Origin: Bacteroidota bacterium
GTDB lineage: Bacteria; Bacteroidota; Bacteroidia; NS11-12g; UBA955
Reading direction: 5' to 3'
NCBI GenBank assembly: GCA_947496065.1
Contig: CANMBF010000012.1
Location: forward strand, 1 to 62,214
Length of the DNA stretch: 62,214 nt
Both the position numbers and the translations under genes were made by a program. The notes under the pieces are model-generated. The model was given only the letters and a program-made list of their open reading frames with translations. It did no database searches and was not told the origin of the DNA. Below are positions 1-62,214 of this stretch, piece by piece. Numbering within the stretch: position 1 is the stretch's first letter; each line of letters opens with the position of its first letter.

Positions 1-1
1 G

Positions 2-130
2 CAAATCATAGGAGAACGCAACGACCATGGAGGCGCGAGTATGCGCACCACCGATGAGATGCTGCAATTTATTATTACGTATATGCCTTATCAAAAAGGT
101 GATGAAAACATTGATTTAACACAACCATGA
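2..130 (+). CDS. 3' end of an unknown gene
   Basis: An open frame enters from the left edge and ends with TGA at 128-130, leaving 42 residues. The visible C-terminus is polar (it contains NDHGGASMRTTDEML) and I do not recognise the family. Its stop overlaps the ATG of the next gene in an ATGA arrangement, which suggests translational coupling and a shared operon with the lysozyme-like gene. The function cannot be judged from this fragment. Confidence 0.6.
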   Translation, partial: QIIGERNDHGGASMRTTDEMLQFIITYMPYQKGDENIDLTQP

Positions 131-768
131 AAAACTTAAAAGGCCTTTTTATTCTCTTTCTAATTTTGGCCATTGCTACCACTGCCTTAATCTACTTGAT
201 CCCCACACTTCAAAAAAGAAATGTGAACATCGATGATCGCAAAGCAGGACTCGAAATGGTGACTAAAAATTATGGCAACAAAATTGATAGTTGCGCCGCC
301 TTGTTCAATATGTCTCCAGCATTTTTAAAGGCCCTTTGCATGTTAGAATGCGGCGGCAGAAAAGTGTTCGATGCGCGCTTCGAACCCCATGTCTACGAGA
401 AATTAAAAAAGGTGAAATTTGGCACCCTCGAAAACTACGAGCATGTGACCCAAGCCATGCTAGCCGATGCCAACGACGATGCTTTAAAAAACTTGGCCAG
501 CAGCTGGGGACCTTTCCAACTCATGGGTTACAAGTGCTTGTTGTTAGACATTAAAGTAAAAAATATTCGCGGTGATGATGCTGTATACTATGGTGCCAAA
601 TGGATAGAAATGACCTATGGGAAATACTTAAAAAAAGACAAATACAAGGATGCTTTTCACATCCATAACACAGGCATGCCCCATCCTGCCATTGGCGGAC
701 CGCGCACTTACGATGCCGATTATTGCGCAAGAGGGTTAAAGTATATGCAGTACTTTAAGACGCATTAG
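127..768 (+). CDS. Membrane-anchored lysozyme/muramidase-like protein
   Basis: The 213-residue protein has an N-terminal hydrophobic segment (residues about 5-26), an uncleaved anchor or signal, followed by an extracytoplasmic domain. The domain looks like a goose-lysozyme/muramidase fold: a candidate catalytic Glu74 in LECGGR, then ARFEPHVYEKL, then SSWGPFQLMGY near residue 128, resembling the E...FEPH...S.G..Q.MG pattern of N-acetylmuramidase (PF11860-like) proteins. It would act on peptidoglycan in the periplasm. It overlaps the preceding gene by 4 bp. Assignment rests on these motifs only; a lytic transglycosylase is an alternative. Confidence 0.6.
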   Translation: MKNLKGLFILFLILAIATTALIYLIPTLQKRNVNIDDRKAGLEMVTKNYGNKIDSCAALFNMSPAFLKALCMLECGGRKVFDARFEPHVYEKLKKVKFGTLENYEHVTQAMLADANDDALKNLASSWGPFQLMGYKCLLLDIKVKNIRGDDAVYYGAKWIEMTYGKYLKKDKYKDAFHIHNTGMPHPAIGGPRTYDADYCARGLKYMQYFKTH

Positions 769-840
769 AATTGTTTGTCATTTTTTTTGCAAGGGAACCG
801 CAAAAAAATCGCCAAACAAAGTGGCGGGATTTGTTTTTAG

Positions 841-888
841 CCGCGGGTCTGCGACCCGCGGTGACAGATATATTACCCCTACGGGGTA
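841..888. repeat. Two adjacent perfect hairpins
   Basis: Positions 841-861 form a perfect 9-bp stem (CCGCGGGTC/GACCCGCGG) with a TGC loop, very GC-rich against AT-rich surroundings. Twelve bases later, 874-888 form a 6-bp stem (TACCCC/GGGGTA) with a TAC loop. Neither is followed by a good T tract, so a dispersed palindromic repeat is more likely than a terminator, although they lie 73 bp after the lysozyme-like gene. Confidence 0.55.
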
Positions 889-970
889 GAGGTGAGGAGC
901 TATTAATGTAGCATCTAATCGATCGAATAATACTAAAATCTTATATTGAACGTTAAATCATTTTATTTAA

Positions 971-1340
971 ATGCTTCCCAAAAACAAAGTCAGGTCATTA
1001 GATACTATCCTAAAAAACACTTTGCAATTAAAGCATGGCTCTAAAGTTATGCAGGCTTTCAATTGGTTATTGTTTGGTGCCGACCTACTGGTCATTATAC
1101 TGTTGGTAATTGGGGTGCTGCTTCAATTAGTTAAAATCACTAATAATGAACTGTTTTTTTCTTTACATATTTGTCATTTTAAGTAGTTTCTTCCTCATAT
1201 TAGCTGAGTTTGTTTACTTTCTAGTCATGGTTTATTTATTGGAAAATAGCAAGAATATCCTACTCCATTTTTCTTTATTACTGCTCATTGCAATTCTTCT
1301 ATTCAGAGAAAATATTTTTTGGAATTACCTCGATTTTTAA
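971..1340 (+). pseudogene. Small membrane protein, apparently frameshifted
   Basis: Two overlapping frames (971-1186 and 1146-1340) join into one plausible 122-residue protein if one T is removed from the T7 run at 1154-1160. The joined product has hydrophobic segments at about residues 29-54, 60-92 and 96-118, like small multi-pass membrane proteins of unknown function. Read as it stands, the first frame ends soon after the T run. This could be a real frameshift, slippage-based variation or a sequence error. I do not recognise the family. Confidence 0.45.
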
Positions 1341-1345
1341 TGCAC

Positions 1346-1375
1346 AAAAAAAACATACCAATCGGTATATTTTTA
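1346..1375 (-). terminator. Terminator after tex, probably bidirectional
   Basis: A short stem ATACC (1355-1359)/GGTAT (1364-1368) with an AATC loop is flanked by A8 (1346-1353) and a T run (1370-1374). On the minus strand the stem is followed by eight T after one base, so it fits a terminator for tex; the plus strand also has a T run. The stem is only 5 bp. Confidence 0.4.
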
Positions 1376-1395
1376 AGGATGTATTATTTTTCGAC

Positions 1396-3507
1396 TTAAA
1401 ACTTCAAAGTCAACGCAATGCGCTGCCTTTCGAAATCAATTTCTTTTACTTTCAAAGTGAGTTGTTGGTTCAACTTTACCACCTCGGCCGGACTCTTAAT
1501 AAAATGATTGGCCATTTCGGAAATGTGCAATAAACCACTCTGCTTAATACCGATATCAATAAAAGCTCCGAAGTTGGCGATGTTGGCCACTATGCCTTTA
1601 ATGGTCATGCCCACTTGCAAATCTTCCATTTTTCGTATGCCCGCATCGAACACATCTTCGCTCAATGGCACCCTTGGATCGAGACCAGGTTTTTCTAATT
1701 CTTTTAAAATATCCTTAAACGTAAATTCGCCTATTTGTATTTTCACATCGCTTAACTCCGACACTTTTTTTATTAAAGTCGCGTTGCCAATTAAATCACC
1801 TACCACCACCCCTGCCATGGCCGCCATCTTTTTTACATTGGCATATTGCTCGGGGTGAACACCACTCCTGTCCAATGGATTTTTACTAGCGGGCACTCTT
1901 AAAAATCCTGCCGATTGTTCGAATGCTTTATCACCCAAACGCGCTACTTTCTTTAACTCATCGCGCGACTTGAACTCACCGTTTTTATTGCGGTGCTCTA
2001 TGATATTTTTGGCCAATACTGGACCCAATCCCGATACATGCTTCAACAATTCTTCGCCAGCCGTATTTAAATTGACACCCACTCTATTCACACATATTTC
2101 TACCGTTTCATCGAGGGCTTGTTTCAATTTTGTTTGGTTCACATCGTGCTGGTATTGCCCAACGCCCATGCTCTTGGCATCTATCTTTACAAGTTCTGCC
2201 AATGGATCCATCAACCTTCTGCCAATACTCACTGCACCCTTCACCGTTACATCGTGATCGGGAAATTCTTTGCGCGCAATTTCAGAAACAGAATACACCG
2301 AAGCCCCATCTTCGTTTACTAAAAACACAGGCACATCGATTCCTAAGCCTTTTATAAAATCTGCGGTATCGCGTCCCGCTGTGCCATTGCCCACCGCTAT
2401 GCCTTCTAATTTATAAGTGTGCGTCAACTCTTGTATCTGCTTGGCAGAACGGTTGCGCTCGTCGTTGGTATTAAAAAACAAAACGGTATGGTGCAATAAA
2501 TTGCCATTCTCATTCAGGCAAACTGTTTTACAACCTGTGCGAATGCCCGGATCGATAGAGAGGATGCGCTTGTTGCCATAAGGCGATGACAACAACAATT
2601 GCTGTAAATTATCGGCAAATATTTTAATGGCATCGGCTTCTGCTTTTTCGAATAATTTTTGTTTCAATTCGTTTTCTATCGAAGGTTGCAACAATCTTTT
2701 GTAGGCATCCTTCGTAATATCCAACATATAATTCTCAGTCGCACTGCCGCGTTTAATCCATTTATAATCGATGGCCTCCAATGTTCTTTCCTCATCGGGT
2801 GCAATGTTCAATTTTAAAATACCCTCATCGGTAGCGCGCATAATGGCCATGATACGATGCGATGGTGCATTGGCCGCTTTCTCGGAATATTTAAAATAGT
2901 CTTTGTATTTCTCGCCTTCTTTTTCTTTGCCCTTGCCTACTTTGGTTTCTATAAAAGCGTGTTGCTCGAATCGCTGTCTCAATAGACTGCGGGTATCGGC
3001 ATCGTCGGCTATCCATTGCGCTACTATGTCCATAGCCCCTTGTATGGCTTCATCAACATCATTCACTTTCGCATTCACATAGCGCTGTGCCGCATACGCA
3101 ACATCCGATTCTCTTTGTGCTAAAATAATTTTTGCCAGCGGCTCCAACCCTTTTTCACGCGCAATGTCTGCTCTGGTTTTCTTGCGTTGTTTGTAAGGCA
3201 AATACAAATCTTCTAACACATCCTTGTCCATGCAAGTTTCTATTTTTTGTTTCAACTCGGGTGTTAATTTATCTTGCCCCAGTATGCTCTCTAAAATAAA
3301 TTCTTTGCGTTTGATTAATTCATTATAATAAGTTTCATATTTTATAACATCTAATACCCCTAGCTCGTCCATGTTCTCGGTTGCATCTTTTCTATAACGC
3401 GCAATGAAGGCCACGGTTGCACCTTCTTCATTCAACTTAACAACAGCCTGTATGGCGCGTTCAGATAAATGGGTTTGTTGTTTGATAAAATTTATTTTTT
3501 CTCTCAT
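1396..3507 (-). CDS. tex: Tex family RNA-binding transcription accessory protein
   Basis: At 703 residues this has the full Tex/YhgF architecture: an N-terminal helical region containing RYRKDATENMDELG, a YqgF/RNase H-like domain starting near residue 315 (SIDPGIRTG, Asp about 319), a helix-hairpin-helix region near 475-555 (SGLGPVLAKNI) and a C-terminal S1 RNA-binding domain at about 630-703 (GMTIKGIVANIANFGAFIDIG). Tex is a cytoplasmic nucleic-acid-binding protein linked to transcription and RNA metabolism. It is monocistronic and divergent from the DUF255 gene. Start and length fit the family. Confidence 0.95.
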   Translation of the reverse strand: MREKINFIKQQTHLSERAIQAVVKLNEEGATVAFIARYRKDATENMDELGVLDVIKYETYYNELIKRKEFILESILGQDKLTPELKQKIETCMDKDVLEDLYLPYKQRKKTRADIAREKGLEPLAKIILAQRESDVAYAAQRYVNAKVNDVDEAIQGAMDIVAQWIADDADTRSLLRQRFEQHAFIETKVGKGKEKEGEKYKDYFKYSEKAANAPSHRIMAIMRATDEGILKLNIAPDEERTLEAIDYKWIKRGSATENYMLDITKDAYKRLLQPSIENELKQKLFEKAEADAIKIFADNLQQLLLSSPYGNKRILSIDPGIRTGCKTVCLNENGNLLHHTVLFFNTNDERNRSAKQIQELTHTYKLEGIAVGNGTAGRDTADFIKGLGIDVPVFLVNEDGASVYSVSEIARKEFPDHDVTVKGAVSIGRRLMDPLAELVKIDAKSMGVGQYQHDVNQTKLKQALDETVEICVNRVGVNLNTAGEELLKHVSGLGPVLAKNIIEHRNKNGEFKSRDELKKVARLGDKAFEQSAGFLRVPASKNPLDRSGVHPEQYANVKKMAAMAGVVVGDLIGNATLIKKVSELSDVKIQIGEFTFKDILKELEKPGLDPRVPLSEDVFDAGIRKMEDLQVGMTIKGIVANIANFGAFIDIGIKQSGLLHISEMANHFIKSPAEVVKLNQQLTLKVKEIDFERQRIALTLKF

Positions 3508-3535
3508 CTGCTCTAACTTCTTACTTGCTTATGTT

Positions 3536-3543
3536 TATTTTTG
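3536..3543 (+). promoter_or_regulatory. -7 box of the DUF255 gene
   Basis: TATTTTTG matches the Bacteroidota -7 consensus TAnnTTTG and lies 38 bp before the TTG start. No TTTG -33 box is seen at the expected distance, so support is partial. Confidence 0.35.
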
Positions 3544-3581
3544 TATTGCTTTTTTAATTCACCACAAGCTACAAATCTATT

Positions 3582-5597
3582 TTGGAAAATTCATACAAAA
3601 AAACAAATCGCTTAATAAATTCATTAAGTCCCTATTTGATACAGCATGCCCACAATCCAGTAGACTGGTATGAGTGGGGCGAAGAGGCTTTTGAAAAAGC
3701 GCGCACAGAAAACAAATTGATGATTGTAAGCATTGGTTACAGTGCCTGCCATTGGTGCCATGTAATGGCGCACGAATGTTTCGAAGATGAAGCCACTGCC
3801 GACATCATGAACAAATATTTTGTTTGTATAAAAATAGACAGAGAAGAATTGCCCGATGTGGATCAAATATACATGGATGCTTGTCAATTAGTAAATGGCA
3901 ATGGCGGCTGGCCTTTGAATGCTTTTACTTTGCCAGATAAGCGCCCTTTGCATGCCATGACTTATGCCCCAAAAGAACAGTGGCAAGAACTGCTTTTAAA
4001 CCTGCATGGTCTGTGGCAAAAGGAACCACAATCGGCCATTGACTATGCGAAGAAATTAAGTCAGGGCATTACCAACATGAGCTTAGCACCTGCATTAAAC
4101 ACGACTATATCGAATGAAAAAATAAGTGATGATATTCTAAAAGTATTCGAAGCGCAATACGATACGGTGTATGGCGGACCGAACCGCGCACCTAAATTTC
4201 CCATGCCTTCGAACTACCGTTATTTGTTGCAATATGGCGAATTAAAAAACAATCAAAGGGCTACCGATATGGGTTTGTATACTTTAAAACAAATGGCCCT
4301 TGGTGGTATTTATGATCCTGTGGCGGGAGGATTCGCACGTTACTCGGTAGATAAAAGATGGTTCGCACCTCACTTCGAAAAAATGCTATACGACAATGCA
4401 CAATTAATTAGTTTGTATAGCTATGCCTATGCTGTTTCTCAAAATCCATTTTACAAAAAAATAGCCATGGATACCTTGGCTTTTTGCAATACCGAAATGA
4501 AAGCAGAGAATGGCTTATTCTACTCAGCTTACGATGCCGATAGCGAAGGTATAGAAGGATTATACTATACTTACACTTACGAAGAATTAATAACAGTATT
4601 AGGCAATACTGCAGGCGATTTCTGTCGCTATTACCAGTGCATTCCATCAGGCAATTGGGAGCACAAACGTAATATTTTATATGCCATTGATACCATAGCC
4701 CAAGCTGCTCAACAACTCAATATTGACGAACAAAAATTAACAACTTTGATTGCAGAAGGACTTGAAAAATTAAAAACCTTTCGATCCAAAAGAATTGCAC
4801 CTGGCTTAGACGATAAATGTATTTGCAGTTGGAATAATTTAATGTTAAAAGCTTTGGCAGAAGCCGCAATGTGGTTAGACGAACCCAGCTTTGCAATACA
4901 AGCTGATGTTTTATCAACGACTATTTTAAGCACTTATTTTTCTTCAGAAGGACTGAAACGCACCAGCAAAAATGGACAAGTAAAAATTGCTGCTTTCTTA
5001 GAAGATTATGCTACTTTGATTGATGGTTTAATTACCACTTATCAAGCAACTTTTAACGAGACACATTTGTTAAAGGCCAAAGAAATTTGCGAGAACACTT
5101 TAGCCAATTTCTACAACAAGAAAAATGGTTTCTTCGAATTCAATGCCAACAATAGCGAAACATTAATTACCCCTAAATACGATGTGAACGATGATGTGAT
5201 TAGCAGTGGCAACAGCATCATGGCGCATAACCTTTGGCGATTATCCTTTTACTTTTATCATACCGATTGGTATGTTTTTGCAGAAACCATGTTGAATGCC
5301 TTAACACCAAGCATACAAAAAAGTGCCCCCTGGTATAGCCATTGGGCGGCTTTGCAATTATTGAAAGAAGAAGGCACGCATCAAATTATTTTAGCGGGCG
5401 ATGAAAGTTTAAGAAGCACCTTGCCACTGAAACATCACTACAAAACTCCGAATGCCCTCTTTGGCTTTGCAGGCAAGGACAGTGTAATACCACTCTTCGA
5501 AGGCAAAAAATACAAAGGTGAAGCACTTATTTATCCATGCAAAGACAAGGTGTGTGAAGCACCACAGGCTTACGACACGCGCTATATTACCACATAA
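3582..5597 (+). CDS. DUF255 thioredoxin-domain protein (YyaL/SPATA20 family)
   Basis: This 671-residue protein matches the SSP411/YyaL family: an N-terminal thioredoxin-like domain with the hallmark C56-H-W-C59-H, then a long alpha/alpha-toroid domain. The N-terminus ([15 protein letters not shown] then NPVDWYEWG) aligns with the usual family start, so the TTG at 3582 is the likely start; the frame opens at 3558 with no ATG before the conserved region. Its biochemical role is unsettled. The last three codons and the stop lie within the left end of the palindromic element at 5587, so insertion seems to have set the C-terminus. Confidence 0.9.
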
Positions 5598-6438
5598 GTT
5601 AGATAAGTTTAATTTAAGGTAGTTAACACTAATTATATTTGGGGACAACTCATAGTATCGATTTTTCTTTCATAGATCCTAAAGTCAACATAAGTTCTTT
5701 TTTACTTTGTAAAAAAGATTGAAGACCAAAAGTCTTTGATTTTTAAAATACATTTTGCATTTTTGATGAAACTAAAATTTGAAATTATGAAAATTACCAA
5801 GTCATACTTAAAAGATTTAACCTATCATTTTAATTCCGCTGCTATTGAGGTGCATAAGACACTTGGACCAGGACTGCTAGAGAGTATTTATCATCAATCT
5901 TTAATTCACGAGTTAGGCATTCGAAACATTGATTTTGAATCTGAATTTATAATACCAGTAATATACAAAGGCCAGATTTTAGAATCAAATGTAAGATGCG
6001 ACTTCTTAGTTGAAAGGTGCATGGTTGTTGAAATTAAATCAATTGAGGAGTTTGCTCCAATTCATGAAGCTCAAGTATTGAGCTATATGAAACTTCTGAA
6101 AGTACCGCGTGGATTATTATTAAATTTCAATGTAAAAAATTTATTCCACGAAGGACAAAAAACTTTAGTGAATGAATACTACACTCACTTAGCTGAACAT
6201 TAAACACATTTCATATGTGTTGTAACATAAATAGTCCTACTAATTACCTCACTAAAATCGTTAACTACAAACGCAAGGGCTTCCCATTTTTTGCATAGCA
6301 AAAAAAACTTATGTTCACTTAAAAACTTCCGGAAAGGGTAAAACTTTTGATTTAACCTTATTGTGATTATAATTTCAAAAAGAAAAAAGAAAAAGCTTAT
6401 CTAACTTATTACTTCGTAGCTGCTTCGCGGTGTGGTAA
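5587..6438. mobile_element. Palindromic element E1 carrying a GxxExxY gene
   Basis: The element is bounded by TTACCACA (5587-5594) and its complement TGTGGTAA (6431-6438). Inside these lie outer arms TAAGTTAGATAAG (5595-5607) and its exact complement (6396-6408), then inner arms: AAGTCAACATAAGTT plus a T-rich hairpin (5682-5716) and its imperfect complement (6287-6320). Between the inner arms sits the GxxExxY gene. A sibling with the same plan but no gene is at 59096-59700. I see no transposase in either and no convincing target duplication, so the mobility mechanism is unknown; that it moves is inferred from the copies. Confidence 0.6.
5787..6203 (+). CDS. GxxExxY protein, PD-(D/E)XK nuclease-like
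   Basis: From ATG 5787 the protein has 138 residues, the usual size of the family. The signature G29-LL-E32-SI-Y35 is present, as is a PD-(D/E)XK-like core with D72 in RCDFLVE and E82-I-K84 in VVEIKS, followed by AQVLSYMKLL and GLLLNFN, all typical of GxxExxY proteins (Pfam PDDEXK_3). Family function is not established; nuclease activity is inferred from the fold. ATG 5766 and an upstream TTG at 5736 are possible but lengthen the protein beyond the family norm. The gene is the only cargo of a palindromic element, so its product may act on that element. Confidence 0.88.
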   Translation: MKITKSYLKDLTYHFNSAAIEVHKTLGPGLLESIYHQSLIHELGIRNIDFESEFIIPVIYKGQILESNVRCDFLVERCMVVEIKSIEEFAPIHEAQVLSYMKLLKVPRGLLLNFNVKNLFHEGQKTLVNEYYTHLAEH

Positions 6439-6484
6439 AATATACCCAGGCCTTATTCCTGCCACCACGTTTATCTAACTAATT

Positions 6485-6514
6485 TTTGAACCTCTCTTTT
6501 TTCTACTATTTTCG
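6485..6514 (+). promoter_or_regulatory. Promoter of the DPP IV gene
   Basis: TTTG (6485-6488) and TATTTTCG (6507-6514) are separated by 18 bp, one mismatch and 1 bp from the Bacteroidota consensus TTTG-N19-TAnnTTTG. The start codon follows 18 bp later at 6533. It lies just outside the right end of element E1. Confidence 0.5.
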
Positions 6515-6532
6515 TGGTTTATATATTCAACC

Positions 6533-8713
6533 ATGAAGAAATTATTTATCGTTCTCCTGCTAGGATTTACATTGCAAGCTAGCGCTCAACTCACCCTCGA
6601 AAACATTTGGTACAGTCGCGAATACTCGCCCAAATTTGTACCAGGCTTTCAAGGCATGGCCGATGGCAAAAGCTATTGCCAGCTCGACCCTAATGAAGAC
6701 AAATCTGTTTCTTGCAACCGCTATGATATTAAAACAGGCAACAAAATCGGCACTATTTTCAGTACCGCTAATTTCATGGACAATGGCAAACCCATTACTA
6801 TCGAAAATTTCGGTTTTAGCAAAGATGAGAAAAAAGTCATTGTAACCAATGGTTTCGAAGCCGTCTACCGCCACTCGGGCGCTAGCAATACCTATGTGTT
6901 CGACTTAAGCAATAACACCTTTCAAAAAATTACGGACCATAAAATCATGTATGCAGACTTTAATGCTAACGCTACCAAAGTGGCATATGTATACAACAAT
7001 AATTTATACAGCTATGATTTGTATTCAAAAACCGAAACGGCTATTACATCTGATGGTAAAAAGAATGCGATTATCAATGGTGCAGTGGATTGGGTATATG
7101 AAGAAGAATTTAGCATGAGCAAAGGTTTTAGCTTTAGCGCAGATGGCAAGTACTTAGCCTTCTATCGTTTTGATGAAAGCAAGGTCAAAGAATTCGAGAT
7201 GGTGATTTATGGCAATTTATATCCTGCGCTCGAAACCTTTAAATACCCTAAAGCAGGCGAAAGCAATAGCACCGTAGATATTTATATTTACAATTTAGCG
7301 ACTGGCAAAATGGTGAAGTGCAATACCAATAGCGAGCGCGACCAATACCTACCGCGCATGCAGTGGAGCAATGCCCCAGGTAAATTATCTATACAAAGAT
7401 TAAACAGACATCAAAACGAATGGGAATTATTATTTGCCGATGCCGAAACGGGTGCTACAGAAGTCATCCTCCAAGAAAAAAACAAATACTATGTGAGCAT
7501 TAACGATAACCTTAACTTTTTAAAAGACAACCAATCGTTTATTTACAGCAGCGAAAAAACGGGTTGGGAACATTTATACATCTACAACTATGTAAAGAAA
7601 GTTGACAAAGCTTTAACCTTCGGCAATTGGGAAATCGATGAGTTCAAAGGTTTAGATGAAACCAAAGGTTTATTGTATTTCACTTCGGGCATGTTGATTG
7701 GTGGTGGCTCGAATCCTAGTGAAAGACAATTGTACAGTCTAGATATTAAGAAAGGTAAAATGTCCCGCTTAACTGCTGCCAATGGTTGGCATAGCATTAC
7801 CTTTATGCAAGGCATGCAGTATTATTTAGATAATTTCTCAACCCTCACCATGGCCCCTACTTTTACATTGTACGAAGCCAGTGGCAAATTGGTAAAAGTA
7901 TTAGAAGACAATACAAAACTAAACACCAAAATGAGTACACAAAATTTCGGTAAAGTAGACTTTGGCACTTTCACTAGCAGCGAAAAAGTAAACCTCGACT
8001 ACTGGCGTTTATTGCCACCTAATTTCGATAGCACAAAACAATATCCTGTTATCTTTTTTGTGTATGGTGGACCAGGTTATCAAACCGTTAAAAACCAATG
8101 GGCGGGTGCCAATTATTTGTGGTACCAATACATGGCAGCCAAAGGATACATTGTTATTTCAATTGACAATCGCGGCTCTGGAGGAAGAGGCGAAGCCTTC
8201 AAAAAAGTGACGTATCTACAATTGGGCAAATACGAAACCATGGATTACATTGAAGCTGCTAAATATTTCGGATCTAAAGCCTATGTCAACAAAAACAGAA
8301 TTGGCATCTTCGGTTGGAGTTATGGTGGCTTTATGGCTAGCAATTGTATTACCCGTGGGGCCGATTATTTTAAAACCGCTGTGGCAGTAGCACCAGTTAC
8401 TAACTGGAGATACTACGACAATATTTATACCGAGCGTTACATGCGCACCCCAAAAGAAAATGCAGATGGTTACGATTCTAACTCACCGATTAATCATGTT
8501 GAAAAAATAAAAGGCAACTATTTATTGGTGCATGGCACGGCCGATGACAATGTGCATTTTCAAAATGCAGTTGAGATGGCCAAAGCCATGAATGAAAAGA
8601 ACATTCCTTACGATGCTGCTTATTATCCGAACACCAATCACGGCATTCGCGGTGGCAAAGTGCGCCTGCATTTGTTCACCAAAATTAGCAACTACTTTGA
8701 AAAGAATTTATAG
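6533..8713 (+). CDS. S9 family dipeptidyl peptidase IV-type serine peptidase
   Basis: The 726-residue protein has a cleavable signal peptide (residues 1-19, ending ASAQ), so it acts in the periplasm or beyond. The N-terminal beta-propeller carries the DPP IV double-Glu motif in WVYEEEF (residues 187-193), which binds substrate N-termini. The alpha/beta-hydrolase domain has GWSYGG with nucleophile Ser596, Asp671 in HGTADDNVH and His703 in TNHGI; the spacing is very close to human DPP IV. It should release N-terminal dipeptides, usually X-Pro. Two POT peptide transporters lie directly downstream, suggesting coupled peptide degradation and uptake. A paralogue is at 47100-49277. Confidence 0.95.
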   Translation: MKKLFIVLLLGFTLQASAQLTLENIWYSREYSPKFVPGFQGMADGKSYCQLDPNEDKSVSCNRYDIKTGNKIGTIFSTANFMDNGKPITIENFGFSKDEKKVIVTNGFEAVYRHSGASNTYVFDLSNNTFQKITDHKIMYADFNANATKVAYVYNNNLYSYDLYSKTETAITSDGKKNAIINGAVDWVYEEEFSMSKGFSFSADGKYLAFYRFDESKVKEFEMVIYGNLYPALETFKYPKAGESNSTVDIYIYNLATGKMVKCNTNSERDQYLPRMQWSNAPGKLSIQRLNRHQNEWELLFADAETGATEVILQEKNKYYVSINDNLNFLKDNQSFIYSSEKTGWEHLYIYNYVKKVDKALTFGNWEIDEFKGLDETKGLLYFTSGMLIGGGSNPSERQLYSLDIKKGKMSRLTAANGWHSITFMQGMQYYLDNFSTLTMAPTFTLYEASGKLVKVLEDNTKLNTKMSTQNFGKVDFGTFTSSEKVNLDYWRLLPPNFDSTKQYPVIFFVYGGPGYQTVKNQWAGANYLWYQYMAAKGYIVISIDNRGSGGRGEAFKKVTYLQLGKYETMDYIEAAKYFGSKAYVNKNRIGIFGWSYGGFMASNCITRGADYFKTAVAVAPVTNWRYYDNIYTERYMRTPKENADGYDSNSPINHVEKIKGNYLLVHGTADDNVHFQNAVEMAKAMNEKNIPYDAAYYPNTNHGIRGGKVRLHLFTKISNYFEKNL

Positions 8714-8780
8714 TAGTCAATTGATTTATAAATAAAAATAGATATTATTGCCTATTAAATAATCAAATAAGAATAAATTT

Positions 8781-10331
8781 ATGGATGTAATTATTGACGA
8801 CCACAGCACACCTGAAGTAGAACAAAGCGGTGCCAAAGGCCACCCTAAGGGGCTGTATTTCCTGTTTTTTACCGAGATGTGGGAAAGATTCAGTTATTAT
8901 GGCATGCGTGCTATTTTCATGCTGTTCATGGTAAAAATGCTTGTAATGAATGAGGCCGATGCTTCAAATATTTATGGCAGCTATACTGGACTTGTTTATT
9001 TAACTCCACTTTTAGGTGGTTATTTAAGTGATAAATTTTTAGGCAATCGCAGAAGCATTATCATTGGCGGCTTATTGATGGCATTGGGGCAATTTATGAT
9101 GTTCCTAAGCGCTTCATCTGGCGGTGCCGAAGGTATTACTATGATGTGGGCTGGTTTAACCGCCTTAATCATTGGTAACGGATTCTTTAAACCGAATATT
9201 TCTACAATGGTTGGTCAATTGTACCCTGTTGGCGATAGAAGAGTCGACAGCGCGTTCACAATTTTTTACATGGGTATTAACATGGGGGCTTTATTGTCGC
9301 CATTAATCTGCGGAACTTTGGCAGAGAAAATAGATTTTAAATGGGGCTTCTTGGCGGCTTGTATAGGCATGTTGGTGAGCTTAGTTGGCTTTATTATGTA
9401 TCAGAAAAAATACTTGATTTCTGAAGAAGGTAAAGAAATTGGCTTACCTGTTAAAAAATTAGATTTAAAAAACATCTTAGTCATCATTGGTTCAATCGGC
9501 ATTATATTCTTCATGTTGAACTTTAAACAAATGTTTAAAAACGATGTTGACCTTATTGGTTATGTGATTTATGGCGCCATGGTAGTGATGCCAATTGTCA
9601 TTTTAACTGATAAAAGTTTAAACGCACAAGAGCGTTCTAGAATCATCGTAATTTTCATCTTAGCTTTCTTCGTTATTTTCTTTTGGGGCGCTTTCGAACA
9701 AGCAGGTGCATCACTCACCTTGTTTGCAGATAAACAAACCAACAGAACTTTATTTGGATGGGAAATGCCTGCTTCTTATTTCCAATCGGTAAATCCATTG
9801 GCAATTATTGCATTGGCGCCTTTGTTTACCATCCTATGGGGTTATTTAAGCAAAAAACGAATGGAGCCCTCTTCACCTAAAAAAATGGCCATGGGTTTAG
9901 CTTTAGTAGCTTTAGGTTATTTAGTAATTGCTTTTGCAGTACATGGTATTGATGCCAGCGCAAAAGTGAGCATGTGGTGGTTAATCGGTTTATATGTAAT
10001 TCACACCTGTGGTGAGTTATGTTTATCGCCTATCGGTTTATCGATGGTATCTAAATTAGCACCATTGAGACTGTCTTCATTGATGATGGGAACTTGGTTC
10101 TTGGCTAATGCTGCTGCTAATAAATTTGCAGGTACTTTAAGTGCTTTGATTCCACCAACTGCTGCCGAAGGCGAAGTGGTAGATGTTACCAACTATCCTG
10201 CATTCTTAGGCTTTCAAATCACTAATTTATTTGAGTTCTTTATGTTGTTTATCATCATGACCAGTGTAGCTGCTGCTATCCTGTATTTCTTGAGTGCTAA
10301 ATTGCAAAAGATGATGCATGGCATCAACTAG
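8781..10331 (+). CDS. POT/PTR2 family peptide:H+ symporter
   Basis: A 516-residue multi-spanning inner-membrane protein of the proton-dependent oligopeptide transporter family. The signature ExxERFxYYG is intact in TEMWERFSYYGMR (E32, E35, R36, Y40), and the second PTR2 motif region GNGFFKPNISTMVGQLY follows. POT proteins import di- and tripeptides with protons. It lies 67 bp after the DPP IV gene on the same strand and is followed by a strong terminator and a second POT gene. The exact peptide preference cannot be read from sequence. Confidence 0.93.
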   Translation: MDVIIDDHSTPEVEQSGAKGHPKGLYFLFFTEMWERFSYYGMRAIFMLFMVKMLVMNEADASNIYGSYTGLVYLTPLLGGYLSDKFLGNRRSIIIGGLLMALGQFMMFLSASSGGAEGITMMWAGLTALIIGNGFFKPNISTMVGQLYPVGDRRVDSAFTIFYMGINMGALLSPLICGTLAEKIDFKWGFLAACIGMLVSLVGFIMYQKKYLISEEGKEIGLPVKKLDLKNILVIIGSIGIIFFMLNFKQMFKNDVDLIGYVIYGAMVVMPIVILTDKSLNAQERSRIIVIFILAFFVIFFWGAFEQAGASLTLFADKQTNRTLFGWEMPASYFQSVNPLAIIALAPLFTILWGYLSKKRMEPSSPKKMAMGLALVALGYLVIAFAVHGIDASAKVSMWWLIGLYVIHTCGELCLSPIGLSMVSKLAPLRLSSLMMGTWFLANAAANKFAGTLSALIPPTAAEGEVVDVTNYPAFLGFQITNLFEFFMLFIIMTSVAAAILYFLSAKLQKMMHGIN

Positions 10332-10355
10332 TTATTCATCAAAATAACCTTATCC

Positions 10356-10389
10356 AAAAGCCTTGTAATTTTTTTACAAGGCTTTTTTT
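10356..10389 (+). terminator. Rho-independent terminator after the first POT gene
   Basis: A 13-bp perfect stem, AAAAGCCTTGTAA (10356-10368) with TTACAAGGCTTTT (10374-10386), has a 5-nt T loop and ends in a run of seven T. It separates the two POT genes, so the second probably has its own promoter. Confidence 0.85.
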
Positions 10390-10405
10390 ATTTAATATTG
10401 TCTCT

Positions 10406-11890
10406 ATGCAAAAAGAGTATACACTTGAATCGATACAAAATTTTGAGGGCAAGTATCCAAAACAATTATGGTACCTATTCTTAACAGAAATGTGGGAACG
10501 TTTTTGTTTCTATGGTATGCGTGGCGTATTGGCTATTTTCATGGTGAGTCAATTAGGACTTACCGACCAAGAATCCAACTTAAAGTATGGCGCCATACAA
10601 GCATTTGTTTATGCCTTTACTTTTATCGGGGGTATTTTTGCAGATAAAATATTAGGTTTCAAAAAGTCATTATTTTTTGGCGGCATCATCATGATCATTG
10701 GCAATTTGATTATTGCCTTTTCTCCTCAAGATTTATTTTATGTGGGCATCACTTTATCAATTATTGGAACTGGTTTTTTCAAACCTAATATCTCATCGAT
10801 GGTGGGCGACTTATACAAAGAAGGTGATGTAAGAAGAGATGCTGGTTTCGGATTATTCTATTCAGGTATCAACATTGGCGCATTACTAGGTGGCGCTATT
10901 TGTGTTTACCTAGGTAAATACCATTCATGGAGCTATGCCTTTTTAGCTGCTGCTATTGTAATGGTCATAGGTGTTGTAACTTTCTTATATACCAAAAAAT
11001 ACCTAGGTCCAATTGGCGACTCCCCTTTAAAAGATTTAGCACCTGCCAAACGCACCACACGCGAGATTGCTGTTTATGTTGGTTCAATATTGAGTATCCC
11101 TTTAATATTTGCGATGATAAAAAACACCAAGTACACCGATATGTTTATGTATACCATCGGACCATTGGCTATTCTCTATTTTATTTTTGAGCTATTAAAA
11201 GTGAAAGAAGATGCGGGCAAGAAGAAATTGATGGCGGCTTTTATTTTTATTATTTTCTCCATTGTTTTTTGGGCTTTCTTTGAACAAAGCGGTGGCTCGT
11301 TAGCACTCTTCGCAGAGAAAAACCTACACCACACATTGTTATTCTTTAGCATCGATCCAAACATTGTCAATAATACCTCTAATTCACTATTTGTAATTGT
11401 CTTTAGTCCACTCATTGGTTTATTATGGCTATGGATGTACAAGAAAAAATTTGAGCCAAACACCGTTATAAAATTCGGATTGGGATTCTTGTTTTTAAGC
11501 GGTGCATTTTATGTCTTCTACTACACCCGTTTCTTCGCCAATGTAGAAGGTATCACTTCTTTAAATATTTTCACTTTGGCTTACCTAGTAATTACCATAG
11601 GTGAATTGTGCTTATCTCCTATAGGCCTCTCCATTGTAACAAAATTATCGCCTAAAAATCTATCCGGCATGATGATGGGCATGTGGTTTTTGGCCAGTGC
11701 TTATGGTCAGTATGCCGCAGGTTTATTAGGAGCAGGTATGTCCTCTCCCGATCCTAATGCTTCGTTAATGACAAAGCTACAATCTTATACCGACGGGTAT
11801 TATCAATTGTCAATCTACGCCCTTGTTGCAGGTATTATACTTATTGCAATTTCCCCTTTGATCCGCAAACTCATGATGGAAGTAAAATAG
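10406..11890 (+). CDS. Second POT/PTR2 family peptide:H+ symporter
   Basis: This 494-residue inner-membrane transporter is a paralogue of the preceding gene. It keeps the family signature in TEMWERFCFYGMRG (E28, E31, R32, Y36) and the GTGFFKPNISSMVGDLY motif. It should import small peptides driven by protons. Sequence divergence from its neighbour suggests an older duplication and possibly a different substrate range. It starts 17 bp after the intervening terminator, and a weaker hairpin follows the stop. Confidence 0.93.
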   Translation: MQKEYTLESIQNFEGKYPKQLWYLFLTEMWERFCFYGMRGVLAIFMVSQLGLTDQESNLKYGAIQAFVYAFTFIGGIFADKILGFKKSLFFGGIIMIIGNLIIAFSPQDLFYVGITLSIIGTGFFKPNISSMVGDLYKEGDVRRDAGFGLFYSGINIGALLGGAICVYLGKYHSWSYAFLAAAIVMVIGVVTFLYTKKYLGPIGDSPLKDLAPAKRTTREIAVYVGSILSIPLIFAMIKNTKYTDMFMYTIGPLAILYFIFELLKVKEDAGKKKLMAAFIFIIFSIVFWAFFEQSGGSLALFAEKNLHHTLLFFSIDPNIVNNTSNSLFVIVFSPLIGLLWLWMYKKKFEPNTVIKFGLGFLFLSGAFYVFYYTRFFANVEGITSLNIFTLAYLVITIGELCLSPIGLSIVTKLSPKNLSGMMMGMWFLASAYGQYAAGLLGAGMSSPDPNASLMTKLQSYTDGYYQLSIYALVAGIILIAISPLIRKLMMEVK

Positions 11891-11910
11891 AAAAGAAGGC
11901 AGTTGGCAAA

Positions 11911-11937
11911 ATGGAACCTTTAGAACGTTCCATCTTT
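11911..11937 (+). terminator. Possible terminator after the second POT gene
   Basis: ATGGAAC (11911-11917) pairs with GTTCCAT (11927-11933) across a 9-nt loop and is followed by CTTTT. The T tract is short, so termination strength is uncertain. Confidence 0.45.
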
Positions 11938-12009
11938 TGTGATTAAAATTACAAAAAACAATAAAATATATTCTCTAAATATCATTTAATTAATATCATT
12001 CTTTTGTAG

Positions 12010-12180
12010 TTACTTTTGAGTCAGATGCAGATAAATTATTGAAATTCTCATTTTTAATTCTTTAATATTATCTTTTATTAATTCAAAAGTTGATGCTTTG
12101 TCGTACCCAAGCCATCTGGCAGTTTTAATAAGGGCACTTAACTGCACAAAGGTGCATAATTCAGGTATTGGATTGAACAT
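12010..12180 (-). CDS. Small 56-residue protein of unknown function
   Basis: A complete frame on the minus strand encodes 56 residues starting MFNPIPELCTFV and containing IKTARWLGYDK and FELIKDNIKELK. I do not recognise the family. The case for a real gene is comparative: a second copy at 15136-15291 keeps FNP, ELC, FV, TARWLGY and ELI at the same spacing, and about 70 bp upstream of both is also conserved, as expected for a gene with its promoter. The other copy has an in-frame stop. It lies 86 bp downstream of the T9SS cargo gene on the same strand. Alternatively both are pieces of a degraded repeat. Confidence 0.5.
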   Translation of the reverse strand: MFNPIPELCTFVQLSALIKTARWLGYDKASTFELIKDNIKELKMRISIIYLHLTQK

Positions 12181-12266
12181 AAATAAAATCTATGTCACAA
12201 CAAAATAATTCGATGAACTGATTTCTTGAGGGTATCCTCCACTGAGCAAAGTGCATTCAATGATTT

Positions 12267-14279
12267 TCAATTAACAATTATTTTAGATGTGAATTTTCCT
12301 TCGTTTGTAAGAATACTAATAGTATATAATCCACTCGATAATACTGAAACATCAAATTGATATTCACTAGGATTTAACATGATTATTCCATTGTTTATTT
12401 GTTTACCGCTAATATCTGAAACTTCTAATTGGTTACTATTTAATATATATATGCCTTCATCGAGGACAATTTTAACAAAAGTATTGCTAGGATTGGGAGA
12501 AATAGAAAAACCTCTTAAATAGATGGCTGAAATATTAATATTAGCAATTGTAACATTTTGCTGAAAAGTATCCTTACCACAGTCGTTGGTTACTATTAAT
12601 CGAGGTGAGTATGTGGCTCCTTGGGTTGGAAATGTATATGAACTATTTTTGGTGGTGGCAGTTGCGCTACTGACACCATATTCCCATAAGTAACTATTTG
12701 TATTAGATGACAGGTTTTTAAAATTAACAATTTTGCCATTTGCTGAAAAATTAAAGTATGCAGTTGGTTTACAATTATACTTTAACAAAGAAATATCGCT
12801 ACCAGAACCAGTTAAATACTGATAGGAACGTTTACCTAAAGCTAATTCCTTTGCATAATTAAAGTTACCCGAAAAATAAATATTGCCATTATTATTTAAT
12901 ATTTTAACAGAGCTATACATGCCCTCTGCTATTGCCTTATTTACTGGAGGCAATTGCCAAACATATCTTAAATTGTTGTCAGCAGAATATTGAGCAAAAA
13001 AATCTGTTGGAGCATTTTCTATTCTTGTTTTAGATAGAAAATCAGAGCTTTTTATTTGAGCAGATTTAAAATCAAAAGCTTGATTTCCAATTGATGCTCC
13101 AAATACATAATATAGGCTGTCATTAAAAATATTTGAAATGCTAAAGTAATTATCACAACTGTCGAAAACATTTGTAAACTTATTTTTTAGAGTTCTTGTT
13201 TCGAAAATACTAATAACTGGGATTTCATTGCTATATTTGTTATATTTTAACAATAAATTATCATTGCCCACTTCTAAATTGCAATTGCCTCCATACAAAC
13301 CTATAATTATTATACTATCATTCCCTTTTATTTCTGAAATTCTGATTCCTACATTATTACTTTTCATTGTATTGTATTGCATAATTTTACCATTGTTTAA
13401 ACTTATTTTTGAAAGAAGGTATTGATGATTAATATTATCAGACGCGAATACTGCGCTATCTGATGGATAGTAGATTACCCCCTTATTTTTTTTGCTAAGT
13501 GTATATACTAAATTAATAGTGTTTTCAGTAATACTATAATGCAATAATTTTTTACCTTCAAATCCATTTCCTACAATGTTCATACTACTGCTATGTGAAA
13601 TCCATAAGATACTATCCAAATTGTCCATTTTTAGAAAAAAACATGAACTTGTTTTGGAGTAAATTCTTAGTTTATTATTAATAATTAAACTATCACTGAA
13701 AAAGCCTGTAATATAAGTATTGCCATTTTTATCATTCACTATATCATTAAAAGAGCAAGATTTATTTGAATAGAATGGAATAGTATTTTTGAAATTCAAT
13801 AGCGTATCATAGTTAACTAAATACTTTGTATTCTCACTTTTTTTATTCCAAACTCCAGCATTGCCAAATTTTATACTGTCACTATCTGTATTTAGGCCAA
13901 ATTTTAATCTGTTTTGCGCTTTGTTGTAACACAATGAGGTTACATTGTCTCCTCCACCATTTGGGGTATATATCATTGTAGAAGTAATCGTAATGCCATC
14001 TTTATTAATTAAAGTAAAATAGACATCTGAGTTTTTATAGCCACTAGGGTAAAATAAATTTTGACCAATATTGGGGTCCAAATCTATTTGTTTACCATTG
14101 GTTTTTCCAGTTACAATAATATTTTCATTCAAACTGAAAATATTAGATAATTCATTTAAAGTTGAGAAATTGTTTGCCGTTGTTCCAGTATTTTTGAATG
14201 TTTTAACCCATTCAAATTGTTGTGCTTTAACATTGCTTAAAGCTACAAGTAATAATATGATTGTATATATTTGTTTCAT
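12267..14279 (-). CDS. T9SS type A sorting-domain protein with PKD-like domain
   Basis: This 670-residue protein begins with a signal peptide (residues 1-19, ending VKAQ) and ends with a type A T9SS sorting domain (from about residue 595: SISPNPSNTFVKIV, then GLYTISILTNEGKF). A PKD/Ig-like domain lies before it (FNFSANGKIVNFKNLS then SYLWEYG). The long central part contains many short beta-strand-like segments naming no enzyme I recognise. It should be exported by Sec, cross the outer membrane by T9SS and stay surface-bound or be released. The next gene upstream on this strand encodes another small secreted protein. Confidence 0.85.
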   Translation of the reverse strand: MKQIYTIILLLVALSNVKAQQFEWVKTFKNTGTTANNFSTLNELSNIFSLNENIIVTGKTNGKQIDLDPNIGQNLFYPSGYKNSDVYFTLINKDGITITSTMIYTPNGGGDNVTSLCYNKAQNRLKFGLNTDSDSIKFGNAGVWNKKSENTKYLVNYDTLLNFKNTIPFYSNKSCSFNDIVNDKNGNTYITGFFSDSLIINNKLRIYSKTSSCFFLKMDNLDSILWISHSSSMNIVGNGFEGKKLLHYSITENTINLVYTLSKKNKGVIYYPSDSAVFASDNINHQYLLSKISLNNGKIMQYNTMKSNNVGIRISEIKGNDSIIIIGLYGGNCNLEVGNDNLLLKYNKYSNEIPVISIFETRTLKNKFTNVFDSCDNYFSISNIFNDSLYYVFGASIGNQAFDFKSAQIKSSDFLSKTRIENAPTDFFAQYSADNNLRYVWQLPPVNKAIAEGMYSSVKILNNNGNIYFSGNFNYAKELALGKRSYQYLTGSGSDISLLKYNCKPTAYFNFSANGKIVNFKNLSSNTNSYLWEYGVSSATATTKNSSYTFPTQGATYSPRLIVTNDCGKDTFQQNVTIANINISAIYLRGFSISPNPSNTFVKIVLDEGIYILNSNQLEVSDISGKQINNGIIMLNPSEYQFDVSVLSSGLYTISILTNEGKFTSKIIVN

Positions 14280-14362
14280 TATCTTTATTCTTATTGTCTA
14301 ATGTAATTTTAATAAAAAGCGTAAATTTTCATATGCGCTTTTCAATATTGTTCTTAATTGTA

Positions 14363-14770
14363 TTATGGACAAGACATCCATAAATCAACATTACATCCGC
14401 TAAATGTACCATAATTTACTGGACAACAAGTGCCTAGCATATTTATAGTAGTAGTAGAAGACCCTAGCCATACAAATCCACCAGTAGGTACAAGTCCATT
14501 TATTTTATTAACCCTGACACCTGTAACTGTACAATTGCAATATATGCCCGCACTCAATGGTGTAGTTACGGTTGGATTTGAGCTTGTTCCGGGAGTTATA
14601 GCTACTATTACACGCACTGGAACTCCATTGCAAGTTAAAAAAAACTCTAATTCAACGTCACAATCTATCTTATTTGTAACAGTTAAACTACAAGGAGTAG
14701 TGCATTGAGAATGTACCTTTAAAAAGCTAAACATTACCAAAAATAGTAATATTATATTTTTTATTTTCAT
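14363..14770 (-). CDS. Small cysteine-rich secreted protein
   Basis: From ATG 14770 the protein has 135 residues: a signal peptide (about 1-22, ending KVHSQ) and a mature domain rich in cysteine (CTTPC, IDCDVE, LTCNG, YCNCTV, TCCP, SGCN, MSCP), which suggests several disulphides outside the cytoplasm. I know no family for it. The start is chosen over the GTG at 14779 because a full AGGAGG-type ribosome-binding site lies at the right distance and the signal peptide begins properly there. It is 83 bp upstream of the T9SS cargo gene on the same strand and may be co-transcribed. Confidence 0.7.
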   Translation of the reverse strand: MKIKNIILLFLVMFSFLKVHSQCTTPCSLTVTNKIDCDVELEFFLTCNGVPVRVIVAITPGTSSNPTVTTPLSAGIYCNCTVTGVRVNKINGLVPTGGFVWLGSSTTTINMLGTCCPVNYGTFSGCNVDLWMSCP

Positions 14771-14776
14771 TTTAAA

Positions 14777-14787
14777 CACCTCCTTTC
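14777..14787 (-). promoter_or_regulatory. Strong Shine-Dalgarno site
   Basis: Read on the minus strand, AAAGGAGGTG sits 6-8 nt before ATG 14770, a near-perfect match to the 16S 3' end. Such sites are rare in this window, where most genes have none. It decides the start of the small cysteine-rich gene and implies unusually strong or leader-independent initiation. Confidence 0.7.
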
Positions 14788-14790
14788 TTT

Positions 14791-15135
14791 TTAAGCTAAA
14801 ACGTAAGTTTATTAATCTTATTAAATAGATAATAAGACTAATATGAAATCAAAGCTAATACTTTTTATTATGCTAAACAAGTAATTATTAACACCATCCT
14901 ATTTTGGAGGTTAGCATTTAGTATACCATAGGTTCACAAACTAAATAATCAAAATATTCTAAATTTCTTTAATAGATAAGGAGGTCTGTAAATACCGCCC
15001 TTTTGGCTAAAACAATCCTTTTTACTTAGCTGCCCGAATAATAAGGTTGGGTATAGAATATTCAAATATAAGGGGCTATTTTTAAAAAACATCACTTATA
15101 TATTGGATAATTGTATCTACTAAAGGTATATTGGT
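14791..15135. other. Non-coding stretch with nothing recognised
   Basis: This AT-rich stretch upstream of the cysteine-rich gene has no frame of useful length, no tRNA and no clear hairpin. It presumably holds the promoter of the 14363-14770 gene, but no clean TTTG/TAnnTTTG pair is seen. Confidence 0.4.
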
Positions 15136-15291
15136 TTAATAGTCAAAATATATTGGATCAAGTTCCTTGTAATCTATAAAATTGGCTCTAATTAGTTCAA
15201 TAGTTTTATATCTATTATACCCTAGCCATCTGGCTGTTTAAATAAGCGACCTCACTTTTACAAAGGCGCATAATTCAGACATTGGATTAAA
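15136..15291 (-). pseudogene. Stop-interrupted paralogue of the 56-residue gene
   Basis: Minus-strand translation from 15291 gives FNPMSELCAFVKVRSLI, a stop (TAA at 15240-15238), then TARWLGYNRYKTIELIR, ending at 15136. The intact paralogue at 12010-12180 reads FNPIPELCTFV, then LIKTARWLGYDK, with AAA where this copy has TAA: a single A-to-T change. Upstream about 70 bp also match. This is a broken second copy in the same orientation, with the two secreted-protein genes between the copies. Confidence 0.55.
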
Positions 15292-15490
15292 AATAAATAA
15301 TTCTATGTCAAAACAAAATAATTCGATGAACTAATTTCGGGAAGGTTTACCTGCAAATTGGCCTTCTTCTCTATATGAAAGCATCGCAGTTTCAAACATA
15401 ACATTAAAACAATTACCTTAATATAACAAGGTAGACATAAACCAAAGGCAAGTAAAACAAATTAAAAATTCTTTGTTACAAATGACAAAT

Positions 15491-15518
15491 TGCCAACTGC
15501 AAACTGCCAATTGCCAAC
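15491..15518. repeat. Heptad tandem repeat (TGCCAAY-type)
   Basis: Four head-to-tail 7-bp units read TGCCAAC, TGCAAAC, TGCCAAT, TGCCAAC just before the transaldolase gene. The complementary unit (GTTGGCA) forms a second tract at 45718-45759. The function is unknown; it is intergenic. Confidence 0.7.
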
Positions 15519-15564
15519 TGGCCTTTTGTTAAAAACTTGTGGCTACGCTCCCAATTGCACGCAG

Positions 15565-15572
15565 TACTTTTG
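15565..15572 (+). promoter_or_regulatory. -7 box of the transaldolase gene
   Basis: TACTTTTG matches TAnnTTTG and ends 6 bp before ATG 15578, so transcription from it would give a leaderless or nearly leaderless mRNA. No -33 TTTG is found at 19 bp. Confidence 0.35.
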
Positions 15573-15577
15573 TACCA

Positions 15578-16237
15578 ATGAAATTTTTTATTGATACAGC
15601 AAATCTTGCACAGATAAAAGAAGCCAAAGAATTCGGCATTCTTGACGGTGTAACTACTAATCCATCGTTGATGGCTAAAGAAGGCATTACTGGCGTTGAG
15701 AATATAATGAAACACTACAAAGACATTTGCAATATCGTAGGCAAAGGTGATGTAAGTGCCGAAGTGATTGCAACTGATTTTGAAGGCATGATAGAAGAAG
15801 GCAAAATTTTGGCCGCTATCGATTCAAACATCGTTGTAAAAGTGCCAATGATTAAAGATGGCATCAAAGCCATCAGTTGGTTTACTGCCAATGGCATCAA
15901 AACCAATTGCACGTTAATATTTTCAGCTGGCCAATCCATCCTTGCAGCAAAAGCTGGTGCCACTTATCTATCCCCATTTATCGGACGCATAGACGATATT
16001 AGCTGGGATGGCATGGAATTAATCTCTCAAATTTCAGATATCTATGCAATACAAGATTTTGATACCCAAATTTTGGCAGCGTCTATACGCAATCCTTTAC
16101 ACATTGTAAAAGCTGCTGAGTGCGGTGCGCATGTGGTAACTTGTCCTTTAGATGCTATCATGGGTTTATTGAACCACCCACTCACCGATATTGGTTTAGC
16201 AAAGTTCTTAGCTGATCACAAGAAATCGAACAGTTAG
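15578..16237 (+). CDS. Transaldolase (small, F6P-aldolase-like subfamily)
   Basis: From ATG 15578 the protein has 219 residues, the length of the short transaldolase/fructose-6-phosphate aldolase subfamily. It starts MKFFIDTANLAQI, carries DGVTTNPSLMAKEG, the Schiff-base lysine K88 in VVKVPM, and the GATYLSPFIGRIDD motif. It acts in the cytoplasm in the non-oxidative pentose phosphate pathway, moving a dihydroxyacetone unit between sugar phosphates. The GTG at 15539 would add 13 residues absent from the family, so it is rejected. Members are often annotated tal; whether it is a transaldolase or an aldolase is not settled by sequence. Confidence 0.93.
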   Translation: MKFFIDTANLAQIKEAKEFGILDGVTTNPSLMAKEGITGVENIMKHYKDICNIVGKGDVSAEVIATDFEGMIEEGKILAAIDSNIVVKVPMIKDGIKAISWFTANGIKTNCTLIFSAGQSILAAKAGATYLSPFIGRIDDISWDGMELISQISDIYAIQDFDTQILAASIRNPLHIVKAAECGAHVVTCPLDAIMGLLNHPLTDIGLAKFLADHKKSNS

Positions 16238-16245
16238 GCTTCGAC

Positions 16246-16263
16246 TCCCGATAGAAATCGGGA
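16246..16263. repeat. TCCCGAT hairpin
   Basis: TCCCGAT (16246-16252) and ATCGGGA (16257-16263) form a 7-bp perfect stem with an AGAA loop, 9 bp after the transaldolase stop. It has no T tract of its own and may be a dispersed palindrome. Confidence 0.5.
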
Positions 16264-16284
16264 CAGTGTGACATTTAAAATATA

Positions 16285-16318
16285 AAAAAAGAGTACAATG
16301 AGAATTGTGCTCTTTTTT
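16285..16318. terminator. Bidirectional terminator
   Basis: AAAAAAGAGTACAAT (16285-16299) pairs with ATTGTGCTCTTTTTT (16304-16318), one G-T pair, loop GAGA. A runs on the left and T runs on the right let it serve both the transaldolase gene and the convergent gene ending at 16351. Confidence 0.8.
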
Positions 16319-16350
16319 GTTTTAGTATTTTTTATAAAATTAACGCAGAA

Positions 16351-17190
16351 TTATTGCCCTATCATTTCAAACTCGGTTAAGCCTTCGCGCTTAATCCATT
16401 TGCCCTTTTTAGTCAATTCAAAATAATCGATTCTACCATCGGGGATGTAGTATTGCCTTTGACCAAGCATTTGTGGATTCGAAGGCACTAGATTCGAAAA
16501 AGTAATTAATTTCTTAACAGGCTCGAAACGCAATACCATGGTGGTTTGATCGGCATGGTCGAAGAACATTCTATAGCGCGGGGTATAATCGGTCTCAGAT
16601 TGATAAAAGACTGGCGCTCCAATGTGCAACTCATCTTCCTTATCGAACCACAACACATCAATGATTTTGCGGTTCATAAAGCTCGACTTACCATTGAATC
16701 CCACCACACAATAAGCCTCTTTCTTTTTCCATTTGAATTGGTACATTTGGTAGTACAAAGCCCCTGGCCAATTGTCGGCTGGAAAGTCTTCGTAAATAGA
16801 ATCGGTTTTGTTAACTATGTAATCGCGTAACCAAAACACTTTGGTTTCTGCACTTGCTTTTTTCCTATAAACCACCACACCAAAGTTGGTGAACTCCTCA
16901 CGTGTGTTGGTCATTACCCAAGTAATGCACTTCACTTTTTTGTCTAAAGACTCTAAAACCGAAATGGTGTTCTTAATAGAATCTAAATTATAATCAAAGG
17001 CATTGTCTTCATCGAGAATAGTTTTCAATAAGATTTTAAATGAATCATTGTATTGGTATTTCAGCGTTTCTATTTTGCAATACCTCAAGCTGTCCGCATA
17101 CTTTTTTAAGAGCGGATTATATTCCTGAGCATGCAAACCACTTAGTTTGCAACAAATCAACAGCGCAGTCAAATATATTTTCGTTCTCAT
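16351..17190 (-). CDS. Secreted protein of unknown function
   Basis: The 279-residue protein has a signal peptide (1-21, ending GLHAQ) and no membrane segment afterwards, so it is probably periplasmic or an outer-membrane-associated soluble protein. The mature part is rich in aromatic residues (for example YYQMYQFKWKKKEAY) and resembles uncharacterised Bacteroidota proteins; I see no catalytic motif. It is monocistronic, convergent with transaldolase and co-directional with thiolase, whose stop lies 156 bp upstream of it. Confidence 0.7.
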   Translation of the reverse strand: MRTKIYLTALLICCKLSGLHAQEYNPLLKKYADSLRYCKIETLKYQYNDSFKILLKTILDEDNAFDYNLDSIKNTISVLESLDKKVKCITWVMTNTREEFTNFGVVVYRKKASAETKVFWLRDYIVNKTDSIYEDFPADNWPGALYYQMYQFKWKKKEAYCVVGFNGKSSFMNRKIIDVLWFDKEDELHIGAPVFYQSETDYTPRYRMFFDHADQTTMVLRFEPVKKLITFSNLVPSNPQMLGQRQYYIPDGRIDYFELTKKGKWIKREGLTEFEMIGQ

Positions 17191-17345
17191 ACTTATACTA
17201 TAATCAAAACCATGTCTTATTTATTGTGTTTGCAATCATAAATATTTTTTTAGCTGAAAATAATCGTAAAAAAAGAAAGCAATTATAGTGAAAAAAAATA
17301 CCTGAGATTGTTTTAAAAAATCAAGTATCTCTTTGATGAAATGGC

Positions 17346-18527
17346 TTACGCCAATTCAATCACCATGGCACTCGCACCACCGCCACCATTACAGATAGCC
17401 GCAGCACCAATTTTACCACCGTTTTGTTTCAAAACATGAATCAAGGTTACCAAGATCCGTGCACCACTGGCGCCCAATGGATGACCCAATGAGATGGCAC
17501 CACCATTCACATTGACTTTGTTGCTATCAATTCCCAAAATTTGAGTATTGGCAATCCCTACTGTTGCAAAGGCTTCGTTGAATTCAAAATAATCTACATC
17601 GGCAATTGTTTTGCCTGCTTGGGCCAAAGCTTTTGGCAAAGCTTTACTTGGTGCAGTGGTAAACCATTCTGGCGCATGCTCTGCATCAGCAAAACCTATA
17701 ATTTTAGCAATTGGTTTTAATCCCAATGCTTCCATTTTTTCTTTGCTCATTAATACCAAAGCAGCAGCACCATCGTTCATGGTACTTGAATTGGCCGCAG
17801 TTGCAGTACCCTCTTTAGTGAAAGCAGGTTTCAAACCAGGGATCTTATCAAAGAATACATTTTTGTATTCTTCGTCTTGACTAAACAAAGTCACATTGCC
17901 TTTTTTATCAGTTAATTCAACTGGTACAATCTCTTCTGTAAATTTACCATCAGCCCATGCTTGTGCTGATTTTTTATATGACGCAATTGCAAATGTATCT
18001 TGGTCTTCTCTGCTAATTTTATATTCTGTAGCACACAAATCAGAGCACCAGCCCATCATTTGGTGGTTATAAGCATCCATCAAACCATCGTTCGACAAAC
18101 CATCTACCATTGTTACGTTGCCGTATTTATAACCTGTTCTGCTGCCCATCATGTAATGCGGCACTTGGCTCATGTTTTCCATACCACCTGCTACAATTAC
18201 ATCGGCTACACCGGTCATAATTTGCTGTGCACCCAAGGATACTGATTTCATACCGCTGGCACATACTTTATTGATGGTAGTAGCTTGCACTGTATTTGGC
18301 AAGCCTGCATGCATCGCTGCTTGGCGCGCTGGGGCTTGACCTAAACCAGCTTGCAATACGCTTCCGAAATACACTTCTTGTACTTCTTCACCTTTTAAAT
18401 TAATTCTATCTAAAGCACCTTTAATAGCTGTTGCGCCTAGTTTTGTTGCTGGCACACCAGATAATGAGCCCATGAATCCACCTAGTGGAGTTCTTACTGC
18501 TGAAACGATGTATACTTCTTTTGACAT
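17346..18527 (-). CDS. Acetyl-CoA C-acyltransferase (thiolase)
   Basis: At 393 residues it matches biosynthetic/degradative thiolases. Active-site residues are visible: Cys89 in VCASGMKS (acyl acceptor), His349 in GHPLGASG and Cys379 in CNGGGGASA. The length and GHPLGASG motif are closest to acetyl-CoA acetyltransferase (AtoB/PhaA). It would condense two acetyl-CoA or cleave acetoacetyl-CoA in the cytoplasm. No other beta-oxidation or ketone-body gene is adjacent, so the pathway is not given by context. A TAnnTTTG box (CAAAAATA on plus, 18548-18555) lies just upstream. Confidence 0.95.
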   Translation of the reverse strand: MSKEVYIVSAVRTPLGGFMGSLSGVPATKLGATAIKGALDRINLKGEEVQEVYFGSVLQAGLGQAPARQAAMHAGLPNTVQATTINKVCASGMKSVSLGAQQIMTGVADVIVAGGMENMSQVPHYMMGSRTGYKYGNVTMVDGLSNDGLMDAYNHQMMGWCSDLCATEYKISREDQDTFAIASYKKSAQAWADGKFTEEIVPVELTDKKGNVTLFSQDEEYKNVFFDKIPGLKPAFTKEGTATAANSSTMNDGAAALVLMSKEKMEALGLKPIAKIIGFADAEHAPEWFTTAPSKALPKALAQAGKTIADVDYFEFNEAFATVGIANTQILGIDSNKVNVNGGAISLGHPLGASGARILVTLIHVLKQNGGKIGAAAICNGGGGASAMVIELA

Positions 18528-18637
18528 GAGTCTTTTTTTTAGTTGCGCAAAAATAAGGATTTTTTTGGCTCCTTCATTTCTTTTAATTTTATATCAAATA
18601 TTGCCTTAAACTATACTTAATTTGTAGTGATAATAAA

Positions 18638-19741
18638 ATGAAGTATTACTTAATTGCAGGCGAGGCCAGTGGCGACTTACACGGTGCCAATCTCATGAAG
18701 AACATCAAGACTTTGGATCCACAAGCTGAGTTCCGATTTTGGGGTGGCGACTTAATGCTTGCCGAAGGTGGTACCTTGGTAAACCATTACCGCGAACGCG
18801 CTTTTATGGGCATTACCGAAGTCATTAAGAATTTGGGCAAAATATTGGGCTTCATGAAACAGTGTAAACAAGATGTTTTAGACTACCAACCCGATGCCCT
18901 CATTTTGGTCGACTATCCTGGCTTCAATTTAAAAATTGCCAAGTTTGCTACCCAACACAATTTTAAAGTACATTATTATATTAGTCCGAAGGTATGGGCT
19001 TGGAATACCAGTCGCGTTTACAAAATAAAACGCGATGTCAATTACCTGTATACCATCCTGCCATTCGAAACTGCTTTCTACAAACGCTATGGTATGTCTG
19101 TCGACTATGTGGGCAATCCCATTTGTGATGCCATTCACCAATACCCTTTTGCACCGCATTTTAAGGAAGAACATCAATTCACCAAGCCTGTGATTGCCTT
19201 ATTGCCTGGCAGTCGCTTGGCCGAGCTAAAATACGTGTTGCCAAGCATGCTATCGGTGGTGAATCAATTTCCCGATTATGAATTTATTTTGGCTGGCACT
19301 AATGCAATCGATGATGCCACTTATGATTCTTACTTAAAAGAGACCCCCATTCGCATTATCAAAAACCAAACTTACGATGTATTGGCCAATGCCCATGCGG
19401 CTTTGGTATGCAGTGGTACTGCCACTCTTGAAACAGCTTTGATAGAATGTCCTCAAGTGGTTTGCTACCGTTTTAGCAATTTGAGTTATCAGATTGGCAA
19501 ACGGGTTATTAAAATTCCTTACATCTCTTTGGTGAATTTAATCATGGATAAAAAGATTGTAACAGAACTTATCCAAGATGAATTAAGTACCGAAAATATT
19601 GCTAAAGAATTAACTAAAATATTGGATGGTGATGGCCGAAGAGCCATGCAACACAGCTACAAAGCACTTAAAATAAAGGTAGGTGATTTTGGTGCATCAC
19701 AACGCGCAGCGCAACTAATTGTTAAAAGAACCATCAAGTAA
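18638..19741 (+). CDS. lpxB: Lipid-A-disaccharide synthase
   Basis: The 367-residue protein begins MKYYLIAGEASGDLHGANL, the LpxB hallmark, and continues with FWGGDLM, YISPKVWAWNTSRVYK, PFETAFYKRYG, VGNPICD and LLPGSRLAE. It transfers 2,3-diacylglucosamine-1-P from its UDP donor branch product to form lipid A disaccharide, a GT19 reaction at the inner membrane's cytoplasmic face. It is isolated from other lpx genes here. Length and start match the family. It runs convergent to the THUMP methyltransferase gene across a repeat-filled gap. Confidence 0.96.
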   Translation: MKYYLIAGEASGDLHGANLMKNIKTLDPQAEFRFWGGDLMLAEGGTLVNHYRERAFMGITEVIKNLGKILGFMKQCKQDVLDYQPDALILVDYPGFNLKIAKFATQHNFKVHYYISPKVWAWNTSRVYKIKRDVNYLYTILPFETAFYKRYGMSVDYVGNPICDAIHQYPFAPHFKEEHQFTKPVIALLPGSRLAELKYVLPSMLSVVNQFPDYEFILAGTNAIDDATYDSYLKETPIRIIKNQTYDVLANAHAALVCSGTATLETALIECPQVVCYRFSNLSYQIGKRVIKIPYISLVNLIMDKKIVTELIQDELSTENIAKELTKILDGDGRRAMQHSYKALKIKVGDFGASQRAAQLIVKRTIK

Positions 19742-19746
19742 AATTA

Positions 19747-19826
19747 GTCAACTAAGTTGACGATTGATTATTGAGTTAATTGGTTATTGGGTTATTGGGT
19801 TATTGAGGGTGTGCTACAAAAAATCA
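19747..19826. repeat. Palindrome and GGTTATT-type simple repeat
   Basis: Just after lpxB lies GTCAAC-TAA-GTTGAC (19748-19762), followed by repeated TTGGTTATTGGG-like octamers near 19778-19806. There is no coding content. The palindrome lacks a T tract, so it is a poor terminator. Confidence 0.35.
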
Positions 19827-19855
19827 ACATTATACCCTATTTCCTATTCCCTACT

Positions 19856-20265
19856 CCTCCGTGCTCTCTTTGCGGCTCTAGCTTTGGGCCCTTTATTGCA
19901 AGCAATGCTGCTTCGCGGTGTGGTAAAAAGTCCATGCTTAATTATATACTCGACACTTATTTTTAACCACCAAGTTCACAAAGAGAATGCACACCAAGAA
20001 TGCAAAGATTAAAACAAACTACCCTACACTATCTCTGTCCCTTATTCCTATCCCCTAATTCCTCCGTGCTCTCTGTGCGGCTCTGGCTTTGGGCCCTTTA
20101 TTGCAAGCAATGCTGCTTCGCTGTGTGGTAAAAAGTCCATGCTTAATTATAGACTCGACTCTTATTTTTAACCACCAAGTTCACAAAGAGAATGCACACC
20201 AAGAACGCAAAGATTAAAACAAACTACCCTACACTATCTCTGTCCCTTATTCCTATCCCCTAATT
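19856..20265. repeat. 205-bp tandem direct repeat, two units
   Basis: Units 19856-20060 and 20061-20265 are nearly identical, with scattered single-base changes. Each contains CCTCCGTGCTCTCT, a hairpin-like GCTGCTTCGC(G/T)GTGTGGTAA (19907-19926, 20112-20131) identical to the right end of the palindromic elements, and an ACCACCAAGTTCACAAAG stretch resembling a widespread intergenic repeat. The second unit runs into the last codons of the THUMP methyltransferase gene. Any frame through it is a shadow. Confidence 0.85.
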
Positions 20266-20266
20266 C

Positions 20267-21430
20267 CTATTCCTTCGGTTTAAAATTAGTCCTTCTTGTT
20301 CCTTCATACATCTCGTATTTTACCAATCTGGCATCCAAGGCACCATTGGCTACTTCTTTTCTGCGAGAGGCTTTTAGTCCAACATATTTCAATGCTTCAA
20401 GATTCGCTGTAATAAACCATGCATTGGTTCCTGGATAACTCTTTTTAAGGGTATCTCCTATCGATTTATAGAACACTTCAGTATCAATGTTAATCCGTTC
20501 ATCGTATGGTGGATTAAAGAGGATGTGTAATGGCCCCTCTGTTTCTTTTTTAGAATCAAAAAAATCTTGTTGGAATACTTCAATGTATTCATCGAGTTCT
20601 GCATTTTTTAAATTTTCTTTGGCCTTGGCCACAGCAGTTGCATCTATATCGAACCCTTTAATGGTATAATTGAAAGGACGTTGTTTTTTCAATAAAGATT
20701 CTTTAATGGTATTGAATAAGTTGGCATCCCAGTCGCGCCAGCGCTCGAAACCAAACTCCTTGCGGTTAGTATTCGCAGGAATATTATAAGCAATCATAGC
20801 AGCTTCAGCTAAGATGGTTCCGCTTCCGCACATTGGATCAAGGAAATCGCATTGACCGTCCCAACCCGAAAGAATAACCAAACCTGCTGCCAACACTTCA
20901 TTAATCGGTGCTACATTGGTTGCCAAGCGGTATCCTCTTTTGTGTAACGATTCGCCTGAACTATCGAGGGCTACAGAAACTTTATTGTGGTGTATGTGAA
21001 TATTAATTCTCAAGTCGGGCGACTCTAAATCAACACTTGGTCTTTCATCATATTTATCTCTGAACTGATCGGCAATGGCATCTTTTACTTTTTGTGACAC
21101 ATACAAAGAATGTGTAAAGAAGTCGGAGAATACGGCTGAGTCAATTGCCAAGGTTTGCTGAACACCCATATAATCTGCCCAATTAATTTCTCTGATTCCT
21201 GCATACAATTCAAATTCATTAAGGGCTTCGAAAGTATAGATAGGTTTAAGAATTTTGATAGCCGTTCGTGCAGCAATGTTCACTTTGTACATAAAGCCTT
21301 TATCGCCTTCGAAACTCACCATGCGCATACCGCGCTCAACATTCGCAGCACCCAGGGCCTTCAGTTCTGTTTCCAATAATTCTTCAAAACCGAAGATGGT
21401 TTTGGCCACCATTTTATAATTCTCGCTCAT
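20267..21430 (-). CDS. THUMP-domain class I SAM-dependent RNA methyltransferase
   Basis: The 387-residue protein has an N-terminal ferredoxin-like/THUMP region (VAKTIFGFEELLETELKALG, then VSVALDSSGESLHKRGYR) and a C-terminal Rossmann methyltransferase with LDPMCGSGTILAEAA and the N6-type catalytic motif NPPYDERI. This is the RlmL/RlmK N-terminal-like (YpsC) family, which methylates 23S rRNA guanine N2; the exact position is inferred. It is monocistronic. Its final codons coincide with the end of the 205-bp repeat, so its C-terminus may have been reshaped. Confidence 0.9.
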   Translation of the reverse strand: MSENYKMVAKTIFGFEELLETELKALGAANVERGMRMVSFEGDKGFMYKVNIAARTAIKILKPIYTFEALNEFELYAGIREINWADYMGVQQTLAIDSAVFSDFFTHSLYVSQKVKDAIADQFRDKYDERPSVDLESPDLRINIHIHHNKVSVALDSSGESLHKRGYRLATNVAPINEVLAAGLVILSGWDGQCDFLDPMCGSGTILAEAAMIAYNIPANTNRKEFGFERWRDWDANLFNTIKESLLKKQRPFNYTIKGFDIDATAVAKAKENLKNAELDEYIEVFQQDFFDSKKETEGPLHILFNPPYDERINIDTEVFYKSIGDTLKKSYPGTNAWFITANLEALKYVGLKASRRKEVANGALDARLVKYEMYEGTRRTNFKPKE

Positions 21431-21504
21431 ATCCTATTCGATACTGCAAAAATCCACATTATAAATTGGATTACGACAATTTAAATGGATTAATTATAAG
21501 CGTA

Positions 21505-22236
21505 TTAATTGATACCGAATTGCAGCTTAACTGTAACCGTAATGGTTTTATTTTTAGAAGATGTATTATAGGCTCCTCCATAGGTATAATCTTCCGTACT
21601 ATTTTGACCAGTTATTTGAAAAATGCCCAAATCGGCTTTGCGCAATTTACCCAATCCACTGCCAGCATTGGTGGCTACCTTACCGGCTCTTGAACTGGCA
21701 TCTTTGGTTGCATTCGAAATCAACTCATGCTTGAGGTCGGCCAATTTAGTATAAAGGTAACTTGGCGTTTCTGAAGTCAGTTCAATCCCTTGGTCGATGA
21801 GTTGTGTTACTTCGCGCGACAAAGATTCTAGCTTATCTACATTCTTTGATTCAACCGTTACAGTTTGCGATAAATTATAGCCATCGAAGGTTTCGGTTCT
21901 TGAATAATCTGAATTGGTAATGGTTTTATAATTTTTTTGGATGCTAACTGCCGAGAATTTGATTTCATTTTGTTTGACACCATTTTTCAATAGGTATTTC
22001 CGAATGGTTTCGGCATCGGCTTTTAGTTGGGCGTTGGCTTCTTGTAGAGAGTAATTATTACGAGAATAGTACCCACTCCATACAATGAGGTCGGAAACAA
22101 AGTCTTGCTGAGCCGAACCCGTCACCGTAATGGTTTGGTTTTGTTGTTTCGACTTTACCCATCCACTCGAAAGAATAAAGGCTCCTAAGACAACGGCCGC
22201 TGCGATGATTGCGATATTGATTGTTTTGTTTCCCAT
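21505..22236 (-). CDS. SIMPL-domain (DUF541) membrane-anchored protein
   Basis: From ATG 22236 the protein has 243 residues: an N-terminal transmembrane anchor (about 5-24) and a periplasmic SIMPL domain starting ITVTGSAQQDFVSD and ending KTITVTVKLQFGIN. The family (BP26/OMP28-like) forms channel-like oligomers in some species; the function here is unknown. The longer reading from 22284 adds a cysteine-lysine-rich leader not seen in the family. It lies downstream of the ribosomal cluster on the same strand, separated by a terminator. Confidence 0.85.
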   Translation of the reverse strand: MGNKTINIAIIAAAVVLGAFILSSGWVKSKQQNQTITVTGSAQQDFVSDLIVWSGYYSRNNYSLQEANAQLKADAETIRKYLLKNGVKQNEIKFSAVSIQKNYKTITNSDYSRTETFDGYNLSQTVTVESKNVDKLESLSREVTQLIDQGIELTSETPSYLYTKLADLKHELISNATKDASSRAGKVATNAGSGLGKLRKADLGIFQITGQNSTEDYTYGGAYNTSSKNKTITVTVKLQFGIN

Positions 22237-22282
22237 AATGAGATGTAAAAATAATACTTTTTTTTTGCAAGTGCGCAAACAC

Positions 22283-22313
22283 AAAAAAAACGCCCCGACA
22301 AACGGAGCGTTTC
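22283..22313 (-). terminator. Terminator of the ribosomal protein cluster
   Basis: On the minus strand AACGCTCCG pairs with CGGGGCGTT (one G-T pair) across TTTGT and is followed by at least six T. It follows rplQ by about 22 bp and closes the long cluster. Confidence 0.85.
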
Positions 22314-22334
22314 AATTATTGTTGCTAGAAGTTA

Positions 22335-22862
22335 TTATGCTTCTGGAGTTTCTTCTGGAGCAGCAGTTTCTTCTGCAGCTGGTGCTTCTTCAACTTTAGG
22401 TTCAGCAACTTTTGCTTCAACAGTTTTTTCTGTTTTGGCACCTCTGCTTCTTCTGGTTTTAGTTTTAGCGCTTGTATCTTTTTTACCGATAGCATCAGTG
22501 TATTCATTAAAATCTACCAATTCTATCATGGCCATTTCAGCGTTATCACCCATACGTGTACCGAGTTTAAGAATTCTGGTATACCCACCTGGACGGTTAG
22601 CAACTTTTTCAGCTACAGTGCTGAATAATTCTTTAATACTATCTTTATCTCTCAAGTAAGAAAATACAGTTCTGCGAGAATGCATTGTATCGTTCTTAGA
22701 TTTTGTGATAATTGGTTCAACATACATACGCAAAGCTTTAGCTTTGGCAACAGTAGTTGTTACACGCTTGTGCTTTATCAAAGATATGGTTAAGTTGGCA
22801 AGTAACGCACGTCTATGGGAGGCGGTTCTTCCTAATTTATTTACTTTATTTCCGTGTCTCAT
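22335..22862 (-). CDS. rplQ: 50S ribosomal protein L17
   Basis: The first about 120 residues are canonical L17 ([20 protein letters not shown], then [20 protein letters not shown]). A C-terminal extension of about 45 residues changes from basic to Ala/Glu/Pro-rich ([19 protein letters not shown]), giving 175 residues against about 127 in E. coli; such tails are common in Bacteroidota. It is the last gene of the cluster, 11 bp after rpoA. Confidence 0.98.
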
Positions 22863-22873
22863 TATACTATTAT

Positions 22874-23866
22874 TTAATCTTCGTCAAGGTGGTATTTAGA
22901 TACATCCATTCCGAAATTCATTCCTTTTTCTCTCACAAACTCTTCTAATTCAGACAATGATTTTTTACCAAAGTTTCTGAATTTCAATAAATCGTCGATA
23001 TCAAAACTTACTAACTCACCTAAAGTGCGTATTTCAGCAGCTTTTAAGCAATTGTATGCTCTCACAGATAGATCTAAATCAGCTAAGTTAGTTTTTAAGA
23101 TTTTTCGCATGTGCAGGTAATTCTCGTCAACTTCTTGTGCTGGTTTTTTCACTTGGCTATCTAATAAAATATTCTCATCACTGAATAAAATAAAGTGTTG
23201 GATTAGGATATTAGCAGCTTCTTTCAAAGCATTTTCCGGATGAATAGAGCCATCAGTTTGCAATTCAATAATTAATTTCTCGTAATCTGTTTTTTGCTCA
23301 ACCCTAAAATCTTCAACTGAATATTTAACATTTTTGATTGGGGTATAGATAGCATCAATTGGAATTAAACCAATTTGAGCATCTTTAGGTTTGTTTTCGT
23401 CGGCCTGAACATAACCTCTACCTTTATCGATAGTGATTTCTAATTCTAGATTAACGAAAGGCTCCATGTTACAAATAACCAAATCAGGATTTAAAACTTC
23501 AAAAGTGTTGGTATATCTTGAAATATCTCCAGCTACAAAAGCTTCTTTGCCTTTAATGCTGATAAATATTTTTTCGTTATCCTCCGTTTTAGCTAATTTT
23601 TTAAATCTTACTTGTTTTAAATTTAAAACAATTTCGGTTACATCTTCTACTACACCTTTAATGGTTGAAAACTCATGGTCTACACCTTGAATTCTAACCG
23701 ATGTGATAGCGTATCCTTCTAATGAAGAAAGTAATATTCTGCGCAATGAATTTCCTATGGTGATACCATAGCCTTTTTCCAAAGGGCTAAATTCGAACAG
23801 ACCGTAAAAGTCTGTGTCTTTGTGCATAATTACTCTTTCTGGTTTTTGGAAAGCTAATATTGGCAT
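22874..23866 (-). CDS. rpoA: RNA polymerase alpha subunit
   Basis: The 330-residue protein has the N-terminal dimerisation domain ([20 protein letters not shown]) and a C-terminal DNA/activator-binding domain at about 255-330 ([30 protein letters not shown]). It nucleates assembly of core RNA polymerase. It sits between rpsD and rplQ as in most bacteria. Length and start are normal. Confidence 0.98.
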
Positions 23867-23891
23867 TTTACTTTTTTTGTTTAATTAATGA

Positions 23892-24497
23892 TTATTTAGA
23901 ATACAATTCAACGATAAGTTGTTCTTTGATGTTTTCTGGGATATCTGATCTATCAGGCATATTCACGAATACACCTTCCATGTCTTTATCATTCCATTCA
24001 ATCCAACCAAAACGTTTTCTACCGCTACTTAAAGAAACGGTGATAACTTCCATTGATTTAGATTTTTCTCTTACTGCGATTTTATCGCCTGCTTTTAAGT
24101 GATAAGAAGGGATGTTAACGATTTCACCATTTACAAGGATGTGCTTGTGCAATACTAATTGACGCGCACCACTACGTGTCGGAGAAATACCCATTCTGTA
24201 TACCACGTTATCTAATCTTGATTCTAAGAATTTCAATAAGTTTTCACCAGTAACACCGCGCTTTGCAGCAGCGATTTTAAAAGTTTTGGCGAATTGACGC
24301 TCTAATAAACCGTATGTATATTTAGCTTTTTGCTTCTCAGCTAGCTGAATAGAATATTCTGATTGCTTACCTCTTCTGCGAGAGTTTCCATGCATTCCGG
24401 GACCATAAGGTTTTTTATCCAAAGCCTTATCCGGACCAAAGATAGCCTCACGGAATCTACGTGCAATTTTTGATTTAGGACCTGTATATCTTGCCAT
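23892..24497 (-). CDS. rpsD: 30S ribosomal protein S4
   Basis: The 201-residue protein starts [15 protein letters not shown] and contains the S4 RNA-binding domain ([20 protein letters not shown], then [18 protein letters not shown]). It binds 16S rRNA early in 30S assembly and represses this operon in other bacteria. The zinc-binding cysteines of C+ S4 are absent, so it is the C- form. Confidence 0.98.
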
Positions 24498-24516
24498 TTT
24501 TTATTTTCTAATTTGA

Positions 24517-24903
24517 TTAAATACGTCTGCGTTTAGGGGGTCTGCAACCATTGTGTGGAAGTGGTGTATTGTCGTTGATAGACATCACCTCTAATCCAAT
24601 TGCAGCAAGGTTTCTGATAGCTGAATCTCTTCCTGAACCGGGACCTTTAACGAAAACATCAACTTTTCTTAAACCAAGATCAAAAGCTACTTTACCACAA
24701 TCTTGACTTGCCAACTGGGCAGCATATGGGGTGTTCTTTTTAGAACCTTTGAAACCCATTTTACCTGCAGATGACCATGAGATAACCTCACCATTGGTGT
24801 TAGTAACAGAAACTATAATATTATTGAAAGATGCTCTGATATGAACTTGACCAATTGGGTCAACTTTAACTTTCTTTTTCTTTGTATTTTTAGCTGTGCT
24901 CAT
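24517..24903 (-). CDS. rpsK: 30S ribosomal protein S11
   Basis: The 128-residue protein carries [20 protein letters not shown] and ends [11 protein letters not shown], diagnostic of S11 in the 30S platform. It starts 6 bp after rpsM. The N-terminus is lysine-rich, as usual. Confidence 0.98.
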
Positions 24904-24909
24904 GTTTGA

Positions 24910-25287
24910 TTATTTAGTAACTTTTTTCTTGTTAGCAACTGTTTTACGTTTACCTTTTCTAGTACGCGCATTGTTTTTAGTGCTCTGACCACGTAATGGT
25001 AAACCTTTACGGTGACGGGTTCCTCTGTAGCAACCGATGTCCATTAAACGTTTGATGTTCAATTGCACTTCAGAACGCAATTCACCTTCCGTTTTAAATG
25101 AACTTGAAATGATATTTCTAATTGAAGTTAATTCTTCATCATTCCACTCAGCCACTTTTTTGTCGTGACTAATTTCGGCTTTATCTAAAATACTACCAGC
25201 TCTGCTAGCACCTATTCCAAATATATAGGTTAAACCGATAACACCTCTTTTATTTTTGGGTAAATCAATACCTGCTATTCTTGCCAT
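24910..25287 (-). CDS. rpsM: 30S ribosomal protein S13
   Basis: The 125-residue protein starts [20 protein letters not shown] and ends in the basic tail with [19 protein letters not shown]13 contacts tRNA and S19 in the 30S head. Its ATG overlaps the rpmJ stop by one base (TAATG), so the two are translationally coupled. Confidence 0.98.
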
Positions 25288-25403
25288 TATCCTTGTCTTT
25301 GTTTAAATTTAGGGTTCTTTTTGCAAATCACAAAGAGTTTGCCTTTGCGTTTTACTAATTTGCAGTCTACACTGCGTTTTTTTACCGAAGTTCTAACTTT
25401 CAT
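25287..25403 (-). CDS. rpmJ: 50S ribosomal protein L36
   Basis: A 38-residue frame reads [17 protein letters not shown] and ends PKFKQRQG, clearly L36, between infA and rpsM. Of the four zinc ligands of the classic form, Cys14 and Cys27 remain, but Cys11 is Ser and the His near 32-33 is Phe, so it probably does not bind zinc. The stop overlaps the rpsM start. Confidence 0.95.
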
Positions 25404-25412
25404 ATCTTTTGA

Positions 25413-25631
25413 TTATTTATATCTATATGCGATTCGTCCTCTTGTTAAGTCGTAAGGACTCATTTCTACTTGTACTTTATCTCCCGGTAATATTCTGATG
25501 TAATTCATTCTCATTTTACCAGAAATTGTGGCTATTATCTCGTGACCATTGGCTAATTTTACTCTAAACATAGCGTTAGATAAAGCTTCCTCAATGATAC
25601 CATCTTGTTTTATCGAACTTTGTTTAGCCAT
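25413..25631 (-). CDS. infA: Translation initiation factor IF-1
   Basis: The 72-residue OB-fold protein ([20 protein letters not shown], then [20 protein letters not shown]) is IF-1, which binds the ribosomal A site during initiation. It is 9 bp upstream of rpmJ. A complete promoter precedes it (25645-25675), so it likely begins a separate transcription unit. The map gene often found before infA is absent. Confidence 0.98.
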
Positions 25632-25644
25632 TTTTACGGGGGTG

Positions 25645-25675
25645 CAAAATTAATTGTTTTTTTTGAATTATCAAA
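25645..25675 (-). promoter_or_regulatory. Promoter of the infA-rplQ unit
   Basis: On the minus strand TTTG (25675-25672) and TAATTTTG (25652-25645) are exactly 19 bp apart, a perfect TTTG-N19-TAnnTTTG. The -33 box overlaps the end of secY and the -7 box ends 13 bp before the infA ATG, implying a very short leader. Confidence 0.75.
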
Positions 25676-27029
25676 TTGATTGTGTTGAAAGCATTCCTGA
25701 TCTGCCTTTTATTCTACCTGATTTCATTAATCCATCATAATGACGCATTAATAAATAACTCTCTATTTGTTGCAAAGTATCCAATACAACACCTACCATG
25801 ATTAATAATGAAGTGCCACCATAGAACTGTGCAAAACTCTGACTAATACCAAATAACATGGCAATAGAAGGAAGTATTGCTACCGCTGCTAGGAACAATG
25901 AACCAGGGAAGGTGATTCTTGACATTACTGTATCAATATAGTCACTGGTGCTTTTACCTGGCTTGATACCTGGAATAAAGCCGCCATTCTTTTTCATATC
26001 ATCAGCCATTTGGTTAGGATTAACGGTAATGGCTGTGTAGAAATAAGTGAAGGCAATGATTAATGTTGCGAACAATGCGTTGTATCCGAAAGAACCATAA
26101 TCACTTAAAGATCTAAGAATAGCACCTGGATTCTCCATGTTTTGCGCAATGGTTGGAGGTAAGAACATGATCGCTTGAGCAAAGATGATTGGCATAACAC
26201 CAGCCGCATTTACTTTCAAAGGAATATATTGTCTTGCACCACCAGTCATTCTGCTACCTTCGACACGTTTAGCATAATTTACTGAAATTTTTCTAACACC
26301 TTGGATTAATAGGATAGTAGAAACGATTACCACTAGCCAGAAAATGATTTCAAGAATAAACAATGGCAATCCACCTTTGGTAAATTTTTGATCTAACTCG
26401 AAACCTAAGGCTTCAGGCAATCTATCGATAATACCAATCATGATGATAAGTGATATACCGTTACCCAATCCTTTGTCGGTTATTTTTTCACCTAACCACA
26501 TTGTGAACATGGTACCAGCAACCAATAAACTTACGTTAACTGCCATGAACATAAATTCAGACATAGCGTTAGGATTTGTGTGGAACAACAATGCATTAAG
26601 ATTGTCTGGCTTCGAAGTAATGTTATAAAGGTATCCAATCGCTTGAACTGCAGTAATTGCAATGGTCAATACTCTTGTATACTGGTTTATTTTTCTACGG
26701 CCTTCTTCGCCTTCTTTTTGTATTCTTTGGAAATAAGGAACAGCTATACTCAATAATTGAATAACGATTGAGGCAGAGATGTAAGGCATAATACCCAATG
26801 CAAAAATAGCGCCTCTACCGAATGCACCACCTGCAAAAATATTAACCAATCCTAATATACCCTCGGTTTGTTTCTGTAAAGAACCCATTAAAACATTACC
26901 ATCAATACCAGGTAAAATGATAAATGTACCGATACGGTATATAAGCAAGAATAGAAGAGTGTTAAGAATTTTACTTCTTAACTCTTCTATACTCCATATT
27001 TCTTTCAATTTTTGAATAAATTTCTTCAT
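25671..27029 (-). CDS. secY: Preprotein translocase subunit SecY
   Basis: The 452-residue protein has ten predicted membrane segments and conserved SecY motifs (GTFIILPGIDGNVL, FALGIMPYISASIVIQLL, then PGIKPGKSTSDYID near the C-terminus). It forms the Sec channel used by every exported protein in this window before T9SS sorting. It starts 6 bp after rplO. Normal length. Confidence 0.97.
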   Translation of the reverse strand: MKKFIQKLKEIWSIEELRSKILNTLLFLLIYRIGTFIILPGIDGNVLMGSLQKQTEGILGLVNIFAGGAFGRGAIFALGIMPYISASIVIQLLSIAVPYFQRIQKEGEEGRRKINQYTRVLTIAITAVQAIGYLYNITSKPDNLNALLFHTNPNAMSEFMFMAVNVSLLVAGTMFTMWLGEKITDKGLGNGISLIIMIGIIDRLPEALGFELDQKFTKGGLPLFILEIIFWLVVIVSTILLIQGVRKISVNYAKRVEGSRMTGGARQYIPLKVNAAGVMPIIFAQAIMFLPPTIAQNMENPGAILRSLSDYGSFGYNALFATLIIAFTYFYTAITVNPNQMADDMKKNGGFIPGIKPGKSTSDYIDTVMSRITFPGSLFLAAVAILPSIAMLFGISQSFAQFYGGTSLLIMVGVVLDTLQQIESYLLMRHYDGLMKSGRIKGRSGMLSTQSI

Positions 27030-27035
27030 TCCTTA

Positions 27036-27488
27036 TTATTTTCCTAATAGATTAGCGCTTCCTCCGATGTCTTCAATTGCTTTTTTAGCGGTTTCTGAAA
27101 AACGGTGAGCATGAACTTCCAATTTAGCTTTTAATTCGCCACGACCTAAAATTTTGTATACTTCTCTTTTACCAACTAGATTGTATGTAACTAGATCTTC
27201 GTGTTTTATTACAGTTAATTTGTGCTCATCAGCTAAGTTTTGCAATACATCAAGGTTAATTGAAGTATATTCCACTCTGTTGAAGTTTTTGAAACCTCCT
27301 TTAGGAATACGTCTTTGCAATGGCATTTGACCGCCTTCAAAACCTTTTTTACGTGAATAACCGCTTCTGCTCTGTGCGCCTTTGTGACCTCTGGTTGAAG
27401 TACCGCCTCTTCCAGAACCTTGACCACGGCCTATACGTTTAGCACTCTTTGTCGAACCTTCTGCAGGTTTTAGTGAACTTAAATCCAT
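27036..27488 (-). CDS. rplO: 50S ribosomal protein L15
   Basis: The 150-residue protein starts MDLSSLKPAEGSTKSAKRIG and has the glycine/arginine-rich RGQGSGRGGTSTRGHKGAQS segment typical of L15. It binds 23S rRNA late in 50S assembly. It begins 1 bp after the rpmD stop. Confidence 0.98.
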   Translation of the reverse strand: MDLSSLKPAEGSTKSAKRIGRGQGSGRGGTSTRGHKGAQSRSGYSRKKGFEGGQMPLQRRIPKGGFKNFNRVEYTSINLDVLQNLADEHKLTVIKHEDLVTYNLVGKREVYKILGRGELKAKLEVHAHRFSETAKKAIEDIGGSANLLGK

Positions 27489-27489
27489 G

Positions 27490-27669
27490 TTAAATATTTT
27501 CTACTTTTACTAAATGGTTAACTTTTCTTAATATACCTTTTATTGAAGGTGTTTCTTCTACTACATTCGAGCTATTTATTTTCTTTAGTCCAAGAGCTTC
27601 AAGATTTTTTTCAACTCTTTCAGATTGACCAATAGTACTGCGAATTTTGGTTATTTTTATTTTGGCCAT
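27490..27669 (-). CDS. rpmD: 50S ribosomal protein L30
   Basis: A 59-residue frame reads MAKIKITKIRSTIGQSERVE and ends IKGILRKVNHLVKVENI, the L30 pattern, in its standard place between rpsE and rplO. It starts 5 bp after rpsE. Size is normal for L30. Confidence 0.96.
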   Translation of the reverse strand: MAKIKITKIRSTIGQSERVEKNLEALGLKKINSSNVVEETPSIKGILRKVNHLVKVENI

Positions 27670-27674
27670 AATGA

Positions 27675-28193
27675 TTATCCGTTAAAAACCTTTTTTAAAT
27701 TAATATTTCTTTGTTTAGAAATCGTGTAAGGATCTCTTAATTTAGATAGTGCATCTAAAGTTGCTTTTACCACGTTGTGAGGATTAGAAGAACCTTTAGA
27801 TTTTGCTAATACATCATGGATACCTGCACTTTCTAACACAGCACGCATTGCACCACCTGCAATTACACCTGTACCACTTGATGCTGGCTTAATGAATACA
27901 TTACCACCACCAAATTTACCATATTGCTCGTGAGGGATAGTACCTTTCAATACTGGAACCTTCACAAGGTTTTTCTTTGCATCTTCAATTGCTTTTGTTA
28001 TTGCATCGGTTACCTCGCCAGCTTTACCTAGTCCGTTACCTACAATACCTTGGCCATCTCCCACTACTACAATAGCTGTGAAACTAAATGTACGTCCACC
28101 TTTTGTAACTTTTGCAACGCGATTAATTGCAACAACCTTTTCTTTTAGTTCAAGTTCTGATTGTCTTACGCGCTTTATATTGCTATTTGTCAT
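27675..28193 (-). CDS. rpsE: 30S ribosomal protein S5
   Basis: The 172-residue protein has the S5 double-stranded RNA-binding motif ([39 protein letters not shown]) and the [15 protein letters not shown] loop. It helps decoding fidelity in the 30S body. It follows rplR after 16 bp. Confidence 0.98.
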
Positions 28194-28209
28194 GATTTTC
28201 TTTTAATAA

Positions 28210-28563
28210 TTAAAATTGAAGTCCTCCTTCTCTGGCACCATCTGCTAAACTTTTAACTCTACCGTGGTAAAGGAAACCATTTCTATCGAAAACTACTGTA
28301 TCAATTCCGATGGCTTTTGCTTTTTCAGCAATTTTTTTACCAACCCATGATGCTTTAGCTGTTTTAGTTTCTTTAGTGTCGGCTATCTCTTTTTCGCGAG
28401 TTGATGAAGCACATATAGTTTTATTACTAATATCTACGATCTGTGCATATATTTCGCTGTTACTGCGAAAAACTACTAAACGTGGACGGTTGGCTGAAGG
28501 CACAATTGCACCAGCTACTCTACGTTTAATTTTTAATCTTCTTTTTTCTTTTACGTTGCTCAT
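28210..28563 (-). CDS. rplR: 50S ribosomal protein L18
   Basis: The 117-residue protein has a basic N-terminus (KEKRRLKIKRRVAG) and ends GRVKSLADGAREGGLQF, typical of L18, which binds 5S rRNA with L5. It is 11 bp after rplF. Confidence 0.98.
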   Translation of the reverse strand: MSNVKEKRRLKIKRRVAGAIVPSANRPRLVVFRSNSEIYAQIVDISNKTICASSTREKEIADTKETKTAKASWVGKKIAEKAKAIGIDTVVFDRNGFLYHGRVKSLADGAREGGLQF

Positions 28564-28574
28564 TTTCTAGCTAA

Positions 28575-29132
28575 TTATTTTTTGGATGCTGATTTACCCG
28601 CTTTTCTTCTTAATTGTTCACCTGTGAATCTGATACCTTTTCCTTTATATGGCTCAGGCTTACGGAATCCTCTAATCTTCGCAGCCAACTGACCTACTAA
28701 TTGTTTATCAGCGCTTTCAAGTATGATGGTTGGATTCTGACCTTTCTCTGTTACAGTTGTTAATTTAACCTCTACTGGTATTTCTAACATAATTCTGTGA
28801 GAATAGCCTAAAGATAAATCTAAAATCTGACCGACGTTAGATGCTTTATAACCAACACCTACTAATTCTTGTTTAGTAGTATGTCCGTCTTTTACACCAA
28901 TTACATTATTGTTAAGTAATGAACGGTATAAACCGTGAAGGGCTCTGTTCATTTTTTCTTCATTAGGACGAATAAGTGTTAATACACCATCATTCAGTTC
29001 TAATTTAAAATCAGGTTTAATGGCCTGATGAAGTTCACCTTTTGGGCCTTTTACGGTTACTATATTGTCGCTAGAGATTTTAACCTCTACACCGGCTGGA
29101 ACTTTTATTGGGGCTTTTCCTATTCTTGACAT
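28575..29132 (-). CDS. rplF: 50S ribosomal protein L6
   Basis: The 185-residue protein starts MSRIGKAPIKVPAGVEV and has the C-terminal signature EPYKGKGIRFTGEQLRRKAG. L6 binds 23S rRNA near the GTPase centre. It is 19 bp after rpsH. Confidence 0.98.
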   Translation of the reverse strand: MSRIGKAPIKVPAGVEVKISSDNIVTVKGPKGELHQAIKPDFKLELNDGVLTLIRPNEEKMNRALHGLYRSLLNNNVIGVKDGHTTKQELVGVGYKASNVGQILDLSLGYSHRIMLEIPVEVKLTTVTEKGQNPTIILESADKQLVGQLAAKIRGFRKPEPYKGKGIRFTGEQLRRKAGKSASKK

Positions 29133-29151
29133 TTTTCTGTTTTATTAATAA

Positions 29152-29550
29152 TTATGAAACGAAACATAAAACTTCTCCGCCAACATTTAATGTTCTAGCT
29201 TCTTTATCACTTATTACACCATGAGATGTAGAAATGATTGCGATACCTAAACCATTGATTACTCTAGGAAGATTATCTGCAGCAGCATACTTTCTTAAAC
29301 CAGGCTTACTTACTCTTTTGATTTCTCTGATTGCAGGAATTTTAGTAACTGCATCATATTTCAAAGCAACTTTAATAACGCCTTGTTTGTTATCCGTATC
29401 TTCGAATTTGTAGTTAAGAATATAACCTTTTTCGAACAATACTTTAGTAATAGCCTTTTTTACATTTGAGGCTGGGATTTCAACTATTCTGTGTTTTGCA
29501 GCTAATGCGTTTCTTAAACGGGTTAGGTAATCTGCTATTGGATCTGTCAT
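29152..29550 (-). CDS. rpsH: 30S ribosomal protein S8
   Basis: The 132-residue protein starts [20 protein letters not shown] and ends with the S8 core ([28 protein letters not shown]). S8 binds the central domain of 16S rRNA and in other bacteria represses the spc operon. It is preceded by the widest gap of the cluster (79 bp) with a hairpin at 29576-29602. Confidence 0.98.
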
Positions 29551-29575
29551 TTTTTTTATTTTTTATTTTTTGATG

Positions 29576-29602
29576 TTTACAAGTTGATGAATCAATTGTA
29601 AA
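29576..29602 (-). promoter_or_regulatory. Hairpin in the rpsN-rpsH gap
   Basis: TTTACAA, a bulged G, TTGAT, loop GA, then ATCAA and TTGTAAA form a 12-bp stem in the only sizeable gap within the spc part of the cluster, about 25 nt upstream of the rpsH start. It could be a processing or regulatory site. The T tract following it on the minus strand is weak, so termination is unlikely. Confidence 0.45.
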
Positions 29603-29629
29603 TTATCTTGTTTTTATTCTAATACTATT

Positions 29630-29899
29630 TTACCAACTTGCTTTGGTTACGCCTGGAATTTTACCATTCGAAGCCAGTTCACGGAACTGATTTCTGCATA
29701 TTCCAAAGATTCTGATATAACCACGTGGTTTTCCGGTTAATTTACATCTGTTACGTAAACGTACTGGAGACGAACTGCGTGGTAATTTTTGCAACCCAAT
29801 TAAATCGCCTGCTTCTTTCAACGCTTTGCGTCTATCAGCATATTTTGCGATCATTTTCTCTCTTTTGAGTTCGCGTGCTTTTATTGCTTCTCTTGCCAT
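29630..29899 (-). CDS. rpsN: 30S ribosomal protein S14
   Basis: The 89-residue protein ([40 protein letters not shown]) is the longer, zinc-independent form of S14. It binds 16S rRNA in the 30S head. It starts 9 bp after rplE. Confidence 0.98.
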
Positions 29900-29908
29900 T
29901 TTATTTTG

Positions 29909-30460
29909 TTAGTTCTTTTTGAAAGGTAAACCAAATGATCTTAATAATTCCAAACACTCTTCATCTGTTTTTGCAGAGGTAACGAATGTGATATCCATAC
30001 CAGAAATTCTGTTTGTTTTGTCAATGTCAATCTCTGGGAAAATGATTTGCTCAGTAATACCCATGGTATAGTTACCTCTGCCATCAAATCCTTTAACTGC
30101 AAGACCTTGAAAATCTCTAACCCTTGGCATAGCGATTGAAATCAAGCGCTGTAAGAATTCGTACATATTATCTGAACGAAGTGTTACTTTGGCACCGATA
30201 GGCATTTTCTCTCTCAGTTTAAAGTTACTGATTGCTTTTTTAGACATTGTAGCTTGCGCTTTTTGACCAGATATACGGGTCATTTCATCTATGGCTGCAT
30301 CAATAATTTTTTTATCATTAACTGCTATTCCTACACCTTGATTCAGACATATTTTCTCTAATTTAGGGATCTCCATCACATTTTTATAGGCGAATTTCTC
30401 CATCATGTGTGGTACCACTACATCAGTATATCTTGTTCTTAAATTGGCTGTATACGACAT
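29909..30460 (-). CDS. rplE: 50S ribosomal protein L5
   Basis: The 183-residue protein contains [17 protein letters not shown] and [20 protein letters not shown], both L5 signatures. L5 binds 5S rRNA and contacts the P-site tRNA. It is 10 bp after rplX. Confidence 0.98.
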
Positions 30461-30470
30461 TTTCTATTTT

Positions 30471-30818
30471 TTATTTAATAAACTCTCCAGTTTTAACTGA
30501 AAATCTTTGTAAGTTACCTTTATCATTTTCTTTTCTTCCTACTCTGGTTGATTTACCATTTTCAAGAACCATCAAATTCGAAATATGAATTGGTGCTTCT
30601 TTTTTAATGATACCGCCATTTGGGAATGCAGCATTTGGTTTTGTGTGACGAGATACCAAATTTAAACCTTCAACAATTGCTTTATAGGTTTTAGGATAAA
30701 CTCTTAACACTGTACCTGTATTTTTTTCATCAACAACTTTACCTGATAACATTTTAACGCTATCGCCTTTTTTGATGTGAATTTTATTGGTTATATGTGA
30801 ATTTTTGTTTGTTTTCAT
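30471..30818 (-). CDS. rplX: 50S ribosomal protein L24
   Basis: The 115-residue protein has the KOW motif (IKKGDSVKMLSGKVVDEKNT) and VEGLNLVSRHTKP, typical of L24, which initiates 50S assembly. It is 4 bp after rplN. Confidence 0.98.
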   Translation of the reverse strand: MKTNKNSHITNKIHIKKGDSVKMLSGKVVDEKNTGTVLRVYPKTYKAIVEGLNLVSRHTKPNAAFPNGGIIKKEAPIHISNLMVLENGKSTRVGRKENDKGNLQRFSVKTGEFIK

Positions 30819-30822
30819 CTGA

Positions 30823-31191
30823 TTATAATACTTCTGGTGCTAATGAAACGATTTTCATGAATTGTTTATCGCGTAATTCGCGGGCTACTGGTCCAAAAAT
30901 CCTTGTTCCTCTTGGCTCATCTGATGCGTTTAACAACACGCATGAATTCTCATCGAAGCGGATATAAGAACCATCAGGTCTTCTGATCTCTTTCTTTACT
31001 CTTACTATAACTGCTTTTGATACAGTACCGGCTTTAACACCACCTGAAGGTAAAGCTGTCTTGATTGCAACAACTATTTTATCACCTACAGATGCATAGC
31101 GTCTTTTTGTTCCACCTAATACACGTATGCAAAGTACTTCTTTTGCACCGCTGTTATCTGCTACTTTTAAACGACTTTCTGTTTGTATCAT
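30823..31191 (-). CDS. rplN: 50S ribosomal protein L14
   Basis: The 122-residue protein starts [20 protein letters not shown] and has [20 protein letters not shown], diagnostic of L14 at the subunit interface. It starts 1 bp after rpsQ. Confidence 0.98.
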
Positions 31192-31192
31192 T

Positions 31193-31453
31193 TTATTTTG
31201 CTTTTTCTATAATTTCTACAAGTCTCCAGCATTTCAATTTGCTTAATGGTCTTGTTTCCATAATCTTTACAATATCATTTTGGTTACACTCATTCTTTTC
31301 ATCATGAGCATAAAACTTTTTGGTCTTTTTGAAATACTTACCATATTTCGGGTGTTTTACTTTCGTCTCTAATTCTACAACTATCGACTTGTTCATAGCA
31401 CTGCTACTAACACGACCAATGATTTCTTTTCTTGCGTTTCTGGTTAATTCCAT
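31193..31453 (-). CDS. rpsQ: 30S ribosomal protein S17
   Basis: The 86-residue OB-fold protein contains [20 protein letters not shown] and [20 protein letters not shown], the S17 pattern. It is 2 bp after rpmC. Confidence 0.98.
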
Positions 31454-31455
31454 TT

Positions 31456-31689
31456 TTAATTTTCGCTATTTACGCTTTTTTCAGCTGCTTTTAATTCGTT
31501 ATCAATTCTACGAGAATTCATTTCGGTAAGCAATCTTGCTACTACTTTACGTGATTCCGCAATTTTATGTGGTTGTTCTATTTTAGAAACCGCATTGTTG
31601 AACTTAACTTTTGTAAGTCTCAATTTTTCCTCTTTGTATCTTTCAACCAATTCTTTTGTTGGAAGATCTTTTATTTCCCTGGCTTTCAT
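31456..31689 (-). CDS. rpmC: 50S ribosomal protein L29
   Basis: The 77-residue protein starts [20 protein letters not shown] and has [17 protein letters not shown], typical of L29 at the exit tunnel rim, with a short polar extension ([11 protein letters not shown]). It starts 2 bp after rplP. Confidence 0.97.
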
Positions 31690-31691
31690 AT

Positions 31692-32111
31692 TTATTCTGT
31701 ATAATCAGGTTTAACTACAAACTTAGTTGCTACCGGTAATTTTTGTGCTGCTAGCGCCATACCTTGTTCAGCGATTTCTAAAGATACACCTGTTACTTCG
31801 AACATAATGGTACCTGGTTTTACAATAGCAACCCAGTATTCTGGTGCTCCTTTACCTTTACCCATACGCACTTCCGCAGGTTTCTTGGTGATTGGTTTAT
31901 CAGGGAATATACGGATCCAAACTTGACCTTCTCTTTTCATGAATCTGGTCAAAGCTACCCTTGCAGCTTCTATTTGTCTGGCCGTTATCCAGGATGCTTC
32001 CATACTTTTTAAACCGAAAGTACCGAAGCTAAGGCGATGCCCTCTAGTAGCTAATCCCTTAACTCTTCCTTTATGTTGCTTTCTGAATTTGGTTCTTTTT
32101 GGACTTAACAT
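31692..32111 (-). CDS. rplP: 50S ribosomal protein L16
   Basis: The 139-residue protein starts [19 protein letters not shown] and has [20 protein letters not shown], standard for L16 near the A site. A GGAG motif lies about 9 nt upstream of the start on the minus strand, one of the few Shine-Dalgarno-like sites here. Confidence 0.98.
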
Positions 32112-32126
32112 GTCAATTTCTCCTAA

Positions 32127-32939
32127 TTATTTATTTCTTCTATCGTTACCACCACTTCTTGGGCCGTTATTATCTCTTCTGTCGCCACCTGGACCGCCAC
32201 CGCTTCTTCTATCGTTACCACCACGGTTACCGCCTCTTCTGTCTGGACCTCTATCGTTTCCGCCATCTGGTCTTGGACCTCTGTCTGAGCCAGCATTTAA
32301 TGAAAGATCGCGTTTACCGTAAATCTCACCTCTGCAAATCCAAACTTTGACACCTATTTTACCATATACAGTTAAAGCTTCGCCCAATGCATAATCAATA
32401 TCAGAACGCAATGTGTGCAAAGGCGTTCTACCTTCTTTGTATTTTTCTGAACGTGCAATCTCTGCACCGTTTAATCTACCAGAGATACTTACTTTAATAC
32501 CAGCAGCGCCCATTCTCATGGTATTTGCTAAGGCTTGTTTTGTTGCTCTTTTGTAGCTTACACGACCTTCTATTTGTTGGCAAATGGTTTCAGCAACTAA
32601 TTTTGCGTCCAATTCTGGTCTTTTAATTTCGAATATATTAATCTGAACATCTTTTTTAGTGATCTTCTTAATCTCTTCTTTGATTTTATCAACTTCAGCA
32701 CCACCTTTGCCTATAACAATACCTGGCTTTGCGGTGTGAATGGTGATGATGATGCGTTTAATAGTTCTTTCGATTACTATTTTAGACATTCCACCACGTG
32801 GTATTCTTACGAATAAGTATTTACGAATTTTTTCGTCTTCTACTAATTTATCAGCGAAATTCTTTCCACCATACCAATTACTTTCCCATCCTCTGATGAT
32901 ACCAAGTCTTAGCGCTATCGGATTTATTTTTTGTCCCAT
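32127..32939 (-). CDS. rpsC: 30S ribosomal protein S3 with RGG-rich tail
   Basis: Residues 1-216 are canonical S3 ([22 protein letters not shown] domain [38 protein letters not shown]). A tail of about 54 residues (217-270) is made of Gly, Arg, Asp and Asn repeats ([11 protein letters not shown]), giving 270 residues against 233 in E. coli. The tail should be disordered and RNA-binding. S3 lies at the mRNA entry channel. It starts 3 bp after rplV. Confidence 0.98.
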
Positions 32940-32942
32940 TAA

Positions 32943-33317
32943 TTATGCTTCAGCTAATTGTGTTTCTTTATTGTTAATACTATCCACTTTGATAGTGATG
33001 TGATTATAGCGTTTTCTAATTCTATAAGCACGGCCTTGAGGGGCGGTTCTCATTCTTTTTGCTACAAAAGCACCGTCTACAAATACTGATGATACAACTA
33101 AGTTGTTCTCATCTGCTTTGCTACCGTTATTTTTTTGTTCCCAGTTGCTGATCGCAGACTTTAAAAGTTTCTCAACATATACTGCGTAATATTTACGTTG
33201 GCTAAATTGTAGAATGTTTAAAGCATTCTCTACTTTCTGACCACGTATTTGATCAATTACCAATCTCATTTTCTGAGGTGATAGGGGACAATTTCTTAAT
33301 ATTGCTACTGCTTCCAT
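32943..33317 (-). CDS. rplV: 50S ribosomal protein L22
   Basis: From ATG 33317 the protein has 124 residues and begins MEAVAILRNCPLSPQKMRLV, the usual L22 start; a longer reading from 33374 would overlap rpsS and adds non-homologous residues. The tail TAPQGRAYRIRKRYNHITI matches the family. L22 lines the peptide exit tunnel. Confidence 0.97.
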   Translation of the reverse strand: MEAVAILRNCPLSPQKMRLVIDQIRGQKVENALNILQFSQRKYYAVYVEKLLKSAISNWEQKNNGSKADENNLVVSSVFVDGAFVAKRMRTAPQGRAYRIRKRYNHITIKVDSINNKETQLAEA

Positions 33318-33321
33318 ACTA

Positions 33322-33588
33322 TTATTTACTATTTCCTCCGTGACCTTTGAATGTTCTAGTTGGAGCAAATTCACCTAATTTATGACCTACCATGTTTTCT
33401 GTAACATAAACAGGGATGAACTTATTTCCGTTGTGGACAGCAAATGTGTGTCCTACAAAATCTGGAGCTATCATTGATTTTCTGCTCCAAGTTTTGATTA
33501 CCGACTTCTTTTTAGTTTCGTTCATAGTGGCAACTTTTGCGTCAAGTTTCCATTCTATAAAGGGACCTTTTTTTAGTGATCTAGCCAT
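33322..33588 (-). CDS. rpsS: 30S ribosomal protein S19
   Basis: The 88-residue protein starts [19 protein letters not shown] and contains [20 protein letters not shown], diagnostic of S19 in the 30S head. Its ATG overlaps the rplB stop by one base (TAATG). Confidence 0.98.
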
Positions 33589-34424
33589 TATTTATTTCTT
33601 ATACCTTTTCTACGTTCTATGATTAATTTATTCGAGCTCTTGTTGGTATCTCTGGTTTTTTGACCTTGAGAATAGATACCATTACGAGATCTTGGTTGTC
33701 CACCTTTTGAACGGCCTTCACCACCACCCATTGGGTGATCGACAGGGTTCATCGCTGCTGGACGGGTACGTGGGCGTCTTCCTAACCATCTGCTTCTACC
33801 TGCTTTACCTTTTACTTCAAGGCTATGGTCAGGATTTGAAACAGAACCAATGGTAGCTGAACATGTACCTAGGATCATTCTGGTTTCACCACTTGGCAAT
33901 TTTACTACCACATATTTTCCATCTCTTGCAGCAAGTTGAGCGTAAGAACCTGCACTTCTGCAAATCTTACCACCTTGACCTGGCGCCATTTCGATGTTGT
34001 GAATGATAGAACCCAAGGGAATCTCTGCAAGTGGCAAGGTGTTTCCCAAATCTGGGGTAGCACCTGAACCTGAATTGATTTTCGTTCCAACTTTTAATCC
34101 GTTTGGACAAATGATGTAACGCTTTTCGCCATCAGCATACTCTACCAGAGAGATAAATGCAGAACGATTTGGATCGTATTCTACAGTTTTTACCTCAGCT
34201 GCTACACCTGCTTTATCTCTGCGAAAATCTACAATTCTGTATTTTCTCTTGTGGCCACCACCAATATAGCGCATGGTCATTTTACCCTGGTTATTTCTTC
34301 CACCAGATTTGCTTAAAGCTTCTGTCAAACTCTTTTCAGGTTTTGACGCAGTAAGCTCTGCATATGTATTAGCTACTCTGAAACGAGTGCCGGGAGTTAT
34401 CGGTCTAAGTCTTTTAACTGGCAT
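33588..34424 (-). CDS. rplB: 50S ribosomal protein L2
   Basis: The 278-residue protein contains [37 protein letters not shown] and the C-terminal [20 protein letters not shown], a full-length L2, needed for peptidyl transferase function. It starts 5 bp after rplW. Confidence 0.98.
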
Positions 34425-34429
34425 TTTCT

Positions 34430-34717
34430 TTAAATATTTTCGTAGAAGTCAATTGCTTGACCTTCTTTCAATTTACAAATTGCTTTCTTATAAATGTTTG
34501 TTCTACCTGTGGTTTGTCCTGTACGTCTGTTTCTCTTACGTTTTGGAGCTGTTACCATGGTGTTTATCCATTCCACTTCCACACCATAAACCTTTTCAAT
34601 TTCAGATTTAATTTCTAACCTTGTAGCTGATCTTTGGCATACGAAACCGTATTGCTTTCTTTTATCAGTTAACATGGTTAACTTTTCGGTGATTAATGGT
34701 TTTATTAATACTGACAT
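34430..34717 (-). CDS. rplW: 50S ribosomal protein L23
   Basis: The 95-residue protein starts [20 protein letters not shown], has [20 protein letters not shown], and matches L23, the docking site for nascent-chain factors at the tunnel exit. It is 4 bp after rplD. Confidence 0.98.
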
Positions 34718-34721
34718 ACGC

Positions 34722-35348
34722 TTAATTCAATGTTTGTTTTATCGCTTCAATGGATCCGTCTACTAATACTATAGTTTTCGCTTTTAGTATTTGGTAGGTG
34801 TTTAATTCAGCAGCTGGAAGTGTTTTCGCTTTTTGTAAGTTTCTGCCGCTTAAATACACATTGGTATTGTTATCTGGCGTTACTAATAATACACGTTCGT
34901 TATTCACTTTCAAATTATTCATCAATTCAATGAATAATTTTGTGCTTGGTTTGTCAAAAGTAAAGCTTTCTAAAGCTATAATTTTGTTTGTTGATGCTTT
35001 GTAAGATAATGCAGAAGCACGGGCCACCCTTTTAAGTTTCTTGTTTAATTTGAAACTGTAATCTCTTGGTTGTGGACCATGAATTCTACCGCCACCTACA
35101 AACACACCTGATTTTATACTACCTGCACGCGCTCCACCAGTACCTTTTTGCTTTTTAATTTTGCGGGTACTATAGTTAACCTCAGCTTTAACTTTTGTTT
35201 TGTGATTACCCTGTCTTTGATTCGCTAAGTATTGCTTAACGTCTAAATAAATAGCATGATCATTCGGAGTAACACCAAAAATCTCTGATGGTAAACTAAC
35301 TGTTTTGCCTGTTTCGCTGCCGTTGGTAGAAAGTACTTTGATTTCCAT
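34722..35348 (-). CDS. rplD: 50S ribosomal protein L4
   Basis: The 208-residue protein has KQKGTGGARAGSIKSGVFVG and GGRIHGPQPRDYSFKLNKK, the L4 loop lining the exit tunnel. It can be an autoregulator of the S10 operon in other bacteria. It is 2 bp after rplC. Confidence 0.98.
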   Translation of the reverse strand: MEIKVLSTNGSETGKTVSLPSEIFGVTPNDHAIYLDVKQYLANQRQGNHKTKVKAEVNYSTRKIKKQKGTGGARAGSIKSGVFVGGGRIHGPQPRDYSFKLNKKLKRVARASALSYKASTNKIIALESFTFDKPSTKLFIELMNNLKVNNERVLLVTPDNNTNVYLSGRNLQKAKTLPAAELNTYQILKAKTIVLVDGSIEAIKQTLN

Positions 35349-35350
35349 TT

Positions 35351-35968
35351 TTATTTTTCTATAACTACTATTGCTCCATTGTGACCACTTACTGAACCTT
35401 TTACAATTAAAAGATTATGTTCAGGAACCACTTTTAAAATTTTTGAATTGATGCTCTTCATTCTTTTTCCACCCATTCTACCAGCCATTCTCAAACCTTT
35501 AAATACTTTTGAAGGGTAAGATGATGAACCTACAGAACCTGGCGCTCTTTTTCTGTCATGCTGACCGTGTGTTGAAGGACCAACACCCGCAAACCCATGT
35601 CTTCTAACAACACCTTGGAAACCTTTACCTTTTGTAGTTCCGATGATATCTACGAAATCACCTTCACCAAAAATAGTAACCTCTACTATATCACCGATTG
35701 TACCAGCAACATTATCCACTCTGAATTCATGTGAATAGTACATTGGTTTAGAGTTAGCTTTCGCAAAATGCCCGATAGCCGGCGCATTTGAATGCTTTTC
35801 GTTAACTTCTATAGCAGAAATTTGAAGTGCATTATAACCTTCTTTCTCTACAGTTTTTATCTGAGAGATAACATTAGGTTCAGCCTGAATTACTGTGCAA
35901 GCAATTTTGGCTCCATTAGCATCAATGATGCTTGTCATTCCGATTTTTTTTCCTATTATTCCTACCAT
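35351..35968 (-). CDS. rplC: 50S ribosomal protein L3
   Basis: From ATG 35968 the 205-residue protein begins MVGIIGKKIGMTSIIDANG, the normal L3 start; the longer reading from 35992 would run into rpsJ. It contains GFQGVVRRHGFAGVGPSTHG and AGRMGGKRMKSINSKIL. L3 contacts the peptidyl transferase centre. Confidence 0.97.
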   Translation of the reverse strand: MVGIIGKKIGMTSIIDANGAKIACTVIQAEPNVISQIKTVEKEGYNALQISAIEVNEKHSNAPAIGHFAKANSKPMYYSHEFRVDNVAGTIGDIVEVTIFGEGDFVDIIGTTKGKGFQGVVRRHGFAGVGPSTHGQHDRKRAPGSVGSSSYPSKVFKGLRMAGRMGGKRMKSINSKILKVVPEHNLLIVKGSVSGHNGAIVVIEK

Positions 35969-35972
35969 TCTG

Positions 35973-36281
35973 TTATACTTTAATTTCAACATCTACACCA
36001 CTTGGAAGTTCTAATTTCATTAGCGCTTCTACAGTTTTAGCAGTTGAACTGTGAATATCTAAAAGACGTTTGTATGAGCACAATTGAAATTGTTCTCTCG
36101 CTTTTTTGTTGACGTGTGGCGATCTTAATACCGTGAAGATTTTTTTGTTAGTCGGCAAAGGTATAGGACCGCTTACTACGGCGCCTGTAGCTTTTACAGA
36201 TTTTACAATCTTCTCTGCTGATTTGTCAATCAGATTATGATCGTGTGAACGCAATTTGATTCTTATTTTCTGTGTTACCAT
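35973..36281 (-). CDS. rpsJ: 30S ribosomal protein S10
   Basis: The 102-residue protein ([40 protein letters not shown]) is S10, which also acts as NusE. It directly follows fusA by 5 bp, so no tuf gene lies between them. Confidence 0.98.
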
Positions 36282-36286
36282 TATAT

Positions 36287-38398
36287 TTATGCGTTTGCTT
36301 TTTGACCTTTTACTTTTTTAATTACTTCTTCAGCCATTGAACGAGGTACCTCTTCATAATGGTCAAATTCCATTGTTGAAGTTGCTCTACCAGAAGTGAT
36401 GGTACGCAAGCTAGTTACATAACCGAACATTTCTGAAAGTGGCACTTTGGCTTTAATAACCTGAGAACCTGCTCTCTCATCAATACCTTCTAACATTCCT
36501 CTTCTTCTATTCAAATCACCTTGAACATCTCCCATGTAATCTGCAGGTGTTAAAACCTCTAATTTCATGATTGGTTCAAGTAGGATCGGCTGCGCTTTTG
36601 GAGCTGCTTCTCTAAATGCCGTTTTGGCACAAATTTCAAAAGACAATGAATCCGAGTCAACTGCGTGGAATGAACCATCAAATAGTCTCACTTTCATTTT
36701 ATCAAGTGCATATCCTGCTAATACGCCATTCTTCATCGCTTGAGCAAACCCTTTCTGCACTGCAGGTACAAATTCTTTTGGAATAGATCCACCTACAACA
36801 TACTTAATGAATTGTAAACCTTCACCAACCCATGATTCGTCTGCTGGACCTAATTCAAACTGGATATCAGCAAATTTACCTTTACCACCTGATTGCTTCT
36901 TGAAAGTTTCTCTGTGTTTAACAGTTCCTTTAATGGCTTCTTTATAAGCCACTTGAGGTGCACCTTGATTAACTTCTACTTTGAATTCTCTTTTTAATCT
37001 ATCAACGATGATTTCCAAGTGCAACTCACCCATACCTGAGATAATTGTTTGACCTGTTTCTTCGTCGGTTTTAACTTTAAAAGTTGGATCCTCTTCAGCT
37101 AATTTACCAAGACCAATTCCTAATCTATCCATATCGGCTTGTGTCTTAGGCTCGATCGCTAATCCGATAACTGGCTCAGGGAATACCATTGACTCTAATA
37201 TGATTGGGTGTTTTTCATCACACAAGGTATCACCGGTTTTGATATCTTTAAATCCTACAGCTGCACCAATATCACCAGCACCTAGGAATTCAATTGGATT
37301 TTGTTTGTTAGCATGCATTTGGAAGATACGTGAAATACGCTCTTTGTTTCCGCTTCTTGTATTTAACACATAAGAACCTGCATCTAGTTTACCTGCATAT
37401 GCTCTCATGAAAGCTAAACGACCTACAAAAGGATCTGTTGCAATCTTGAAGGCTAAGGCAGTAAAAGGCTCTTTATAATCTGGTTTGCGTTCAACTTCTT
37501 CACCAGTGTCAGGATTAATACCTATAACACTTGTTCTATCCATTGGGCTTGGCATTAATTCCATTACCAAATCAAGCATTGTTTGAACACCTTTGTTTTT
37601 GAATGATGAACCACATACCATTGGTACGATTTTCATATCTAGACAAGCTGCTCTTAAAGCATCTAATATTTCTCTTTCTGTAATTGAATTAGGATCTTCG
37701 AAGAATTTCTCCATTAATCTATCATCATAATCAGAAACAGCTTCTAATAATTTCTCTCTCCACTCGGTAGCCTCTTCAATCATGTCTTCAGGAATAGGGA
37801 TTATTTCGTAGGTCATCCCTTTATCTGCTTCATTCCAAACCATTCCTCTGAAGTTAATTAAATCTACAACACCTGTGAAATTATCTTCAGCACCGATTGG
37901 TAATTGCAGTGGCACAGCGTTGCTACCTAACATTGATCTTACTTGTTTTACAACATTTAAGAAGTCGGCACCTGAACGGTCCATTTTATTAACGAAACCA
38001 ATTCTAGCAACGTTATAATTATTGGCTAATCTCCAATTCGTTTCTGATTGTGGTTCAACACCATCAACTGCACTGAAAAGGAATACTAAACCATCCAAAA
38101 CACGCAATGAACGATTCACCTCTACGGTAAAGTCAACGTGACCTGGGGTATCAATAATATTAATGTGATAATTGTTATCTCTGTATTTCCAAAAAACTGT
38201 GGTGGCAGCAGAAGTGATAGTAATACCTCTCTCCTGTTCTTGCGCCATCCAGTCCATAGTTGCGGCACCATCGTGCACCTCACCTATTTTATGATTTACG
38301 CCGGCATAATATAGAATACGCTCTGTCGTTGTGGTTTTACCCGCATCAATGTGAGCTGCTATGCCTATGTTTCTAGTGTATTTTAAATCGCGTGACAT
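36287..38398 (-). CDS. fusA: Elongation factor G
   Basis: The 703-residue GTPase has G1 [13 protein letters not shown], switch [14 protein letters not shown], and domains II-V of translocase EF-G. It drives tRNA-mRNA translocation. An AAGGAGA site lies about 7 nt before the start on the minus strand, so it is one of the few genes here with a Shine-Dalgarno match. It starts 11 bp after rpsG. Confidence 0.98.
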
Positions 38399-38409
38399 TT
38401 TTTATCTCC

Positions 38410-38880
38410 TTAAGCTTTGAAGTGAGCAAATGCCTTGTTAGACTCTGCCATTTTGTGAGTGTCATCTTTTTTCTTAACAGTTGCACCTTCGCCCTTAGAG
38501 GCTGCTACGATTTCTGCTGCTAATTTTTCGGCCATTGATTTTTCATTGCGCTTGCGAGAATATGAAATTAACCATTTCATTCCCATCGCAGCTCTTCTTT
38601 CAGGGGCGATTTCGGTAGGGATTTGGAAAGTAGCTCCACCCACTCTGCGGGCTTTAACTTCTACCATTGGCATTACATTGCTCAATGCTTTTTTCCAAGT
38701 GTCAATACCTGCCTCTTCTGAAATTTTCTTTTCGACTAAATCAATAGCGTCATAAAAAATACCGAATGCTACACTTTTTTTACCATCCCACATCATGTTG
38801 TTGACGAAACGGGTTACTAATGTTTCGTTAAACTTAGGGTCTGGTAACAAAATTCTTTTTTTTGCTTTTGCTTTTCTCAT
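38410..38880 (-). CDS. rpsG: 30S ribosomal protein S7
   Basis: The 156-residue protein starts MRKAKAKKRILLPDPKFNET and contains VEVKARRVGGATFQIPTEI, the S7 signature. It nucleates assembly of the 30S head. It is 6 bp after rpsL. Confidence 0.98.
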   Translation of the reverse strand: MRKAKAKKRILLPDPKFNETLVTRFVNNMMWDGKKSVAFGIFYDAIDLVEKKISEEAGIDTWKKALSNVMPMVEVKARRVGGATFQIPTEIAPERRAAMGMKWLISYSRKRNEKSMAEKLAAEIVAASKGEGATVKKKDDTHKMAESNKAFAHFKA

Positions 38881-38886
38881 TGATTC

Positions 38887-39306
38887 TTATTTCTTTTTCC
38901 CTTTAGCCTTAGGATCTGGAGCACCTGCTACTTTCGCCTTTGGTTTCTTGGTACCGTATTTGCTTCTTCTTTGGTTTCTACCTTCTACACCTGCAGTATC
39001 TAATGCTCCACGCACAATGTGATAACGAACACCTGGTAAATCTTTGACCCTACCACCACGCACCAATACAATTGAGTGCTCTTGAAGGTTGTGACCTTCA
39101 CCTGGGATATAGGCATTAATTTCTTTACCGTTGGTTAAACGTACACGCGCTACTTTGCGCATTGCTGAGTTAGGTTTCTTAGGGGTGGTAGTGTAAACAC
39201 GAGTGCAAACACCGCGCCTTTGCGGACAAGAATCAAGAGCAGGAGATTTGCTCTTTAATTTTAAGGTTTGTCGCCCCTTTCTTACCAGTTGTTGGATGGT
39301 TGGCAT
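38887..39306 (-). CDS. rpsL: 30S ribosomal protein S12
   Basis: The 139-residue protein has [19 protein letters not shown], with the usual lysine at the streptomycin site, and [19 protein letters not shown]. The C-terminus is extended by a lysine-rich tail. S12 controls decoding fidelity. It is the first gene of the cluster and is read from the promoter at 39345-39375. Confidence 0.98.
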
Positions 39307-39344
39307 AATTTATTAAACAGTTTCTTTTTTTGTAAAAAGGACTG

Positions 39345-39375
39345 CAAAAGTAGGACTTTTTTTGAGATTAGCAAA
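39345..39375 (-). promoter_or_regulatory. Promoter of the str-S10-spc cluster
   Basis: On the minus strand TTTG (39375-39372) and TACTTTTG (39352-39345) are exactly 19 bp apart, a perfect Bacteroidota promoter. The -7 box ends 38 bp before the rpsL ATG, giving a leader of about 30 nt. Confidence 0.85.
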
Positions 39376-39454
39376 TATAGTTTGAAAAAAATGTCATTTA
39401 TTTTCATAATGTGGCGCATGTTCTGCATTTTTGCTCCTCCTAACCCAACATTAA

Positions 39455-41332
39455 TTGATTAATTATCTTAAAATATGGTTGAAGCGCTGCTTGTTTGCCT
39501 TGCTTATTTTAACCATCAGTCGCGTGTTTTTTATAATTTATTTAGTGGATTATTTTAAAAATGCGCCAATGTCCGATCTCCCTTTTGTAATAATGGCAGG
39601 TTTACTCTTTGATTTCCAAGCGCTCGTTTACGCTCTGAGCTTATTTCATGTATTGAGTTTATTGCCTTTCAGGTTTATTAATAAACCACAATACCAGCAG
39701 ATCACAAGAATTTGTTTCACACTTGGATTATCCTTTGTTGTATTATTAAACTGTATTGATACTGAGTTTTACAAAATAAAAACCAGACGCAGTGGTATAG
39801 AACTTTTTAGTATGTTGAGTGATCCGGCTAACTCCGTTGGCAAATACCTTATAAATTATTGGTGGCTACTACTTGTATTTATAACCTTTGTTGTGGCTAT
39901 CTACTATTTCTTTCCAAAATTAAAACAGGTGCAATTGCCTAAGCGACCAATGCTCACGGCGTCAATCACACTGGTATTATTGGCACTACTTGTAATAGGT
40001 GCGCGCGGTGGTTTTTATAAAAAACCAATCAGAAGTTTTGATGCGGCCCGCTATGTTGATGCACAATGGGTTTCGGCTACTATTAATTCACCAACTCAAA
40101 TGCTAACTTCTTATAATACACTGGTGCCAACGCGCATTCGTAATTTTAAAGAACAAGAAGCGCTGCGTATTTTCAATCCCATTCAAACCGCTAAACCATA
40201 TTTTGGGACCGAAGAAAAACCAAATATTGTACTTATTATACTAGAGAGTTTTGGTCGCGACTATTGTGGTTTCCTAAATAAACAACCAAGATTTACGCCT
40301 TTTTTAGATTCTCTTTCAAAAAATAGCATTTCCTATACCAATGCCTACAGCGCAGGTACAACTTCTATGGAGAGTCTTCCAGCTATCTTCACCTCATTGC
40401 CATCGCTGCTTGATGTTCCGTTTATCAATAGCAATTTTCAAAACAATACTTTACATGGCATACACTATTACCTCGGTAAAATGGGTTATGATTGTTCCTT
40501 TTATTATGGGGCGGATAATGGCTCTATGGGCTTTGATAATTACCTAAAAATTAATGGCCCCATCGACTATTTTGGGCTGGATGAGTATCCAAGTCCGGAG
40601 AGCGACCATGACGGCAATTGGGGAATATGGGATGAACCCTACTTACAATATTTTGCAGATGAACTTGGTAAGCGGAAGGGCCCATTTTTTAGTACTGTCT
40701 TTACTTTAAGCTCTCACGACCCTTATAATATCCCTAATAATTACAAGAAAGTTTTTAAAGGGGGGCCGCTGCCAATTCACCGCTCTGTGCAATATTCTGA
40801 CTATGCACTTTCTCAATTTTTTAAGAAGGCCCAACAACAACCATGGTTTAAAAACACTATTTTTATAATTACAGCCGACCACCCATCACACAGCACCGAT
40901 GCCTATTTCTATGGGCCAAGTGGGCGTCATGAGATACCATTATTAATTTATTCGCCTACGTATTTTAAACAAGCCGTTAAGGATACCAATACAGTTTCCC
41001 ATTGTGACATTCTACCAACAATATTGTCACTTTCGGGATGCAATGAAAAGTATTTTGGATTTGGATCTAATTTGTTAGATACAAATAATCACTTTGCCAT
41101 TAACTACGCTAATGGTATTTTGCAATTGCAACAATATCCTTATTGTTTAGAATTACTCCCTAATAACAAAACAAGTTTGTTTATTCAAGGGAAGGATGTA
41201 CCAATTCAAAATGCGCGATACATTATAACTGCTTCTGAGAAGGTGAAGCAAATGGAATTGCAAAAACAGTTAAACGCACGCTATCAAATCTTCATTAATA
41301 GTTTGATTGACAATCGTTTTTATGCGGATTAA
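39455..41332 (+). CDS. LTA synthase-family sulfatase-like membrane protein
   Basis: The 625-residue protein has four or five N-terminal membrane helices (to about residue 185) and an extracytoplasmic sulfatase-fold domain: NIVLIILESFGRDYCG, the candidate nucleophile Thr in SAGTTSMESLPAIF, SSHDPY and the metal site TADHPSHS. It belongs to the LTA synthase/phosphoglycerol (or phosphoethanolamine) transferase superfamily; the real acceptor is unknown. The frame opens only after a stop at 39452, so TTG 39455 is the likely start. Its stop shares TTAA with the convergent phosphoesterase gene. Confidence 0.87.
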   Translation: MINYLKIWLKRCLFALLILTISRVFFIIYLVDYFKNAPMSDLPFVIMAGLLFDFQALVYALSLFHVLSLLPFRFINKPQYQQITRICFTLGLSFVVLLNCIDTEFYKIKTRRSGIELFSMLSDPANSVGKYLINYWWLLLVFITFVVAIYYFFPKLKQVQLPKRPMLTASITLVLLALLVIGARGGFYKKPIRSFDAARYVDAQWVSATINSPTQMLTSYNTLVPTRIRNFKEQEALRIFNPIQTAKPYFGTEEKPNIVLIILESFGRDYCGFLNKQPRFTPFLDSLSKNSISYTNAYSAGTTSMESLPAIFTSLPSLLDVPFINSNFQNNTLHGIHYYLGKMGYDCSFYYGADNGSMGFDNYLKINGPIDYFGLDEYPSPESDHDGNWGIWDEPYLQYFADELGKRKGPFFSTVFTLSSHDPYNIPNNYKKVFKGGPLPIHRSVQYSDYALSQFFKKAQQQPWFKNTIFIITADHPSHSTDAYFYGPSGRHEIPLLIYSPTYFKQAVKDTNTVSHCDILPTILSLSGCNEKYFGFGSNLLDTNNHFAINYANGILQLQQYPYCLELLPNNKTSLFIQGKDVPIQNARYIITASEKVKQMELQKQLNARYQIFINSLIDNRFYAD

Positions 41333-42162
41333 CCAACTCTTCTTTTTTGCAAAAGCAAGTTTTCCAAAATAGTGATTGGTGTTGTATCATAATTTGGTTC
41401 AACTACAGCTTTGCGCTGCGCAGAGGGATCAAATTGTATTAATTTCCAATCGCCTTTGAAATACTCGAGGCAGGTTAGGTTTTCAACCCAATCGCCACTG
41501 TTTAGGTAAACAACAGAACCTTCATCGTTCCAATATTCTTTAATAACGGGTTGGTGTATATGACCGCAAATTACATAATCATACCCATTACTAATGGCCA
41601 GATCGGTAGCTGTTTGTTCGAAATCCGAAATAAATTTAATTGCTTCTTTTACAGAGTTCTTTATTTTTTTCGAGAATGAAATTCTTTCTCTTCCCATTTT
41701 AGTTAAGAGAAAATTAATTGCACGATTAATCACAATTAATAAGTCGTAGCCCTTACCACCTAATTTTGCTAACCATTTGCTATGTTTCATTGTAACATCA
41801 AATATATCGCCATGAAAAAACCAAGCTTTTTTATCTTGTAAGGTTAACACCAATTTATCTGATAAATGCAAATTCCCCATGGAAAAATCGGAGAACTTTC
41901 GGAGTAACTCATCGTGGTTACCTGTTAAATAATGAACTTGTGTGCCAGCTGCAGCCATCTTCAAAATTTTATTTAAAACGGCCATGTGCGAAGCAGGAAA
42001 ATACCGCTTACTAAATTGCCATATATCGATTATATCGCCATTAAGCACTAAGATTTCTGGCTCAATGCTATCTAAATAGGAAAGTACTTCAACAGCATGA
42101 CAGCCGTAGGTACCCAAATGAATATCCGATAAAACCGCAATTTGCATTTTTCTTTTTTCCAT
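41329..42162 (-). CDS. UDP-2,3-diacylglucosamine diphosphatase-like metallophosphoesterase
   Basis: The 277-residue protein has all calcineurin-type metal motifs: SDIHLG (D13, H15), NGDIID, GNHDE, HGDIFD and CGHIHQP. Similar Bacteroidota proteins are annotated UDP-2,3-diacylglucosamine diphosphatase, an LpxH-like step of lipid A synthesis; with lpxB elsewhere in the window this is reasonable but not proven. Met6 is an alternative start. It overlaps the convergent gene's stop by 4 bp. Confidence 0.85.
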   Translation of the reverse strand: MEKRKMQIAVLSDIHLGTYGCHAVEVLSYLDSIEPEILVLNGDIIDIWQFSKRYFPASHMAVLNKILKMAAAGTQVHYLTGNHDELLRKFSDFSMGNLHLSDKLVLTLQDKKAWFFHGDIFDVTMKHSKWLAKLGGKGYDLLIVINRAINFLLTKMGRERISFSKKIKNSVKEAIKFISDFEQTATDLAISNGYDYVICGHIHQPVIKEYWNDEGSVVYLNSGDWVENLTCLEYFKGDWKLIQFDPSAQRKAVVEPNYDTTPITILENLLLQKRRVG

Positions 42163-42302
42163 GTTACAAAAATGATATTCAAATATTAATGGTAAATTAG
42201 CGCAACGTTAGTTAATTGTCAATGTCAACAATTGTTGAATTTATTGGAATGATGAATCACAGTGACTATCTATTTAAAAGCTAGATTACTTGAAAATATT
42301 CC

Positions 42303-42310
42303 TAACTTTG
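42303..42310 (+). promoter_or_regulatory. -7 box of the thioredoxin-like gene
   Basis: TAACTTTG matches TAnnTTTG and lies only 4 bp before the ATG at 42315, implying a leaderless mRNA. No -33 box at 19 bp is visible. Confidence 0.35.
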
Positions 42311-42314
42311 CAGC

Positions 42315-42818
42315 ATGTCTGTAAAAAAGAATATTATCATTTCACTGTTATTAGCCATAGTAATTACAGGCTTTATAGTTACAAAAATGAAGAAAAAAGA
42401 CTCATTAGAAACACTTTTGAAGAAAACAGAACTTACCAATTTAAATGGTGAAGTTCTAAAATCGAAAACAATCAAGAAGAAAGTCGTCATTATTTCTTTT
42501 TTCCAAACATGGTGTGGCGATTGTGTAAAGGAACAACCTGACCTTTTGAAGCTCAAAGAAAAATTTGGCGAACAAATAGAAATACTAATGATTAGCGATG
42601 AGCCAAGTGATTTGATTCAAAAGTTTAAAGATAAATTTAATTCTGGGCTTACCTTTTATCACTCCTCTTCCAAATTAAAATCAGACATGGGTGTTAGTGC
42701 TTATCCAACGACTTACCTATTTGATAAAAAAGGCGAAGAGACAATAAAAAAAGTGGAAGGCATTAATTGGTATACGCCTGAAGTTATAGCGATGATTGAG
42801 CAATCGTTGGCTCAGTAA
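42315..42818 (+). CDS. TlpA-like thioredoxin-fold protein, membrane anchored
   Basis: The 167-residue protein has an N-terminal membrane anchor (residues about 6-24) and a thioredoxin domain with a redox pair in FFQTWCGDC (C67, C70) and the cis-proline region SAYPTTYLFDKKG. It faces the periplasm and probably reduces or shuffles disulphides. The CGDC centre is unlike the CPPC of many TlpA proteins. It overlaps fmt tail-to-tail by 35 bp. Confidence 0.88.
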   Translation: MSVKKNIIISLLLAIVITGFIVTKMKKKDSLETLLKKTELTNLNGEVLKSKTIKKKVVIISFFQTWCGDCVKEQPDLLKLKEKFGEQIEILMISDEPSDLIQKFKDKFNSGLTFYHSSSKLKSDMGVSAYPTTYLFDKKGEETIKKVEGINWYTPEVIAMIEQSLAQ

Positions 42819-43734
42819 TTCTGAAACCATTTAAGTAATCGACAGCTGGCATTCGCTTCTTACCTTCGGGTTGAATGCTCAACAGTTTTATTTTCTTATC
42901 GGCACAACTTATTAATAAGGCTTTATCAATTATTTCGACAGCGCCTGTTTGGATTGAATCCAGCTCTGTAATCTCCGTTTCAAATACCTTTAGTTTCTTT
43001 CCATTGACAACGGTAAAAGCTGTTGGAAAAGGAGACAAACCACGCACTAAATTATGTACTTCATTTGCCTTCTTATGCCAATCAATGCTACAATGATCAG
43101 TAAATATTTTGGAGGCGTGTTTATATTCACCATCGGCTTGTTCTTGCAATTCATAATCTTCCGTTAAAACTAAATCCAATGATTTAACAACAAGATTTGC
43201 GCCTTGTTGCATGAGTTTATCGTGCAGGGTACCGACATTGTCTTCGGGCAAAATGGGGGTCGACTCTTGTAACAATATGCTTCCAGTGTCGATGGCGTGT
43301 TTTAAAAAAAATGTGGTAACACCTGTGCTAGTTTCACCATTAATAATGGCCCAATTGATAGGCGCCGCACCACGGTAGTTTGGTAAATAACTGGCATGCA
43401 AATTAAAGGTACCCAACGGAGGACTGTTCCATACTTTTTCGGGCAACATGCGAAATGCAATAACAATTTGTAGATCGGCATTTAGATTCGATAATGTTAA
43501 ATTAAAGTCATCGGCTTTTAAATTAACCGGTTGCAAGACATTCAAATGATGTTCAACAGCAAATTTCTTAACTGCACTTTGATGCAATTCATAACCACGA
43601 CCGGCAGGTTTATCTGGCGCAGTGACCACACCAACCACATTATATCCACGATCGATGATTGCTTTCAGTGAAGCAACGGCAAAATCGGGGGTTCCGAAAA
43701 ACACGATACGAAGGTCTTTTTTATTTAACATCAA
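42784..43734 (-). CDS. fmt: Methionyl-tRNA formyltransferase
   Basis: The 316-residue protein has the formyl-transferase core (LRIVFFGTPDFAVASLKAII), the catalytic NLHASYLPNYRGAAPINWAI motif with Asn and His, the Asp in DTGSILLQ, and a C-terminal domain (NGKKLKVFETE). It formylates initiator Met-tRNA in the cytoplasm. It starts MMLNKKDL; Met2 is equally likely. No def gene is adjacent. Its 3' end overlaps the convergent thioredoxin gene by 35 bp. Confidence 0.96.
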   Translation of the reverse strand: MMLNKKDLRIVFFGTPDFAVASLKAIIDRGYNVVGVVTAPDKPAGRGYELHQSAVKKFAVEHHLNVLQPVNLKADDFNLTLSNLNADLQIVIAFRMLPEKVWNSPPLGTFNLHASYLPNYRGAAPINWAIINGETSTGVTTFFLKHAIDTGSILLQESTPILPEDNVGTLHDKLMQQGANLVVKSLDLVLTEDYELQEQADGEYKHASKIFTDHCSIDWHKKANEVHNLVRGLSPFPTAFTVVNGKKLKVFETEITELDSIQTGAVEIIDKALLISCADKKIKLLSIQPEGKKRMPAVDYLNGFRITEPTIAQSSL

Positions 43735-43806
43735 TTAAGTTTCAAAATAAAACATAATATTTTATAAAATTATCTTTAAAATTGTAAGGCTTATTTATTT
43801 TCATTT

Positions 43807-44466
43807 ATGCGAAGCAAATCCATCCTTTCTTTAGCAATTTTTTGGCTCATTTTGAGTTCGGCTTCCTTTGATTATGGTTTTCAGATTGCCAAAGTAAAAT
43901 ACAAAGGAGGAGGCGATTGGTATGCCAATAAAACTGCTTTGTCCAACCTGATTAACTTTTGTAATCAGAATATTAAAACCAATATCAATCCTGCTGAAGC
44001 AACAGTAGATGTTGGTTCTCCCGAGTTATTTAACTACCCTTGGCTTTATCTAACGGGACATGGCAATGTAATATTTAGTGATACTGAAGCTGAAAACTTA
44101 AGAAAATATTTACTCTCTGGAGGCTTTTTATTGATTGATGACAATTATGGATTAAAACCATTCATCGTGCCACAAATGAAAAAAGTTTTCCCTGAATTAG
44201 ATTTTATTGAATTGCCTTTCAGTCATGAAATTTACCACCAAGCTTATCAATTTAATAGTGGTTTACCAAAAATACACGAGCATGAAGGTAAACCTGCGCA
44301 AGGCTTTGGCTTGTTTTATGAAGGCAAATTGGTTTGTTTTTTTACTTATGAATCTGATTTAGGCAATGGCTGGGAAGACCAAGCAGTATACAACGACCCT
44401 GAAGAAAAAAGGCAACAAGCCTTAAAAATGGGTGCCAACATTATTCAATTTGCCTTTAATAAATAA
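43807..44466 (+). CDS. DUF4159 domain protein, secreted
   Basis: The 219-residue protein has a signal peptide (about 1-20) and the DUF4159 pattern: FQIAKVKYKGGGDWYANKTA, YPWLYLTGHGNVIFSD, LLSGGFLLIDDNYG, and ending GANIIQFAFNK. DUF4159 proteins resemble class I glutamine-amidotransferase-like folds and occur beside gliding or envelope genes; the function is not known. It is 11 bp before a lipid kinase gene and probably heads a three-gene operon (DUF4159, lipid kinase, SUI1). Confidence 0.9.
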   Translation: MRSKSILSLAIFWLILSSASFDYGFQIAKVKYKGGGDWYANKTALSNLINFCNQNIKTNINPAEATVDVGSPELFNYPWLYLTGHGNVIFSDTEAENLRKYLLSGGFLLIDDNYGLKPFIVPQMKKVFPELDFIELPFSHEIYHQAYQFNSGLPKIHEHEGKPAQGFGLFYEGKLVCFFTYESDLGNGWEDQAVYNDPEEKRQQALKMGANIIQFAFNK

Positions 44467-44477
44467 TATTTTCTCCA

Positions 44478-45362
44478 ATGGCTGAGCTCCCTAAACTTAT
44501 TGTGATTTACAATCCTTTTTCAGGGAGACGAAAGTTAAAGGACTTGCCCCAAATGGTCATTAATTTATTGGCAGACTCTCAGTATAATGTATTGGTTTGG
44601 CCAACTGAGAAAGCTTCGGATGTTACCTTATTAACTGAACGCGCCATCAGAGAAAAAGCAAACATAGTAGTGGCAGCAGGTGGGGATGGCACCATTAATC
44701 AAGTAGCCGCCAGTTTAGTAAATACCGGAATTAGCTTGGGTATTATTCCACTAGGGTCGGGCAATGGCTTTGCACGACATTTTAATATCCCAATGAATAC
44801 TGAAAAGGCAATTCAATTATTAAGAACTGGTCATGCTAAAGAGATAGACACGATATGGATCAATCGCCATTGCATGGTGAATGTTGGTGGCATTGGTTTT
44901 GATGCCCACATCAGCAGTTTGTTTGCCGATAATAAAAAACGGGGATTACAAGGTTATGTTAAAACAATTGTTAAGCAATTGGGGTACAAGAGCGAGCACT
45001 ATAAAATTTTCCAAAACGACCGTTTAATATGGCAAGGACCAGCCTTTATGATAAGTATTGCGAACGCAACCCAATGGGGTAATAATGTGCGCGTCCATGC
45101 AGGTGCATTGCCCGATGATGGCCTCATGAACTTAGTGGTGTTGAAACAATTTTCGGCCATTGAATTACCACGTATATTGACCAATATATTGCAAGGCAAA
45201 TTACATTTAAATAAAAAAACAAAAGTCTATACCGGCACCGATTTTAAAATTGAACGTGAACGAGAAGGCAGCGTGCATGCCGATGGCGAACCCCTTTGGC
45301 TAGGCAAAGAAATAAATATTAATATAGAACCTTTAAGTTTAAAAGTACTGAGCAATGAGTAA
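44478..45362 (+). CDS. Diacylglycerol/lipid kinase family protein
   Basis: The 294-residue protein has the NAD/diacylglycerol kinase signature AAGGDGTINQVAASLVNTG and the LGIIPLGSGNGFARHF motif, plus the beta-rich C-terminal domain with HADGEPLW. YegS/DgkB/BmrU-type enzymes phosphorylate diacylglycerol or related lipids at the inner membrane. It overlaps the next gene by 8 bp, showing tight coupling. Confidence 0.93.
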   Translation: MAELPKLIVIYNPFSGRRKLKDLPQMVINLLADSQYNVLVWPTEKASDVTLLTERAIREKANIVVAAGGDGTINQVAASLVNTGISLGIIPLGSGNGFARHFNIPMNTEKAIQLLRTGHAKEIDTIWINRHCMVNVGGIGFDAHISSLFADNKKRGLQGYVKTIVKQLGYKSEHYKIFQNDRLIWQGPAFMISIANATQWGNNVRVHAGALPDDGLMNLVVLKQFSAIELPRILTNILQGKLHLNKKTKVYTGTDFKIEREREGSVHADGEPLWLGKEININIEPLSLKVLSNE

Positions 45363-45696
45363 CAAAAAAATAAAGCGCGATTTTGGAGGCATGATTTATA
45401 GCACGGATTCTAGTTTCGAATTCGATAACGAACAAGAAGAAGCAGAAACCTTACCTCCGCAACAACAGAAACTGATGATACGTTTGGAAACCAAACAAAG
45501 CGGCGGAAAAAAGGCAACCCTCGTCGCTGGCTTCATTGGCAAGGCCGATGACAAGGAAACCCTATCAAAAAAAATAAAGAACCACTGTGGAACTGGCGGC
45601 AGCATTAGCGAAGGCGAAATATTGATTCAAGGCGACCAGGTACAAAAGGTAAAAGCCTATTTGCAATCCTTGGGATACAAGACGAATAATATATAA
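45355..45696 (+). CDS. SUI1/YciH family translation initiation factor-like protein
   Basis: The 113-residue protein has an acidic N-terminus and a SUI1 domain (LETKQSGGKKATLVAGF, KIKNHCGTGGSISEGEILIQ, KAYLQSLGYKT), homologous to eIF1 and bacterial YciH. YciH affects initiation fidelity in E. coli. Overlap with the lipid kinase gene suggests one transcript, with no obvious functional link. Confidence 0.92.
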   Translation: MSNKKIKRDFGGMIYSTDSSFEFDNEQEEAETLPPQQQKLMIRLETKQSGGKKATLVAGFIGKADDKETLSKKIKNHCGTGGSISEGEILIQGDQVQKVKAYLQSLGYKTNNI

Positions 45697-45717
45697 ATTC
45701 AAGTTGGCAACGGGAAA

Positions 45718-45759
45718 GTTGGCAGTTGGCAGCTCGCAATTGGCAATTGGCGGTTGGCA
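45718..45759. repeat. Heptad tandem repeat (GTTGGCA-type)
   Basis: Six 7-bp units in register read GTTGGCA, GTTGGCA, GCTCGCA, ATTGGCA, ATTGGCG, GTTGGCA, with an extra GTTGGCA at 45703. It is the reverse complement of the tract at 15491-15518. It follows the SUI1 gene; the rest of the 238-bp gap holds nothing recognised. Confidence 0.75.
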
Positions 45760-45934
45760 ATAGGATAAAAAATTATATCATCAACAATCCTAGCAATTGG
45801 AAAGAGAATAAATGGAATCATTAAAAAGGATTGTAAAAATCTGTCAAACAGGAATAGATATCCAAATAATTTATACTGATTAATCTCGCATCATTCTTTA
45901 CATTTTATATGTCATTGAGATACATCGTTAAAAC

Positions 45935-46696
45935 CTACTGAAAAACTTTAGTACCTACACGTATCAGATTACTGCCACAAGCGATGGCCAAATTGTAATC
46001 GTTGCTCATGCCCATCGAAATGGTTTCGAAACCTGGCAAATTGTATTGGGCTTTTAATTCATCGAAAAAGGATTTCAAACTTTTAAATTCCCTTTCTACT
46101 TGTTGCAAATCATCGGTGAAGGTGGCCATGCCCATGATACCTGTAATCTTTATATTGTTGAGTGTTTTTAATTCATCAAAGAAGGATTTCAAACTTTTAA
46201 ATTCCCTTTCTACTTGTTGCAAATCATCGGTGAAGGTGGCCATGCCCATGATACCTGTAATCTTTATATTGTTGAGTGTTTTTAATTCATCTGCATTTAA
46301 TAATGCAATGCACTCTTCCTTGCTCAATCCAAACTTGGTGTCTTCTTGGGCGATGTAAATTTGTAGTAGGCATTCAATAACGCGAGCATCTTTTAAAGCT
46401 TGCTTATTAATTTCTATTAATAATTTTAAACTATCGACACTTTGTATGGTGTGTATAAAAGGCGTAATGTATTTAACCTTGTTGGTTTGTAAGTGCCCAA
46501 TTAAATGCCATTCAATGTCTTTGGGTAAGGCCTCATAGCGTTCTAACAAAGGTTGAACTTTGTTTTCTGCAAATAATCGATGACCAGCATCGTATGCGTC
46601 TTGGATTTCTGAAATGGTTCTGAATTTAGAAACCACTACCAATTTCACATTGTGGCCTACTTCTTGTTTAATATGGTTTATGTTTTCAGCAATCAT
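45935..46696 (-). CDS. YggS/PLPBP family PLP-homeostasis protein with internal duplication
   Basis: From ATG 46696 the protein has 253 residues. The PLP-binding lysine is K24 in VVVSKFRT; FAENKVQPLLERYE, WHLIGHLQTNKVKYI, SMGMSNDY and the final RVGTKVF follow the family. Residues 136-173 (DELKTLNNIK to SFF) are repeated almost exactly as 174-211, from a 114-bp direct repeat; without it the length is 215, normal for the family. The added strand-helix unit sits inside the barrel, so the protein may be impaired or tolerant. Longer starts (46813) lie antisense to the next gene. Confidence 0.9.
   Translation of the reverse strand: MIAENINHIKQEVGHNVKLVVVSKFRTISEIQDAYDAGHRLFAENKVQPLLERYEALPKDIEWHLIGHLQTNKVKYITPFIHTIQSVDSLKLLIEINKQALKDARVIECLLQIYIAQEDTKFGLSKEECIALLNADELKTLNNIKITGIMGMATFTDDLQQVEREFKSLKSFFDELKTLNNIKITGIMGMATFTDDLQQVEREFKSLKSFFDELKAQYNLPGFETISMGMSNDYNLAIACGSNLIRVGTKVFQ
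46052..46291. repeat. 114-bp in-frame direct duplication
   Basis: Units start at TTTTAATTCATC at 46052 and 46166, with the same 12-mer again at 46280, giving a period of exactly 114 bp (38 codons). The copies differ by only a few bases (AAAAAGG versus AAGAAGG). The bounding 12-mer suggests slippage or recombination between short repeats. Confidence 0.93.
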
Positions 46697-46712
46697 TACA
46701 TTTGCAAAAGTA
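46697..46712. promoter_or_regulatory. Two opposed -7 boxes filling a 16-bp divergent gap
   Basis: The whole gap between ATG 46696 (minus) and ATG 46713 (plus) is TACATTTG followed by CAAAAGTA: a plus-strand TAnnTTTG and a minus-strand TAnnTTTG abutting. Both transcripts would be leaderless or nearly so. No convincing -33 TTTG is seen at 19 bp on either side. Confidence 0.55.
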
Positions 46713-47096
46713 ATGCAACACAAGCTTATTATAAGTCTATTCTTTCTGACAGCTATGCTAAGTGCCTGTTCGGATGGCCATAAAAAAGTATCGAGTAAAC
46801 CAAAATGGGTCATAGAAGAAAAGAAAATGGTGGATATGATAGTGGATTTAAGAATAGTAGATGCTGCTACTTACAACAACAATTCAGGTCCCCCACGCGA
46901 TAAATCTAAGGACTGGTATTTTGTAATGAAGAAATACAAAGTTGAAGACAGTATTTTTAGAAAGAGTCATGATTACTATTGCAAATACCCTGAGGTACTC
47001 GAAGTGATTTACGAAGAAGTAATTGACAAGCTCAGTGAGATGCAGGCCGTGAATGCAGAAAATGTAGGCTTAGTGGATACGTTGAACCACAAATAA
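46713..47096 (+). CDS. DUF4296 lipoprotein
   Basis: From ATG 46713 the protein has 127 residues with a lipoprotein signal (FFLTAMLSACSDG, lipidated Cys near residue 19) and the DUF4296 pattern (MVDMIVDLRIVDAATYN, YKVEDSIFRKSHDYYCKYPE, VIDKLSEMQ). The function is unknown. An upstream start at 46614 would read through the divergent gene and lose the signal peptide. It ends 3 bp from the convergent DPP gene's stop. Confidence 0.88.
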   Translation: MQHKLIISLFFLTAMLSACSDGHKKVSSKPKWVIEEKKMVDMIVDLRIVDAATYNNNSGPPRDKSKDWYFVMKKYKVEDSIFRKSHDYYCKYPEVLEVIYEEVIDKLSEMQAVNAENVGLVDTLNHK

Positions 47097-47099
47097 TTT

Positions 47100-49277
47100 T
47101 TACAAATTCTCCATGATGTAATCGGTGATCTTTTGCATCAGATGCACTCTGTCTTTACCAGCCACATTGTGTTTATGACCAGGGTAAACGAAATAATCTA
47201 AATTGGTATTCACATTGTCGACTGCGGCTTTACAATACAACAAACTGTGTTGCCATAAGACCACATCATCATCGCAACCGTGAATCATTAAGAGTTTAGA
47301 TTCCAAATTATCGACATATTTAATCAAGTTGGCTTTGGCATATCCTTCAGGATTTTCTTCGGGGGTATCCATGTAGCGCTCGGTGTACATAATCTCATAT
47401 AATTTCCAGTCGATTACCGGACCGCCAGCAACTCCCACTTGGAAAACACCAGGCATGCGGGTCATCATCGAAGTAGTCATAAAACCACCAAAGCTCCAAC
47501 CATGCACAGCCATTCTATCTGGATTCACGTAACTCAAATTCTTTAAATAATTAATGCCGGCTAATTGGTCTTCCATTTCTAAAGTACCCAATTGACGGTG
47601 GGTCGCACTTTCGAATTCATGTCCACGGTTAGATGAACCTCTGTTGTCTAATGTGAATACTATATAACCTTGTTGGGCCATTGATTGCATCCAACCATTG
47701 CTACCACCCAACCATGAGTTGGTAACCATTTGCGCATGCGGACCGCCATATACATAAACAATAACAGGATACTGTTTAGTTTTATCAAAATCGGGCGGTG
47801 TTATCATTCTGCAATGCAAGACGGTTCCATTGCTAACAATAGGAAACAAACTTGTTTCACCCAATTTAAAATCGGCCAAAGGATTTGGGGCATCTAATAA
47901 TAGTTTACTTGCATTTTCATTCTTTGTATTGATCAAAGTAATTTTACGTGCAACGGTTGTAGAGTTTAAATAATTGAGAATGTAAGTACCGCGTTTGTTT
48001 ACAAAACTTGCATTGGTGCCTTGTTCGGTAGTGAGCTTTTTAAAGTTTTTACCATTTAATTCAACACTGTAGGTATGTCTTTCGAGTGGACTTTCTTTTG
48101 TACTCTCGAAGAAAACTGTTTCACCGTCGGCATCGGTGCCCAATAAATTGGTGACCATCCATTTGCCTTGGGTGAGTTGACGGATTAATTGACCTTCGTT
48201 GCTATATAAATACAAATGGTTGTAGCCATCTCTTTCTGATTGCCAAATAAAACGATCGGGACTAGCAGGAATAAAATACAAGGGATGTTGTGGTTCGACA
48301 TATTTCTCATCGCGCTCTTCGAACAGAGACAATTCGATATGACCATGCAAAGCATTGTAACGGTTCAAGAACATTTGATTTTGACCGCGGTTAACAATAG
48401 CTACATAAATGCTTTCTTCATCGGGACTCCATGTTACATTGGTTAAATATTGTTCTTTCGGTTCACCTGTTTCTAAGTAATTTAGTTTACCGTTATTTAA
48501 ATCATATACACCAATGGTGACATGGTGACTTTTGGCCCCAGCCGTTGGATATTTAATGGTGGTGGTACTTGCAGGTACTGTGCTATTATCGTATATAGAA
48601 TAATCTGTTACCATGCTTTCGTCCATGCGGTAGAAGGCTAGCTTATTACCTTTAGGACTCCAGAATAAACCCTTGGTAATACCAAATTCATTGCGGTGAA
48701 CACTTTGACCATAGACAATGCCTTTGCCACCATCGGTGGTAATTTGTTTGATACCAGAGCCCGTTGTGATATAAATATTGTCATTCAAGATAAAAGCGAT
48801 ATAGCCTTTGGTACTTTCTATTTCTTCGAACTCAGCCTTTTCGTTGGTTGTGAATAATTCTCGAAACGCTTGAGATGAGATGTTATAATTAAGGAATTTG
48901 GCACCATGCTTAATTCTAAAATTCTCGTTGTCTAACCATTGAAAAACGGGAATTGATTTAAGACTTAACTTTGAATCGAATGCTTTAATGGCTTCGTTTA
49001 ATACGACAAGTGTTGTAGTAGAATCCACTTTGCCATTTTCGGCTTCTGTTAATACAATGCGCGCCCCTACCCCATTAATGACGTAACTATATTTATTACC
49101 ACTTGGCAACCATTGCAGTTGACTTAATGATTTGGCCCTTAAAGACTGTTTGGTATTTTTATCAATCATCATCACGGCTTCTTCCATGGTAAACATGCGA
49201 GCGGTTTGGGCGAAGATGAATTGACTTGACAAAAGGGCTATGAACAAGCCTAGAACTTTTAATTTTGAATACAACAT
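47100..49277 (-). CDS. Second S9 family DPP IV-type peptidase
   Basis: The 725-residue protein has a signal peptide (about 1-23, ending FAQ), a DPP IV beta-propeller and a hydrolase domain with HGWSFGG (Ser595), a DDD triad whose middle Asp is about 670 (HGCDDDVVLW), and His703 in GHKHNV. It parallels the enzyme at 6533-8713 but lacks the same double-Glu WVYEEE motif region and has Val where DPP IV has Asn after the catalytic Asp, so its specificity probably differs. It is exported and monocistronic. Confidence 0.94.
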   Translation of the reverse strand: MLYSKLKVLGLFIALLSSQFIFAQTARMFTMEEAVMMIDKNTKQSLRAKSLSQLQWLPSGNKYSYVINGVGARIVLTEAENGKVDSTTTLVVLNEAIKAFDSKLSLKSIPVFQWLDNENFRIKHGAKFLNYNISSQAFRELFTTNEKAEFEEIESTKGYIAFILNDNIYITTGSGIKQITTDGGKGIVYGQSVHRNEFGITKGLFWSPKGNKLAFYRMDESMVTDYSIYDNSTVPASTTTIKYPTAGAKSHHVTIGVYDLNNGKLNYLETGEPKEQYLTNVTWSPDEESIYVAIVNRGQNQMFLNRYNALHGHIELSLFEERDEKYVEPQHPLYFIPASPDRFIWQSERDGYNHLYLYSNEGQLIRQLTQGKWMVTNLLGTDADGETVFFESTKESPLERHTYSVELNGKNFKKLTTEQGTNASFVNKRGTYILNYLNSTTVARKITLINTKNENASKLLLDAPNPLADFKLGETSLFPIVSNGTVLHCRMITPPDFDKTKQYPVIVYVYGGPHAQMVTNSWLGGSNGWMQSMAQQGYIVFTLDNRGSSNRGHEFESATHRQLGTLEMEDQLAGINYLKNLSYVNPDRMAVHGWSFGGFMTTSMMTRMPGVFQVGVAGGPVIDWKLYEIMYTERYMDTPEENPEGYAKANLIKYVDNLESKLLMIHGCDDDVVLWQHSLLYCKAAVDNVNTNLDYFVYPGHKHNVAGKDRVHLMQKITDYIMENL

Positions 49278-49379
49278 ATTAAACGGTTATGAGTCGCAAA
49301 TTTGCTTAAAAAAATTGAAAGCATTGTATAGTTAGTTTAAAAATTAGATAAATGAACAAAATCAGATTAATTATGAATC

Positions 49380-49949
49380 TTACAAATATTTAAAAGTTTG
49401 CATATCCATGCGGTTCTTCATTAAAAGTTGAATTAATTCTCGTCTTTTTTTACGCCATATTTTTTTATTTGGCTTCCCATAGTTGTATACTTTATTATTA
49501 CATCCAATGGTCCCACCGGTACAATACTTAAATTCTAAAAATTGAATGTATTCGTGAACCAATAACTCGTTGAAACGCATAGTTTCGAAATAACAACCTT
49601 GTTGTGTAAATAAAAGAGTTGTATCCCATATGTTGCGTTTTAATTCTTCATACGCGAAGGAGTCATTTTTACTTGCTATATATTGAAAAGCATAATATTT
49701 CAAAACATGTGAAGTATCATTGATAAAGGCAACTATCTCATTAAAACTGCATACATCAAATAGGCTATCCACCTTCAAACACAAGTTAGATTTTATATCA
49801 GAAAATCCTAAATAGTAGGATTCAATTTGTTTGCGATGTTTTATATCGTTTAATAGATTTGATTTACTATACAAACTGCTCTCCAAAGTTTGCGACAAAC
49901 ACAAATTTGAGCACAAAATAAAAAACAATAAAACACAACGACACAACAT
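49380..49949 (-). CDS. Small secreted protein of unknown function
   Basis: From ATG 49949 the protein has 189 residues with a signal peptide (MLCRCVLLFFILCSNLCLSQ) and a mature part with helix-rich stretches, several Cys (YCTGGTIGCNNK) and a basic C-terminus (KKIWRKKRRELIQLLMK). I recognise no family. The TTG at 49967 is rejected because it precedes the signal. It starts 8 bp after the stop of the large subtilase gene on the same strand and is probably co-transcribed with it. Confidence 0.65.
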   Translation of the reverse strand: MLCRCVLLFFILCSNLCLSQTLESSLYSKSNLLNDIKHRKQIESYYLGFSDIKSNLCLKVDSLFDVCSFNEIVAFINDTSHVLKYYAFQYIASKNDSFAYEELKRNIWDTTLLFTQQGCYFETMRFNELLVHEYIQFLEFKYCTGGTIGCNNKVYNYGKPNKKIWRKKRRELIQLLMKNRMDMQTFKYL

Positions 49950-49956
49950 CCAATTT

Positions 49957-52900
49957 CTATTGACCAAGTTTCACAAATTTGGCAGTGAAAGTTTCTCCAT
50001 TCACTACTAATTTCAGGGTATATACACCCGAGGCAATGCCAATTAAATTAATCGCATAATCTTCATATGGAGGATAGAGTTTTTGGTTTTTTATAATTAA
50101 CTTACCAATGGCATCGGTAATACTCAATTTTATTTCGCCTGCTAATTGGTTCAGATTTAAATACAATACATCTTTTACAGGATTAGGATACAAACTAATT
50201 TGGTAATTTTTGAAACTAATTGGATCATCGTTCATCAATAATTGGCAAATTGTATCGCTGCAATTAATACTGTCGCGTTGAATCTTGCAGATGTTAAATC
50301 GACCGTAATTATTATAGGTGTGTGTGGCTAATGAATCGCTTTCTTTTGTTAACTGACCATCACCCCAATCGATGTAATTATCGAAGCTATTGATGTCCAA
50401 TTTCAACGCTGTTTTTTTAAGAATGACGCTATTGATACTGAAATTATTTTTACTAAAATCGCTGACGTACACTGGTAAAATAAAATGAGAGGTATCACTA
50501 CAACCATCATTTATAATAGCTGTATATTGAGTGCTCAATTGGTCTTTAAACAATTGTGTTTTGCCGCTCGGTAAGCGGTCCCAAGTAAGGGTGGATGGGT
50601 AAGTTGAATTAACTGTAAAGTTAACGAGCTGATCATCGTAGCTGCATTTTTTTATAACGGATGGACTGATGCCTAATTTTTGACCAACTGTTACTAGCAC
50701 ATCACTGCTTAGACTATCGGCACAAGCATCTTTCAAGTCGATGTGATAAGTAGCTGTTTTAAATGAATCGACCAATATGCTATTTGTTTTGAATTGGTTC
50801 CAATAAAAGTGTTGGGTATTGGTTTTACCACCTTTGTATTGTGCGGTTAACTTAAGGGCTTTACCAAAACAAGTTGAGGTATCTTGGGTCATGATTAAGG
50901 CCAATGGTTGGTAGACATTCACCAAAACACTATCGCTTGCAGTAGGCACTGTGCAGGCATCGGAAACAGTGGCTTTAATCAATTTTGTATTTAAAGGCAA
51001 GTACGAAACTGTAGTACCTGTTTTTGATAAAGGACTCCATGTGACGATGCTTTGTTGGCTAATTCCACCACTCACTTGCGCTTTTAGTGTCACTGATTTT
51101 GCATGGCACAAGGTATCTATTTTATCTATTTTTATAGAGAGCGGTTCTCTTACAAACACAAATATAGAATCGGTTTTTGCAGGACTGCATCCATCGCTTA
51201 AAGTAACTGGCAACCAAGTTGATTGTTTTAAAATGATACTAGGATTTGTGCCCGATAATTGATTGTTCTTCCATGTTATCGTGCGAGTACCTACTCTACC
51301 GCCATCGGGATACATGCTTAAATTGACGGATGTACCATTACAGATGGTATCCTTATTGGCTCTTAAGACGATTGACAAAGGTGGCAAAACCGTAATTAAT
51401 ACAGAATCAGAAACTGATTTTTCGGTACAGTTATCAGTTAGTGTTAAATAAAAACGTTGGGTAGTTGTAAGGGTCATGTTTCTAATTTTAACACTGGCTC
51501 CTAAGTCTTTCCATAAATACGTATAACTTCCATTGCCTCCACTTGGTTGTGCTTTAATGGTGCCTTTGGTATTGTAACAAATGGTAGAGTCTTTAATGAT
51601 GGATAAGTTTAATGGCTGATACATTTTGATGTATACAGATTTTGTTATGGTATCAGGATAACAATTATCGAAGTAATAAAATTTAATGACCTGATTTTTA
51701 ATAATTTTTTTACTGATGCTATTCTGCAAATAGGTTGAATCTTCGGTTTTAATTAATAGCTTTTGGAAACCCGGTCGCCCACCCGATAAGGTTGGTCCAA
51801 GCGAGATGGTTTCACCCACACAAGCCCTCAGTGTATCGACGGCAGTGATGCTTGGCACAGGAAATAAACTGTAATCATTTCTGCCATTTAATTTGGCGGA
51901 TTTGGTTAGATCTTTAGATTTAGTTATTCCACATAAATTACTCACCTCGGCCCATATCGCCAAAGGTCTTTTAATAGTAGTTGTATAAGTATTAGATGTA
52001 CCTTTTTGCAAAACAATGGAGGCACTTGCAGAATCGTTGTACCAAGTAATTTTTGCTGGCACTTTACTTTTTACTTTGATAGAATCTTTGATAGTACTTG
52101 CAAAACAAACAGTGGTATCTTTATTATAAAAATTGACCACCAAGTTAGAATCGAGTTTAACACTTGCAGATCTCGAATAGACTGGAGCCAAGCATACGTT
52201 TTTGTAGGAACGTCTTACCCAATAACTAAAATCAGATACATACAATTTACAGTTAATTGAATCGATGGCATTGCCAATGGCTGACCAAGTAGTGCCATTA
52301 TTTTTACTATACTCCCAAGTGGCAGTAATGGGATTGGTACCGGTAGCTTTGGATTTTAAAAAAAATATATTGGTATAACAAGTGCTGGTATCTTTGGGTT
52401 GAAGAGTTATGCGCGGAGGGAAATTAGTATTGGTAGGTGTCCCTGAAATGGCACGGCAGCGCATGCTTTCGGCTCCATTGGTGGTTCTGCGAGAAACAGA
52501 GAACCAATACAAATTCGTATTGTTTAATTTGGTTACTAAAAATGCACTATCCTTTGTTGTACCGATGGCTTGCATTTTTCCATTTTTCATTTGATAGACA
52601 GTATAGAAAGCTGTTTTCGGCATGGCAGTCCAACGCAAATATAACTGACTATCGCAGGCCAATGTATTAAGGCCAGTAATCGGACTAGCAATGCTAAACA
52701 CATTATCAGAAACATCGGCAATGGTGCCATTGCTTATGCGTATTAAAGCACGACCGGTGGTAATCGTATCTGCCAAAGTTTGCCAGACATAATACCTTTG
52801 GGCATTGGGAACATTGGAGGCGATGGCTTGCCAACTGAGGCCACTATCCTTTGAGAATTCTAATTTATAGTTGCCCGAAACTCCAAAATTATCCCAGCGA

Positions 52901-54735
52901 ATAATTTGTGCTTTAGCAGCTGTTGATGGCGACAACATCGACTCACCACCATTGGGATAAGTGACACTTAATTTCTTTGGTTCTTTCAACCAAGTAATGG
53001 CGAAAGCTTGTTTCCCTAACGGAATTTTCTTTCCAAAAACGCTTATGATATAACGCCCCCTATTGGGATTTTTGATGGTGACTTGTTCAATATTGTTGAT
53101 ACTATCGCGTTTGCGAATGGCCAAGGCGCTTGGCAAACTTGGATTGCACCACCAAGGTTGAAAGACATTGCCGAGTGAATCGGTAATTGTTAAATCTAAA
53201 TCATTCACTAAAATGGGACTTGATGAAGGATTCACTTCAATATCATTCCAAGTTAACATGACCCTCAGTTCATTTAAATTGGTCGGTAAATAAATGGTAT
53301 CTAAATAACTGTTATTATTGGCCACACTATCGATGTTCCAAAAACCAGAGTCGATTAAATTGACAGCGGTTTGTCCATTGATTCTTCCAAAACCAAAGTA
53401 ATAATCGGGCCCCGCGTTTCCGATATCATCGGCCGAATTGGAGATGATATTTTTAGCTAAAAAATTACTTGGGAACACATTGTACTTGGCTTTAAATTTC
53501 TCGTATAAAAGCGCTATGGAGCCTGATGCACCAGGCGTTGCCATTGAGGTACCATTCCATCCGCCTGAATACGTATTGTTATTTTGGGTACTATAAACAT
53601 TCACCCCTACAGCACTTATTTCGGGTTTAAAACGACCATCTTGTGTAGGACCAGCACAACTAAAATAGGAGTCACCATCGGTGCTATTGACTGCGGCAAC
53701 CGACAAGGTGTTTTTAGCACTTTGAAAGCCTGGCAAGATGGTTTTATATCCACCTGAAACGCAATTCATGCCTCGTGAATTTCCAGCTGCGAACACATGC
53801 AATAAATCTTGGCGTTTATTCGACAAGCGATCCATGTCTGTACTGGTTATATCATACAGTGCAAAATCGATACAATTATTAGTCCAGTAGCCATATGAAT
53901 TTTGTGTAATTTGAAAACCATATTTAGGTTGACAGGTATCCATTTCAATTGGTATATCACCATTGAAATCCCAACTAAATATTTTTGCTTCGGGGGCCAT
54001 GCCTCGGGCATCGGGCTCAAGGTTTCCTGCTCCCGCCATGGTGCCTCCAACATGGGTAGCATGCGAGTTGATACCCAATTTTTTAACAACGGTTAAGCGA
54101 CTATCAAAATCGATGTGGCGACCGATATCGCCTCCATCCCACTCACCTAGCGAAACACCCTTACCTGTTAACAATGAGGCATTGGGAACATTGGGGGAAA
54201 AGTGGGATACGCGGTGGTTGCTGCGTTCAACAAAATTGATGGCTTGCACATGTGGAGGAAGGAATGAAATAAATTTCACATTTTCGTTGGTTAATAAAAG
54301 TGTAATTTCATTTAATGTCGTTTTAATTCTTAGACTCAAGCTTATTGGGCGTTTATATAAAACAGTACCGTGGTATTGTTTCAATACAAATGAATTTTCA
54401 AGGACAGTTAAACTTTCTTCATCAAAACAAGCAACATCAATAAATTGAAATGTATCTTTGGTTTGCCATTGATGATATATTTTTTGTGAAGGACGAATAA
54501 TTTGAAAGGCACTTGAATTTTCTTTCAAAAGTGCGTTTGACTGGTTTAAGATTTTAACATAACATGAATCACTCGAATACAAACCACCATAAACGAATGC
54601 TGTTGAATTAACTAAAGAATGTAAATAAAAATTAGTCGACACCATTGTATAGGATGGCCAGTTTATTTGCGCGCTTAAGGTCAAAACGCAAAACAGAAAG
54701 CCATACAAGAGTTTATATTTTATGTTTTTTATCAT
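49957..54735 (-). CDS. T9SS type A S8 (subtilisin) peptidase with Ig-like repeats
   Basis: The 1592-residue protein has a signal peptide (1-22), an S8 catalytic domain with Asp200 (GEWDGGD), His225 (NSHATHVGGT) and Ser397 (GTSMATPGASG), and then a proprotein-convertase-like beta domain. A fibronectin-like region and about five tandem repeats of 78-82 residues follow (from about 1038; pattern PL...DT.C...GG...W...D.C...SDSV). The type A sorting domain (about 1508-1592, LYPNPVKDVLYLNL) directs T9SS export to the cell surface. It is likely a large secreted protease or adhesin-protease. A small secreted gene follows it. Confidence 0.93.
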   Translation of the reverse strand: MIKNIKYKLLYGFLFCVLTLSAQINWPSYTMVSTNFYLHSLVNSTAFVYGGLYSSDSCYVKILNQSNALLKENSSAFQIIRPSQKIYHQWQTKDTFQFIDVACFDEESLTVLENSFVLKQYHGTVLYKRPISLSLRIKTTLNEITLLLTNENVKFISFLPPHVQAINFVERSNHRVSHFSPNVPNASLLTGKGVSLGEWDGGDIGRHIDFDSRLTVVKKLGINSHATHVGGTMAGAGNLEPDARGMAPEAKIFSWDFNGDIPIEMDTCQPKYGFQITQNSYGYWTNNCIDFALYDITSTDMDRLSNKRQDLLHVFAAGNSRGMNCVSGGYKTILPGFQSAKNTLSVAAVNSTDGDSYFSCAGPTQDGRFKPEISAVGVNVYSTQNNNTYSGGWNGTSMATPGASGSIALLYEKFKAKYNVFPSNFLAKNIISNSADDIGNAGPDYYFGFGRINGQTAVNLIDSGFWNIDSVANNNSYLDTIYLPTNLNELRVMLTWNDIEVNPSSSPILVNDLDLTITDSLGNVFQPWWCNPSLPSALAIRKRDSINNIEQVTIKNPNRGRYIISVFGKKIPLGKQAFAITWLKEPKKLSVTYPNGGESMLSPSTAAKAQIIRWDNFGVSGNYKLEFSKDSGLSWQAIASNVPNAQRYYVWQTLADTITTGRALIRISNGTIADVSDNVFSIASPITGLNTLACDSQLYLRWTAMPKTAFYTVYQMKNGKMQAIGTTKDSAFLVTKLNNTNLYWFSVSRRTTNGAESMRCRAISGTPTNTNFPPRITLQPKDTSTCYTNIFFLKSKATGTNPITATWEYSKNNGTTWSAIGNAIDSINCKLYVSDFSYWVRRSYKNVCLAPVYSRSASVKLDSNLVVNFYNKDTTVCFASTIKDSIKVKSKVPAKITWYNDSASASIVLQKGTSNTYTTTIKRPLAIWAEVSNLCGITKSKDLTKSAKLNGRNDYSLFPVPSITAVDTLRACVGETISLGPTLSGGRPGFQKLLIKTEDSTYLQNSISKKIIKNQVIKFYYFDNCYPDTITKSVYIKMYQPLNLSIIKDSTICYNTKGTIKAQPSGGNGSYTYLWKDLGASVKIRNMTLTTTQRFYLTLTDNCTEKSVSDSVLITVLPPLSIVLRANKDTICNGTSVNLSMYPDGGRVGTRTITWKNNQLSGTNPSIILKQSTWLPVTLSDGCSPAKTDSIFVFVREPLSIKIDKIDTLCHAKSVTLKAQVSGGISQQSIVTWSPLSKTGTTVSYLPLNTKLIKATVSDACTVPTASDSVLVNVYQPLALIMTQDTSTCFGKALKLTAQYKGGKTNTQHFYWNQFKTNSILVDSFKTATYHIDLKDACADSLSSDVLVTVGQKLGISPSVIKKCSYDDQLVNFTVNSTYPSTLTWDRLPSGKTQLFKDQLSTQYTAIINDGCSDTSHFILPVYVSDFSKNNFSINSVILKKTALKLDINSFDNYIDWGDGQLTKESDSLATHTYNNYGRFNICKIQRDSINCSDTICQLLMNDDPISFKNYQISLYPNPVKDVLYLNLNQLAGEIKLSITDAIGKLIIKNQKLYPPYEDYAINLIGIASGVYTLKLVVNGETFTAKFVKLGQ

Positions 54736-54909
54736 TGGGTTAGACGCTTAATAACATGCAATTTAAGACATTTTTATTGAATAGCACAACTATGACCTTT
54801 TAGGAACATTATTAAAAAAATGAGGAAACAGGCAACACATTTAAATAATGCTGTGTCTTGATTTCAAGTTACCGTTCTTTTATCAATCACCTTTTAACTT
54901 CATCAGCTT

Positions 54910-57069
54910 ATGCAAAAACATCCTTTACAAAACAACAACCTTTCTTTAAAAAATGCAACTTTGGTTTTAATAATTATGATTGCTTTAAAAGTCGCGAATG
55001 CTCAAAACAGTATTGTAGGTGATGGCTTTGGTGGTCGACTGTGGTACAAACCTTATAACTATACTGTAGGCGCTTATTCTGCATATACCATTTGTGGCGA
55101 CACGAATCAACTGTTTGGTTGGGGCGGCAATGAATACGGGCAATTGGGAGATGGCACCAATACTGGACATGCAACACCTACGCGGGTTATCGGCATGACG
55201 CACGTACTTTATTATTCAACTGGCTATTTAATGGGCGCAATCCGATACGACAAATCGGGTTGGGTATGGGGCCATTTAGCGGGCAATAAACCTGTTAAAG
55301 TATTAGATAAAGTTAAGTTCTTAGATGCCGGAATGGATGTTGTTACTTTCATAAAAACAGATGGCACCGTTTGGTCTGTTGGATCCAATCTAAATGGATC
55401 ATTTGGCAATAATGAAATAAACGAAAATAGCACTTTAATTCCACAACAAATGATTGGGATTAAAAATGCGGTGAGGGTTGCCAACTCTGGCTCTAACAAT
55501 ACAATTTTATTAGCAGATGGCACCGTGATGCAAGCCGGCCGAAATTTTTATTTTTCTACGACATTGACGCCTCAAAAAATCAAAGGTTTAGAAAACATCG
55601 TAGACATTAAAGCCAATCAAAGCAATGCTTTGGCCCTAGATAAATATGGCAATGTTTATGCTTGGGGCTCTGGCATGAATGGCTCAAATGGCAATGGTAC
55701 GATCAATGACAATAAGACACCGAAATTAATCAAAGGTTTACAAAACATTGTAGCGATTTCAGGTTGTAATGATGGCGACCATTTTTTGGCTTTAGATTCT
55801 AACCACAATTGCTACGCTTGGGGATTCAATGGCTATGGTCAAGGCGGCACCACAGAGTCTCGCCTTTACAAACCTAAATTAGTAGCGACAAATGTGAATG
55901 ATATCATGGCTGGCGAGCGTTTTTCTTATATCATTAAAACCGATGGCGAACTATATGCAAGTGGCATGTCTAAAGATGGTTCTATTTGGATGAATCTTCA
56001 AAATAAGATTCGTTTTCAATTCACCAAAATCAATCCAAGAATACCACCAATAGAATTGTGTGAACCGACAAGAAAAGAACCCTTTATTCTCAAACCATTG
56101 CTGATTAAAATTTGTCCGGGCGATTCATTTTCAATTGGCAAACACCATTATAAAATTGCTGGTCGATTTAATGATACTATTTTTAGTAATTATGGTTTAG
56201 ATACCATTATCACCACCCATTTAAGTTTTAATAAAGTATCTACACATTCTCAAATCATTTCTATTTGCGAGGGCGACTTTTATAGAGTTGCAAAGCATCG
56301 ATATTATCAAGCGGGTATTTATCAAGACACCTTTAAAAACGCCATTGGATGCGATTCCATTTTAACGACTGAAATTAAACACCTACCAGTATCACGCGTT
56401 ACACAAACTGCCGCTATTTGCGAGGGTGAGCAAATTACAATTGGAAGAAAAACGTATACACTGACTGGCATTTATCATGACACATTTAGTAATGTATTCG
56501 GTTGCGATTCAATTCTTACCATTGAGATTTTGGTCAATAAAAAACCTTTAGCAGAATTTGAATTTAGCACACCATTTATTGAAACCGGTGATACCTTTAG
56601 ATTATTGAATGCAAGTACAGGCGCCAATCAATTTGAGTGGCGGTTCGATTTTCCTTTTGCAGATAGTTCAACGGAGGTGTACCCTTTCTTTCACTACACA
56701 AAAAAAGGAACTAAAGCCATTCGTTTAATTGCCATCAATCGCCAAACGCATTGCAAAGACACTGCTATGAAAACGATCTCTATCAATGACAATGAAGCCA
56801 TTTTTATTCCCAACGCCTTCCATCCAGATGGCGATGGAGAGAATGATTATTTTAAACCCGTTACCAAAAGAGATAAAAATATAACCATGCGCATTTTTAA
56901 CAGATGGGGGCTTTTATTATTTGAAACGACCCATTATGAATTAGGGTGGGATGGACAATACAAGCATCAGAATTGCCCGCAAGATGTTTATGTTTATTCC
57001 ATCGAATGCAGAGATAGCCTTCAATTGAATGTCAAACATTTTTCGGGCACCCTTACATTGGTGAGGTAA
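54910..57069 (+). CDS. RCC1-repeat protein with type B T9SS (gliding-motility CHU_C) domain
   Basis: The 719-residue protein has an N-terminal signal (about 10-32), RCC1-type repeats over about residues 50-380 (GWGGNEYGQLGDGTN, AWGSGMNGSNGNGT), three repeats of about 50 residues (398, 450, 500: ICEGDFYRV, YQDTFKNAIGCDSIL), a PKD-like domain (545-610) and a C-terminal CHU_C/type B sorting domain (about 627-719: IFIPNAFHPDGDGENDYF, MRIFNRWGLLLFET). It should be a cell-surface, T9SS-exported beta-propeller. Divergent from the subtilase gene. Confidence 0.92.
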   Translation: MQKHPLQNNNLSLKNATLVLIIMIALKVANAQNSIVGDGFGGRLWYKPYNYTVGAYSAYTICGDTNQLFGWGGNEYGQLGDGTNTGHATPTRVIGMTHVLYYSTGYLMGAIRYDKSGWVWGHLAGNKPVKVLDKVKFLDAGMDVVTFIKTDGTVWSVGSNLNGSFGNNEINENSTLIPQQMIGIKNAVRVANSGSNNTILLADGTVMQAGRNFYFSTTLTPQKIKGLENIVDIKANQSNALALDKYGNVYAWGSGMNGSNGNGTINDNKTPKLIKGLQNIVAISGCNDGDHFLALDSNHNCYAWGFNGYGQGGTTESRLYKPKLVATNVNDIMAGERFSYIIKTDGELYASGMSKDGSIWMNLQNKIRFQFTKINPRIPPIELCEPTRKEPFILKPLLIKICPGDSFSIGKHHYKIAGRFNDTIFSNYGLDTIITTHLSFNKVSTHSQIISICEGDFYRVAKHRYYQAGIYQDTFKNAIGCDSILTTEIKHLPVSRVTQTAAICEGEQITIGRKTYTLTGIYHDTFSNVFGCDSILTIEILVNKKPLAEFEFSTPFIETGDTFRLLNASTGANQFEWRFDFPFADSSTEVYPFFHYTKKGTKAIRLIAINRQTHCKDTAMKTISINDNEAIFIPNAFHPDGDGENDYFKPVTKRDKNITMRIFNRWGLLLFETTHYELGWDGQYKHQNCPQDVYVYSIECRDSLQLNVKHFSGTLTLVR

Positions 57070-57161
57070 TCAATTGTTGAAGGATAATCGATTTCTTTTT
57101 TATAAAACTTGCCTTCGAATGAAATATTTTGATTTGATTTGCATCTATAAAAAGAGGACAA

Positions 57162-57986
57162 ATGACAGACTTACAAAATTTACAAACCATCATAGAAAAA
57201 GCTTGGGACAATCGCGAATTGGTGAAAGAAGCGGAGACTCAAAAAGCTATCAAATCCTTAATTGAAAGTTTGGATAAAGGTCAGATTCGTGTTGCCGAGC
57301 CAACAGCCGATGGATGGAAGGTGAATGAATGGGTGAAAAAAGGTGTGATTTTGTATTTCCCTATTCAAACCATGGAAACGCATATAATGGGTCCTTACGA
57401 AATTCATGACAAGATTCCTTTGAAAAGCGATTTATCTGGTCAAGGTGTTAGAGCCGTAATGGGTTCGGTAGCGCGTTATGGTGCCTTTATCAATAAGGGT
57501 GTTATTTTAATGCCAAGCTTTGTGAACATAGGTGCTTTTGTAGACAGCGGCACCATGGTGGATACCTGGGCGACTGTAGGTAGTTGCGCGCAAATTGGCA
57601 AGAATGTCCATTTAAGTGGCGGGGTTGGTATTGGAGGTGTTTTAGAACCGGTGCAAGCCGCTCCAGTAATTATAGAAGACGATTGCTTTATAGGATCGCG
57701 TTGTATTGTGGTAGAAGGTGCGCATATCGGAAAAGAAGCTGTTTTAGGCGCTGGTGTTACCATTACCCAATCTACAAAAATTATCGATGTAACAGGACCA
57801 GAACCTATTACCTATAAAGGGCATGTACCTGAAAGAAGTGTAGTGATACCTGGTAGTTATGAAAAAGATTTTCCTGCGGGCAAATACCATGTGCCATGCG
57901 CCATTATTATTGGTAAAAGAAAACCGAGTACCGATCTTAAAACATCATTGAACGATGCTTTGAGAGAGCACAATGTTGCAGTATAA
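57162..57986 (+). CDS. dapD: 2,3,4,5-tetrahydropyridine-2,6-dicarboxylate N-succinyltransferase
   Basis: The 274-residue protein has the left-handed beta-helix hexapeptide repeats (GAFVDSGTMVDTWATVGSCA, VHLSGGVGIGGVLEPVQAA) and an N-terminal domain matching DapD. It succinylates tetrahydrodipicolinate in lysine and diaminopimelate synthesis, feeding peptidoglycan. The C-terminal GKRKPSTDLKTSLNDALREH is conserved. It is 7 bp before a glycosyltransferase gene and may be co-transcribed. Confidence 0.96.
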   Translation: MTDLQNLQTIIEKAWDNRELVKEAETQKAIKSLIESLDKGQIRVAEPTADGWKVNEWVKKGVILYFPIQTMETHIMGPYEIHDKIPLKSDLSGQGVRAVMGSVARYGAFINKGVILMPSFVNIGAFVDSGTMVDTWATVGSCAQIGKNVHLSGGVGIGGVLEPVQAAPVIIEDDCFIGSRCIVVEGAHIGKEAVLGAGVTITQSTKIIDVTGPEPITYKGHVPERSVVIPGSYEKDFPAGKYHVPCAIIIGKRKPSTDLKTSLNDALREHNVAV

Positions 57987-57993
57987 AAATTGA

Positions 57994-59073
57994 ATGAAAA
58001 TAGGATTTGATGCAAAACGGTATTTTCACAACAATACAGGCTTAGGCAACTACAGCCGTGTATTGGTGAACGCGCTTTGCAAAGATTTTCCTGCGCACGC
58101 CTATTATTTATTTGACAAGCGACCGAACGTCTACAATCATCCAGAAAATGCACACATTGTAAAACCAAGTGGCAGTGGTTTTTTGTGGAGAGAGAAGGGT
58201 ATTGTTAAAGACATTACCGCGACTGGTCTTGATGTATTTCATGGACTAAGCAATGAATTGCCATTCGGCCATTATCCGAGTTCTCTCAAAAAAATTGTGA
58301 CCTTACACGATGTCATTTTCAAACCTTTTCTGGGGCATTACAAATGGCTTGACCGCACCATTTACGATATTAAAACCAGGCATGCTGTTAAAATTGCCGA
58401 TACCATTATTGCTACCAGTCAGGCCACAGCCAATGACTTAATAAAGTATTACAACGCTGATGCCAAAAGGATAGCAGTTGTTTACCAATCGTGCGGACCA
58501 TTGCACCAGTTGCACTACCCTACTGATGCGGTTGAAGACTTTAAAACAACCAAAGGTTTAAATGAACCTTACTTGCTTTATGTGAGCAGTTTTCAAACGC
58601 GCAAAAACCATTTGCCCTTGATAAAAGCATTCTCAGCATTAAAAAATAAAAACATACAATTGGTTTTAGCAGGCCGAAAAGGTGAAACCTATGACGTTTG
58701 TGTTGCCTTAATAAAAAGTTTAGGCATTGAAAAACTAGTCAACTTAGTTGACGATATTTCGGCAGAAGAATTGCCATTGTTATACAGAGGAGCGCAAGGT
58801 TTTGTATATCCAAGTATGATAGAAGGTTTTGGTATTCCATTGATAGAAGCGACTTATGCCGGCTTACCCATGGCGGTGAACAACATAGCGGTGTTTAAAG
58901 AGATGGCACCTGAGGGCACTTTGTATTTCGACACGAACAATGAAGCGAGCATTGTATATGCGTTGCAACAATTGTTGGAAAGAGGCCAAGACAAGATCGA
59001 TTACAAACAACATTTGGGGCGGTTTGATGAGGGTGGTATCTCTAGACGCGTGGTGGAAATATACAAGGGGTAA
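57994..59073 (+). CDS. Glycosyltransferase family 4 (GT-B)
   Basis: The 359-residue protein has N-terminal GFDAKRYFHNNTGLGNYSR, a central TLHDVIF, and the donor-site motif YPSMIEGFGIPLIEA, all GT4 (Glycos_transf_1) features. It transfers a sugar from a nucleotide donor to an unknown acceptor, at the inner face of the membrane or in the cytoplasm. It is directly after dapD, with no polysaccharide cluster nearby. Its gene ends 22 bp before element E2. Confidence 0.9.
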   Translation: MKIGFDAKRYFHNNTGLGNYSRVLVNALCKDFPAHAYYLFDKRPNVYNHPENAHIVKPSGSGFLWREKGIVKDITATGLDVFHGLSNELPFGHYPSSLKKIVTLHDVIFKPFLGHYKWLDRTIYDIKTRHAVKIADTIIATSQATANDLIKYYNADAKRIAVVYQSCGPLHQLHYPTDAVEDFKTTKGLNEPYLLYVSSFQTRKNHLPLIKAFSALKNKNIQLVLAGRKGETYDVCVALIKSLGIEKLVNLVDDISAEELPLLYRGAQGFVYPSMIEGFGIPLIEATYAGLPMAVNNIAVFKEMAPEGTLYFDTNNEASIVYALQQLLERGQDKIDYKQHLGRFDEGGISRRVVEIYKG

Positions 59074-59095
59074 CTGACGACCATAGGGGGTGATT

Positions 59096-59700
59096 TTACC
59101 ACATAAGTGTGATAAGTTATGTCTATTGATTTGTGTTTCTAGATGTGATTTTTGGGTTGTTTAGAAACTTTGATTTTTGCTCAAAGTTTTTTAAGTCAAC
59201 ATAAGTTTTTTTTACTTCGTAAAAAAATTGGAAGGAACCATAAGCATCACAATCCCTTTTTACAATGTGAAAAATCGCTTATATTGATTTAAGAATAAAT
59301 TTCTTTTAGCATCAATGCTGCCTTGCAATTATTTAAGGGGAGATTTTCTTATTTTTAAAAAGAGGGTTAGCTCCATTTGTTGAACGCCCTTTTTTTGCAT
59401 AGAAATAAAATCTATATGATGATTTTTAAATAATAAATGTAGACTCCTTTTATTTAATTAAGTGGTTGTGGTCGAATTTCTGTTTTATTATCGTAAGCCA
59501 CAATATTCAAGGCAACCCATTTTTTACAAAGTAAAAAATCGCTTATGTGTACTTCAAAAAAAGTTATGAGAAATGTAATAGCCATAGCATAACCTAAAAC
59601 TATTATTAGTATTATGAATTCCTAAAAAAAAACTTATCATACTTATTTTGATAAGTAAATTTTTTATCAATTGAATCAAAGCAGCTTCGCTGTGTGGTAA
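59096..59700. mobile_element. Palindromic element E2, gene-less copy
   Basis: It is bounded by TTACCACA (59096-59103) and TGTGGTAA (59693-59700). Outer arms are TAAGTGTGATAAGTT (59104-59118) and its complement with one mismatch (59631-59645); inner arms are at 59193-59227 and 59520-59554, matching 29 of 35 bases. A further partial inner arm is at about 59257-59291, suggesting nesting or an internal rearrangement. The interior has no frame of note and no GxxExxY remnant. It fills almost all of the 642-bp gap between two convergent genes. Confidence 0.6.
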
Positions 59701-59715
59701 AAAAAGCGTTTTTGT

Positions 59716-61137
59716 TTACAACTCAAACGACTGGCCTTCCATTGGCATTTCTACTGTTGGTAGATTTAGGAGGTCTTTGAATTTGGCCATGCTGCTTTCA
59801 TCGCCGTGAACCAAAAAGATTTTCTTCAAACTTTTGTAGTTCACCGATTCGAAATAACGCATTAAACCATTCTGATCGGGGTGTGCACTAAACGCATCCG
59901 TACGAGCGATCTTGGCATAGACTTGGCGTTCGCGTTTGTTAATGTTTACGGTAGGGCGACCGATTAACAACTCAGCACCTAAGGTGCCTGGGGCACAAAA
60001 ACCTGCAATTAATATGGTACTATAGGGGTTGCTAATATTGTTTCTTACATGCTCTTGAATTCTTCCACCTTCGACCATACCAGCGGCCGAAATAATCACA
60101 CATGGCTCGGGCGACATACTGATGAATTCACTCTCTTTGCTGTCTTCGATAGTGGTTAATTGGGGGAAGGCAAATAAATGTCCGTGTTGTTTATAAAATG
60201 CTTGTGCCTCATCATTCAAACTACTTAAATGCAGGTCGTATAATTTAGTGGTACGAATGGCTAAAGGACTATCAGAATAAATTTTTATGTTAGGCAATAA
60301 GCCTTTGACTTGCAATTGGTGCAAGGCAAAGATAATGGCTTGAGTTCTACCTACACTAAAGGCAGGTATCACCAATTTACCATTGAATTTAACACAGGTA
60401 TTGTTAACGTATTCGAGTAACAGAGATTCGGCCTCGGCCACATCAGTATGCAAGCGACCACCATAGGTACTCTCGCTCACCAAATATTGAATATCGGGCA
60501 TGGGCTGCGGGTCTTTTACTAACTTAGAATTGTAATTCCCTAGGTCGCCAGTAAAGCCAATGATTTTTTGTTCACCATTTTCTGTTAACGTCATCTTTAC
60601 AGATGCTGCCCCTAAAATATGACCTGCTTCGAAAAACTCTATGGTTAATTGTTCATTGATGACCAATGGCTTTTTAAAGGCAATACCAACCATGGCATCG
60701 CATACCATTTCGACATGCTTGCGGTTGTATAAAGTAACTGCTTCGCGCTGACCTTCGGCTCTGGAGAACTTGGCTTGCTTGCCTTTTTTTCTGCGTACGC
60801 CACTGCGTTTATTGCTTTCAATTTGTTGCACATTCAAAGAATCGAGCAATAAATTTTTGGTTAATTCAACACTGGCATCGGTACATAAAATTTGACCGTT
60901 ATAACCTTGTTTTAAAAGGTTGGGTAAATTCCCTGAATGGTCGATGTGGGCATGGGTAAGGATTACTAGATCTAAACTTTCAGGTAAGAAAGGAAAGTTT
61001 CGGTTATCATCATCGAAGGTTTTTTTATTCTCATAATTCAACCCGCAATCTATTAATATATTAAATCCATTGGCCAAGGTTAGCAGATGCATACTCCCCG
61101 TGACCTGTCTCGCTGCACCCCAAAAAGTTACTTTCAT
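59716..61137 (-). CDS. MBL-fold beta-CASP RNA-processing-type hydrolase
   Basis: The 473-residue protein has the metal site LTHAHIDHSG (H62, H64, D66, H67), EAGHILGAASVKM, FTGDLG, the beta-CASP domain (KIYSDSPLAIRTTKLY) and the RMMBL-like C-terminus (DAFSAHPDQNGLMRYFES, LVHGDESSMAKF). This is the CPSF/YSH1-like family of bacterial beta-CASP nucleases, which probably cleave RNA. An RNase J role is not shown: RNase J has a longer C-terminus. A TAnnTTTG box lies upstream (61162-61169). Confidence 0.9.
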   Translation of the reverse strand: MKVTFWGAARQVTGSMHLLTLANGFNILIDCGLNYENKKTFDDDNRNFPFLPESLDLVILTHAHIDHSGNLPNLLKQGYNGQILCTDASVELTKNLLLDSLNVQQIESNKRSGVRRKKGKQAKFSRAEGQREAVTLYNRKHVEMVCDAMVGIAFKKPLVINEQLTIEFFEAGHILGAASVKMTLTENGEQKIIGFTGDLGNYNSKLVKDPQPMPDIQYLVSESTYGGRLHTDVAEAESLLLEYVNNTCVKFNGKLVIPAFSVGRTQAIIFALHQLQVKGLLPNIKIYSDSPLAIRTTKLYDLHLSSLNDEAQAFYKQHGHLFAFPQLTTIEDSKESEFISMSPEPCVIISAAGMVEGGRIQEHVRNNISNPYSTILIAGFCAPGTLGAELLIGRPTVNINKRERQVYAKIARTDAFSAHPDQNGLMRYFESVNYKSLKKIFLVHGDESSMAKFKDLLNLPTVEMPMEGQSFEL

Positions 61138-61220
61138 TTAATTCAACAATTTTTTATAATTCAAAAATACTATAAATGTCAGAACAACGTTTAAAGGTTA
61201 TCAGTCCATCTTAATTATTT

Positions 61221-61725
61221 ATGCAGACAAAGGTATTAATTCGCACGGATTCATTTATTGAACATTATCAACATTGGCTTAAAATGAATGTCAACGAGGT
61301 ACTTGAAATAATGAGCGGGAGTTATGCCAATGAAGTATTTGGTAAAGGTTCAGACGATTTTGATTACAAAAAAAACGCAGACACCACTGTTATCAAATGG
61401 AAACCTAGTATATTAAACAAACTAGAAATGGGTTTTTTTAATGGACTATTTTCAAATCAAATTGTGTCAACATGGTTACACCCTATCGCTGAGTGATGAG
61501 CGACAAGAGTTGTTTGATAGTGGCCTTAGACTGACGATTCACCGCCATTTTTTGAAACCCATCAAAACAAAAATACACCTCAATAGCGAATGTTATAACT
61601 TCGGCAATCTTATTATTGAACACCAATTCAACCAAAAAAATAATGCCTTTTCTATGACTGTTCACCGGCAAGCTTCCAGTGAACTGTCCTCTGTAGAAAA
61701 ACTTATGGAGTTTATACTTGGATAA
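61221..61725 (+). pseudogene. Frameshifted gene of unknown function
   Basis: Two frames (61221-61496, 91 aa, and 61441-61725, 94 aa) overlap by 56 bp and join into one protein of about 167 residues if one T is lost from the T7 run at 61433-61439. The joined product reads MQTKVLIRTDSFIEHYQHW at the start and ends EKLMEFILG; I know no family. Alternatively these are two small genes. The same T7-frameshift pattern occurs at 971-1340. Confidence 0.45.
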
Positions 61726-61808
61726 AAGTCAATTTTCGACAAAAAAATGGTGGTAAAATTTGCGTTTTTCGGATTTTCATTATACTTGTTAATCAAGATT
61801 TCAATATT

Positions 61809-62092
61809 ATGAAAAAAAAGTTTTCAAATCGCCTTAGGCTTCCTCTCTTTTTTATTCGTAACGAATACTTCTACGCTAAATGCACAAGCCTTTAAAAAAG
61901 GTTGTTTATTGTTAAGCATTTCTGAAGGCAATAATGCTGCAAACTAAAGCACAACTAACCACTCAGCCAATCAAAACACATAAGAAACAAAGGCGCTTCG
62001 GCCTTCTATGGCTCTGACATGGATGGTATTCGCGACATATTGTTTATTGAGTTTTGGTTGAGTTTTAGGTTTTTTAAAGCCTCTCCCTGTCT
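61809..62092 (+). pseudogene. Decayed outer-membrane beta-barrel-like gene
   Basis: ATG 61809 starts MKKK and, after a +1 shift near 61826, reads IALGFLSFLFVTNTS then TLNAQAFKKG, a typical signal peptide ending in AQA. The next stretch (CLLLSISEGNNAAN) meets a stop, and further frame changes follow, with FYGSDMDGIRDILFIEFW in another frame. It looks like the N-terminus of a Bacteroidota outer-membrane barrel protein, cut short by the IS at 62093. Confidence 0.45.
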
Positions 62093-62214
62093 TGTCCTAA
62101 AATAGGTTTACACAAAAAAGTGTAAATATGAACAAAATTATAATACCCAAATCGGTCAGATATTTTACTGACGAAGACAAGCATGAAGTTATTAAGGACT
62201 ATTTATCCAGTGGT
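62093..62214 (+). mobile_element. Left end of an insertion sequence, cut by the window
   Basis: TGTCCTAAAATAGG (62093-62106) resembles the outer end of IS3-type elements, and TTTACAC (62107-62113)/GTGTAAA (62120-62126) form a hairpin just before the transposase-like start. The right end lies outside the window, so element identity is tentative. Confidence 0.5.
62128..62214 (+). CDS. Transposase-like protein, 5' end only
   Basis: A frame begins at ATG 62128 and runs to the window edge (29 codons), reading MNKIIIPKSVRYFTDEDKHEV then IKDYLSSG. The beginning resembles helix-turn-helix OrfA transposase starts (FTDE.KH..I). It lies 22 bp after the hairpin of a putative IS end. The family is uncertain with so little sequence. 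Confidence 0.5.
   Translation, partial: MNKIIIPKSVRYFTDEDKHEVIKDYLSSG

Follow-up and report, generated by a model that had tools for sequence, protein, structure and literature searches.

A gene-less pair of inverted half-units between two convergent genes of a Bacteroidota bacterium and its relation to GxxExxY genes

Introduction

In the genome of a Bacteroidota bacterium (assembly GCA_947496065.1), the 642-bp gap separating two convergent genes is occupied nearly completely by an inverted repeat element, here called E2. The window analysed, i.e. the whole stretch of 62,214 nucleotides of contig CANMBF010000012.1, also contains a sibling element, E1, with an intact GxxExxY gene. This raises the question of what E2 is and how it is maintained. 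A first-pass annotation had regarded it as a gene-less, MITE-like, non-autonomous derivative of the GxxExxY element that could act as a two-way transcription barrier. Here, we describe the repeat unit from which E2 is built, its copies in related genomes and their orthologous sites.

Results

Anatomy of E2

The same ends, outer arms and inner arms as in E1 are found in E2, whose ends read TTTACCACATAAG ... GTGTGGTAAA (Table 1). The inverted inner arms (59208-59226 and 59520-59538) are 95% identical, the inverted outer arms (59103-59118 and 59631-59646) 94%, and the second, partial inner arm that had been noticed before could be confirmed, being 78% identical to the copy at 59521. One correction concerns the right end, which differs from a plain left end by an insertion of about 48 bp in the outer module (with GCAGCTTCGCTGTG); the right end of E1 also has an insertion, shorter than that of E2.

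Table 1. Coordinates of E2, its parts, its flanking genes and its sibling E1 in the window
Feature	Position	Strand	Remark
E1, sibling element with intact GxxExxY gene (5787-6203)	5585..6440	+	
Glycosyltransferase gene	57994..59073	+	flanks E2; stop 20 bp before the element
E2	59094..59702		
Left outer module TTTTACCACATAAGT-GTG-ATAAGT	59094..59116	+	alignment with 12 other half-units
Stretch matching reversed sister element (same gap, G006 L055 1459-1144)	59103..59418	+	78-79% identity
Left spacer, unconserved among family members	59117..59192	+	local hairpin 59160-59194
Left inner module AAGTCAACATAAGT	59193..59206	+	half-unit alignment
Left inner hairpin TTTTTTTAC-TTC-GTAAAAAAA	59207..59227	+	sequence and hairpin covariation
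Second, partial inner arm	59257..59291	-	equivalent in sister G006
Right inner hairpin ATTTTTTAC-(3)-GTAAAAAAT	59519..59539	-	
Right inner module CGCTTATGTGTACTT	59540..59554	-	
Right outer module ACTTATCATACTTAT	59632..59646	-	
Hairpin-forming insertion within right outer module (TTTGAT..ATCAAA plus GCAGCTTCGCTGTG)	59647..59694	-	
Right terminus TGTGGTAAAA	59693..59702	-	
Beta-CASP metallo-hydrolase gene	59716..61137	-	flanks E2, convergent; stop 13 bp past the element

Searching E2 with the GxxExxY protein (tblastn) gave at best 5 aligned residues (E = 0.94) and the longest ORF contained in the element has 46 aa, so that the first-pass annotation was right to see neither gene nor remnant here. 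It was also right that E2 fills the convergent gap almost entirely, as follows from the gene ends at 59073 and 59716. No Rfam family reached its gathering score in the window, the matches to E2 being sub-threshold (best E = 0.058). A plasmid or phage origin was considered and dropped, as neither the plasmid nor the phage collection gave a DNA match to E2.

The half-unit and its hairpin

Alignment of 13 copies showed that the basic unit is a half of about 134 bp. From the outside inwards, an outer module TTTACCACATAAGTnnnATAAGTTTT is followed by about 65-70 nt of unconserved spacer, then by an inner module AAGTnnACATAAGT and a covarying hairpin of the form T6-RC-NNN-GY-A6. A covariance model (R1) was built from these 13 halves, hairpin included. 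At E <= 0.01 and with stricter filters in force, R1 gave 60 matches in five of 59 related genomes, the source genome (G000) counted: 19 in G000, 19 in G006, 10 in G011, 8 in G014 and 4 in G004. The other 54 genomes had none at this threshold. In the case of E2, the left half (59094-59228, E = 2.3e-14) is among the model-building sequences, and the right half (59518-59655, E = 5.6e-8) is outside this set.

The hairpin is well supported across 64 distinct aligned R1 matches, in which 99.4% of cells are paired and five of the eight pairs are altered on both sides. The covariation score of 0.189 was reached by none of 500 shuffles, and slid controls gave at most 0.072. Four stem types account for the 7-bp inner hairpins seen in 54 of the 60 matches, and the other 6 lack them; these counts lean upward because the source halves of R1 contain the hairpin. 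Left and right halves share their hairpin type in just one of 10 full elements (coded by hand, orthologous elements counted separately). Therefore, the halves fold singly, and selection on a long left-right stem is unsupported. Folded as DNA, single half-units were only mildly stable (z from -0.4 to -2.5 in 8 of 8).

Arrangement and enclosed genes

Half-units occur paired around GxxExxY genes, paired around hipA/hipB, paired without a gene, or single. In G000, inverted halves enclose GxxExxY genes in E1 and in a further element on contig C47 (E3), and a hipA/hipB-like pair on C14. E2 and an element at 6334 of C59 are gene-less. Single halves at the R1 threshold are found on C38, C63, C17, C36, C76, C40 and C7 and at C59:240, and C63 has one more, weak match besides.

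The four genomes with at least 8 R1 matches (19, 19, 10 and 8) all have GxxExxY between half-units; in G004, with its 4 matches, the two GxxExxY genes sit on other contigs. The gene of E1 is an intact TIGR04256/PF13366 member, and that of E3 an intact PF13366 member. With dN/dS values of 0.04-0.25 over 10 pairs, the GxxExxY gene is under purifying selection.

The arrangement of the half-units, extragenic, with hairpins and in inverted pairs, resembles REPINs, and G000 has two genes for Y1 transposases of the RAYT type. However, the contigs of both Y1 genes (C2 and C65) are without R1 match, and the gene on C2 is flanked by a different palindrome, ATCCCTACGGGAT. We therefore rejected the reading of the half-units as REPINs of the genome's own RAYTs and give it hardly any weight. 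The Y1 gene on C2 (L198 1220-2300), lying among ATCCCTACGGGAT palindromes, probably has its own REP family.

E2 is not a deleted E1

In the alignment of E1 and E2, the interiors are unrelated beyond the shared modules. This ruled out E2 as an internally deleted E1, and the derivative reading of the first-pass annotation was not borne out. What stands of its view is the sibling relationship: both elements belong to one repeat family, which also has members with no gene or with different cargo. E2 has the terminal inverted repeats of a MITE, without an interior drawn from the gene-bearing copy. About half of E2 instead matches, in reversed orientation, the element that occupies this gap in the sister species G006.

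Old sites with changing contents

To compare the E2 gap, blastn was run over 29 relatives' loci, and the two flanking genes are neighbours in G006, G004 and G014. The gap is occupied in all three, and the site is therefore old; the empty gap that had been suggested as a sign of insertion was not seen among these sisters. It had also been proposed that the same sequence in orthologous gaps of many species would mean a fixed locus. Occupation was indeed constant, whereas order, orientation, sequence and ORF content differed. In the case of G006, a half and a small ORF are followed by a full element, the inner part of which is that of E2 reversed (L055 1459-1144 against 59103-59418, 79%). In G004 and G014, the ORF is followed by an element of about 200 bp with a different sequence.

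The G006 half (L055 381-700) lies between the glycosyltransferase gene and the small ORF, which has a weak GldL_N match below the cut-off. These two genes overlap in G004 and G014, unlike in G006, where the half-unit splits them. By eye, sequence resembling the old gene end seems to precede the ORF in G006, as if a unit had entered the 3' end of the gene with a long imperfect duplication.

Shared occupation extends to the other sites. For each of the 13 sites of G000, at least one of four sisters has an element at the orthologous place, with varying ends and contents. Movement should therefore be rare, and most of it could be ordinary recombination among repeat copies. The comparison took in sister loci with R1 matches or the E2 gap, and only C14 was searched directly; absences are consequently under-sampled, because the compared sites had R1 matches themselves. 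For C14, the G004 match is a weak one (E = 0.004), and for C7, gene and element in G011 are separated by about 1.3 kb of additional sequence. At the E1 gap, G014 has a GxxExxY element and G004 a gene-less element of about 130 bp with ACACAAAAG ends. The C17 site shows four different outer ends in four species.

At C59 of G000 (L034 6520-6841), the right half is present in duplicate when compared with G006 and G014. Behind each of the two right halves comes an identical 16-bp flank (TAAAATGTCCCCGTTT), and their spacers look unrelated.

One site differs in occupation. G014 lacks the hipA/hipB pair of C14 together with both halves, and its matches to the flanking genes are 30 bp apart; thus, gain or loss happens in the family. 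Presence and absence were seen at this one site, E2 itself being occupied in the sisters compared. No target duplication was visible by eye against the empty site, the flanks having diverged. Copying to a new place is suggested by the spacers: those at C27:2734 and C27:35605 of G006, 33 kb apart, are 83% alike (score 43, shuffle maximum 17.5), which by the spacer comparison would be one copy at a distant place. The same comparison also gives several local duplications. Since sites are shared, ends and contents vary and only one empty site and one distant copy were met, the family appears, as far as these comparisons reach, to be old and mostly vertical, slowly remodelled in place and rarely gained or lost.

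These observations also bear on a classical terminal-inverted-repeat transposon family, of which E2 would be a MITE and GxxExxY and hipA/hipB passengers, with the transposase missing from the genome. The inverted ends TTTACCACA/TGTGGTAAA, the variety of cargoes and the occupied/empty pair at hipA/hipB would suit such a family. Nevertheless, we consider it unlikely: the empty site has no visible target duplication, single halves are common, orthologous sites differ in their ends and the interior of E2 is not a deleted E1. Moreover, the genes read between paired half-units of G000 are GxxExxY and hipA/hipB, with no transposase among them (the genome-wide search covered Y1 only).

Position at gene ends and RNA folding

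The RNA of E2 folds far below shuffled sequences on either strand (z = -8.1 and -6.9, better than each of 20 shuffles per strand), and such a fold is expected of a large palindrome. In G000, 18 outer ends face a gene (tallied by hand), in 12 cases its 3' end and in 6 its 5' end. The distance was at most 20 bp in 10 of the former and none of the latter (Fisher p = 0.0015, post hoc; one 5' distance assumes the ATG at C59:6869 as start).

Both results would fit a fixed 3'-end element, i.e. a double-stranded RNA rod on either strand that stops, stabilizes or processes converging transcripts and is retained for this function. Yet the terminator scan found no intrinsic terminator (a GC-rich hairpin followed by a T-run) inside E2, and its single site in 58800-60000 (58906-58919) compares with a shuffle mean of 1.0. 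The disagreement of left and right hairpin types leaves the long stem without a sign of selection, the content is free to change between sisters, and one family site is empty in a sister. We thus regard retention as a fixed 3'-end element as improbable. A two-way barrier to transcription would be a possible function of E2.

GxxExxY genes and inverted arms across the phylum

GxxExxY genes were found in 38 of the 59 relatives (E <= 0.001) and, for the phylum, in 149 of the 296 genomes sampled (E <= 1e-20). Their flanks were then compared with a cross-family null, using only loci with full flanks: 26 of 29 GxxExxY loci of relatives (L084-L112), 26 of 30 for the 23S rRNA intervening-sequence protein genes (23S-IVP, PF05635), 17 of 20 for Y1, 21 of 29 for MBL controls and 8 for DPPIV controls. 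Inverted short-period arms scored above the 99% null at 16 of the 26 GxxExxY loci of relatives and at 14 of 30 phylum loci, the latter being the best-scoring ones and not a random draw. The controls gave 1 of 21 (MBL) and 0 of 8 (DPPIV). GxxExxY genes in Bacteroidota are thus often flanked by inverted short-period arms. By its ends, E2 was assigned to the class of GxxExxY-associated inverted-arm elements proposed here, without having the gene.

RAYT-type Y1 genes, which are known for flanking repeats, were above the null in 8 of 17 cases. Flanking arms are not unique to GxxExxY, because the 23S-IVP genes of relatives have them too (13 of 26). This last result could point to an RNA-level intervening-sequence element, related to those of 23S rRNA with four-helix-bundle genes and excised by RNase III from transcripts. 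On the other hand, the sites of the present family are intergenic, so that nothing needs excision from transcripts, and the contigs of both 23S-IVP genes of G000 (C13 and C18) have no R1 match. An origin as an intervening sequence is therefore very improbable. On C13 (L235 1380-1480 and 1850-1890), the 23S-IVP gene lies outside rRNA between short-period GGTTATTG repeats and their complement, as judged by eye, and similar strings recur at 19765-19805 of the window. Its arm score of 14.5 is not above the null, which here consisted of mismatched pairs within the family and was spoilt by related IVP/MBL loci.

Among 14 phylum arms inspected, CACAGAG- or CACGGAG-like units could be recognized by eye in 11, and CACATAAG looks like a local dialect of these. 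The arm of the G001 GxxExxY gene matched 20 times in its own genome, against 0-2 times per genome in 16 others of the genus; on such comparisons, each genome appears to have its own arm dialect. A third GxxExxY gene of G000 (C42, L043 1-1150) is flanked by CACAAAG/CGCAAAG tandem repeats, and E1 and E3 have the CATAAG dialect. In the window, a second convergent gap (19742-20266) holds two tandem repeats of about 200 bp with CACAAAG/CTCCGTGC units, each with a GCTGCTTCGC(G/T)GTGT hairpin piece; this looks like a sister family with a different end type. The piece GCTGCTTCGCGGTGT has 5 matches in the window (<= 3 mismatches; 0.52 expected), among them 6419-6433, 19907-19921, 20112-20126 and 59681-59695; it recurs in modules that belong to several dialects and resembles an even smaller insertion in its own right.

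Regarding the protein itself, eight plasmid records contain a GxxExxY relative, all below 60% identity, and named relatives among genome contigs amounted to two loci, both in MAGs called 'Bacteroidetes bacterium'. The AlphaFold model, made from 3 sequences, had a mean pLDDT of 37.8 and was unusable for a fold search, and no solved structure was related by sequence (best E = 0.99).

Discussion

Our preferred answer, to which we assign a probability of about 0.45, is that E2 consists of two paired half-units without a gene and belongs to a repeat population which is inherited vertically, copies itself slowly and includes the PD-(D/E)XK nuclease genes GxxExxY. The family as a whole is probably a slow REPIN-like system with a PD-(D/E)XK nuclease in place of the RAYT transposase, and it is by association that this nuclease would be the driver.

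A possible mechanism can be outlined as follows. Firstly, the nuclease encoded by E1 and E3 would recognize the modules or the hairpin of its own dialect and cut there. Secondly, repair of the break from another copy would convert the ends and swap or lose the interior. The same repair may duplicate halves in tandem and occasionally seed a new gap. E2 would then have been remodelled in this way; the nuclease encoded by E1 and E3 would maintain it in trans, and its place directly after two stop codons would explain why it is tolerated.

More generally, GxxExxY nucleases and ACCACAGAG-like inverted arms might form a transposase-free REPIN-like system, selfish or domesticated, in which cutting of own-dialect arms and repair copy half-units, swap cargo and keep the dialect uniform, with E2 maintained in trans. 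We put this general scheme forward tentatively and would rather bet against it than on it. Should the arms be the substrate of the nuclease, a large family of unknown proteins could be given a function open to testing, and a cause could be named for many so far unexplained repeats between genes in Bacteroidota. REPIN-like populations would then also have a second route of origin, one that needs no transposase.

Comparison with known systems

GxxExxY genes are common, yet in the titles and partial texts of the literature searched the names GxxExxY/PF13366, PDDEXK_3, TIGR04256 and IPR026350 are scarcely mentioned, and one passage that names GxxExxY concerns reverse-transcriptase annotation. Within these sources we found no name for the present repeat family and no description of GxxExxY-linked repeat copying; its arm strings occurred only in papers whose titles and opening abstract lines dealt with other subjects.

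In the case of the GxxExxY family (TIGR04256, PF13366), E1 and E3 have intact members and E2 is gene-less. To our knowledge, flanking repeats are not part of this family's definition. With the 23S rRNA intervening sequences and their four-helix-bundle genes (PF05635), the elements share a small gene between inverted arms; they differ in lying outside rRNA and in encoding another protein, E2 being placed between two protein genes and not in a 23S helix. Inverted ends, gene-less copies and a presence/absence site are shared with MITEs and terminal-inverted-repeat transposons. The differences are that here no transposase was seen and no target duplication found, that single halves occur and that interiors do not come from the gene-bearing copy.

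The closest known kind among the sources consulted is the REPIN-RAYT system (PMC3116915, PMC8049555). Common to both are short extragenic hairpin units, often in inverted pairs and also as singlets, persisting populations and a dedicated linked gene; the present family also has one dialect per genome. No Y1 gene is flanked by the R1 repeats in G000. Where the REPIN palindrome unit measures 20-40 bp (PMC3733652), the present unit has about 134 bp with its variable spacer; other genes may sit between the halves, and the linked gene is a PD-(D/E)XK nuclease and not a Y1 tyrosine transposase.
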